DNA of 36,710 bases from Clostridia bacterium (GTDB lineage: Bacteria; Bacillota; Clostridia; Oscillospirales; Acutalibacteraceae). A program made the position numbers and the translations under genes. Below the pieces are notes generated by a model, which searched no databases, was not told the DNA's origin, and saw nothing but the letters and a program-made list of their open reading frames with translations. The stretch covers positions 1 to 36,710 of the forward strand of contig JAFSDK010000067.1 of NCBI GenBank assembly GCA_017436255.1. The letters are read 5' to 3'. Each line of letters begins with the position of its first letter. Position 1 is the first letter of the stretch. This document shows, one piece after another, positions 1 to 36,710 of the stretch.

Positions 1-171
1 AAAATCGGGACGGCTGTGCGCATATTTCGCCTCGCGGATATTTGCTCCAATACTCGTTCCGCTTCGTTCAAGCTGATTTGACAGAGAATAATGTCCTTTT
101 ATGTTTTCTGTCAGTTTTAGGATTTGAATTGCAAATTCTGTTGACATATCCGCAAGTTTATTTTCAGCCAT
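1..171 (-). CDS. four-helix-bundle protein (S23/IVP-like), 3' part cut by window edge
   Basis: Reading the minus strand from an ATG at 171 gives 57 codons open to the window edge, starting MAENKLADMSTEFAIQ and containing the block RSGTSIGANIREA. That block (Q-x-x-R-S-G-T-S-I-G-A-N-I-x-E-A) is the hallmark of the small four-helix-bundle family first known from ORFs within 23S rRNA intervening sequences and related to the Avd accessory protein of diversity-generating retroelements. Family members are about 115-130 aa, so roughly half is missing here. A possible ribosome site (GAGGTGATTTC, minus strand) precedes the ATG. The biochemical role of free-standing members is not established. A hairpin-rich stretch lies directly upstream. 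Family assignment is firm; function is unknown. Confidence 0.85.
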   Translation of the reverse strand, partial: MAENKLADMSTEFAIQILKLTENIKGHYSLSNQLERSGTSIGANIREAKYAHSRPDF

Positions 172-204
172 TGAAATCACCTCTTTGAATACATTATATC
201 ACAG

Positions 205-383
205 ATTTCAATGATTTTCAATGAAATCGCGCAAGCGCGATGAAATCCTCACTCCGCTCGGATGAAATCTGCTTCGCAGATGAAATTAAATCCGTCCTTA
301 TCTCCCGACGAAGTCGGATTTCATCACGAAGTGATTTCATCCCACGAAAACGGGATTTATCCCGTCCGATAGGACGGATTTAG
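205..383. repeat. tandem array of short hairpins with shared linker words
   Basis: At least six short inverted repeats follow one another: 226-241 (ATCGCGC/GCGCGAT), 267-281 (ATCTGC/GCAGAT, loop TTC), 305-317 (CCGAC/GTCGG, loop GAA), 323-335 (ATCAC/GTGAT, loop GAA), 339-356 (ATCCC/GGGAT) and 362-377 (CCGTCC/GGACGG, loop GATA). The linkers are GATGAAAT in the left half and ATTTCAT in the right half, so the block is roughly symmetric. An 11-bp pair TAAATCCGTCC at 287-297 and GGACGGATTTA at 372-382 can close the right half as a multibranch structure. It lies between the four-helix-bundle gene and the ssrA terminator and contains no gene. Confidence 0.8.
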
Positions 384-386
384 TTG

Positions 387-427
387 AAAAGAACCCACAC
401 TTGTCGTAGACAAATGTGGGTTCTTTT
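387..427 (-). terminator. intrinsic terminator of ssrA
   Basis: A 13-bp perfect inverted repeat (387-399 with 415-427, AAAAGAACCCACA/TGTGGGTTCTTTT) is extended by an inner TTGTC/GACAA stem and ends in a T-run on the minus strand. It begins two bases past the encoded CCA end of the tmRNA. The A-run on the other side would also let it stop transcription on the plus strand. Confidence 0.9.
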
Positions 428-428
428 C

Positions 429-775
429 TGGTGGAGGCGAGGGGAGTCGAACCCCTGTCCAAAAATCTATTCCTAACGCTTTCTTCGGGTGGAGTTGCTT
501 AAAAGAATTCCCAAAACTACAAATTAAGCAACAAATTTGCAGTTTCAGTAGCCTTTAATGCGTGACGTATTACAAGGCACTCATACGTTCACGTTCACCG
601 CTAAATGACACCCTTCTACCGCCGCGGTACTCGGTAGTCGGATGAGCCGCCTAATTAGGCAGCTAAAGCAACTGTATTTTTGTCAGTTATTTTTAAAGTT
701 GTGAGTTTTAAAGCGGTCCCACACCGCTACCCGCTTACGTTAGTTCAAAATCCCTGTCGAAACCTTTACGCCCCC
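429..775 (-). ncRNA. ssrA: transfer-messenger RNA (tmRNA)
   Basis: tmRNA rescues stalled ribosomes by acting first as tRNA-Ala and then as a short mRNA that adds a degradation tag. The minus strand shows the 5' start GGGGGCGTAAAGGTTTCGACAG at 775, the T-arm-like GGTTCGACTCCCC and a 3' end CGCCTCCACCA with encoded CCA at 429. The ends pair as an acceptor stem (GGGGGCG with CGCCTCC). The tag reading frame ends ...TDKNTVALAA with a TAA at 657-655; the exact resume codon is not clear. Length is about 347 nt, normal for one-piece tmRNA. smpB, its protein partner, lies 39 bp upstream on the same strand, and no strong promoter is visible between them, so the two are probably cotranscribed and then processed. 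Confidence 0.95.
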
Positions 776-785
776 GTGTATTGAA

Positions 786-820
786 GTAATAGGTAAGAAG
801 TAAGAGGTAAGAAGTTAGCG
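786..820. repeat. 7-bp tandem repeat (GTAAGAR) between smpB and ssrA
   Basis: Units GTAATAG, GTAAGAA, GTAAGAG and GTAAGAA run head to tail from 786 to 813, with a degenerate fifth unit GTTAGCG. The repeat reaches the smpB stop codon (815-817) and ends about 10 bp from the tmRNA 5' end. No function is recognised. Confidence 0.7.
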
Positions 821-1273
821 ATTACTTTCTTTTATTGCGCGCTGAATATCACGATTTGCAGATTTTTGTGCTTCAACGGCACGCTTATCATAAAGTTTTT
901 TACCCTTACAAACGCCAAGTTGCACCTTTACAAGCGAACCCTTGAAATATAAAGATAAAGGAATTAAAGAGATGCCTTGTTGCTGAACGAGGCCAAGCAA
1001 ACGCATTGTTTCTTTTTTGTGAAGAAGCAGTTTGCGGTTTCTTGTAGGTGGCTTATTAAATATATTGCCCTGCTCATACGGACTTATGTGCATCTGCTTT
1101 ATAATCATTTCGCCGTCATCAACACTACACCAAGCATCTTTTAAATTGACGCCGCCGCGGCGGATTGATTTAATTTCGGTACCTGAAAGAGCAATGCCGG
1201 CTTCATAAGATTCAAGCACAAAATATTCGTGGAAGGCTTTTTTATTGGTAGTAATTGTTTTTGTGTTATCCAC
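815..1273 (-). CDS. smpB: SsrA-binding protein SmpB
   Basis: SmpB binds the tRNA-like part of tmRNA and is needed for trans-translation. The protein has the family blocks [44 protein letters not shown] and the C-terminal basic tail with [20 protein letters not shown]. The start is a GTG at 1273: AAAGGAGTG lies 8 bp upstream of it and gives 152 aa, the usual length. A longer frame begins at 1342 but would run through the promoter and the ribosome site. The gene sits directly upstream of ssrA, a common pairing in Firmicutes. Confidence 0.95.
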
Positions 1274-1313
1274 CGTTATCACTCCTTTTTTTAGTATTAT
1301 ATGGCGGGTAGAT

Positions 1314-1342
1314 AGTATAACACAAATTCCCCTTGAGGTCAA
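1314..1342 (-). promoter_or_regulatory. smpB promoter (TTGACC-17-TATACT)
   Basis: On the minus strand a -35 box TTGACC (1342-1337) and a -10 box TATACT (1319-1314) are separated by 17 bp and sit about 40 bp before the smpB GTG. The -35 box lies in the loop and stem of the hairpin at 1325-1350. Confidence 0.75.
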
Positions 1343-1350
1343 GGGGAATT
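1325..1350 (-). terminator. hairpin downstream of the amidase gene, overlaps smpB promoter
   Basis: A perfect 12-bp inverted repeat (1325-1336 with 1339-1350, AATTCCCCTTGA/TCAAGGGGAATT) follows the amidase stop by about 15 bp on the minus strand. It is followed only by TTTGTGTTAT, so terminator strength is uncertain. It contains the -35 element of the smpB promoter. Confidence 0.6.
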
Positions 1351-1364
1351 AGGTCGAGTAAATG

Positions 1365-3368
1365 TTACTGTATTGATTTAAAATAATCTACAACACCCGC
1401 TACAATGGCATCGGCCTTTTTATCGTTTACTTCATCACTTATTATACCCTCGTAGTCTTTTTTATTACTCATAAATCCGTTTTCGGTAAGTACCACAGGG
1501 CAGGAAGTAGCACGCGCAACGTAGTAGTAATGTGCGTCAAGATCCCACATTTTTTTATATATTTGGGCCGCCTCGGTCTGTTCCCAAATAAAGGAAGCCG
1601 CCGTGTATGAAAAAGGTGTATAATATGCCCCAAAGAATCCGTTCGGTGAAGCACTATTACTGGTATCATGGTGAATCGCTATACATAAATTAGCCTCAGC
1701 ATCTTTTAAACCATTTATTCGATTTTCAGGATTTATGGTTGTACTATTACTGGTGCGGTTCATAATTACCGTCGCGCCCTTTGCTTCAAGACGGGTTTTA
1801 ATCTTTTTCGCAAGACTTAAATTAACGTCTCTTTCATAAACAGCACCTGCGGAAGCACCAACGTCGCTGCCGCCGTGACCTGCATCAATGTATATGGTTA
1901 TACCACTGAGTGAGTCATCACTCTCCATTTTAGCAGGGTTTAAAAATTTAAATATTAAATTGCCCTCGCTATCGTAATGACAGTCCCAACCATAAAAACC
2001 GCCTGTTTTATTTAATGTTAAGCGTAAAGTCGTATCAGATTCATTTTTAATAATCTCAGCACTCTTAAATATTGGGTGACCTTCCGGTATAGTGATTTCG
2101 CCCTCAAACACCGTTGCATAACAAAAAGTAATATCGACGTATGAAAATGTTACGGAACTTATTGCGTAGGTGAATCGTGTTTTTGAGTATGATTGATTTT
2201 TAAGTTCAAAATAAAAAGGTGCCTTCCAATCGCTTTTTAGTGTAAGCGTAGAATACTTGCCGTCGTCAGAGAAGGATAATATCTCCATTTCATTATGGTC
2301 GGGTAGTATACCAACCGAAGTCTTTGCAACAGTTTGCTCATAGCTTTTATCGGTATATGCTGTTTTGTATATTCGACGGCCACAACGTAATTTATAGTAC
2401 TCTTTGCCTTGATATGTTACGGTACCTTCGGCACAGTAGTCTTGCGTACCTTCAGGCAGATAATTATTGTATGCACGCGAATCATCATCAATAGTGTTGC
2501 CGTTGAAGGTTTCGGCACTACGCGAAACAATGGTGGCAATAAGACCGGAACCTACGTTTATGTAGTTACCGCCACTTGGTGTAACAGACGGATCACTACT
2601 GTTTATAATGGAACTCTTTTTAACCTTTATATCGCCGGAGTATTCTGTTTGTGTAACACCGTTGCAGACTGCTGTAAATTTAATTTTACCTAAGTTTAAC
2701 TGGCTAGCATTATTGCTTGGCAAAGTGAAAGTACCGCTGTAGTTTACAAATGTATCACTGTTATTGTCATCACTGTCTTCGTCTTCTTGAACCGATGTTT
2801 GCGTACATGTAACTGTTTTGCCGTTAAACGTTGCTTTAACCGTACTAGATTTACGCGCCATTACGCTTACCGCAATTACCGAACCGCTTGAGTAGGTCTT
2901 GGTAGCGGACGGTGTGTAACTTTTAATAACAATGTAGTTATATGTAATAGTTTTTGTAATGGTGTTACCATTATGTTCAAACTTAAACGTGTTTTTGCCG
3001 ACTTTTAGGTTTTTTACAATGTTAAAACTTCCGTCTGAATTACGCTCAATTGTTTCACCATTGATTTTTAATTCTTGCTCGGGGTCGGAGGTACCCATTA
3101 ACGTGTAGGTAGGCTCAACAACAGTTATGCTATCATTGGCAGGAGCAGTTATGTTTAAATCAATTTTTGTGATTTCATCTGGAGTATTACTAACGGTGCT
3201 TGAAACGTTAGGTCTGCTTGATTGGTTTTGCCCTTGGGTTGGCTTTGACTTGTCACCGGTAAATACACACACCAAAACAACCGCGATTAGTACACCTAAA
3301 CACAGCGAGGTTAAAATTATATTACGTAAATTAAAAAATGATTTAATTTTATTTAAAAAAGATTTCAT
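1365..3368 (-). CDS. membrane-anchored N-acetylmuramoyl-L-alanine amidase (Amidase_3)
   Basis: This zinc enzyme would cut the amide bond between muramic acid and the stem peptide of peptidoglycan. Residues 494-671 (counted from the longest frame) form the Amidase_3 domain: YIDAGHGGSD (zinc His 502), VYERDVN (zinc Glu 516), IAIHHD (zinc His 570) and LTENGFMSN (catalytic Glu 633). The N-terminus has one hydrophobic segment (IILTSLCLGVLIAVVLVCVF) with no lipobox or clear cleavage site, so it is probably a signal anchor. A Ser/Thr/Asn-rich linker follows, then an Ig-like region around 75-150 (TAPANDSITVVEPTYTLMG) and a long beta-rich part. The start is chosen at the ATG at 3368, with GGTG just upstream; an in-frame ATG at 3380 has no ribosome site. 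It diverges from the ABC transporter genes. Confidence 0.88.
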   Translation of the reverse strand: MKSFLNKIKSFFNLRNIILTSLCLGVLIAVVLVCVFTGDKSKPTQGQNQSSRPNVSSTVSNTPDEITKIDLNITAPANDSITVVEPTYTLMGTSDPEQELKINGETIERNSDGSFNIVKNLKVGKNTFKFEHNGNTITKTITYNYIVIKSYTPSATKTYSSGSVIAVSVMARKSSTVKATFNGKTVTCTQTSVQEDEDSDDNNSDTFVNYSGTFTLPSNNASQLNLGKIKFTAVCNGVTQTEYSGDIKVKKSSIINSSDPSVTPSGGNYINVGSGLIATIVSRSAETFNGNTIDDDSRAYNNYLPEGTQDYCAEGTVTYQGKEYYKLRCGRRIYKTAYTDKSYEQTVAKTSVGILPDHNEMEILSFSDDGKYSTLTLKSDWKAPFYFELKNQSYSKTRFTYAISSVTFSYVDITFCYATVFEGEITIPEGHPIFKSAEIIKNESDTTLRLTLNKTGGFYGWDCHYDSEGNLIFKFLNPAKMESDDSLSGITIYIDAGHGGSDVGASAGAVYERDVNLSLAKKIKTRLEAKGATVIMNRTSNSTTINPENRINGLKDAEANLCIAIHHDTSNSASPNGFFGAYYTPFSYTAASFIWEQTEAAQIYKKMWDLDAHYYYVARATSCPVVLTENGFMSNKKDYEGIISDEVNDKKADAIVAGVVDYFKSIQ

Positions 3369-3426
3369 AAACATCACCATATTATATATAAAGATATGTT
3401 ACCACATTTGTTTTGTTTTGTCAAAA

Positions 3427-3481
3427 TGTAAATTTATGCATTTATGCGCATAATTATTCATAAAATGATGTAAATTATGCA
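3427..3481. promoter_or_regulatory. possible tandem ArgR boxes
   Basis: Three similar imperfect palindromes start at 3427 (TGTAAATTTATGCA), 3447 (CGCATAATTATTCA) and 3469 (TGTAAATTATGCA), spaced 20-22 bp, about two helical turns. They resemble the ARG-box consensus TGAATWWWWATTCA (about 7-8 of 10 fixed positions in the first two) and lie upstream of an amino-acid transporter promoter. ArgR family arginine repressors bind such paired boxes. The region is AT-rich, so chance similarity is possible. Confidence 0.35.
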
Positions 3482-3518
3482 TAAAATCAAAAAAATAAAA
3501 AATTTTTATGCAAGACAC

Positions 3519-3547
3519 TTGCATTTTTATGAAAGGTATGTTATAGT
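3519..3547 (+). promoter_or_regulatory. promoter of the ABC transporter operon
   Basis: A -35 box TTGCAT (3519-3524) and a -10 box TATAGT (3542-3547) are 17 bp apart. A strong ribosome site TAGGAGG follows at about 3569-3575, ahead of the ATG at 3583. Confidence 0.75.
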
Positions 3548-3582
3548 ATATGCACAATATTTTTTCTTAGGAGGAAAAAACA

Positions 3583-4431
3583 ATGAAAAAGATTTTAGCT
3601 TTATCAATGGCACTCTTAATGATAGTTGCTTGTTTTGCCGGTTGCGGTAACAAGGCAACTACTGCAAAGGTAAAAATTATCGACATCAACCTTACAGAAG
3701 AAGATTATGCTTTTGGTGTTGATAAGAATCAACCTGAACTTCTCGCAAAGGTAAACGAATTTGTTGCTAAGATTAAGAAAGACGGCACATTTGACACAAT
3801 TTGCGACAAGTATTTCGGCGACGGCGAACCCACAGCAGTTGTTTCGGCTAAAGAAGATGCTTCTAAAGAACAGCTCGTAGTTGCAACAAACGCACAGTTT
3901 GCACCTTTTGAGTACAAAGAGGGTGACAGCTACTATGGTATCGATATGGAAATCGCTAAGCTTTTAGCTGATTATCTTGGTCAGGAACTTGTTATTAAGG
4001 ATATGGAATTTGATGCTGTTTGCTTAACAGTTGGTCAGCACAAGTGCGATATCGCAATGGCAGGTCTTACAGTTAATGCTGAGAGAGAAGAGTACGTTAC
4101 ATTCTCAACTGCATACTACAAGGCTAACCAGAAGCTCATCGTTAAGGGTGACGACACAACATTCGATGCTTGCAAAACAACCGATGACGTTGTTGCAATT
4201 CTTAAGAGCTTTGATGAGAGCACCAAGATTGGTTACCAAAACGGTACAACCGGCGGCCTCTATGTAGAGGGCGACGCTGATTGGGGCTTCGATGGTTACA
4301 ACGTAGAAGGTAAGGGTTATGGTTCAGGTTCTTTGGCTGTTCAAGATCTTATCAATGGTAACATTAAGTACGTTATCATCGACTCTGACCCCGCTAAGTT
4401 TATTGTTGATGCTATAAACGAAGTTGCATAA
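3583..4431 (+). CDS. amino-acid ABC transporter substrate-binding lipoprotein, apparently circularly permuted
   Basis: This is a family-3 solute-binding lipoprotein that would deliver a polar amino acid to the permease encoded downstream. A signal peptide with lipobox (VACFAGC, Cys 21) anchors it outside the membrane. The family's usual N-terminal start (LVVATNAQFAPFEYKE) appears only at about residue 98, followed by the normal order: YGIDMEIAKLLADYLG, CDIAMAGLTVNAEREEYVTFS, IGYQNGTTGG and VIIDSDPAKFIVDAIN, where the protein stops. The segment that normally follows, LTEEDYAFGVDKNQPELL...FDTICDKYFG, is instead at residues 36-79, just after the lipobox. Joined end to start the order would be canonical, so this looks like a circular permutation, not a truncation. 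The ligand is unknown; a basic amino acid is possible if the upstream sites are ArgR boxes. Confidence 0.88.
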   Translation: MKKILALSMALLMIVACFAGCGNKATTAKVKIIDINLTEEDYAFGVDKNQPELLAKVNEFVAKIKKDGTFDTICDKYFGDGEPTAVVSAKEDASKEQLVVATNAQFAPFEYKEGDSYYGIDMEIAKLLADYLGQELVIKDMEFDAVCLTVGQHKCDIAMAGLTVNAEREEYVTFSTAYYKANQKLIVKGDDTTFDACKTTDDVVAILKSFDESTKIGYQNGTTGGLYVEGDADWGFDGYNVEGKGYGSGSLAVQDLINGNIKYVIIDSDPAKFIVDAINEVA

Positions 4432-4454
4432 TTTAAAGTAAATTATATTTTTAG

Positions 4455-4670
4455 CAATAACCTCACCCGACGGGTGTTGCGATTAGGGATTAAATGCCTT
4501 AAAATATAAATTTTTGTAGTCTAATGTGTTAAAAAGTCGTGGCACGCATCAGCGTTACCGCGACTTTTTGCCTGTTATACCACTAAAAATTTATTCTTTT
4601 AAGGTGCGGTGCAAATTTATCTGAAAAACCAATTAACCCCTAACCGCAGCACCCGTAAGTGAGGCTGTTG
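4455..4670. repeat. 216-bp foldback (long inverted repeat) element, MITE-like
   Basis: The whole gap between the binding-protein and permease genes is an imperfect palindrome. Left end CCTCAC...CGGGTGTTGCGATTAGGG (4461-4487) matches the reverse complement of the right end, which reads CCTCAC...CGGGTGCTGCGGTTAGGG (4663-4637). Further in, left CCTTAAAA-TATAAATTTTT (4497-4515) matches right CCTTAAAAGAATAAATTTTT read in reverse complement (4604-4585), and both arms end in AAAAAGTCG at the central hairpin (4531-4569). The right arm carries about 25 extra bases. Such full-length inverted repeats without a gene are typical of foldback MITEs. No clear target duplication was found, although TA dinucleotides flank both ends. 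Contains no ORF. Confidence 0.75.
4531..4569 (+). terminator. central hairpin of the foldback element, terminator-like
   Basis: AAAAAGTCG (4531-4539) pairs with CGACTTTTT (4561-4569), with GTGG/CCGC extension and an inner ACGC/GCGT stem, and it ends in five T. It could partly stop transcripts after the binding-protein gene, giving more binding protein than permease. The A-run on the opposite side makes it usable on both strands. Confidence 0.65.
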
Positions 4671-4691
4671 TATCTTTTAAGGAAAAAAGTT

Positions 4692-5402
4692 ATGGGTAAT
4701 TTTGGATTAAAAATTGAACGCTTTATTGAGGTTTTTATCGATAAAGGCGGTTACAAGGAAGTTTTAACAGGTCTTCAAAACACCTTACAAATTGCGGTTT
4801 TGGGCCTTGTTATCGGTATTGTTATCGGTACGCTTATTGCGGTTATAAGGGTGTTGCCTAAGTACAAACTGCTTCCGAGAATTTTGAATGGTATATGTAC
4901 ATTCTACGTTGCATTTTTCAGAGGTACACCTATGGTTGTGCAGCTACTTTTATCATATTACGTAGCACTACCACTGATGGGCATTAATCTGCCGTCAGTA
5001 ACGGTTGCAACAGCTGTGTTCGGACTAAATTCCGGCGCATACATATCTGAAATAATGCGCGGCGGCATTCTATCGGTTGATCCCGGTCAGATGGAAGGCG
5101 GCAGAGCAATGGGATTGCCGTTTTCTAAAACTATGCTATCTATCGTAATTCCGCAGGCCGTTAAAAATATTTTGCCTACACTTGGTAACGAGTTTATAAC
5201 CCTTATTAAAGAAACCTCAGTTGTAAGCTTTGTAGGCGCACTCGATTTATATGTTGCTTTCAACCGCATCGGTTCGAACAGTTACGAATTTATGGTACCT
5301 TATCTTGTTATGGCGCTAATCTACATTGTTCTTGTACTTATCATAAGCGGTCTTGTGAAGTTGATGGAAAGGAGTCTGAGAAGAAGTGATTCAGGTCGTT
5401 AA
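4692..5402 (+). CDS. amino-acid ABC transporter permease (HisM/GlnP type)
   Basis: This inner-membrane subunit would form the channel of a polar amino-acid importer. The first periplasmic-type block [20 protein letters not shown], the middle [16 protein letters not shown] and the EAA loop ([33 protein letters not shown]) are the standard family signature, with about five membrane segments. The start is the ATG at 4692, with AAGGA 8 bp ahead, giving 236 aa; the frame is open upstream to 4659 without a ribosome site. The ribosome site lies just outside the foldback repeat. Its end overlaps the ATPase gene by 17 bp, so the two are translationally coupled. Confidence 0.93.
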
Positions 5403-6168
5403 TCTTAAAAAATCTTTTGGCTCCTTAGAGGTGCTTAAGGGCATAAACATTAATATCAAAAAGGGCGAGAAGGTCGTTGTTATCGGTGCTTCAGGCTCGG
5501 GTAAATCAACGTTTTTGCGTTGCCTTAACTGTATGGAGGACCCAACGTCGGGTAACATTTTTTTCGGTGGTGTAGATATTGCCGATATGAAGGTTGATAT
5601 TAATATTCATCGTCAAAAGATGGGTATGGTATTCCAACATTTCAATCTCTTTAACAATAAAACGGTTATCCAAAATATTATGTTAGCGCCAATATATGTT
5701 GAGAAAAAGCGTATGCGCAAGCTTAAAATGAAAAATCCCAATGGTGAGGTTATTAAAACAACTAAGCAGATTAAAGAGGAAGCATATAAGAAGGCAATGG
5801 AACTGCTTGAAAGAATCGGCCTACAAGAAAAAGCGGACGCATATCCGTCACAACTGTCGGGCGGTCAAAAACAGCGTGTCGCCATTGTTAGAGCGTTGGC
5901 TATGAATCCCGACGTAATTCTTTTTGACGAACCAACAAGTGCACTTGATCCTGAAATGGTTGGCGAAGTTCTTGAACTTATGAAGGAACTTGCAGAATCC
6001 GGTATGACAATGGTTGTTGTAACGCACGAAATGGGATTTGCGCGTGAGGTTGCCGATAGAGTAATATTCGTTGACGAGGGTGTTATCGCTGAGGAGGCAC
6101 CACCCGAGGAATTTTTTGGTAACCCTAAATCCCCAAGGCTTAAAGAATTTTTATCAAAGGTATTATAG
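5386..6168 (+). CDS. amino-acid ABC transporter ATP-binding protein (GlnQ/HisP type)
   Basis: This cytoplasmic ATPase would power the importer. It has Walker [10 protein letters not shown] (about 34-42), Q-loop FQHFNLFNN, signature LSGGQKQR, Walker [16 protein letters not shown] and the switch His in [13 protein letters not shown] start at 5386 follows GGAAAGGAG by 11 bp. At 260 aa it is about 20 residues longer than the usual 240: a charged stretch ([20 protein letters not shown]) sits between the Q-loop and the signature. Variants with an insertion here occur in Clostridia, and their meaning is unknown. It is the last gene before a strong terminator. Confidence 0.95.
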
Positions 6169-6173
6169 AATTA

Positions 6174-6205
6174 AAAAAATGCCCCGAAATTTCGGGGCAT
6201 TTTTT
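6174..6205. terminator. bidirectional terminator
   Basis: AAAAAATGCCCCGAAA pairs perfectly with TTTCGGGGCATTTTTT. It serves the ABC operon on the plus strand and the small Asn-rich gene on the minus strand, whose stop codon is only two bases away. Confidence 0.93.
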
Positions 6206-6206
6206 A

Positions 6207-6335
6207 TTAGTAGTTGTTTCTGTTCTGGTCGTTTTTATTCTGGTTATTCTTATTCTGGTTGTTATTCTTGTTTTGGTTATTTTTATTCTGGTCGTTCTTA
6301 TTTTGATTGTTGTTTTTGTTCTGATTGTTATCCAC
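6207..6335 (-). CDS. 42-aa Asn/Gln/Lys-repeat peptide
   Basis: The peptide consists of about seven copies of a (N/D)(N)QNKN unit ending in NRNNY; it has no hydrophobic segment. The start is a GTG at 6335 preceded by a near-perfect ribosome site, GGAGGTGAT, which decides it over the longer frame from 6404. Asn codons alternate AAC/AAT and Gln codons CAG/CAA between units, so the repeat is not a recent DNA expansion but looks kept at protein level. It lies downstream of tatD and has its own terminator. The ribosome site is part of an 11-bp hairpin. I do not recognise a family; similar Asn-rich short peptides are seen in Clostridia without known role. Confidence 0.65.
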   Translation of the reverse strand: MDNNQNKNNNQNKNDQNKNNQNKNNNQNKNNQNKNDQNRNNY

Positions 6336-6343
6336 AAAAATCA

Positions 6344-6381
6344 CCTCCGATTTCGATATTAGTGTTTGCTGAAATCGGAGG
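6344..6381 (-). promoter_or_regulatory. 11-bp hairpin that pairs the ribosome site of the Asn-rich peptide gene
   Basis: On the minus strand CCTCCGATTTC (6381-6371) pairs perfectly with GAAATCGGAGG (6354-6344), with a 16-nt loop. The second arm contains the GGAGG ribosome site that lies upstream of the GTG at 6335. It starts about 20 bp after the tatD stop. It may hold the site closed, or act as a weak terminator, since TGATTTTTG follows. Confidence 0.75.
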
Positions 6382-6400
6382 TTTATTCGTTTATAAATTT

Positions 6401-7162
6401 TCAAATATTAAACAGTTTTTTTGTATTTTTAAGTGTTTGATTTAACACTTCATCATAGTCGATATTTTTGATATCGGCTAATTTTTTTGCGACAAATTCA
6501 ATATAATCGGAGCGATTTAATTTACCGCGATTTGGCTCGGGTGCTAAGTAGGGTGCATCGGTTTCAAGCAAAATTGACTCAAGCGGTATAGCCTCGGCTA
6601 CTTCGACCGCTTTTTTTGAATTTTTAAAGGTTAGCACACCGCCAAACCCAATATATAGCCCTAAATTTACCGCCTCTTTAGCCATCTCTACGCTTCCCGA
6701 AAAACAGTGTAAAACACCTTTTGGCTTATGCTTTTTTATAAGTTCCAAGGTGTCACCATGCGCTTCGCGGTCGTGAATAATCACGGGTAGTGAGTGTTCA
6801 TTTGCAAAGATAAGTTGCTTTTCAAACATCTCAATTTGTTTTTGCTTAAAGGTGGTGTCCCAATAATAATCAAGACCGATTTCACCAATTGCAACGGTTC
6901 TTTTATTGTTTATAAGGTTACGCATTTGTCGCTCGTCAAACACAGTTTTATCATTGACGCTTTCGGGGTGATACCCAACGGCTGCGTAAACAAAATCATA
7001 TTTTTCAGCAAGTGATACTGAAAAAGCGGAAGTATCAATATCGGTGCCGCAGTTTATTATACCGCAGACACCGTTTTGTGATATTTCTAAAAGCAACTCA
7101 TCACGTGAATTATCAAAACGAGTATCATCATAGTGGGCATGGCTGTCAAAAATCATTCCCAT
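6401..7162 (-). CDS. tatD: TatD family metal-dependent deoxyribonuclease
   Basis: TatD-family TIM-barrel hydrolases are 3'-5' exonucleases implicated in DNA repair and turnover. Seen here: N-terminal metal site DSHAHYDD (HxH), GEIGLDYYW (metal Glu), VIIHDREAHGD, LHCFSGS and the C-terminal LLETDAPYLAPEPNRGK. At 253 aa the length is normal. The ATG overlaps the metG stop (TAATG), with no separate ribosome site of its own, so translation probably couples to metG; an ATG two codons on is also possible. metG-tatD is a widespread Firmicutes pair. Confidence 0.93.
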   Translation of the reverse strand: MGMIFDSHAHYDDTRFDNSRDELLLEISQNGVCGIINCGTDIDTSAFSVSLAEKYDFVYAAVGYHPESVNDKTVFDERQMRNLINNKRTVAIGEIGLDYYWDTTFKQKQIEMFEKQLIFANEHSLPVIIHDREAHGDTLELIKKHKPKGVLHCFSGSVEMAKEAVNLGLYIGFGGVLTFKNSKKAVEVAEAIPLESILLETDAPYLAPEPNRGKLNRSDYIEFVAKKLADIKNIDYDEVLNQTLKNTKKLFNI

Positions 7163-9084
7163 TATCTTACCTTACTGCCTGCAGGTACGTCGTCGACAAA
7201 GATAACCTTAACGTCGTCGCCCGCATCAGCTGCTAAAATCATACCGTTAGACTCAACGCCGCAAAGTACTGCGGGCTTAAGATTTGATACAACGATTATA
7301 CTCTTACCGATAAGGTCGTCGGGTGTGTACCATTTAGCAATACCTGACGCTACAATTCTATCTTTACCGCTACCATCGTCAAGTGTAAGTTTTAAAAGCT
7401 TTTTAGCCTTTGGAATAGGCTCACAGTTCTTTATCTTAGCTACCTTTAGTTCAACCTTAGCAAAATCTTCAATACCTATTTGTGCAACTGTAGCAACGTT
7501 TTCAGCAGGTGTATTTGCCTTTGCTGCTTCTTCAAGTTCTTTTGCGATTTCATCTAAGACCTTTGCGGTATCAATTCTTGCAAAAAGGGCAACAGCCTCG
7601 TTTACGTCATATTCCTTTACGTCAAACAAGGTAAGTGTTTTTACGTCGCAACCCAACTGCTGTGCGATTTTTTCACAACTATCGGGTATAAAGGGTGTTA
7701 AAAGTACGCCCAAAATACGAATGCACTCAAGCAGATTGTAAAGTACCGCTTCAAGTCTTGCCTTGTTAGCCTCATCTTTAGCAAGTGCCCAAGGTGTAGT
7801 TTCGTCAATGTATTTGTTGCAACGCTTAGCAAAGTTCATTATAAGTTCAGCACATTCTGCATTGTGGTAAGAATCCATAAGTGCATAGTACTTTGTAATA
7901 GTTTCGTTAGCGGTTGCAATTAAATCTTTATCGCAGTCTTCGGTGATATTATTATCGCCCTTAACCTTACCGCCAAAATACTTATTGGTCATGGCAATAC
8001 TGCGGTTTACAAGGTTACCAAGTGTATTAGCTAAATCACTGTTAAAGCGATTTATAAACATTTCGTAGGTGATTGTACCGTCCTGTGCGTATGGGATTTC
8101 ACTTAGTAGATAGTATCTTACAGCATCAATTCCAAATCTGTTAACCAAATCATCGGCGTAAAGAACGTTGCCCTTTGATTTGCTCATCTTGTCATCGCCC
8201 GAAAGCACCCACGGGTGACCAAGTACCTGTTTGGGTAACGGCTCACCGAGTGCCATTAAAATTATTGGCCAATAAATAGTGTGGAAACGTACAATATCCT
8301 TACCAATTACGTGTAGGTCGGCAGGCCAATTCTTTTTATAATGGTCACTACTGCCGTCGGGGTCGTAACCGATACCGGTAATATAGTTTGAAAGTGCGTC
8401 TATCCAAACGTAGATAATGTGCTTATCGTCAAAATCAATCGGCACACCCCAAGTAAATGATGAACGCGAAACACAAAGGTCTGAAAGGCCGGGCTTTAAG
8501 AAATTGTTTATCATTTCATTTTTGCGTGATTCGGGTTTTATAAAGTCGGGGTTTTGCTCATAGTATTCAAGAAGTTTGTCTTGATATTTACTTAATTTTA
8601 AGAAGTAAGCCTCTTCTTTTGAGTCAATAACATCACGGCCGCAGTCGGGGCATTTACCGTCAATTAACTGTGATGGGGTAAAGAAAGATTCGCAAGGAAC
8701 ACAGTATTTACCCTCGTAATGGCCCTTGTAAATATCGCCTTGTTCGTAAAGCTTTTTAAATATCTTTTTAACAACGGCTACGTGGTCGTCGTCGGTAGTA
8801 CGAATAAATTTATCGTACGATGTGTTAAGGCAGTTCCAAACGTCCTTAATCTGCTGTGATACACCGTCAACATACTCTTTCGGAGAGATACCTGCCGCTT
8901 TAGCTGCCTCTTCAATTTTTTGGCCGTGTTCGTCAGAACCCGTCATAAAATATACGTCATAGCCCATCATGCGCTTATATCTGGCAATCATATCAGCCAA
9001 AACAATATCGTATGAGTTGCCGATGTGAGGCTTGCGAGAAGTGTAGGCAATAGCGGTTGTTAAATAGAATTTTTTATTGTGCAT
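7162..9084 (-). CDS. metG: methionyl-tRNA synthetase
   Basis: This class I synthetase charges tRNA-Met. It shows the HIGH-like motif KPHIGNSYD (near residue 20), a zinc-binding pair of CxxC motifs (CVPC near 127 and CPDC near 144), the WIDALSNYITG block and the KMSKSKGN loop near 300. The last 110 residues are a tRNA-binding OB-fold domain (FAKVELKVAKIKNCEPIPKA) that usually supports dimerisation. The length of 640 aa is typical of this two-part form. The ribosome site GGAGG is inside the last codons of the upstream membrane protein gene; the gap between the genes is only two bases. Confidence 0.97.
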   Translation of the reverse strand: MHNKKFYLTTAIAYTSRKPHIGNSYDIVLADMIARYKRMMGYDVYFMTGSDEHGQKIEEAAKAAGISPKEYVDGVSQQIKDVWNCLNTSYDKFIRTTDDDHVAVVKKIFKKLYEQGDIYKGHYEGKYCVPCESFFTPSQLIDGKCPDCGRDVIDSKEEAYFLKLSKYQDKLLEYYEQNPDFIKPESRKNEMINNFLKPGLSDLCVSRSSFTWGVPIDFDDKHIIYVWIDALSNYITGIGYDPDGSSDHYKKNWPADLHVIGKDIVRFHTIYWPIILMALGEPLPKQVLGHPWVLSGDDKMSKSKGNVLYADDLVNRFGIDAVRYYLLSEIPYAQDGTITYEMFINRFNSDLANTLGNLVNRSIAMTNKYFGGKVKGDNNITEDCDKDLIATANETITKYYALMDSYHNAECAELIMNFAKRCNKYIDETTPWALAKDEANKARLEAVLYNLLECIRILGVLLTPFIPDSCEKIAQQLGCDVKTLTLFDVKEYDVNEAVALFARIDTAKVLDEIAKELEEAAKANTPAENVATVAQIGIEDFAKVELKVAKIKNCEPIPKAKKLLKLTLDDGSGKDRIVASGIAKWYTPDDLIGKSIIVVSNLKPAVLCGVESNGMILAADAGDDVKVIFVDDVPAGSKVR

Positions 9085-9086
9085 AT

Positions 9087-10334
9087 TTAATCCTCCGTAA
9101 AAGTGTTTTGTTTATTTCGTAAATGACGTCGATGTCGTTTAAATATTGAATAAAATGTTCGCTCGTCTGCACCTACGCCGCCAAAAATAACGCAATATAA
9201 TAGGGCAGTCTGCATCCATAACATTGTCATATCGATGATTGAATGAATTAAAATACCTGCTGTTAGCGCAAATATTAAATAGGTAATGCCGCTCTTTCTT
9301 AAAAAGTTTTTACATAGTACAATCTTTTCAAAAAGAATAAACACGCAGATAAAAAGTATAAGGGAGCCTATAATGCCAAAACTTAAAAGAGGCTCTATAA
9401 AAATGTTGTGGGCGTGTGTTGTAACGTATGAACCTTCAGTTGCTAATGATACTTGGTAATAACCAAAGAATCCACGCCCAAACCAAGGTGAATCTGACAA
9501 AGACTTTACTGCGAGGTCCCATATTTGCACACGGTTATCGGTTGTGCCACCGATGTGCAATATTCTTGGGAATATTTCCGGTACGTTAAGCAATATAAAG
9601 AAACCTGATGCTGCCGCAATAAACAATATACTTAAAAGCAGATGTTTGCGTGATAAAATAAGTAAAACCGAAAGACCTAAAAATACAACTACCCAAGCAA
9701 ACATACTTTCGGTTAAAAATGTGGCAACTGCCGAAAAAATTGCTACAACATAGTAAAGCAATTTGGTTTGTTTTTTAACAACTACTTTATAGGCACATAT
9801 TAGTATAACTGCTGCAAGAATTGAGCCTATATAGTTAGGGTGGAAATAGAACGAAAAGTACATATTTCCAAAAATATTACCAAAGCAACGGAATTCCTTA
9901 ATATTTGTGTAAATCGGGAACCAGTGCTGATGGCACAGATAAAGTAATCTTTCAATAAATATAATTACTGATGCGCCTATTGCACCAATGCAACACCAAT
10001 CAAGTGCTTTTTCAAAAATTTCTTTGGTCATAACGGTACGTACGTAAAAGCCGATAACCATTATTATAAAGAATACTACCGAACAAAGTGCGCCCAACCA
10101 GTTTTTAAAATTTATTGCTGTTACGAAAGTTAAAACAGAAAAAATAGGGATAAGCGATGAGCCAAAATGACAGAAAACAGTTTCTTTAAGATTTGTTTTA
10201 AATAAAATATAAAATCCCAATATAGCCATAACAATACAGGTAAGATAGTATGGCAGAAAGACACTAAATGCGGTAAGGAGAACTATATTTTCCTCATTTG
10301 ATAAGTCGCAGTGTCTTTTCAAGAATTCTTTCAT
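9087..10334 (-). CDS. O-antigen-ligase-like polysaccharide membrane protein
   Basis: A multi-spanning membrane protein (about ten to twelve hydrophobic segments over 415 aa). The block GRGFFGYYQVS...THAHNIFIEPLLSFGIIGSL (about residues 285-330) is characteristic of the WaaL/Wzy O-antigen ligase and polymerase family, including the conserved His in the large outer loop. In Gram-positive bacteria such proteins polymerise or attach surface polysaccharide, or lipid-linked glycans to proteins; the substrate here is not known. No glycosyltransferase genes are near, which is unusual. It lies between the P-type-ATPase-like gene and metG, with GAGGTGAG as ribosome site. Confidence 0.85.
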   Translation of the reverse strand: MKEFLKRHCDLSNEENIVLLTAFSVFLPYYLTCIVMAILGFYILFKTNLKETVFCHFGSSLIPIFSVLTFVTAINFKNWLGALCSVVFFIIMVIGFYVRTVMTKEIFEKALDWCCIGAIGASVIIFIERLLYLCHQHWFPIYTNIKEFRCFGNIFGNMYFSFYFHPNYIGSILAAVILICAYKVVVKKQTKLLYYVVAIFSAVATFLTESMFAWVVVFLGLSVLLILSRKHLLLSILFIAAASGFFILLNVPEIFPRILHIGGTTDNRVQIWDLAVKSLSDSPWFGRGFFGYYQVSLATEGSYVTTHAHNIFIEPLLSFGIIGSLILFICVFILFEKIVLCKNFLRKSGITYLIFALTAGILIHSIIDMTMLWMQTALLYCVIFGGVGADERTFYSIFKRHRRHLRNKQNTFTED

Positions 10335-10365
10335 TTGCTCACCTCTTTTCAGTGAAAAAATTAAA

Positions 10366-12879
10366 CTATGGTCGGTTAAAAAGATAAATAATGTAAGAAA
10401 TAATCAGGGTTAAACCTATGTACATAAGTGCAAGACCTGATGAAAGGGTGTTACTGTCACCCAAAACGGTACTGTAAATGTTACCTGCAAAACTACAAAT
10501 AGATAAAACAATATGAGCTGCAGTAAGAGATTTAACTGCACGCTTAATTTTTGCGGCACAATTAAATATTGAAAGGTATCCGTCACTGTTACCCCTAAAT
10601 GCGGCACCTGCCGATAAAGAATCAGAATATTCAGTAGCACCGTTATATAACTGTACACCGGAACTGTTCATAACACGGGCGGCATCTTCATAAAGGCCAA
10701 AATAGTCGCAAATCATTTCACTTGTAATGTTGGGGTCGCAACTGTCAACCAAAACTGTAACACCGGAGTTACAAAGTTTTCGCAACTCATTTGCGGTGCT
10801 TTTTTTGACGTTGTATTTAACAATAAGCAAAGCGCAAGGCTTGTCATTACAAGCAAGGTAAATAGGGAAGTATCCGTTTTGTAGTATCTTTTTATCTACT
10901 GCAATGGGCGGTACGTTGATGCCGTGTGCCTCAAGTAGTGTGCGGTTGCCTATAAATACGTGACGATCCTTAACCCAACCGCTAACGCCTAATTGTTCTT
11001 CATATTTAACCGAGTCTCCGTCGGGTAATTCGGCGCCTTGAGATTTAGCAATACTGTTAAACAATGGGTAAAGCGGACTGCCGCAAAGTTTTGTTATAGC
11101 GGCGGCATCAATAAGCGTAGTATCAATCTGGTTAGAATCAAGTATCTTCATATCGTAAAGGCTTATTGCACCGGGGCCAAAAAGATAGTTAGCAGTTAGT
11201 GCTACGGCGTTTGCCTTTTCAATATCATCGGCAGCAAGAGTACCACTAATCATAGCGCCCATTTTATTAAGACGTTTTGATGTTCTTGCAAGTGGTAAAA
11301 TATCAGTAAATAAAAGAGTGGGTGCAAGTAAAAATCCAAAGTTTATTGGCAATGATGAAAGAAGTACCGAAAAGTCGGAAGCATTTATTGCCGATAATAC
11401 CGATGCTACAACCGAAATAATCATGGAGACGATGAAAAATTTAGATAATGCACCGTTCATAACAGGGCTAATTAAAGAATTTCTCATAAAATCGCCGATA
11501 TGCTTTGTCTTATTAGGGCAACCGACAAGTACGTCACCGTCAATTGAGTTTTTGGCCATTGCAAAGGTTACTTGGCGATCGTCAATAAAGCGTACTGCGC
11601 ACTTAACATTATTTGTTGCAATTACACGGAAATTATTTAAAATGTATTTTTCTCGCATAAATAATGCGATGGTTTTGAAGGAAATTGCAATCGCCGAAAA
11701 CATAACCACATAGAAAGGATTAATGCCGCGAATAAGCGAAAAAACAACGTATATAATTGTGAAAAGAGCCGGAACACCTATAGCCGCTTCGGGTTGAGCA
11801 TTCTTTTTGAAAAGGGAGGGGAGTTTTGCGAACATATCAAGATTGATAAGACATAAAACACCATAAAATAAAGTGACAATTATTTGGAATGAAGATGGAT
11901 TTTTATTTAAACTCATATAAACTGATGGAATAAATCCAAACGACAGTATGGCTGTAAACAAAATGGTAAATATCATTTTAGCGCGTGCGCCGTTGCGCTT
12001 TGCTGTTAATTTGCCGCCAATTCTGCGCAGGTCATTATATGAAGTATATTCCTGTTCAACACTAAATTCATCGTCAAGAAAGCCTTTAGTGGTTGGTATA
12101 GCTGTGACAGGCGTGATATTCTCTTCAAACATTTCGGTTGAAAGGTCGATTATTCTTGTGCCACTACTAATATCTTCAAATTCAGTTGTGTAATTAATGT
12201 TTACGCTGGTGGCGTTATCAATGTCGGAAATAGTGGGTATAACGCGTGTCGCTTCGAGTTCTTGTTTTTTCTCAGCAGGGGTTTCTAAAATAATTTCATC
12301 CGGCTTTTTCTTTGGTTGGTTGGTTGCAGTCGGAGTTTGAGCTTTGGGAGAAACATCAGGTGCTTTCTTTCCTAACGTATCAATAGTCACCGTACCCATA
12401 GTGCTTAATTGCGACAATAATTCATCCGTTTTGATAGTTTCTGTGTTTAAAATAGATTCAACACTGTCGAGAGTATAAACGGGTTCCGCCTTTTTTTGCG
12501 GGGTGCCCGCCTCTTTAATGTAGGGCATACATTTATCTAAAAGTGATACTTCAACATCGGAACTTATATTGCGTTCAACCGGTTTAACTTTAGGTGTAAC
12601 AGTATTTTCTTTGGTAGCAACGCGCTCTTGTACCTTTTCGACATTACCTAAAGATTTTTGTTTTAAAGCATCAAGCGGTGATACCCCACCGGACATTTTA
12701 ATATCTTTTGTTTTTTGCTTTGGTGAATTACCGATAACCTCTTCACGAGTTAGTGCGTGAGGCGCAACAAAATTAGACTTTTGACCCGCAGGGGTTAGTT
12801 TAAAGCCTTCGGTAGTTTCTATCGGTAATATATATTCATTATTTTTGGAATGCTTTGATTTGCTTGAGAACAATCCCAT
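10366..12879 (-). CDS. P-type-ATPase-like membrane protein lacking the phosphorylation motif
   Basis: 837 aa from the ATG at 12879 (GGAGG 5 bp ahead; an upstream in-frame TTG overlaps that site). Residues 1-295 are hydrophilic and rich in Lys, Thr, Pro and Glu, probably disordered. About five membrane segments follow (roughly 303-410 and 478-530), then a cytoplasmic part of about 230 residues, then two terminal membrane segments. The cytoplasmic part resembles the nucleotide and phosphorylation domains of P-type ATPases: VSGWVKDRHVFIGNRTLLEAHGI near 632-655 looks like the P1B N-domain, and PCALLIVKYNVKKSTANELRKLCNSGVTVLV like the P-domain. But DKTGT is missing, as is TGDN (SCDPN at that place), so it is unlikely to pump ions. 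Function is unknown. It is in an operon between rlmB and the ligase-like gene. Confidence 0.75.
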   Translation of the reverse strand: MGLFSSKSKHSKNNEYILPIETTEGFKLTPAGQKSNFVAPHALTREEVIGNSPKQKTKDIKMSGGVSPLDALKQKSLGNVEKVQERVATKENTVTPKVKPVERNISSDVEVSLLDKCMPYIKEAGTPQKKAEPVYTLDSVESILNTETIKTDELLSQLSTMGTVTIDTLGKKAPDVSPKAQTPTATNQPKKKPDEIILETPAEKKQELEATRVIPTISDIDNATSVNINYTTEFEDISSGTRIIDLSTEMFEENITPVTAIPTTKGFLDDEFSVEQEYTSYNDLRRIGGKLTAKRNGARAKMIFTILFTAILSFGFIPSVYMSLNKNPSSFQIIVTLFYGVLCLINLDMFAKLPSLFKKNAQPEAAIGVPALFTIIYVVFSLIRGINPFYVVMFSAIAISFKTIALFMREKYILNNFRVIATNNVKCAVRFIDDRQVTFAMAKNSIDGDVLVGCPNKTKHIGDFMRNSLISPVMNGALSKFFIVSMIISVVASVLSAINASDFSVLLSSLPINFGFLLAPTLLFTDILPLARTSKRLNKMGAMISGTLAADDIEKANAVALTANYLFGPGAISLYDMKILDSNQIDTTLIDAAAITKLCGSPLYPLFNSIAKSQGAELPDGDSVKYEEQLGVSGWVKDRHVFIGNRTLLEAHGINVPPIAVDKKILQNGYFPIYLACNDKPCALLIVKYNVKKSTANELRKLCNSGVTVLVDSCDPNITSEMICDYFGLYEDAARVMNSSGVQLYNGATEYSDSLSAGAAFRGNSDGYLSIFNCAAKIKRAVKSLTAAHIVLSICSFAGNIYSTVLGDSNTLSSGLALMYIGLTLIISYIIYLFNRP

Positions 12880-12904
12880 AATATCCTCCAAAAGTTAGGT
12901 TTAA

Positions 12905-13660
12905 TTAACCGCGCTTGCGAACAACCTCGTACATAAGTACACCGGCAGCAACAGACGCGTTAAGCGAATTTATTTTTCCTTTCATAGGCAGACTGATAAT
13001 CTCATCACATTTTTGTGCTACGAGACGTCCGATACCTTTACCTTCGTTTCCAATTACAACGGCTACCGGAATCGAATAATCAAATGAGGTGTAATCCTTG
13101 CCGTCCATATCGGCACCGAAAACCCACACTCCGTTTTTCTTCAAATTATCAATTTCATTTGCAATGTTTGTAACGCGGGCGACCTTCATGTACTCAAGCG
13201 CGCCGCTTGCACTCTTTGCAACCGTTGCATTTAGTGAGGCAGAGCGCCTTTTCGGTATAATTATGCCATGCACACCGCATGCTTCAGCGCTTCTAATAAT
13301 TGCACCTAAGTTGTGCGGATCTTCAACTTCATCACATATTATTATAAATGGATTTTCGTTTTTTTCTTTTGCACTTTCAAGTATGTCATCAACAGTGCAA
13401 TATTCTTGCGCAGAAAACATAACGGCTACGCCCTGGTGATTTGCATTACCACAAAGATAATCAAGCTTTTGTGGTGATACTTCTTTAATCAGAATACCTT
13501 TTGCCGAGCATTTTGCTATTATAGCAGCAACCGAGCCGCCCGATACGCCGTGTGCAACTAAAAGTCGGTCAATTTCTCGGCCTGAGCGTACCGCTTCAAG
13601 CACAGAATTTCGTCCGCAAATTATATTATTATTGGTAAAAGTTTCCTCTTTGATAGGCAT
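12905..13660 (-). CDS. rlmB: TrmH/SpoU family 23S rRNA 2'-O-methyltransferase (RlmB type)
   Basis: SPOUT methyltransferases of this group transfer a methyl from S-adenosylmethionine to a ribose of rRNA (Gm2251 in E. coli for RlmB). The N-terminal substrate-binding part starts IICGRNSVLEAVRSGREID; the catalytic part has motif 1 DPHNLGAIIRSAEACG, motif 2 VVIGNEGKGIGRLV and motif 3 ISLPMKGKINSLNASVAAGVLMYE, which form the knot and the cofactor pocket. 251 aa is the normal size. It is the first gene of the minus-strand run and is preceded by AAGGAG. Assignment to RlmB over other SpoU members rests on overall length and N-domain. Confidence 0.92.
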   Translation of the reverse strand: MPIKEETFTNNNIICGRNSVLEAVRSGREIDRLLVAHGVSGGSVAAIIAKCSAKGILIKEVSPQKLDYLCGNANHQGVAVMFSAQEYCTVDDILESAKEKNENPFIIICDEVEDPHNLGAIIRSAEACGVHGIIIPKRRSASLNATVAKSASGALEYMKVARVTNIANEIDNLKKNGVWVFGADMDGKDYTSFDYSIPVAVVIGNEGKGIGRLVAQKCDEIISLPMKGKINSLNASVAAGVLMYEVVRKRG

Positions 13661-13698
13661 CGAAAGAATCTCCTTTTTATATATTTTATCAATTTAAT

Positions 13699-13707
13699 AT
13701 TATACCA
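13699..13707 (-). promoter_or_regulatory. extended -10 promoter upstream of rlmB
   Basis: TGGTATAAT on the minus strand is a -10 hexamer with the TGn extension, about 40 bp before the rlmB start codon. No convincing -35 box is found at 17 bp. The rest of 13661-13853 holds an AT-rich tract and no gene. Confidence 0.55.
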
Positions 13708-13853
13708 TAAGTACATACAAAAAAGAAGTATTATTTTTATATTATAATAATATTTTTGTCGTTTTTGTGAATAATAATGATTGTAGTTAGTCTGAAAGCT
13801 TAAAAAGCGTTTCGGTAAGCAACTCATTTCGATGGAAAACGGAAGTGACGTAT

Positions 13854-15095
13854 ATGAAAAAATTGATTAAGGAAATTAAAGGATATGAACTCTTAGACTC
13901 GCGCGGAAACCCAACGGTAGCGGCAAAAGTGGTGCTAAATGACCAAAGTGAGGGGTTTGCTTTATCACCTTCAGGCGCATCAACGGGAGCTTACGAAGCG
14001 CACGAATTAAGGGATAAGGATATGACACGCTTTGGCGGTAAAGGGGTAAGTGAAGCAGTACAAAATATTAATGATAAAATTTATCCTGCATTGGTGGGGA
14101 GTGACTGCACAAATCAGGCAAAAGTAGATGAAATTATCAATTCACTTGACCCAACCGAGAGTAAAAAAGTGTTGGGAGCTAACGCAACATTAGCAGTATC
14201 TTTAGCGTGCGCAAAGGCGGCGGCAAGCCATTATAAAATGCCGCTTTTTAGGTACTTGGGCGGTGTTAACTCCTGTGTTTTGCCACGCCCAATGATGAAC
14301 ATTTTAAACGGTGGAGCACACGCTAAAAACAATATAGATATTCAGGAATTTATGATTGTTCCGACTGCCACAATACCATTTAGTGAAAATATGCGAAAAT
14401 GCACTGAAATCTATCACACCTTAGGTGAAATTCTTAAAAATTACGATATAACGGGTGTAGGCGATGAAGGCGGTTTTGCTCCCAACTTAAAGGATGACCA
14501 AACGGCAATAGAACTTATTTGTACCGCCATTGAAAAGGCGGGTTATACCACCGATGAATTTAAAATAGCGCTCGATATAGCGTCTAGTGAGTGGTACAAT
14601 CCTAATGACGGGTTTTATTATCTGCCTAAACGTCAAAAAAAGATGACGGCAAGCGAACTTATAGAATTTTACGAAGATTTAAGTAAAAAATACCCTATAA
14701 TTTCACTTGAAGACCCACTTGCCGAAGACGATTGGTCGGCGTGGCAGAAAATTACAGAGAAAATGGGAAACAAAATGCAGTTAGTGGGTGACGACCTATT
14801 TGTTACTAATACCACACGACTAACTATGGGAATAAGTGATGGTGCCGCAAATGCCATATTGGTAAAACCAAATCAAATAGGCACATTAAGTGAGACACTC
14901 ACTGTTATTAGGCAGGCACAACGTAATAGTTATTCAGTTATTTTATCGCATCGTTCGGGTGAGACCGAAGATACCACAATCGCCGATATTGCTGTAGCCA
15001 CTAATTGCGGACAAATTAAAACGGGTGCACCAAGCCGCACCGACCGAGTAGCGAAGTACAACCGATTACTGATGATAGAGGATTTGTTAAAATAA
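13854..15095 (+). CDS. eno: enolase (phosphopyruvate hydratase)
   Basis: Enolase converts 2-phosphoglycerate to phosphoenolpyruvate in glycolysis. Conserved parts: SRGNPTVAAKV, SGASTGAYEAHELRD, the catalytic Glu in GVGDEGGFAP, metal ligands in SLEDPLAEDDW and LVGDDLFVTN, catalytic Lys in VKPNQIGTLSET and SHRSGETEDTTIADIAVA, and the final QIKTGAPSRTDRVAKYN. The start is the ATG at 13854, with GGAAG 8 bp ahead; another in-frame ATG at 13845 has none. At 413 aa it is about 15-20 residues shorter than most bacterial enolases and slightly divergent in the mobile loop, but all catalytic residues I can place are present. It stands alone between two terminator/promoter regions. Confidence 0.95.
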   Translation: MKKLIKEIKGYELLDSRGNPTVAAKVVLNDQSEGFALSPSGASTGAYEAHELRDKDMTRFGGKGVSEAVQNINDKIYPALVGSDCTNQAKVDEIINSLDPTESKKVLGANATLAVSLACAKAAASHYKMPLFRYLGGVNSCVLPRPMMNILNGGAHAKNNIDIQEFMIVPTATIPFSENMRKCTEIYHTLGEILKNYDITGVGDEGGFAPNLKDDQTAIELICTAIEKAGYTTDEFKIALDIASSEWYNPNDGFYYLPKRQKKMTASELIEFYEDLSKKYPIISLEDPLAEDDWSAWQKITEKMGNKMQLVGDDLFVTNTTRLTMGISDGAANAILVKPNQIGTLSETLTVIRQAQRNSYSVILSHRSGETEDTTIADIAVATNCGQIKTGAPSRTDRVAKYNRLLMIEDLLK

Positions 15096-15096
15096 A

Positions 15097-15123
15097 AAAG
15101 CCGTAGGTACTACCTACGGCTTT
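15097..15123. terminator. bidirectional terminator between eno and mscL
   Basis: AAAGCCGTAGGTA (15097-15109) is the exact complement of TACCTACGGCTTT (15111-15123). It begins two bases after the eno stop; mscL converges from the other side. Confidence 0.9.
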
Positions 15124-15136
15124 AAATATGTAAAAC

Positions 15137-15610
15137 TTACTTATTTAGTTCTGAAGTACAGTGTGCACAACGCGTAGCGTCAATAGCAATTTCGCTCTTA
15201 CAGAAGGGGCAAACCTTTGTTGTAGGTTCAGCGGGTGCAACTTCTTCTTCTTTCTTTTTGGTAAGTGAGCGGCCAAGTTCAGTTACCTTAGCAACCAATT
15301 TTACCATAAGGAAAATTATGAGTGCCATAATAAGGAAGTTTATGATTGCGGTTATAAATGAACCATAGTTAATTGAATTTTCAACAACGCTTACGGCACC
15401 GGTAGCGTCAACGACTTCCTTAGAACCGATAACCCACTTATATTCGCTAAAATCTACACCACCAAATATACCCAATATAGGTGAAATGATGTTGTCGGTA
15501 AGGCTTGTAACGATATCTTTGAAAGCAGTACCGATGATAACACCGATTGCCATGTCGAGTACGTTACCTTTGGTAATGAACTCTTTGAATTCTTGAACAA
15601 ATTTTTTCAT
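15137..15610 (-). CDS. mscL: large-conductance mechanosensitive channel MscL with C-terminal zinc ribbon
   Basis: MscL opens under membrane tension to release solutes on hypo-osmotic shock. The N-terminal helix and first membrane segment (KEFITKGNVLDMAIGVIIGTAFKDIVTSL) match the family exactly; a second membrane segment (FITAIINFLIMALIIFLMVKL) follows after a short outer loop. The tail carries CPFCKSEI and CAHCTSEL, a rubredoxin-like zinc ribbon found on many Clostridia MscL proteins. The start is at 15610, with GGAGG 8 bp upstream; the ATG two codons earlier is too close to the ribosome site. 157 aa. Confidence 0.95.
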   Translation of the reverse strand: MKKFVQEFKEFITKGNVLDMAIGVIIGTAFKDIVTSLTDNIISPILGIFGGVDFSEYKWVIGSKEVVDATGAVSVVENSINYGSFITAIINFLIMALIIFLMVKLVAKVTELGRSLTKKKEEEVAPAEPTTKVCPFCKSEIAIDATRCAHCTSELNK

Positions 15611-15625
15611 TTTCATATCCTCCGT

Positions 15626-16759
15626 TTATTCGTGTTTGCTTATTATTCTGGGAACTCTTGGGGAGATTCCACAGACTATTTCATAGTTTATGGTATTTAT
15701 CAGAGTTGCTAATTCTTCTACGGGAAGTTCCTTACCAAAAAGAATAACCTCGTCATCCTCTTTAATGTTTTCTATATGGCTGACGTCAATCATAAACTGG
15801 TCCATGCAAATTCGGCCAATTACTTTTGCGCGTTTTCCACAAACCATAACTTCAGCCTTGTTAGAGAGCAGGCGAGGGTAACCATCGGCATAACCCGCTG
15901 TAACGGTGGCAACCTTCATAGTTTTTTCGGCATTAAATGTGCGACCGTAACTAACGGTGTCACCTTTGTTGATTGTTTTAACCATTGATATAACCGATTT
16001 AAAGGTCATAACAGGTAAAAACTTTTGGCTCAATTTCAAATCTTTGTCGGGGGTTAAACCGTAAAGAATTATACCTGGGCGAACATAATCTAAATGCTTG
16101 TCCGTATGTATACAAGAACCTGCTGAGTTACAACAATGCTTGTATTTTGCTTTAAAACCTGCCGCCTCAATTTTCTCCACACAATTTAAAAAACGTTTGT
16201 ACTGCGCATCAGTAAATTTGCGTGTATCGGTATCGGTACCGTCGGCTACGCTAAAGTGTGTAAATACACCTTCATATTCAAGGGCGGGAAGTTTAAGTGC
16301 ATCAATCGCTTCAGTAAGACCTGCGCAATCCGCATTGCGACAGTCAAAACCCAAACGTCCCATACCTGTATCAAGTTTTAGATGAATTTTAACTGTAACA
16401 CCGCTTGCTACGGCATTTCTACTCAGTTTTTTTGCAAATTCGGTACTGAATACTGTTTGCGCAATATTATTCTTAACCAAAATATCAGCATTTTCAGCAG
16501 GGGTATAACCAAGAATAAGTATTGGTTTAGTTATACCATATTCTCTGAGTTGTAAGGCTTCAACAAGGTTTGACACCGCGAAACTGTCGGCACCCAGTTG
16601 GTCAAGTTTCGGTGCAATGTCTTTAACCGAATGACCATAAGCGTTTGCCTTGACAACCGCCATAATTTTGCTGTTACCGCAGTTGTCCTTGACGGTCTTG
16701 AAATTGTGTGACAAGGCATCCAGGTCAATTTCAACCCACGTTCTATGTAAAAAATCCAT
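15626..16759 (-). CDS. alr: alanine racemase
   Basis: This PLP enzyme interconverts L- and D-alanine for peptidoglycan. The PLP lysine is Lys 37 in AVVKANAYGH, and the second catalytic residue is Tyr 271 in TVSYGRTF. KLDTGMGRLGF, HCCNSAGS and VRPGIILYG are further family blocks. The start is the ATG at 16759, with AAAGGTG 6 bp ahead (377 aa); a GTG three codons upstream lies within that ribosome site. It is 15 bp upstream of mscL on the same strand. Confidence 0.96.
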   Translation of the reverse strand: MDFLHRTWVEIDLDALSHNFKTVKDNCGNSKIMAVVKANAYGHSVKDIAPKLDQLGADSFAVSNLVEALQLREYGITKPILILGYTPAENADILVKNNIAQTVFSTEFAKKLSRNAVASGVTVKIHLKLDTGMGRLGFDCRNADCAGLTEAIDALKLPALEYEGVFTHFSVADGTDTDTRKFTDAQYKRFLNCVEKIEAAGFKAKYKHCCNSAGSCIHTDKHLDYVRPGIILYGLTPDKDLKLSQKFLPVMTFKSVISMVKTINKGDTVSYGRTFNAEKTMKVATVTAGYADGYPRLLSNKAEVMVCGKRAKVIGRICMDQFMIDVSHIENIKEDDEVILFGKELPVEELATLINTINYEIVCGISPRVPRIISKHE

Positions 16760-16778
16760 TAATAACACCTTTATAAAT

Positions 16779-16811
16779 AAGTACGGCTTCTTTAATAAAG
16801 AAACCGTGCTT
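16779..16811 (-). terminator. probable pfkA terminator
   Basis: On the minus strand AAGCACGGTTTCTTTA pairs with TAAAGAAGCCGTACTT with one mismatch and one G-U, in a tight loop, followed by the weak T-rich tail ATTTATAA. It lies between pfkA and alr. Confidence 0.6.
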
Positions 16812-16819
16812 AATGATTA

Positions 16820-17788
16820 TTAGATAGAGATAGTATAAGCCATTTTATATGCCTCAATATCAAACGGCTTTTCCATATTGAGTGCTTCGTAAATATCAAA
16901 GTTAACAACTTTATTATCGCGATAAGCAATAACGCGGTTGCCGATGCCTTCTTTAAGAAGTCTTACGGCTTCATAACCCATACCACTTGCCATAACTCGG
17001 TCGCGAACTGTTGGGCTACCACCACGTTGAACGTGACCAAGAACGGTTGCACGGGTAACAATACCTGTTTTTTCTTCAACAAGTTTTGCTATTTCATGAA
17101 CGTTACCAACGCCTTCGGCAACAACGATGATATAGTGCATTTTGCCGGTTTTCTGTGAAAGTTTGATTTCGTTGATAATATCATTTTCAAAATTGAAGGA
17201 AACTTCAGGCACTAAAATTGAAGTAGCACCTACAGCAATGCCGGTCTGTAAAGCTAACCAACCTGCGCGTCTGCCCATAACTTCAACAACGCTGCAACGC
17301 TCGTGGGATTGTGTTGTATCACGAAGTTTATCAACCATTTCCATTGCGGTATTCATAGCAGTATCAAAACCAATGGTATATTCTGTGGATGCAATATCAT
17401 TATCAATAGTACCGGGGATGCCAATACAGGGAATACCCTTTAGTGATAGGTCACGTGCGCCTCTAAAAGAGCCGTCACCGCCGATAACAACTATACCGTC
17501 AATACCAAATTTTTTACAATTCTCAACGGCGAGATTAACGCCTTCTTCGGTTTTGAAAAGCGGACTTCTTGCAGTATATAATACAGTACCACCGCGGTGA
17601 ATAATATCAGACACAGAGCGTACGTTCATATCAAAAATATCACCTTCGATTAAGCCGTTATAACCGTGGTGTATACCCTTAACGTTTAGACCCATAGCGA
17701 TAGCAGTTCTTACAACCGAACGTACCGCTGCGTTCATACCGGGAGCGTCACCGCCACTTGTTAAAACACCTATCGTTTTAATTGCCAT
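16820..17788 (-). CDS. pfkA: ATP-dependent 6-phosphofructokinase
   Basis: PfkA phosphorylates fructose 6-phosphate, the committed step of glycolysis. Visible motifs are GVLTSGGDAPGMNAAVR (nucleotide site), GGDGSFRGA, GIPGTIDNDIAST with the catalytic Asp, VEVMGRRAGWLAL, and VLGHVQRGGSPTVRDR. Gly-Gly-Asp-Gly after the phosphate loop is the ATP-dependent pattern. 322 aa is the usual short bacterial form. GGAGATGAG lies before the ATG. It follows dnaE but has its own promoter at the dnaE 3' end. Confidence 0.97.
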   Translation of the reverse strand: MAIKTIGVLTSGGDAPGMNAAVRSVVRTAIAMGLNVKGIHHGYNGLIEGDIFDMNVRSVSDIIHRGGTVLYTARSPLFKTEEGVNLAVENCKKFGIDGIVVIGGDGSFRGARDLSLKGIPCIGIPGTIDNDIASTEYTIGFDTAMNTAMEMVDKLRDTTQSHERCSVVEVMGRRAGWLALQTGIAVGATSILVPEVSFNFENDIINEIKLSQKTGKMHYIIVVAEGVGNVHEIAKLVEEKTGIVTRATVLGHVQRGGSPTVRDRVMASGMGYEAVRLLKEGIGNRVIAYRDNKVVNFDIYEALNMEKPFDIEAYKMAYTISI

Positions 17789-17823
17789 TATAACTCATCT
17801 CCAAAAATAAACTAATTATAACA

Positions 17824-17852
17824 ATTATATAGTATTTGCAAAAATTATTCAA
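17824..17852 (-). promoter_or_regulatory. pfkA promoter overlapping the end of dnaE
   Basis: TTGAAT (17852-17847), a 17-bp spacer and TATAAT (17829-17824) on the minus strand. The -35 box lies over the last codons and stop of dnaE (17845-17847). Confidence 0.75.
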
Positions 17853-20800
17853 CTGTTTTTACGTTATTATTCCCAACAATCGCCGAAATTTTTGCCAACG
17901 TGTCACTTTTACAGTTGATTTTAAGTGAATCGGGGGCTGCAAACTTAGTTTTTGTATCTTCGCAGTAGAGAATTATAGGGCAGTTTCCCTTGTTTTCTGC
18001 AAATACTTTTTTAAGTTTTACTACCTCTTCACAGTTAATTGACTTAACCTTAACATATACGGTTGGTATCTTTTTAGTGTATTCTTTTATAATGTTTTCA
18101 TCAAGGGGCGTAAGTTTATCACATACAAGTTCGGTAGGGCGGTCTTCACGTTCTGAAACGCGTCCTTTGAGCAGAACAATATTGTTTTCGGTTAAATATG
18201 GGCGACTTGCTTGATAGGTCGCACCAAACATTGTAACGTCAATAGTATTGCTCATATCTTCTGCCGTAATGTTAACCATTGTCTGTCCGCTTTTAAGTGT
18301 ACGCACCTTTATGTTATTTATTAGTACAACAACAGTTACTTTTTGTCCGTCTGCATATTTGCCGCCAACAATATCGATGAGTTTATCTGATTTAATGAAG
18401 TTTGCATACGCTTTGAATTCTTCAAGCGGATGTCCCGAAAGAAATAACCCTGTTGATTCTTTTTCAAGTAACAGCAATTCTTTTTTGGGCATTTCGGGCA
18501 TATGGGCAAGTGAGAATTGATGCTTTTCTTCGCCTACATCAAACAGGTTTATCTGACCTGCATCGGTGTATTTTTTCTCGCTGTCAACAGCTGCTAATAC
18601 TGCATCGATTGAGTAAATCATCTGCTTTCTTGTTTTTTCAAGCGAGTCCATTGCGCCGCTTTTAATAAGTGTCTCAAGTGCGCGTCGATTAAAATCTCTG
18701 CCCGAACATCTAAGACAAAAATCATACATTGAGGTGAAGTCACCATTTGTAGTCCGTTCGGTAATGATTTTATTTATGAGACCGTCACCCATATTTTTAA
18801 GGGCAGAAAGTCCAAAACGCACTTTATTACCGCTACCGACGAATTCTGCTAAACTTTTGTTTACGTCGGGCGGTAGCAATGTTAGGTTTAAACGTTTGCA
18901 TTCGGGGTTATATTGAGCGATTTTACTAGTATCGATCATCCCTGAGAACATAGCCGCCATATATTCAGACGGATAGTGGCATTTTAGGTATGCAGTTCTG
19001 TATGCCACAACACCGTAAGCGGCGGCGTGACCTTTGTTAAATGCATATGATGCGAATGCCGACATATCGTCAAAAATACTGCTTGCAATATCTTCGGGCA
19101 CACCTCTTTTTACGGCACCTTCACAAATAACAACACCGTTTTTATCGGTTTCACCATAAATAAAGGCGTGACGTTCTTTTTCCATAACATCGTGCTTTTT
19201 CTTTGACATTGCACGGCGCACAATATCGGCACGTCCCAGTGAATATCCCGCAAGATTACGGCAAATCTGCATAACCTGTTCTTGATATACAATACATCCG
19301 TAGGTAACCTCTAAAATCGGTTTAAGTAGCGGATGGGCGTACGTCACGTCCTTAGGGTTGTGACGGTTGTGAATATATTTTGGTATTGAGTCCATAGGAC
19401 CGGGACGATATAGCGATATAATCGCAATTAGGTCCTCAAGCGTTTCGGGTATAAATTGGCGAAGTACGTTTCGCATACCCTCTGATTCAAACTGAAAAAC
19501 ACCGTCGGTATGTCCTAAACTCATCATTTTAAGGGTTTCAGCATCATCAAATGGTATTTTTTCAATATCAAAATCGGGTGTATGACGTTTTATTGCCTTT
19601 TCAGCATCTGAAATAATGGTTATATTTCTGAGCCCTAAAAAGTCCATTTTAAGCAGACCTAACTCGTCCAAAGAGGTCATCGTGTATTGTGTAACAACGG
19701 CTTCATCATTTTTTGCGAGTGGTACGTACTGTGCGATAGGTTTATCGGCAATTACAACGCCCGCCGCATGGGTAGAGGCGTTTCTCGGTGTACCTTCAAG
19801 TTTAATGGCCATATCAAGTACCGATTTTACCTGTTCATCGCTTCCATACAAATTTTTAAGATCTTGTGATTTTTTAAGGGCGGTAGGTATGGATATCTTT
19901 AATTCTTGCGGTATAAGTTTTGCAACCTTATCGCAAAGGGCGTAGGGCACGTCCATAGCACGACCAACGTCACGTACCGCCGCACGCGCCGCCATTGTAC
20001 CAAAGGTAACTATTTGCGCTACGTGGTCGAAACCGTATTTATCAATAACGTAATCAATAACTTTTTGACGGTTAACGTAACAAAAGTCGATATCAAAGTC
20101 GGGCATTGATACACGTTCGGGATTTAAAAATCTTTCAAACAGAAGGTTGTGCTTAATGGGGTCAATACCCGTAATGCCTATGCAGTATGCCGCAATTGAA
20201 GCAGCACCGCTACCACGTCCAGGCCCTACAGGAATATCGTGTGTTTTTGCGTAATTTACAAAATCAGCCACTATAAGATAGTAGTCGGTATATCCCATGC
20301 TATTTATTACGTCAAGTTCATATTCAAGGCGGTCTATAGCCGTTTTATCGGGGTTTTTACCGTAATTTTTATAAAGACCCTCGTAACATTTTTCTTTAAA
20401 ATAAGCAAAATGGTCGGTGTCACCTATGTCAAATACAGGTAACTTTATATTGCCGAATTCAAAGTCGAAGTTGCACATATCAGCAATTTTCTGTGTGTTG
20501 CTTATTGCCTCGGGAGTAGCACGGAAAATCTGCGCCATTTCGTCTTCACTTTTTAGGTAAAACTCGTTTGTTTTAAATTCAAGTGTATCTTCATCTGTTA
20601 TTTTTTTGCCTGTCTGTATGCACAAAAGTACCTTGTGTGCTTCACTATCCTCGCGTGTTATATAGTGTACGTCGTTGGTAGCAACAAGGGGAATACCCGT
20701 TTCTTTTGAAAGGCGCACAAGGTAAGAGTTTACCTGCTTTTGCTCGTAAATATCGTGGTCTTGCATTTCGAGATAATAACTGTCACAACCAAAAACGTCT

Positions 20801-21285
20801 CTGTACCAAAGGGCTGTGTTTTTAGCAGATTCATAGTCGTTCTTCATAAGAAGTTTGGGTATCTCACCTGCAAGGCAGGCTGAGAGTGCTATTAGACCTT
20901 CACTGTGTTCCTTTAAAATATCGCGGTCAATACGCGGTTTTGAATAAAAACCTTCGGTAAAGCCTAAAGATACTAGTTTAATAAGGTTTTGATAGCCAAC
21001 TTCATTTTTACAAAGCAGAACTAAGTGTGAATAATCACTGTCGTAAAACTTTTCTTTATCGTGACGTGAACGAGGGGCAACGTAGACCTCACACCCAATA
21101 ATAGGTTTAATCCCTGCGTCTATCGCTTTTTTATAAAACTCAACAGCGCCGTACATAACGCCGTGGTCGGTTATGGCAATAGCGTTTTGTCCCATCTGCT
21201 TTGCAGCATCAATAAGCCTGCCGATACGGCAACAGCCGTCAAGCAAGCTATATTCAGTATGCACGTGCAGATGAACAAAACTCAT
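17845..21285 (-). CDS. dnaE: DNA polymerase III alpha subunit
   Basis: This is the replicative polymerase catalytic subunit, 1146 aa. The N-terminal PHP domain begins FVHLHVHTEYSLLDG with further HGVMYGAVEFYKKA and the His/Asp metal sites. The catalytic palm has GPGRGSGAASIAAYC and PDFDIDFCY with the two catalytic Asp. The tudor-like and helix-hairpin-helix part is followed by the OB fold (KVTVVVLINNIKVRTLKSG) around 985-1060. It is the DnaE type and not PolC, since no exonuclease domain is inserted. The ATG overlaps the whiA stop (ATGA), and AAAGGAG precedes it. Confidence 0.97.
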   Translation of the reverse strand: MSFVHLHVHTEYSLLDGCCRIGRLIDAAKQMGQNAIAITDHGVMYGAVEFYKKAIDAGIKPIIGCEVYVAPRSRHDKEKFYDSDYSHLVLLCKNEVGYQNLIKLVSLGFTEGFYSKPRIDRDILKEHSEGLIALSACLAGEIPKLLMKNDYESAKNTALWYRDVFGCDSYYLEMQDHDIYEQKQVNSYLVRLSKETGIPLVATNDVHYITREDSEAHKVLLCIQTGKKITDEDTLEFKTNEFYLKSEDEMAQIFRATPEAISNTQKIADMCNFDFEFGNIKLPVFDIGDTDHFAYFKEKCYEGLYKNYGKNPDKTAIDRLEYELDVINSMGYTDYYLIVADFVNYAKTHDIPVGPGRGSGAASIAAYCIGITGIDPIKHNLLFERFLNPERVSMPDFDIDFCYVNRQKVIDYVIDKYGFDHVAQIVTFGTMAARAAVRDVGRAMDVPYALCDKVAKLIPQELKISIPTALKKSQDLKNLYGSDEQVKSVLDMAIKLEGTPRNASTHAAGVVIADKPIAQYVPLAKNDEAVVTQYTMTSLDELGLLKMDFLGLRNITIISDAEKAIKRHTPDFDIEKIPFDDAETLKMMSLGHTDGVFQFESEGMRNVLRQFIPETLEDLIAIISLYRPGPMDSIPKYIHNRHNPKDVTYAHPLLKPILEVTYGCIVYQEQVMQICRNLAGYSLGRADIVRRAMSKKKHDVMEKERHAFIYGETDKNGVVICEGAVKRGVPEDIASSIFDDMSAFASYAFNKGHAAAYGVVAYRTAYLKCHYPSEYMAAMFSGMIDTSKIAQYNPECKRLNLTLLPPDVNKSLAEFVGSGNKVRFGLSALKNMGDGLINKIITERTTNGDFTSMYDFCLRCSGRDFNRRALETLIKSGAMDSLEKTRKQMIYSIDAVLAAVDSEKKYTDAGQINLFDVGEEKHQFSLAHMPEMPKKELLLLEKESTGLFLSGHPLEEFKAYANFIKSDKLIDIVGGKYADGQKVTVVVLINNIKVRTLKSGQTMVNITAEDMSNTIDVTMFGATYQASRPYLTENNIVLLKGRVSEREDRPTELVCDKLTPLDENIIKEYTKKIPTVYVKVKSINCEEVVKLKKVFAENKGNCPIILYCEDTKTKFAAPDSLKINCKSDTLAKISAIVGNNNVKTVE

Positions 21286-22181
21286 TTTATTTCTCCTTTA
21301 AATCCGTACTTTTCGGCGACCTCTAAAATTCGTTTTAAACGGTGGTTTAAACCCGAGCGTGTAAGCGGAAAACTAGAAAGTTTACACAACTCGCTAAGGG
21401 TTGCCTCCTTGTTAGCCATACGAAGAAGCGCTACTTCTTGTAGTTCTTCGGGTAGAATATCAAACTTTTCTTTTTTAATAAGGTACGAAATGGCGTTGCG
21501 TTGTTTGATAGAGGCTTCAATCATTTTTGCGGTATTAGCCTCTTCAGCATTATTGCGCCTATTTATATTATTGCGCACTTCCTTAATAATTTTAAGGTCC
21601 ATCAGTTCAAGGGTGATATTGCCCGCACCCATTATTGTAATAAAATCTTCAACCGTTTCGCTCTTTTTTAGGTAAATAACATTTTTACCCGAACGCACCG
21701 TCATATTCGGTTCAATTTCGGCATCGTTAAGCAACCCAATTACAGTAGGTACAAGCGCTTCATTCTTAATAATTAGGTCAATTCTCGGATTTTTTTCGGG
21801 TTCGTTACATTGACCGCAACTTAAAAAAACACCACGTATAAATGATGCACGGCAACATTCCTTGCTTAAGATGTCGGTGTATAAAATGTCTTCGTTACCA
21901 AGATTTTCCAATATTTTTTTGCGATCGTCTGAATTATTTACATATACTTTATGAACAGGACGTTTGCCGTTTGATGAAACGGGGGTTTCGTAAATTCCAA
22001 AGCATTTTCTAAGCAAATAGCAGAAATTTTGTGCTACAGCTTCATTTTCTGTTTGTATACCAATTTTATCACTCGAAAAGAATCGCCCGAAAAGCATAAT
22101 GCCGTAGCATTCGGCTATTCGGCAACATTCGGGCGTCTTTAAATTGCATAATTCGGTTTTTAATTTTCCACAGAATGACAT
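21282..22181 (-). CDS. whiA: DNA-binding protein WhiA
   Basis: WhiA is a conserved Gram-positive regulator linked to cell division and, in Streptomyces, to sporulation. The N-terminal part is a LAGLIDADG-derived fold without nuclease residues (CCRIAECYGIMLFGRFFS and CCRASFIRGVFLSCGQ), and the C-terminal part is a helix-turn-helix with LPEELQEVALLRMANKEATLSELCKLSSFPLTRSGLNHRLKRI. 299 aa is normal. It overlaps dnaE by four bases and follows rapZ by 15 bp. Confidence 0.95.
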   Translation of the reverse strand: MSFCGKLKTELCNLKTPECCRIAECYGIMLFGRFFSSDKIGIQTENEAVAQNFCYLLRKCFGIYETPVSSNGKRPVHKVYVNNSDDRKKILENLGNEDILYTDILSKECCRASFIRGVFLSCGQCNEPEKNPRIDLIIKNEALVPTVIGLLNDAEIEPNMTVRSGKNVIYLKKSETVEDFITIMGAGNITLELMDLKIIKEVRNNINRRNNAEEANTAKMIEASIKQRNAISYLIKKEKFDILPEELQEVALLRMANKEATLSELCKLSSFPLTRSGLNHRLKRILEVAEKYGFKGEIK

Positions 22182-22196
22182 TTACTTTCTCCCAAA

Positions 22197-23057
22197 CTAA
22201 TTTTTGTTTATATCTCTGTGTAGTGTAGCAGAACGGTAATTGTTATCAGCAAGATGTTTATTTGTAAGTTCTGCAAGGGTTACGGAGCGGTGATGACCAC
22301 CTGTGCAACCAAATGCTATAACAAGTTGTGTTTTGCCTTCTTTAACGTATAGCGGAATAACAAAATCAAGCAGATTGAATACTCGCTCTAAAAGTCCTAT
22401 ACTATCGGGTGAATTCATAACAAAATCTTGAATTACATTTTCCGTACCTGTGTGATTTTTTAATTCTTCAACGTAAAATGGATTGGGCAAACAACGTACG
22501 TCAAAAACTAAATCGGCATCTTTGGGTGCGCCGTATTTATAACCGAACGACACACATTTAATCTCAAACGCACCGCCGTTATCAGATGAAAAAATATGCG
22601 TGATTTTTTGTTTTAATTGTGCTGAAGAAAATTCGGTTGTATCAATAATAAAATCGGCACGATTATAAATTTCACTGAGAAGTTGACGTTCCTTAATAAC
22701 TGCTTGCTCTATCGTTATATTTTCGGTGAGAGATAGGGGGTGGCGACGTCTGTTTTCTTTGTAACGGTTAATAAGTACGCCGTCCGCCGCTTCAAGAAAA
22801 AGTATATTATAGTTTATTTTGCGTTTTTTAAGTGAATCAAGCACCTCAATAATGTCGTGAAAAAGTTGACCACCACGTATATCTGTGCCTATTGCAAGCT
22901 TATTAAAGCCGTTATCTTTGCAGATGAACAGCTCAATAAAAGAGGGGATAATAAGGGGCGGAATATTATCTACACAATAGTATCCCATATCCTCAAGCGC
23001 ATTTGCTGCCTGTGATTTGCCGGCACCAGACATGCCTGTAATAATCAAAACTTCCAT
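22197..23057 (-). CDS. rapZ: RNase adapter / nucleotide-binding protein RapZ (YvcJ)
   Basis: RapZ-family P-loop proteins bind nucleotides; in E. coli RapZ guides RNase E to the GlmZ small RNA, and in B. subtilis YvcJ affects competence. Seen here: Walker A GMSGAGKSQ (about 8-16), GYYCVDNIPP, the C-terminal FGYKYGAPKDADLVFDVRCLPNPF and the final FGCTGGHHRSVTLAE. 286 aa is typical. It is 9 bp after murB. In most Firmicutes yvcK follows; here whiA follows directly. Confidence 0.95.
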   Translation of the reverse strand: MEVLIITGMSGAGKSQAANALEDMGYYCVDNIPPLIIPSFIELFICKDNGFNKLAIGTDIRGGQLFHDIIEVLDSLKKRKINYNILFLEAADGVLINRYKENRRRHPLSLTENITIEQAVIKERQLLSEIYNRADFIIDTTEFSSAQLKQKITHIFSSDNGGAFEIKCVSFGYKYGAPKDADLVFDVRCLPNPFYVEELKNHTGTENVIQDFVMNSPDSIGLLERVFNLLDFVIPLYVKEGKTQLVIAFGCTGGHHRSVTLAELTNKHLADNNYRSATLHRDINKN

Positions 23058-23066
23058 TATTTCTCC

Positions 23067-23972
23067 TTAATTACGTCCTAAATATATAACCTCGCGTTCA
23101 AGCAAAACACCATTATTTTCTTTTATGGTGTTTTGAATGTGTGATATAAGGTTTTTAACGTCCCTTGCGGTAGCGTTATTGTAATTTATAACAAAGCCTG
23201 CGTGTTTTTCGCTAACCATAGCGCCACCAACCGAATACCCTTTAAGTGAGTTTTCTTCAATAAGTGCACCCGCAAAATAGCCCGTAGGGCGTTTAAAAGT
23301 ACTGCCTGCACTTGGATATTCAAGTGGTTGCTTGGATTTTCTACGTGACATAAAGTCGGCCATTTTAGCCTTAATATCGGTGTCACAGCCTTTTGAAAGA
23401 ATAAATTCGGCAGATAGTATAATACCGCCGTTTGTTTTAAAAATACTTGTGCGGTAGCCGAGTTCCATTTGTTCTTTTGATATCGTTTTAATCTGCCCAT
23501 CGGTATCAAGATAGCGAACACGTGAAATAACATCCTTTATTTCACCGCCGTATGCGCCTGCATTCATAATTACCGCACCGCCAACCGTACCGGGTATACC
23601 AAAGGCAAATTCAAGGCCCGAAAGTGAATTTGCGGCGGCACTGTTACATAAAGCGGTAAGGGGAGCGCCTGCGCCGCAAATGATGGTGTTGTCTTTTACC
23701 GAAATATCGTCAAGACCCGATAATAACACGACAATTCCGTCAATGCCGTCATCAGATACCAAAACGTTAGAACCTTTACCGAGAACGGTTAAATTAATGT
23801 CGTTTTCGGCGCAAAATTCATAAATTTTTGTAAGTTCCGTTTCATTATTAACTTCTACAAGAAAGTCGGCATTACCACCAATTTTAAAAGTGGTGTAACG
23901 CGCCATATTTTCATTTGGTTTATAGGCGATTCCGTTTTCATTTAAAAAGGAACAAATAAGTTCGCGGTTCAT
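23067..23972 (-). CDS. murB: UDP-N-acetylenolpyruvoylglucosamine reductase
   Basis: MurB uses NADPH and FAD to make UDP-N-acetylmuramate, the second step of peptidoglycan precursor synthesis. FAD-binding blocks are ARYTTFKIGGNADFLVEV, VLGKGSNVLVSDDG and FAFGIPGTVGGAVIMNAGAYGGE. The active-site Ser is in YPSAGSTFKRP, and the C-terminal catalytic Glu is in LLEREVIYLG. The pattern fits the type IIa enzyme common in Gram-positives. 301 aa; GGGAG lies before the ATG. Confidence 0.96.
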   Translation of the reverse strand: MNRELICSFLNENGIAYKPNENMARYTTFKIGGNADFLVEVNNETELTKIYEFCAENDINLTVLGKGSNVLVSDDGIDGIVVLLSGLDDISVKDNTIICGAGAPLTALCNSAAANSLSGLEFAFGIPGTVGGAVIMNAGAYGGEIKDVISRVRYLDTDGQIKTISKEQMELGYRTSIFKTNGGIILSAEFILSKGCDTDIKAKMADFMSRRKSKQPLEYPSAGSTFKRPTGYFAGALIEENSLKGYSVGGAMVSEKHAGFVINYNNATARDVKNLISHIQNTIKENNGVLLEREVIYLGRN

Positions 23973-23988
23973 AAAAAACTCCCGTTAA

Positions 23989-24945
23989 TTATTTATAGAG
24001 ATTGCAAAGGAAAGCGGCGCCAATAATACCTGCGTCGTTACCGAGTTCTGCCGTTTTAATTTCGGTTTGCATAGCAACGTTCTTAGAGTAGCGGTCAAGA
24101 CGCGCAAAACTCTCTATAGGCTTTATTAACGTGTCGCCCTCTTTGGATATGCCGCCACCAATACATAAAACTTCGGGTTGGAAGATGTTTATCATATTTA
24201 CAATGCCTACCGCAATATACTCAATATATTGATTAACAACCTTTTTTGCGGTTTCATCACCCTTGCGCATAGCATCAAATGCAGTAAGACCGTTTACATT
24301 TTCAATACTGCCTGCGATTTCCCACATAATACTGGTTGGATCCTTGTGCATAGCAAATTTTGTTTGACGAATAAGTGCGGTTGCTGAAGCGTACGCTTCC
24401 CAACAACCTTGACGTCCGCAGGCGCATTGCTCACCGTTTTGGATAATAACGGTGTGACCAAGTTCGCCACCGGCATGGTTGAAGCCTGAGAAAATTTTAC
24501 CATCAATTATAATACCGCCGCCAACACCTGTGCCAAGCGTAATTGCTACAAAGTTCTTCTTACCGCGGCCGGCACCTGCGAGCAACTCTCCGTAAGCGGC
24601 AGCGTTTGCGTCATTCTCAATATAAAAATCAAATCCGGTGCGGTCTTTTAACATTTGGCATAACGGTAGGTTTTTAAATCCTAAATTATTTGCAACTGCT
24701 ACCGTACCTGTTTCCGGTACAATCGAACCGGGTGAGCCAATACCCATTGCAACAATCTCGCTTTTATCAATGCCTGCATCCTCAATTGCCATATATACAG
24801 CCTTAGCCATATCGTCAGCGATATCGTCGGGTGTGCGGCCAATACGGTTGGTTTTAACCTTGCCGCGTCCGATTATATTATAATTCTCGTCAACAACACC
24901 TGTTGCGATATTTGTTCCACCTAAATCGATTCCTAACCAATACAT
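23989..24945 (-). CDS. glk: ROK-family glucokinase
   Basis: This enzyme would phosphorylate glucose with ATP. The ATP site is IDLGGTNIATGVV (5-17), the sugar-contacting residues are in NDANAAAYGE and GGELGHTVI, and the ROK zinc signature CACGRQGCWEAYASATAL follows at about 178-195. No N-terminal helix-turn-helix is present, so it is an enzyme and not a ROK repressor. GGAGGTAA lies before the ATG. Its place beside hprK and pfkA suits glucose use. Confidence 0.93.
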   Translation of the reverse strand: MYWLGIDLGGTNIATGVVDENYNIIGRGKVKTNRIGRTPDDIADDMAKAVYMAIEDAGIDKSEIVAMGIGSPGSIVPETGTVAVANNLGFKNLPLCQMLKDRTGFDFYIENDANAAAYGELLAGAGRGKKNFVAITLGTGVGGGIIIDGKIFSGFNHAGGELGHTVIIQNGEQCACGRQGCWEAYASATALIRQTKFAMHKDPTSIMWEIAGSIENVNGLTAFDAMRKGDETAKKVVNQYIEYIAVGIVNMINIFQPEVLCIGGGISKEGDTLIKPIESFARLDRYSKNVAMQTEIKTAELGNDAGIIGAAFLCNLYK

Positions 24946-24957
24946 AGTGGTTACCTC

Positions 24958-25920
24958 CTAAAATATATCGACGATGGTGTCGTCGTTTGTGTTCGTATCA
25001 TCCTGCATACCAAGTTTTTTAAGTAAATCCTGTGCTGCATTGTAACCGAGTTTCTTTTGACGGTTATTCATAGCGGCAACTTCAATTATAATAGCTAGGT
25101 TTCTACCGGGCTTAATCGGTATGGTGAGCGATGGAATTTGAAGACCAAGAATTTCGGTCATTTCATTTTCAAGTCCCATTCGGTCGTAAACCTTATTTGA
25201 ATCCCAATGTTCCATATTAATAACAAGGTCGATTTTTTCGGTGAGTTTTACGGCGCCAACACCAAAAATACGGCTTATATTGATAATACCGATACCTCGC
25301 AGTTCAATAAAGTGACGGATGTTATCAGGTGCTGAGCCAACCAAAGATTTACTTGAAACCTTTCGTATTTCAACTGCATCGTCAGCAATAAGACGGTGAC
25401 CTCGCTTTACAAGTTCAATAGCCGTCTCGCTTTTACCAACGCCGCTTTCACCAAGTAGTAGTATACCTTCACCATAAACTTCAACCAAAACGCCGTGGCG
25501 AGTAATACGTGGTGCTAACTGTAGATTTAAAAATGCGATAAGTGCTGCCATAAATTCAGAGGTACCCACATTGCTCACAAGAAGAGGTACCTTATATTTT
25601 TCAGCATAAGGCTTAAAACGTTCTGAAATAGGCAAACCGCGCGTTACAACAATAGCGGCGGGTGAATTTTCGCAAAACTTATTTATTATTTTATTAAATT
25701 CATCATCAGTTAATTTTTCAAGATATGAGGATTCAACCTTACCGATAATTTGTATACGACGGTTATCAAAAAATTCATAATATCCAATCATCTGTAAACC
25801 GGGGCGGCTTACGTCTGAACTATCAATAAGAATTTCATCAGCATCATTTGGCAGATAAATTGCTTTAAGGCTAAGTTCTTTAATAATTTTTGAAAGTGAC
25901 ACGCTATATGCCTGTTTCAT
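24958..25920 (-). CDS. hprK: HPr kinase/phosphorylase
   Basis: HprK phosphorylates Ser46 of HPr and reverses it, setting carbon catabolite control in Firmicutes. The N-terminal HPrK_N half (1-130) is followed by the catalytic half, with RHGVLVEVYG (catalytic His 142), Walker A GESGVGKSETA (157-167), HRLIADDAVEI with the Asp pair, IRHFIELRGIGIINI and the C-terminal signature IKPGRNLAIIIEVAA. 320 aa is the usual length. It is the first gene of the minus-strand glk-murB-rapZ-whiA-dnaE group. Confidence 0.97.
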   Translation of the reverse strand: MKQAYSVSLSKIIKELSLKAIYLPNDADEILIDSSDVSRPGLQMIGYYEFFDNRRIQIIGKVESSYLEKLTDDEFNKIINKFCENSPAAIVVTRGLPISERFKPYAEKYKVPLLVSNVGTSEFMAALIAFLNLQLAPRITRHGVLVEVYGEGILLLGESGVGKSETAIELVKRGHRLIADDAVEIRKVSSKSLVGSAPDNIRHFIELRGIGIINISRIFGVGAVKLTEKIDLVINMEHWDSNKVYDRMGLENEMTEILGLQIPSLTIPIKPGRNLAIIIEVAAMNNRQKKLGYNAAQDLLKKLGMQDDTNTNDDTIVDIF

Positions 25921-26073
25921 TCGTACACATCCTTAATATTATTTTATTCTATTCCATTATACTATACTTAGGATAAAATTAAAAGTTTTTTTTAATGAAA
26001 TCTTGATAAAGATGTTTACAAAATAATTTTTGAGGTTTTGTTATGGCTAAAGGGGAAAAGGGTCAAATTATTC

Positions 26074-26102
26074 TTGAAATGTGTATAAATATACGCTATA
26101 AT
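26074..26102 (+). promoter_or_regulatory. ychF promoter
   Basis: TTGAAA (26074-26079), 17 bp, TATAAT (26097-26102), 34 bp before the ychF ATG, with AAAAGGGGAAC as ribosome site. The rest of 25921-26136 is AT-rich and shows a plain hprK upstream region on the minus strand (TATAAT near 25958) and no gene. Confidence 0.8.
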
Positions 26103-26136
26103 ATACTAGTTATATTATAAAAAAGGGGAACTTTAA

Positions 26137-27246
26137 ATGAAACTCGGTATAGTAGGGTTGCCTAACGTTGGTAAATCAACCCTCTTTAATGCTATAACAA
26201 ATGCCGGCGCGCAGTCAGCAAATTACCCGTTTTGCACCATAGACCCCAACGTAGGTGTTGTGTCTGTGCCCGATAGTCGTCTTGACATGCTTTGCAAAAT
26301 GTACACGGTAGGTGACAAGGTGCCGCCAATTGTGCCGGCGGTTATTGAGTTTGTTGATATTGCAGGTCTTGTTAAGGGCGCTTCAAAAGGCGAGGGACTC
26401 GGCAATAAGTTTCTTGGCAATATTCGTGAAGTTGACGCAATAGTACACGTTGTACGTTGTTTTGAAAATGACGATATTATACACGTTGAGGGTTCGATCG
26501 ATCCAATACGTGACATTGAAACTATTGATCTTGAACTCATTTTCTCGGATATGGAAATGGTTGAGAGACGTATTGCTAAGGTTACCAAAGATTTAAAGGG
26601 TGATAAATCACTTCAAAGTGAACTTGATTTCTTAAAGGAATTATATAGCGTACTTGAGTCGGGCAAATCGGCACGTACCATAGATACTACTGAGGAAACA
26701 CAAGCTATGATGGACGTTATGAACTTGCTTACCTCAAAACCCATTATCTATGCTGCGAATATGAGCGAATCCGATTTCGCAGGTGGCAATTCAGATGGTA
26801 ATCCTTATTTTAAAAAGGTTGAGGAATTGGCTAAAAACGAGGGGGCAGAGGTGCTGCCTATATGCGCTCAGTTAGAGGCCGACATAGCCGATATGGATGA
26901 GGAAGAAAAGCTTATGTTCCTTAGTGAACTAGGTCTTGAAAACTCGGGCCTTGATCGTCTAATTAAAAAAAGTTACAGTCTTTTAGGTCTTATTTCGTAC
27001 CTTACTGCAGGCGAAAAAGAGGTGCGTGCTTGGACGATACGAGATGGACTTAAAGCTCCACAGGCGGCAGGTAAAATTCACAGTGATTTTGAGCGTGGAT
27101 TTATTCGTGCGCAGGTAATCGCTTATAGTGATCTCGAAGAATGTGGAAGTATGGCAAATGCCAGAGGCAAAGGTTTAGTCAGAACCGAAGGCAAAGAATA
27201 TGTTATGAAAGATGGCGACATCGTAGAGTTCCTTTTTAATGTGTAA
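26137..27246 (+). CDS. ychF: YchF/OLA1 family ribosome-associated ATPase
   Basis: YchF is an Obg-related P-loop protein that prefers ATP and binds ribosomes. The G1 motif GLPNVGKSTLFNAIT (7-21), the Obg-like CTIDPNVGVVSVPD, G3 DIAGLVKGASKGEGLGNKFL and the ATP-preferring G4 variant (YAANMSESD instead of NKxD) are visible. The C-terminal TGS-like domain ends AQVIAYSDLEECGSM...YVMKDGDIVEFLFNV. 369 aa is the normal size. Two genes of the HPrK-like/peptidase pair follow at 24 bp. Confidence 0.97.
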   Translation: MKLGIVGLPNVGKSTLFNAITNAGAQSANYPFCTIDPNVGVVSVPDSRLDMLCKMYTVGDKVPPIVPAVIEFVDIAGLVKGASKGEGLGNKFLGNIREVDAIVHVVRCFENDDIIHVEGSIDPIRDIETIDLELIFSDMEMVERRIAKVTKDLKGDKSLQSELDFLKELYSVLESGKSARTIDTTEETQAMMDVMNLLTSKPIIYAANMSESDFAGGNSDGNPYFKKVEELAKNEGAEVLPICAQLEADIADMDEEEKLMFLSELGLENSGLDRLIKKSYSLLGLISYLTAGEKEVRAWTIRDGLKAPQAAGKIHSDFERGFIRAQVIAYSDLEECGSMANARGKGLVRTEGKEYVMKDGDIVEFLFNV

Positions 27247-27270
27247 TTTTAATTTTACGGGAGTATTAGT

Positions 27271-27987
27271 ATGTCTTTATATGATATTGCAGGCTTAAAA
27301 GTAAATATGAATTTGCGTTTCCCATATACCATTGAACGTGCAAAAGCTTACCTTGTAGGCGAAGATATCGACTCTCCGGATATGTGTGTTAACATAACTG
27401 ATGAAGATTTAGATAGATGGATAAAGCACTTTAAATCAGAGGAATTTGCCGACCAGTTTGAATATATGCTGGCAGGCGGTTCATTTTATCAGCAATTGCT
27501 TAATTTTGATGGTATGATGCTACATGCATCGGCAGTAGTTGTTGATGAAAAAGCATATCTCTTTTCGGCAAAGAGTGGTACAGGTAAGTCAACGCATACT
27601 GAATTATGGTTGAAACTTTTTGGAGATAAAGCATACATACTTAATGACGATAAACCTGCCATAAGATACGAAGATGGTAAGTTGTATGCCTATGGTACAC
27701 CCTTTAGCGGCAAACACGATCTTAGTGCTAATAAACGTGCAGAGGTTGCGGGTATCTGTTTTTTGGAGCGTGCATTGGAAAACAGCATAGAGCAAATTTC
27801 ACCTAAACAGTCTGTACACCTTATGCTTGAGCAAACAATCAGAAGTAATGAAATAGAATTTATGGACAAATTATTGTTTGTTATGGATAAACTTTTAACG
27901 AGCGTTAAGGTTTACAAATTACATTGTAATATGGATATTTCTGCAGCACGCCTTGCGTATGAAACCATGAGTAATACGGGGGAATGA
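27271..27987 (+). CDS. HPr-kinase-like (PEP-carboxykinase fold) P-loop protein
   Basis: 238 aa without the HPrK_N domain. The P-loop is FSAKSGTGKSTHTELW (about residues 94-109), in the context MLHASAVVVDEKAYLF, and is followed by ILNDDKPAIRYEDGKLYAYGTPFSGK, the counterpart of the HprK Asp pair. Proteins of this type are seen with peptide-maturation or PqqD-like cassettes in Clostridia, but the substrate is not known; the catalytic His and the HprK C-terminal signature are not evident, so HPr itself is an unlikely target. It overlaps the next gene's upstream ATG and shares its operon. Fold call is firm; role is open. Confidence 0.75.
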   Translation: MSLYDIAGLKVNMNLRFPYTIERAKAYLVGEDIDSPDMCVNITDEDLDRWIKHFKSEEFADQFEYMLAGGSFYQQLLNFDGMMLHASAVVVDEKAYLFSAKSGTGKSTHTELWLKLFGDKAYILNDDKPAIRYEDGKLYAYGTPFSGKHDLSANKRAEVAGICFLERALENSIEQISPKQSVHLMLEQTIRSNEIEFMDKLLFVMDKLLTSVKVYKLHCNMDISAARLAYETMSNTGE

Positions 27988-27989
27988 AT

Positions 27990-28448
27990 ATGTCTAATTT
28001 AGTGAGACTTGAAACCCTTTTGCCCGTTCTTGAGACGGTGCTTGAAAATGGTGGAGAAATTACCTTTACGCCGCGTGGTAACAGTATGCGTCCAATGCTT
28101 AAAAGTGGTGTTGACGTTATAACGCTTAAGCGTTTTAACCGTCCGCTTAAAAAGTATGCTTTGCCATTATATCGTAGAGAAAGCGGACAATTTGTTCTTC
28201 ACCGTGTCGTGGGTAAAAATAAAGATGGCTATATTATGCGCGGTGATAACCAGCTAAATAAAGAGTATGGCATAACTGACGCGAATATTTTGGGTGAGGT
28301 TATTGCCTTTACGCATAACGGAAGAGAGTATAAGGTAACCGACTTTTCCTACAAACTTTATTGTGTTTTGCGGTGCAACTTTTTCACCATTTTTTTAAGA
28401 AGAGTAAAACAAAAACTTATAAAAATTTTAAAAGGAAGCAGGGGATAA
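27990..28448 (+). CDS. S24/S26-type Ser-His peptidase-like protein
   Basis: 152 aa. ITFTPRGNSMRPMLKSGVDVI has the catalytic Ser setting of signal peptidases and LexA-type peptidases (G-x-SM-x-P-x-L). FVLHRVVGKNKDGYIMRGDNQ has His where bacterial type I signal peptidases have Lys, like the Ser-His form of the ER/SipW type. No N-terminal membrane segment is present; a weak hydrophobic helix lies near the C-terminus (YCVLRCNFFTIFL). The start is the ATG at 27990, placed 6 bp after GGGGGA; an ATG at 27984 is too close. With the HPrK-like gene it forms a coupled pair whose substrate is unknown. Confidence 0.75.
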   Translation: MSNLVRLETLLPVLETVLENGGEITFTPRGNSMRPMLKSGVDVITLKRFNRPLKKYALPLYRRESGQFVLHRVVGKNKDGYIMRGDNQLNKEYGITDANILGEVIAFTHNGREYKVTDFSYKLYCVLRCNFFTIFLRRVKQKLIKILKGSRG

Positions 28449-28463
28449 CCCGCTTCCTTTTTT
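28430..28463. terminator. bidirectional terminator
   Basis: AAAAGGAAGC pairs with GCTTCCTTTT, with an inner GGG/CCC, and ends in a T-run. It closes the ychF operon and overlaps the feoB stop on the other strand. Confidence 0.85.
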
Positions 28464-30492
28464 AGTTTACAATATTCCAAATAGCGTTAGTTATAAAACA
28501 TAAAACAATGCCGATTGCGGTGGGTAATACTATCGCTAGTATAGTCCATAATGCACTATTCGTTTCTTTTTTTATGGTCTGTACCGTAGTAGCACAAGGC
28601 CAATGAAATAGTGAAAAAATCATCACGTTTACAGCGGTTAATACATTCCAACCGTTTGATACGAAAATGTCCTTTAAAACGGTTAAATTACCTACTTCGG
28701 TAAGGTTTGCATTGGCGGTATAAGCCATTACCATTACGGGTATAACAATTTCATTTGCAGGAAAACCTAAAATAAATGCAATAAGTATAACGCCGTCAAG
28801 CCCCAAAGCTCTGCCAAACGGGTCTAAAAAATTGGATGTAATTTGTAAAATGGTTACGCCGTCGACCTTTATATTAGCGGTAAGCCAAATTATTAGTCCT
28901 GCGGGTGCCGCTGCAATCAGGGCACGACCGAGTACGAATAACGTTCTATCAAAAATCGAGCGGAGAATTACCTTTAAAAATTGTGGCTTTCGGTAGGGTG
29001 GCAGTTCAAGTGTAAATGATGACGGCATACCTTTAAGCACAGTCTTAGATAGCAGATAAGATACTGCAAAAGTCATAAGGAAACTGAGTAAAACAAGTAG
29101 ACACAAAATGATCGCTGCACCAATGCTTGAAGTCGCTCCATAAGACCCCACAAAAAATATTGTTATAAGGGTTATAAGCGTGGGGAAGCGCCCATTACAA
29201 GGTATAAAAGAATTGGTGAGTATAGCAATAAGTCGCTCGCGAGGAGAGTCTATTATTCGGCATCCCGTAACCCCAACCGCATTGCATCCGAAACCCATAC
29301 ACATAGTAAGTGCCTGCTTGCCGCAGGTGTGACATTTTTTAAAACAGCGGTCGAGATTAAAGGCAATTCTTGGCAAAAATCCCAAATCTTCAAGTATTGT
29401 GAACAACGGGAAAAATATTGCCATTGGCGGTAGCATAACCGATACTATCCATGTTACAACTCGGTAAATTCCATAGACTAAAACTTCGCAAATCACAGTA
29501 GGTAAACCTATGCTTTTCAAAAGGCTAAAAAATCCATTTTCAAGCGAAGTAAAAAATGAGTTTAACAGGTTTGAAGGATAGTTTGCACCGCTTATTGTTA
29601 ACCAAAATACAAGAAGCAAAAGTGCAAGGATAATGGGTGGTCCAAATACTTTACTAGTGAGTATTTTATCAATTTTTTGGTCGCGATTGTTTTTAAGGTT
29701 AGTACGTACCGTTTCCCTATATATCGCTTCGGCAGTTTTCATAATTGAGCCTACCAGTTGTTCTGAGAAATCGGAGATTTCTTGATGTTCAATTTCTGAA
29801 AGGTCAAGGTTGGTTTGCTCTTTTAAAGATACAAAAAACGGTGTGTCATTTTCTAAAATTCTAAGTTTTAAAAAACGCGTTGATAATCCGCTAAGCGATG
29901 CTGCTTTATCTAGTAAAGGCGAAGTTATATTTTTAATCGCATTCTCGATTTCTTTAGAATATTCAAGCGTAAAACCGGTGCCGTGTATTTTTAAGGTTGC
30001 CATTTTTACTATTTCATCTTTAAGTGTATCAAGTCCCTTACCGCTACGTGCAGATGTGGATATTACAGGCGTTTTAAGTCGGCGTGATAACTTTTCGGTA
30101 TCAATAACAATACCTTTCTTAGCGGCTTCATCACAGAGGTTTATACATAAAATAGTGTTAGACGTAATTTCTAAAACCTGTAACAGCAAATTAAGGTTGC
30201 GCTCAAGGCAGGTGGCGTCGCACACAACAACGGTAACGTCGGCATTACCAAAGCAAATATAGTCACGTGCAACGTCTTCTTCGACCGAGTGTGCAAGCAA
30301 CGAATAACTGCCGGGTAGGTCGGTTACGTTAATTTTATATCCATTGTGATTAAAGTAACCTCTTGCCGTATCAACCGTTTTTCCGGCCCAATTGCCCGTG
30401 TGTTGATTAAGCCCGGTGAGGGCGTTAAAAATTGTGCTTTTGCCTACGTTGGGGTTACCTGCAAGAGTTACCGAAATTTCATTATTTATCAC
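28462..30492 (-). CDS. feoB: ferrous iron transport protein B
   Basis: FeoB is the GTPase-coupled Fe(II) importer. The N-terminal G domain has GNPNVGKSTIFNALTG (12-27), DLPGSYSL, NLCDEA and SARSGKG; a helical spacer follows, then the membrane part with the gate motifs (MCMGFGCNAVGVTGCRIIDSPRERLIA and LGFPANEIVIPVMVM) and about ten membrane segments. 676 aa is within the family range. The start is a GTG at 30492, with AGGAGG 7 bp ahead. feoA is 39 bp upstream; no feoC is seen. Confidence 0.97.
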   Translation of the reverse strand: MINNEISVTLAGNPNVGKSTIFNALTGLNQHTGNWAGKTVDTARGYFNHNGYKINVTDLPGSYSLLAHSVEEDVARDYICFGNADVTVVVCDATCLERNLNLLLQVLEITSNTILCINLCDEAAKKGIVIDTEKLSRRLKTPVISTSARSGKGLDTLKDEIVKMATLKIHGTGFTLEYSKEIENAIKNITSPLLDKAASLSGLSTRFLKLRILENDTPFFVSLKEQTNLDLSEIEHQEISDFSEQLVGSIMKTAEAIYRETVRTNLKNNRDQKIDKILTSKVFGPPIILALLLLVFWLTISGANYPSNLLNSFFTSLENGFFSLLKSIGLPTVICEVLVYGIYRVVTWIVSVMLPPMAIFFPLFTILEDLGFLPRIAFNLDRCFKKCHTCGKQALTMCMGFGCNAVGVTGCRIIDSPRERLIAILTNSFIPCNGRFPTLITLITIFFVGSYGATSSIGAAIILCLLVLLSFLMTFAVSYLLSKTVLKGMPSSFTLELPPYRKPQFLKVILRSIFDRTLFVLGRALIAAAPAGLIIWLTANIKVDGVTILQITSNFLDPFGRALGLDGVILIAFILGFPANEIVIPVMVMAYTANANLTEVGNLTVLKDIFVSNGWNVLTAVNVMIFSLFHWPCATTVQTIKKETNSALWTILAIVLPTAIGIVLCFITNAIWNIVN

Positions 30493-30531
30493 TAGTAACC
30501 CTCCTTTTACAGTGTTTAAATAGTCGCAAAT

Positions 30532-30759
30532 CTAACTTACGGGTTTCACAAAAATCCTTTTGGTTTCATCATCGCGCAACGCAATAACTGCACCGCGTAT
30601 TAAGTATGCGGTAGGTTCACCCAAAAAGCTGCAATAAAGTGGGGTTACCAAACTGCCTTTAGTGAGACCAATATCGAAAATTCGTCTTTTAATGCTATCG
30701 GATACATCGATTTTTACTACGATATATTTTTTTCCAAATTCTGTTTCACTTAAAGTCAT
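30532..30759 (-). CDS. feoA: ferrous iron transport protein A
   Basis: 75-aa SH3-like protein that assists FeoB in the cytoplasm. Blocks RRIFDIGLTKGSLVTPLY and PTAYLIRGAVIALRDDETKRIFV match the FeoA fold. GGAGTG lies before the ATG. A possible -10 box TATACT (30782-30777) without a good -35 lies just upstream, after the bioY terminator. No Fur box could be recognised with confidence. Confidence 0.9.
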   Translation of the reverse strand: MTLSETEFGKKYIVVKIDVSDSIKRRIFDIGLTKGSLVTPLYCSFLGEPTAYLIRGAVIALRDDETKRIFVKPVS

Positions 30760-30805
30760 AAGTTTTCACTCCATTTTAGTATATGAAAAAGTTATGTGAC
30801 GCGTT

Positions 30806-30837
30806 AAAAAAAGACGTGGGTTAAACGCCCACGTCTT
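30806..30837 (-). terminator. bioY terminator
   Basis: On the minus strand AAGACGTGGG pairs with CCCACGTCTT, followed by a run of seven T. It separates birA-bioY from feoAB. Confidence 0.9.
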
Positions 30838-31357
30838 AAAACATTTTTATTCTATTTTTAATCGGTTTTGTTAAAATAAATGCGCCAAAAACACAAATTA
30901 AATCTTTTAGCAGATATGGTAGAGAAACAACAAAAAAAGCTCTGCCGATACCTGTATTATATACAAGTGAGAATTGTAAAATACCGCACAAATGGCACAG
31001 TAAAACGCCGCAACCGCTAATCAATAATTTTAAAATTTTATTACTGAATTTTTCAGATATAGCACAACAAAAAGCAAGAAGGAAAAAGCCCCATAAAAAT
31101 CCGCCTGTGGCACCGAATAACACTCCCGGTCCACCGCCAAAAGCCGAAAAAACCGGCAGGCCGATAAGACCTAGCAATATATAAATTGCTATTGAAAAGG
31201 TACCGAAAACGTAGGAAAGTAAAAATCCGCTAAGGGCTACTGCAAATGTTTGCAGGGTTATAGGTACGCCTGACGGCAACGGAAATGCAATTTGCGCAAA
31301 TATTGCAATTAGCGCCGCAAACAATGCCGAAAGAATGTATTTAGTTGTCTTTCTCAC
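30836..31357 (-). CDS. bioY: BioY family biotin transporter (ECF S component)
   Basis: BioY is the substrate-binding membrane subunit for biotin uptake; it works with an ECF module encoded elsewhere. 173 aa with six membrane segments. The family loops QIAFPLPSGVPITLQTFAVAL (biotin-contact region), GLPVFSAFGGGPGVLFGATGGFLWGF and the final YLLKDLICVFGAFIL are present. The start is a GTG at 31357 that overlaps the birA stop (GTGA), so it is coupled to birA. Confidence 0.93.
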   Translation of the reverse strand: MRKTTKYILSALFAALIAIFAQIAFPLPSGVPITLQTFAVALSGFLLSYVFGTFSIAIYILLGLIGLPVFSAFGGGPGVLFGATGGFLWGFFLLAFCCAISEKFSNKILKLLISGCGVLLCHLCGILQFSLVYNTGIGRAFFVVSLPYLLKDLICVFGAFILTKPIKNRIKMF

Positions 31358-32112
31358 AGTTTTAGCGACACCTCACCAGCATTTAAAATTCTTATTTTTC
31401 CGTCCGCTGTGCGCACAACAAGGCGAGCATGGTCATCAATATCACAAACGGTTGCAGTATATTCTGTATCACCGCAAATATACTTTACATCTTTGCCGAT
31501 TAAAATACTTCGGCGACGATATTGAGTGATATATTCCTTTTCTGATAAGCCCTTGTAAATTGAGAAAAAATTATCAAGTATTCTGGCGCATAAATGCTCT
31601 TTAATTTCTAAAGTCTGCGTTTCTTCAAAAATAAAACCCGCAATATCTTTTATATCATCAGGCAGTTGAGTATTACCCAAACTTAAATTAATTCCTATTC
31701 CAAGTATGGCATATTCAGCAGTTAAAGATTGCGTATTAATTGAGGATTCGGTAAGTATTCCACAGATTTTTTTGCCGTTAAGGTAAATGTCATTAACCCA
31801 TTTTATACCTGTTTTCACGCCGCAAATCTCGTCAATGGCATTAGCGGTGGCCACGGCAGCAGCAACGGTGATAAGATGTATGTTATCGGCAGTGAATTTC
31901 GGGCGTAAAACAACACTTAAATAAATACCGTCAAGTAAAGAAAAAAAGGTTCTACCAAGTCGGCCTTTTCCTGCTGTTTGCTTGTCTGCAATTACCACAG
32001 TTCCCTCACAAGCACCGTTTTTAGCAATTTCTTTTGCATAAGTATTGGTAGAATCAATCTCTTCAAAATATAAAAAATCATAATTAAACTTGCAGTAATT
32101 TTCAATGCTCAT
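31354..32112 (-). CDS. birA: biotin--[acetyl-CoA-carboxylase] ligase, no DNA-binding domain
   Basis: The ligase makes biotinyl-AMP and attaches biotin to carboxylases. EEIDSTNTYAKE, the nucleotide-biotin loop KQTAGKGRLGRTFFS, GIKWVNDIYLNGKKICGIL and GIGINLSLG are diagnostic, and the C-terminal SH3-like piece (ILIGKDVKYI...GEVSLKL) is present. It lacks the N-terminal helix-turn-helix of bifunctional BirA, so it should not itself be a repressor. The start is the ATG at 32112 (252 aa). The frame is open to 32181, but that extension would cover the promoter at 32129-32157. Confidence 0.93.
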   Translation of the reverse strand: MSIENYCKFNYDFLYFEEIDSTNTYAKEIAKNGACEGTVVIADKQTAGKGRLGRTFFSLLDGIYLSVVLRPKFTADNIHLITVAAAVATANAIDEICGVKTGIKWVNDIYLNGKKICGILTESSINTQSLTAEYAILGIGINLSLGNTQLPDDIKDIAGFIFEETQTLEIKEHLCARILDNFFSIYKGLSEKEYITQYRRRSILIGKDVKYICGDTEYTATVCDIDDHARLVVRTADGKIRILNAGEVSLKL

Positions 32113-32128
32113 AATATTCACCACAAAA

Positions 32129-32157
32129 ATTATATACTGTGATGCAGCTACTGTCAA
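32129..32157 (-). promoter_or_regulatory. birA-bioY promoter, consensus -35 and -10
   Basis: TTGACA (32157-32152), 17 bp, TATAAT (32134-32129) on the minus strand. The ATG is only 17 bases past the -10 box, so the transcript leader would be about 10 nt. Confidence 0.85.
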
Positions 32158-32165
32158 ACTAAATA

Positions 32166-32194
32166 TTGAAAATTGCACCAAATGATGATATAAA
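32166..32194 (+). promoter_or_regulatory. promoter of the beta-helix protein gene
   Basis: TTGAAA (32166-32171), 17 bp, TATAAA (32189-32194), 35 bp before the GTG start; divergent from the birA promoter with back-to-back -35 boxes. Confidence 0.6.
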
Positions 32195-32229
32195 TATTAT
32201 ATAAATATATAGGTGCGGTAGGTGTTGTT

Positions 32230-34059
32230 GTGTTTAAAAATTTGTTTAGCAAAAAGAATATGCCTATTATAATTATAGTTAGTGTTGCTGTTGCCTTATC
32301 GATCGTTATGATAACAGTTGGATCGATATGGCTTTCAAAACCATTGGATGAAAATTTTGGTGGTACTAACAGTGGTGACTCTTCATCCGGCTCGGCAGGG
32401 CATTCAAAACCGTTGGACGAAAAATTTGATGGTACTAACAGTGGTGACTCTTCATTTGGCTCGGCAGAGAATTCAAAACCGTTGGATGGAAATTTTGATG
32501 ATACTAACAGCGGTGACTCTTTATCGTCGGGCAGTAACGTCTCTTCTGATGATAGTACTACAAAGCCAAATACTCTTTTAAACTCCGGATACTATGAAAA
32601 AGTTGAGTATGTTGCTATGCCAACTAATCTTGATAACGTAACCCTCACCGAAAGAGAATTACTTGAAAAATATAGGGGCTACACCGATTGGCGTATTTAT
32701 TCAATACGTACTGCAAAGGATGAAATTAAACCAAAGGCAGGTTGTACTGCATATTACGTTTCAAATAAAGGAAATTCCCAAAATGATGGACTTAGCCCCG
32801 AAACTCCGCTTGCAACTTTAGCTGATCTCGGAAAAATCAAGAATAGACTTAAGGCAGGCGACGTTGTGTATTTAGAACGTGGCAGTATCTTTCGCGGTCA
32901 ACTTTTAGCAGAAGTTGCGGGTGTTACCTATGCGGCTTACGGCGAAGGTAAAAAACCCACTATTTATGCTTCGCCCGTTGATGCTGCCAAAACAGGAGTT
33001 TGGGTGCAAACAAAGGAAAATAAGAACGTTTATAAGTATTCACTTCCAATAGAGAATGATATAGGTACTTTAGTGTTCAACGGAGGTGAGAAACACGCCA
33101 TTAAATGTATTATACGTACCGAGGATGATGGTACCACCTATAATAACACAACAGGTGATAAATTTAATTCTTTTGCAGATTTAAATGAGGATTTGCATTT
33201 CTATCACACTACTAAAGGCGTGGCTTCGCTTTATCTTTACTGTAAAGATGGTAATCCGGCTGAAGTTTTTGATAGTATTGAATTATGCATTAAAAAACAC
33301 GTAGTTTCTATTAAGGCCGATAACGTACATATTGATAATATTTGTGTTAAGTATGGCGGTGCGCATGGCATTAGTTCGGGTAGCCGAAATGGTCTTACAG
33401 TTACTAACTGCGAGATTGGTTGGATAGGCGGTTCAATTCAAGCGGAGGGTCTTCACGGCAGAAATTATGCCACACGTTATGGTAACGGCGTTGAAATTTA
33501 TGGCGCATGTACCGATTTTGTAGTTAAAAATTGCTATTTCTATCAGATATATGATGCTGCGGCTACCTTCCAATACACTATCAGTGATGATAGCGATAGG
33601 ATTATGAAAAATTCAAATATCAGTGATAACGTAATGGAATATTGTAATTACTCGTTTGAATATTTCCTTTCGGGCGGTACACCTGAAACAAGTTATATAG
33701 AAGACGCATATGTTACAGGTAATCTAATGTGGTACGCGGGATACGGTTATTGCGAGCAACGTCCTGATAAAAATAAGGATGCGCATATTAAGGCGTGGAA
33801 CCACACCAACACCCGTAAAGGTGATTTTAAAATTGATAATAACCTTTTTGCATTGGCAAAAACAACCCTTGTTCAAAGCAATGCGAAGGTTGCTAGCCAT
33901 TCACCAACGTATAGTGGCAATACCTATATTCAGTTTAACGATAGGTTCCTTGGTAACAGCGGTGCAGTAAAAGAAGCGGTTCCTTTTGACAGTTCTGTTA
34001 GAAATGAAATAAAATCTATGCTTGGCGATACCAAATCAAAAATTATTTTTGTAAAATAA
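32230..34059 (+). CDS. membrane-anchored right-handed beta-helix surface protein with N-terminal tandem repeats
   Basis: 609 aa. One N-terminal hydrophobic segment (IIIIVSVAVALSIVMITVG) suggests a signal anchor, so the rest would lie outside. Residues about 36-104 are three 23-aa repeats (SKPLDENFGGTNSGD and close variants). After a linker comes a domain with TAYYVSNKGNSQNDGLSPETPLATLADL and LKAGDVVYLERGSIFRGQL, typical of the start of pectate-lyase-like beta helices, then parallel-helix rungs (VKYGGAHGISSGSRNGLTVTNCEIGWIGG, VEIYGACTDFVVKNCYFYQIYDAA). Such proteins bind or cut polysaccharides; catalytic residues cannot be assigned. The start is a GTG after AGGTG. No LPxTG sorting signal is present. 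Confidence 0.8.
   Translation: MFKNLFSKKNMPIIIIVSVAVALSIVMITVGSIWLSKPLDENFGGTNSGDSSSGSAGHSKPLDEKFDGTNSGDSSFGSAENSKPLDGNFDDTNSGDSLSSGSNVSSDDSTTKPNTLLNSGYYEKVEYVAMPTNLDNVTLTERELLEKYRGYTDWRIYSIRTAKDEIKPKAGCTAYYVSNKGNSQNDGLSPETPLATLADLGKIKNRLKAGDVVYLERGSIFRGQLLAEVAGVTYAAYGEGKKPTIYASPVDAAKTGVWVQTKENKNVYKYSLPIENDIGTLVFNGGEKHAIKCIIRTEDDGTTYNNTTGDKFNSFADLNEDLHFYHTTKGVASLYLYCKDGNPAEVFDSIELCIKKHVVSIKADNVHIDNICVKYGGAHGISSGSRNGLTVTNCEIGWIGGSIQAEGLHGRNYATRYGNGVEIYGACTDFVVKNCYFYQIYDAAATFQYTISDDSDRIMKNSNISDNVMEYCNYSFEYFLSGGTPETSYIEDAYVTGNLMWYAGYGYCEQRPDKNKDAHIKAWNHTNTRKGDFKIDNNLFALAKTTLVQSNAKVASHSPTYSGNTYIQFNDRFLGNSGAVKEAVPFDSSVRNEIKSMLGDTKSKIIFVK
32335..32541 (+). repeat. three 69-bp in-frame tandem repeats
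   Basis: Copies start near 32335, 32404 and 32473 (TTCAAAACCGTTGGA...), each 69 bp and coding for SKPLDENFGGTNSGDSSSGS or a close variant. They differ by a few substitutions, including non-synonymous ones, and the third decays at its end. Confidence 0.9.
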
Positions 34060-34072
34060 AGGGGATAATAAG

Positions 34073-34717
34073 TTGAAACTTGCAGGTCTTTTAATAGGAT
34101 ACCTTGCAAAACTTAATAACGAGTCGGTGCCAGCGTGCGAAGATGAAGGGCAGTATTTTAGCGAATATCTGCGCTTGCGCGAAAAAAGCGATTTAAATCT
34201 TTTCAATGCTGCATTTTTTAAAAGCGAAGAAGCATATTTAAAGGATATTGTTATGTCGCGTGAGATTACCGACGTTACCTCTTTTACTTATCGCTTGTCA
34301 GGCGTTAATGCTTCACCTGTGTCGCTTGCTGCCGACCTGCTTATAAATCCTGTTGTCGATACAGAGGGTGACCTATATATATATGGCGGTAGTGCGCTTA
34401 AAAAGATTTGCACCAACCTAAATGAAGATGCAATAACGGGCGGTTTTGCTTTGAGTTATAAGAATATTTATAATATATCGGCGCCAAAGATTTCTCAAAA
34501 ACTAACGTCTGATAACATTGCTGCAATACGCGCATTATATAATAAAGCGGCTGATTACGCCGTTAATAATAGTGTTAAAAGTGTAGTTTTTATGCCCATT
34601 AAGGTTAATAATCCGATACTTTACAAACAGGTGCAAAAAATTGCAATTGACACGCTTCTTTTTAGAAAAGATTTGAATTTTATTAAAAAGGTGTTTATAA
34701 CGGGAGAAGATAAATGA
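34073..34717 (+). CDS. uncharacterised 214-aa protein, possible divergent macro domain
   Basis: I do not recognise a firm family. The order of elements SLAADLLINPVVDTEGDLYIYGGSALKKIC, ITGGFALSYKNIYNISAP and IRALYNKAADYAVNNSVKSVVFMPI resembles the ADP-ribose-binding macro fold (DAIVNAAN..GGG, TPGYNL, SYRNSLELAKENGIKSIAFPAI), but the Asn and glycine-rich loop are changed, so binding of ADP-ribose is doubtful. No signal or membrane segment. It starts with TTG behind AAGGGG and overlaps the phosphatase gene by four bases (ATGA), so the two are coupled. Confidence 0.55.
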   Translation: MKLAGLLIGYLAKLNNESVPACEDEGQYFSEYLRLREKSDLNLFNAAFFKSEEAYLKDIVMSREITDVTSFTYRLSGVNASPVSLAADLLINPVVDTEGDLYIYGGSALKKICTNLNEDAITGGFALSYKNIYNISAPKISQKLTSDNIAAIRALYNKAADYAVNNSVKSVVFMPIKVNNPILYKQVQKIAIDTLLFRKDLNFIKKVFITGEDK

Positions 34718-35166
34718 TAAATGTTATGTTCGTCTGCCACGGGAATATATGCCGTTCGCCAATGGCGGAGTTTGTTTTGAAAGATATGGTGAATAAAAAG
34801 GGTATTGCCGAAAACTTTAGAATTACCTCGTCCGCCACAAGTACTGAAGAAATAGGCAACGGCATTCATTATGGTACAAGAACAAAACTTAAAGAAATGG
34901 GAGTGCCGTTTACCGATCATCGAGCAACTCAAATTACTATTGACGACTATAAAAATTACGATTATATACTTTTGATGGATCGCAATAATTTGCGTAATAT
35001 AACCCGTATAATTGGTCAGGATACTGAAAACAAGGTGCGTTTACTTCTCGATTTTGCGGGTGGTGGCGATATTGCAGATCCGTGGTATACCGGAAATTTT
35101 GATGACACATATCGTGACGTAGTTAAGGGTTGCGAAGCATTTTTAGAATATTTGAGGGAAAAATAA
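34714..35166 (+). CDS. low-molecular-weight protein-tyrosine phosphatase
   Basis: The P-loop VCHGNICRSPMAE gives the CX5R catalytic motif (Cys 8, Arg 14), and the general acid Asp is Asp 122 in ADPWYTGNFDDTYRDV. The fold removes phosphate from Tyr, or from Arg in the YwlE/McsB system; the residue that decides between them cannot be judged reliably here (Ile at position 12). 150 aa is standard. It abuts the next gene (stop TAA directly before ATG), in an operon with the macro-like gene and DUF5662. Confidence 0.92.
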   Translation: MINVMFVCHGNICRSPMAEFVLKDMVNKKGIAENFRITSSATSTEEIGNGIHYGTRTKLKEMGVPFTDHRATQITIDDYKNYDYILLMDRNNLRNITRIIGQDTENKVRLLLDFAGGGDIADPWYTGNFDDTYRDVVKGCEAFLEYLREK

Positions 35167-35706
35167 ATGCATCCTATAAAACATTTTATAACAATCACAC
35201 ATCATAGACATAAAGTAATTGCCCATTGTTTTAAGGCAGGAATTGGATTTCAAGGTCTTTTTCACGATTTATCAAAATATACTTTTACCGAGTTTCGCCC
35301 CGGTGCTAAATATTATCAAGGTACACGCAGTCCAAACGAAAAAGAAAGAGAATTGTTTGGATATTCATTGGCGTGGATACACCACAAGGGAAGAAATAAA
35401 CATCACTTTGAGTATTGGAATGATTATAATCCTACTACCAAGCGAATAGAGCCGGTACGTATGCCTGTAAAATACGTTAAAGAAATGTTTTGTGACCGCG
35501 TTGCGGCAAGCAAGATTTATCAAGGCAAAAATTATAGCAACGCACATCCAATAGCGTATTTTGAAAAAGGTAAAACCACGCGCTTTATACATAAGGATAC
35601 TTCCGATCTGCTTGAAGACTGGCTTATAATGCTTAAAGAACAAGGGGAGAAGGTAACCTTTAAACACATTAAAAAAGTGAAAGGATATAATGATGAAAAT
35701 ATTTGA
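35167..35706 (+). CDS. DUF5662 family HD-like protein
   Basis: 179 aa. The conserved block HRHKVIAHCFKAGI...GLFHDLSKYTFTEF places a His-Asp pair (His 33, Asp 34) in an HD-domain-like helix bundle, and SPNEKERELFGYSLAWIHHKGRNKHHFEYW supplies more His residues. This is the pattern of DUF5662, presumed metal-dependent phosphohydrolases of unknown substrate. No membrane segment. It overlaps cysK by 17 bp, with the cysK ribosome site inside its 3' end. Confidence 0.8.
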   Translation: MHPIKHFITITHHRHKVIAHCFKAGIGFQGLFHDLSKYTFTEFRPGAKYYQGTRSPNEKERELFGYSLAWIHHKGRNKHHFEYWNDYNPTTKRIEPVRMPVKYVKEMFCDRVAASKIYQGKNYSNAHPIAYFEKGKTTRFIHKDTSDLLEDWLIMLKEQGEKVTFKHIKKVKGYNDENI

Positions 35707-36598
35707 TTCATTTATGCAGTTGGTTGGTAACACACCACTGTTAAAGGTGAAATGCGAAGGCAATGTCTTTGCTAAACTTGAAAGTTTTAATCCAGCAGGT
35801 AGTGCCAAAGACCGCGTTGCTTTAAGTATTATTGAAACTGCCGAAAGGGAAGGTTTATTAACACCGCAGTCGGTTATTATTGAATCTACAAGCGGTAACA
35901 CCGGCATAGGCCTATGTGCCGTTGCTGCCGCTAAGGGATACAAAGTAATTATTGTAATGCCCGAAAGTATGTCGGAAGAACGCAAAAAGATGATGACGGT
36001 TTATGGTGCTGAATTAATTTTGACCCCTGCAGAACTTGGTATGAAAGGTGCTAACGATAAGGCTGACCAATTAGTTAATGAGTTGCCAAATTCCTTTAAG
36101 GCTGATCAATTCAATAACATTGCAAATGTGAAGGCGCACTATCAAACGACGGGTCCTGAAATATGGAATGATACTGATGGCAAGGTTGATATATTTGTTG
36201 CGGGTATCGGTACCGGCGGTACCATTACGGGCGTAGGTCGTTATTTAAAAGAGCAAAATCCAAATGTGAAGATTGTTGCTGTTGAGCCCGCCGCTTCACC
36301 GCTTTTGTCGGGAGGTGTTGCCACACCTCATAAAATTCAGGGTATTGGCGCAAATTTTGTACCGAATATCCTAGATAAAAATGTTTATGATGAGATAATT
36401 ACCGTTACCGATAATGATGCAATTTCTACCGCTAAAGATTTTGTTAAGAGTGATGGTATGTTTGTAGGTATTTCATCGGGTGCCGCGTTATTTGCCGCAA
36501 AACTGGTTGCAAGCAGAAGTGAAAATAAAGGAAAAAACATTGTTGTGCTGTTAGCGGATACAGGTGAGAGATATCTTTCAACAGATTTGTGTAAATAA
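35690..36598 (+). CDS. cysK: cysteine synthase (O-acetylserine sulfhydrylase)
   Basis: This PLP enzyme makes cysteine from O-acetylserine and sulfide. The PLP lysine is in FNPAGSAKDRVA (Lys 40), TSGNTGIGLCAVAAAKGY and GIGTGGTITGVGRYLKEQNP bind substrate and cofactor phosphate, and SSGAA lies near the end. 302 aa is normal. AAAGGAT precedes the ATG; a second ATG is directly adjacent. No cystathionine beta-synthase-like extension is present. It is the last gene before the insertion sequence. Confidence 0.95.
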   Translation: MMKIFDSFMQLVGNTPLLKVKCEGNVFAKLESFNPAGSAKDRVALSIIETAEREGLLTPQSVIIESTSGNTGIGLCAVAAAKGYKVIIVMPESMSEERKKMMTVYGAELILTPAELGMKGANDKADQLVNELPNSFKADQFNNIANVKAHYQTTGPEIWNDTDGKVDIFVAGIGTGGTITGVGRYLKEQNPNVKIVAVEPAASPLLSGGVATPHKIQGIGANFVPNILDKNVYDEIITVTDNDAISTAKDFVKSDGMFVGISSGAALFAAKLVASRSENKGKNIVVLLADTGERYLSTDLCK

Positions 36599-36620
36599 AA
36601 AATCCCCAACCAATTTGAAG

Positions 36621-36710
36621 TGAACCCCAAAGTTTAGACAAAATTAAATATTAAATTAATTGTGAATGAGTTCGGTATTGTACCGGGCTCATTCCTTTTA
36701 GTTTTAAGGA
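36621..36710 (-). mobile_element. end of an IS3-family insertion sequence, rest outside the window
   Basis: The end TGAACCCCAAAGTTTAGACA (36621-36640) begins TG and looks like an IS3-family terminal inverted repeat; the transposase C-terminus lies just inside it, in the orientation usual for the right end. The other end is beyond the window, so length and copy status cannot be given. Confidence 0.8.
36651..36710 (-). CDS. IS3-family transposase (OrfB) C-terminus, partial
   Basis: Nineteen codons and a TAA (36653-36651) are visible on the minus strand, reading SLKLKGMSPVQYRTHSQLI. L-x-G-M-S-P-V-Q-Y-R-T-H/Q-S is the standard C-terminus of IS3-family DDE transposases (rve domain end). The catalytic residues lie outside the window. 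Confidence 0.85.
   Translation of the reverse strand, partial: SLKLKGMSPVQYRTHSQLI

Follow-up and report, generated by a model that had tools for sequence, protein, structure and literature searches.

A probable natural circular permutant of substrate-binding protein family 3 in Clostridia, and repeated changes of chain order among its relatives

The gene at positions 3583–4431 on the plus strand of the window, which here means the whole stretch of 36,710 nucleotides that was analysed, very probably encodes the binding lipoprotein of a polar-amino-acid ABC importer, and its sequence points to a natural circular permutant of substrate-binding protein (SBP) family 3. In the numbering of the window protein, the chain was divided into blocks A (residues 30–79), B (93–190), and C (191–277). 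Canonical relatives have the order B-C-A, and the window protein has the order A-B-C. Two further orders, C-A-B and C2-A-B-C1, were found in other genomes, and the order of the blocks changed repeatedly among these proteins.

The gene and its neighbours

The gene lies upstream of two genes for importer subunits on the same strand:
3570–3574, plus strand: GGAGG, resembling a ribosome-binding site (sequence inspection).
3583–4431, plus strand: probable circularly permuted family-3 substrate-binding lipoprotein of 282 amino acids, P0001 (ORF, Pfam, PDB-sequence, and profile comparison).
3583–3645, plus strand: signal peptide with the lipobox, ending at Cys21 (sequence inspection).
4659–5402, plus strand: permease of an amino-acid ABC importer (BPD_transp_1 above the gathering score; TIGR01726 above its cut-off).
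5386–6168, plus strand: ATP-binding subunit (ABC_tran above the gathering score).

The ORF of 3583–4431 ends with a stop codon immediately 3' of PAKFIVDAINEVA. In the Pfam scan, the window protein scored 110.9 bits against PF00497 (SBP family 3; gathering cut-off, 26.4 bits), and no type I family was matched. The lipobox cysteine, Cys21, was invariant in an alignment of 58 rows. The permease scored 84.9 bits against TIGR01726 (cut-off, 42.2 bits), and this match, with those to BPD_transp_1 and ABC_tran, assigned the neighbours to an importer of the amino-acid type; on inspection of the sequence, the ATG at 4692 may be its true start. For the ATP-binding subunit, the best NCBIfam match was the GlnQ model, under its cut-off. 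Upstream of the binding-protein gene, there was a terminator-like hairpin at 3508–3524, and a consensus scan of 3383–3583 gave no promoter-like site on the plus strand. Elsewhere in the window, the region of 429–775 and 815–1342 (both on the minus strand) held a tmRNA gene with the tag DKNTVALAA and an adjoining ORF which we take to be smpB-like.

Evidence for circular permutation

Comparison with PDB sequences by phmmer showed that residues 98–270 of the window protein matched 12–170 of 4zv1, and that residues 27–80 matched 180–233 of the same chain. Because the two matches were in swapped positions, the order of the window protein was assigned as A-B-C. No permuted chain was apparent among the PDB matches listed (60 of 94 and 60 of 119, judged from the best-stretch columns). 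A canonical profile of 238 positions was built from 51 canonical relatives. The single window protein scored 168 bits against this profile over positions 14–184, and the doubled sequence scored 208 bits over positions 14–236, whereas a control with a shuffled second copy scored 167 bits. The doubled protein also covered 13–250 of the 250 positions of NCBIfam TIGR01096 in a single stretch across the join, and 1–131 of the 132 positions of the short Pfam model. Doubling changed the scores of the 51 canonical proteins, the same proteins that had built the profile, by a median of −3 bits; the median change was +39 bits for 130 A-B-C loci (range, −3 to 69), +139 bits for 28 C-A-B loci (−2 to 161), and +68 bits for the three C2-A-B-C1 loci (−1 to 80). 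The window protein therefore differs from the canonical type II (cluster F) arrangement, in which the blocks run B-C-A and lobe 1 carries both termini, and the doubled-sequence tests placed it among the natural circular permutations of SBPs. A sequence-only reading of this DNA had proposed a circularly permuted family-3 SBP from which nothing was lost, and had named alignment of the doubled sequence to family-3 models as a check; the swapped PDB match, TIGR01096, and the gain over the profile bore this proposal out.

The blocks of the window protein were arranged as follows, with lobe limits taken from those given for GlnBP in the available part of PMC13229503:
3670–3819, plus strand: block A, residues 30–79; last strand of lobe 2, second hinge crossing, and closing part of lobe 1; found at the C-terminus of canonical relatives.
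3820–3858, plus strand: linker, residues 80–92; ties A, the C-terminal end of the canonical chain, to B, its N-terminal end.
3859–4152, plus strand: block B, residues 93–190; opening part of lobe 1, including Arg168, followed by the first hinge crossing; found at the N-terminus of canonical relatives.
4153–4428, plus strand: block C and tail, residues 191–282; lobe 2 with Asp267; ends at the point from which canonical relatives continue into block A.

The moved segment had been read as residues 36–79 and as the last strand and helix of lobe 1. Its position was broadly right, but the first residue of DYAFGV is 41 and not 36, and the block itself starts near residue 29; the segment does contain the end of lobe 1, but it includes the last strand of lobe 2 as well. 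Compared with the canonical model, about 12 residues were inserted at 190–213 (window positions 4150–4221). Within this region, Cys197 was nearly invariant in the clade of the window protein in the 58-row alignment. A disulfide bridge in this clade was considered and found to be unsupported on inspection, because relatives that lack Cys147 still keep Cys197.

Ligand site and presumed function

Arg168, Asp267, and Gly161 were identical in all 132 A-B-C loci, and position 163 was Thr in 128 of them and Ser in four. The equivalents of Arg168 and Asp267 were kept in 32 of 32 C-A-B loci, and among the 54 B-C-A loci the arginine was present in 52 and the aspartate in 53; these loci represented 112 distinct sequences of 132 for A-B-C, 30 of 32 for C-A-B, and 50 of 54 for B-C-A. 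We take Arg168 and Asp267 to be Arg75 and Asp157 of GlnBP, which presumably contact the alpha-amino-acid ligand. In 128 of the 132 A-B-C loci, a permease gene lay within reach and was read from the same strand. The simplest reading is that the A-B-C protein is probably an amino-acid binding lipoprotein with an altered chain order. Judging from the sequence, the window protein would adopt the usual two-lobe flytrap fold, bind an amino acid between its two lobes, and pass it to the permease for transport.

Frequency of the block orders

Of 60 related genomes, 53 had a match, and segment order assigned the 30 loci fetched from these genomes to A-B-C (13), B-C-A (10), and C-A-B (7). When one genome from each species was scanned, 392 stretches encoding a relative were found; the best 80 of these 392 were kept, and all 80 were A-B-C, so that the survey of homologs suggested by the earlier reading did recover the same order. 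By their record titles, the kept loci spanned Clostridia, Oscillospiraceae, Lachnospiraceae, Acetivibrio mesophilus, and others. Among 391 genomes of the class, A-B-C was present in at least 36, including that of the window, and C-A-B in at least 22; the order counts comprise only loci checked by segment order, and the class figures are lower bounds. Full-length coverage in tblastn was dropped as a count of order, as a plasmid protein of Vescimonas fastidiosa that covered 2–279 of the query was canonical by segment order. The fourth order, C2-A-B-C1, in which the chain is cut inside lobe 2 after GTTGD, occurred in three of 299 genomes of the phylum, all of one family (L151, L155, and L163 in G538, G719, and G673).

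Several gene arrangements were seen among these loci. In L020, L191, and L192, a C-A-B binding domain was fused straight to the permease, and the permease therefore hangs on lobe 2 and not on lobe 1. Two to four C-A-B domains and a permease were joined in one ORF of up to 1224 amino acids (L217, 617–4288; also L216, L218, and L222), and these arrays correspond, with a shift of phase, to tandem arrays of canonical order, for example L221 and the Enterococcus faecalis array L251. No C-A-B locus was found among viral contigs. The same arrangement, in which a canonical fusion of binding protein and permease comes after an A-B-C operon, was present on two contigs (L099 and L100) from a single genome record.

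Cut sites and lobe geometry

Positions at which the permuted chains open were mapped on the canonical profile; they are good to a few residues only, as the aligner prefers neighbouring model positions. The A-B-C chains opened at 184|185 in 105 of the 117 loci that were parsed (of 132; 15 were left unparsed) and at 187–189 in the other 12, and the 184|185 class included rows from all four A-B-C clades. The C-A-B chains opened at 112–116 in 24 of 27 parsed loci (of 32; five unparsed) and at 119–124 in three, and the C2-A-B-C1 chains opened at 143|144 in three of three. By phmmer, residues 3–121 of GlnBP (PDB ID: 1ggg) were aligned with residues 96–214 of the window protein, and residues 174–226 of 8eyz, whose numbering runs three ahead of 1ggg, with residues 28–80. 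The large domain of GlnBP is given as 5–84 and 186–224, and the small domain as 90–180, in the accessible text of PMC13229503. By mapping onto these domains, all three natural cut sites would lie in lobe 2 with both hinge crossings kept, and the A-B-C cut would fall between the last helix and the last strand of lobe 2. A cut at the hinge that leaves a single crossing was rejected on the same mapping to the domains in that part of PMC13229503, by which two crossings remain. The A-B-C chain would thus start with the last strand of lobe 2, cross to lobe 1, run through all of lobe 1 at once, cross back, and complete lobe 2. Lobe 1, which is split in canonical proteins, would become a continuous inserted lobe, and the termini and the lipid anchor would shift from lobe 1 to lobe 2. 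If there were eight independent events with random cuts, and lobe 2 made up about two fifths of the chain, the chance of all cuts falling in lobe 2 would be about 1e-3; this figure is rough, because the counts for the different orders are perhaps not separate, and because cuts within B could escape searches that start from intact B blocks.

Repeated changes of order

For phylogenetic trees, the blocks of each protein were re-joined in canonical order and linkers were removed; three ORFs with irregular block strings were left out, as were near-identical rows. On the tree of 89 rows, the four orders required 11 changes. A-B-C required four (bootstrap range, 4–4; four forced by the starred branches) and C-A-B six (range, 5–7; three forced), and C2-A-B-C1 formed a single clade. 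Seventeen long-branch rows were kept out of this careful tree and included in a quick tree of 106 rows, on which there were 12 changes in total. A single clade of all A-B-C rows, in which 22 rows were held together, was rejected by the AU test (p 6e-6), with a log-likelihood 154 lower. The tree of the neighbouring permease gave separate evidence: it required 18 changes of label, five for A-B-C (four forced) and 12 for C-A-B (two forced), on a quick tree in which 41 of 87 inner branches were weak. The canonical L198 lay next to or among A-B-C clade 2 on the trees of both the binding protein and the permease. These results showed that the order changed repeatedly. Repeated gain is the simplest reading, because the canonical order is usual in the family; the trees do not tell gain from loss, and fewer gains with reversals are possible.

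A young case within one genus

A-B-C clade 3 lay in the genus g117, in which 57 of 59 genomes had some match, 16 carried A-B-C, and at least 18 carried B-C-A (all order-checked). Proteins of canonical g117 genes were up to 84% identical to the permuted query on B-C and up to 86% on A. Among the loci with wider flanks, six of eight A-B-C loci and seven of nine B-C-A loci had upstream gene families in common, and the downstream families were common to the same loci except L299, where the contig ends; two A-B-C and two B-C-A loci sat in other surroundings. In five of five g117 pairs, A and B-C were swapped in position with 76–84% DNA identity, and the match was collinear downstream in all five pairs and upstream in four. 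Both members came from the shared locus in three of the pairs; of the others, L264 was compared with a narrower flank, and L252 was one of the two A-B-C loci that lie elsewhere. The linker between A and B in g117 read as the canonical tail (KYIP or KHIP), followed by about 15–25 more residues and then the leader of canonical proteins (FTT.E.G, ahead of KLIMATNA).

In a combined g117 tree of 35 rows, the canonical rows fell inside the A-B-C group. One A-B-C clade within the genus was compatible with the data (p 0.19). Nested genes of canonical order had a like signal peptide (L278–L282, L284, L285, and L255 against L252, L263, and L264). With a single A-B-C clade acceptable at this p value, a reversal of the circular permutation in g117 is no more than a possibility.

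Origin of the permuted order

The permuted order probably arose when two gene copies were fused in frame, head to tail, and the fusion was then trimmed at its two ends. In two of the four A-B-C clades, the former leader of the mature N-terminus still stands between A and B: linkers of clades 3 and 4 kept the canonical leader in five of five rows (shuffle p 0.022 or less), in a test of which a like form was passed by 32 of 54 canonical leaders as a control. In the clade of the window protein, likeness to the canonical leader at p 0.05 or below was found in none of five linker rows, and no intermediate form of this clade was seen. Counted by group, the rows with a leader remnant were 0 of 5 in A-B-C clade 1, 0 of 3 in clade 2, 0 of 8 in C-A-B, and 0 of 2 in C2-A-B-C1. 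A tandem duplication that then lost its outer parts, as the sequence-only reading had suggested, is supported by the linkers of two of the four clades, but the linker of the window's clade resembles no canonical leader; because of this, a duplication origin for that clade may be proposed by analogy only.

The same linkers bear on an alternative route, recombination between neighbouring paralogous SBP genes with no fused tandem intermediate. In its favour, genomes carry several SBP paralogs, and none of the 18 linker rows of A-B-C clades 1 and 2, C-A-B, and C2-A-B-C1 resembled a canonical leader at p 0.05 or below; against it are the canonical leader kept in clades 3 and 4, the existence of fused tandem B-C-A and C-A-B arrays, and the alignment of a tandem GlnPQ chain (6h30) across an A1-B2-C2 junction. 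We regard this route as rather unlikely. The two-piece matches alone could look alike if block A were an extra module added by partial duplication and the protein's own C-terminal part had simply been lost. This would leave unexplained the presence of one A block per A-B-C locus at the thresholds used, the seamless cut on the canonical model in the large majority of parsed loci, and the occurrence of the A block 3' in some species and 5' in others at one locus of g117, and it is very improbable. An artefact of assembly or binning, for which one could cite the word MAG in the titles of most loci and the 74 contigs of the window's genome, is hardly credible in view of orthologs in records titled neither MAG nor uncultured (L088 and L058), in the single-contig genomes G278, G249, and G403, and, nearly full-length and 52–96% identical, in 12 further genomes of the first 60.

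Discussion

No natural permutant of family 3 was found in searches of an open-access library of papers. The engineered case in this family, the sensor cpLAO-BP, reportedly follows Okada 2009. In the available part of PMC5087393, cpLAO-BP is described as binding lysine with a Kd of 107 uM, compared with 3 uM reported for the native protein. Like the window protein it belongs to type II (cluster F), and its old termini were joined by a short linker with a new cut near the hinge; unlike the window protein it is man-made and carries fluorescent proteins, and one of its interdomain linkers was deleted, whereas the natural cuts map inside lobe 2 with both crossings kept (PMC5087393, same passages). 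The parts of PMC10927120 and PMC6588880 that were available contained no case of a permuted binding protein, and the corresponding text of PMC7683729 only cites an engineered one among its references.

Natural permutations have been described in other SBP families. TpMglB-2 of Treponema pallidum is a naturally permuted glucose-binding lipoprotein, proposed as 'Type Ic', with relatives reported in Gram-positive gut bacteria, according to the accessible passages of PMC4990184. It resembles the window protein as a natural circular permutation of a lipoprotein SBP, but in those passages it has the type I (cluster B) sugar-binding fold, with the first three N-lobe strands placed near the C-terminus and a fourth crossing needed, whereas the window protein would stay at two by the mapping. 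CPSARST found circular-permutation relations among glycine-betaine binding proteins, molybdate-binding proteins, and CysB; these are likewise natural permutations between solute-binding proteins, but they lie outside family 3, have under 24% mutual identity, and were found by structure (PMC2395249, in the sections available). The earlier statement that no description of this form was known therefore holds for natural family-3 proteins within these searches, but not for natural cases in other families or engineered ones in family 3, which have been published in the passages cited above (PMC4990184, PMC2395249, and PMC5087393). GlnBP, LAO-BP, and canonical B-C-A relatives share with the window protein the same blocks, the ligand-site residues, and an operon with permease and ATPase. 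They differ in having the order B-C-A with the termini and anchor on lobe 1, where the window protein has A-B-C with these on lobe 2, by the lobe limits in the available text of PMC13229503.

What is unusual here is the recurrence at the same sites together with the case within one genus. In nature, circular permutation is as a rule inferred from proteins that are only distantly related. Because Pfam and NCBIfam models give partial, split matches for the window protein, a permuted protein can pass as an ordinary one. A broader interpretation, which we offer tentatively and consider doubtful as a whole, is that the chain order of family 3 in Clostridia is evolutionarily fluid, with at least three permuted orders, A-B-C reached repeatedly at the same cut, lobe 2 opened in every case found, flips at a single locus inside one genus, and perhaps returns to the old order. 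On this interpretation, a lobe-2 position of the anchor or of the permease fusion, in place of one on lobe 1, may have been selected through a changed opening, closing, or docking of the tethered protein. With canonical and permuted forms at one g117 locus in DNA blocks that are 76–84% identical, this genus gives direct access to the event itself, to its junctions, and to what it costs in function. The family-3 permutant built as a sensor bound its ligand more weakly than the native protein did, according to the available part of PMC5087393, and the natural versions display the cuts and linkers that evolution has kept.
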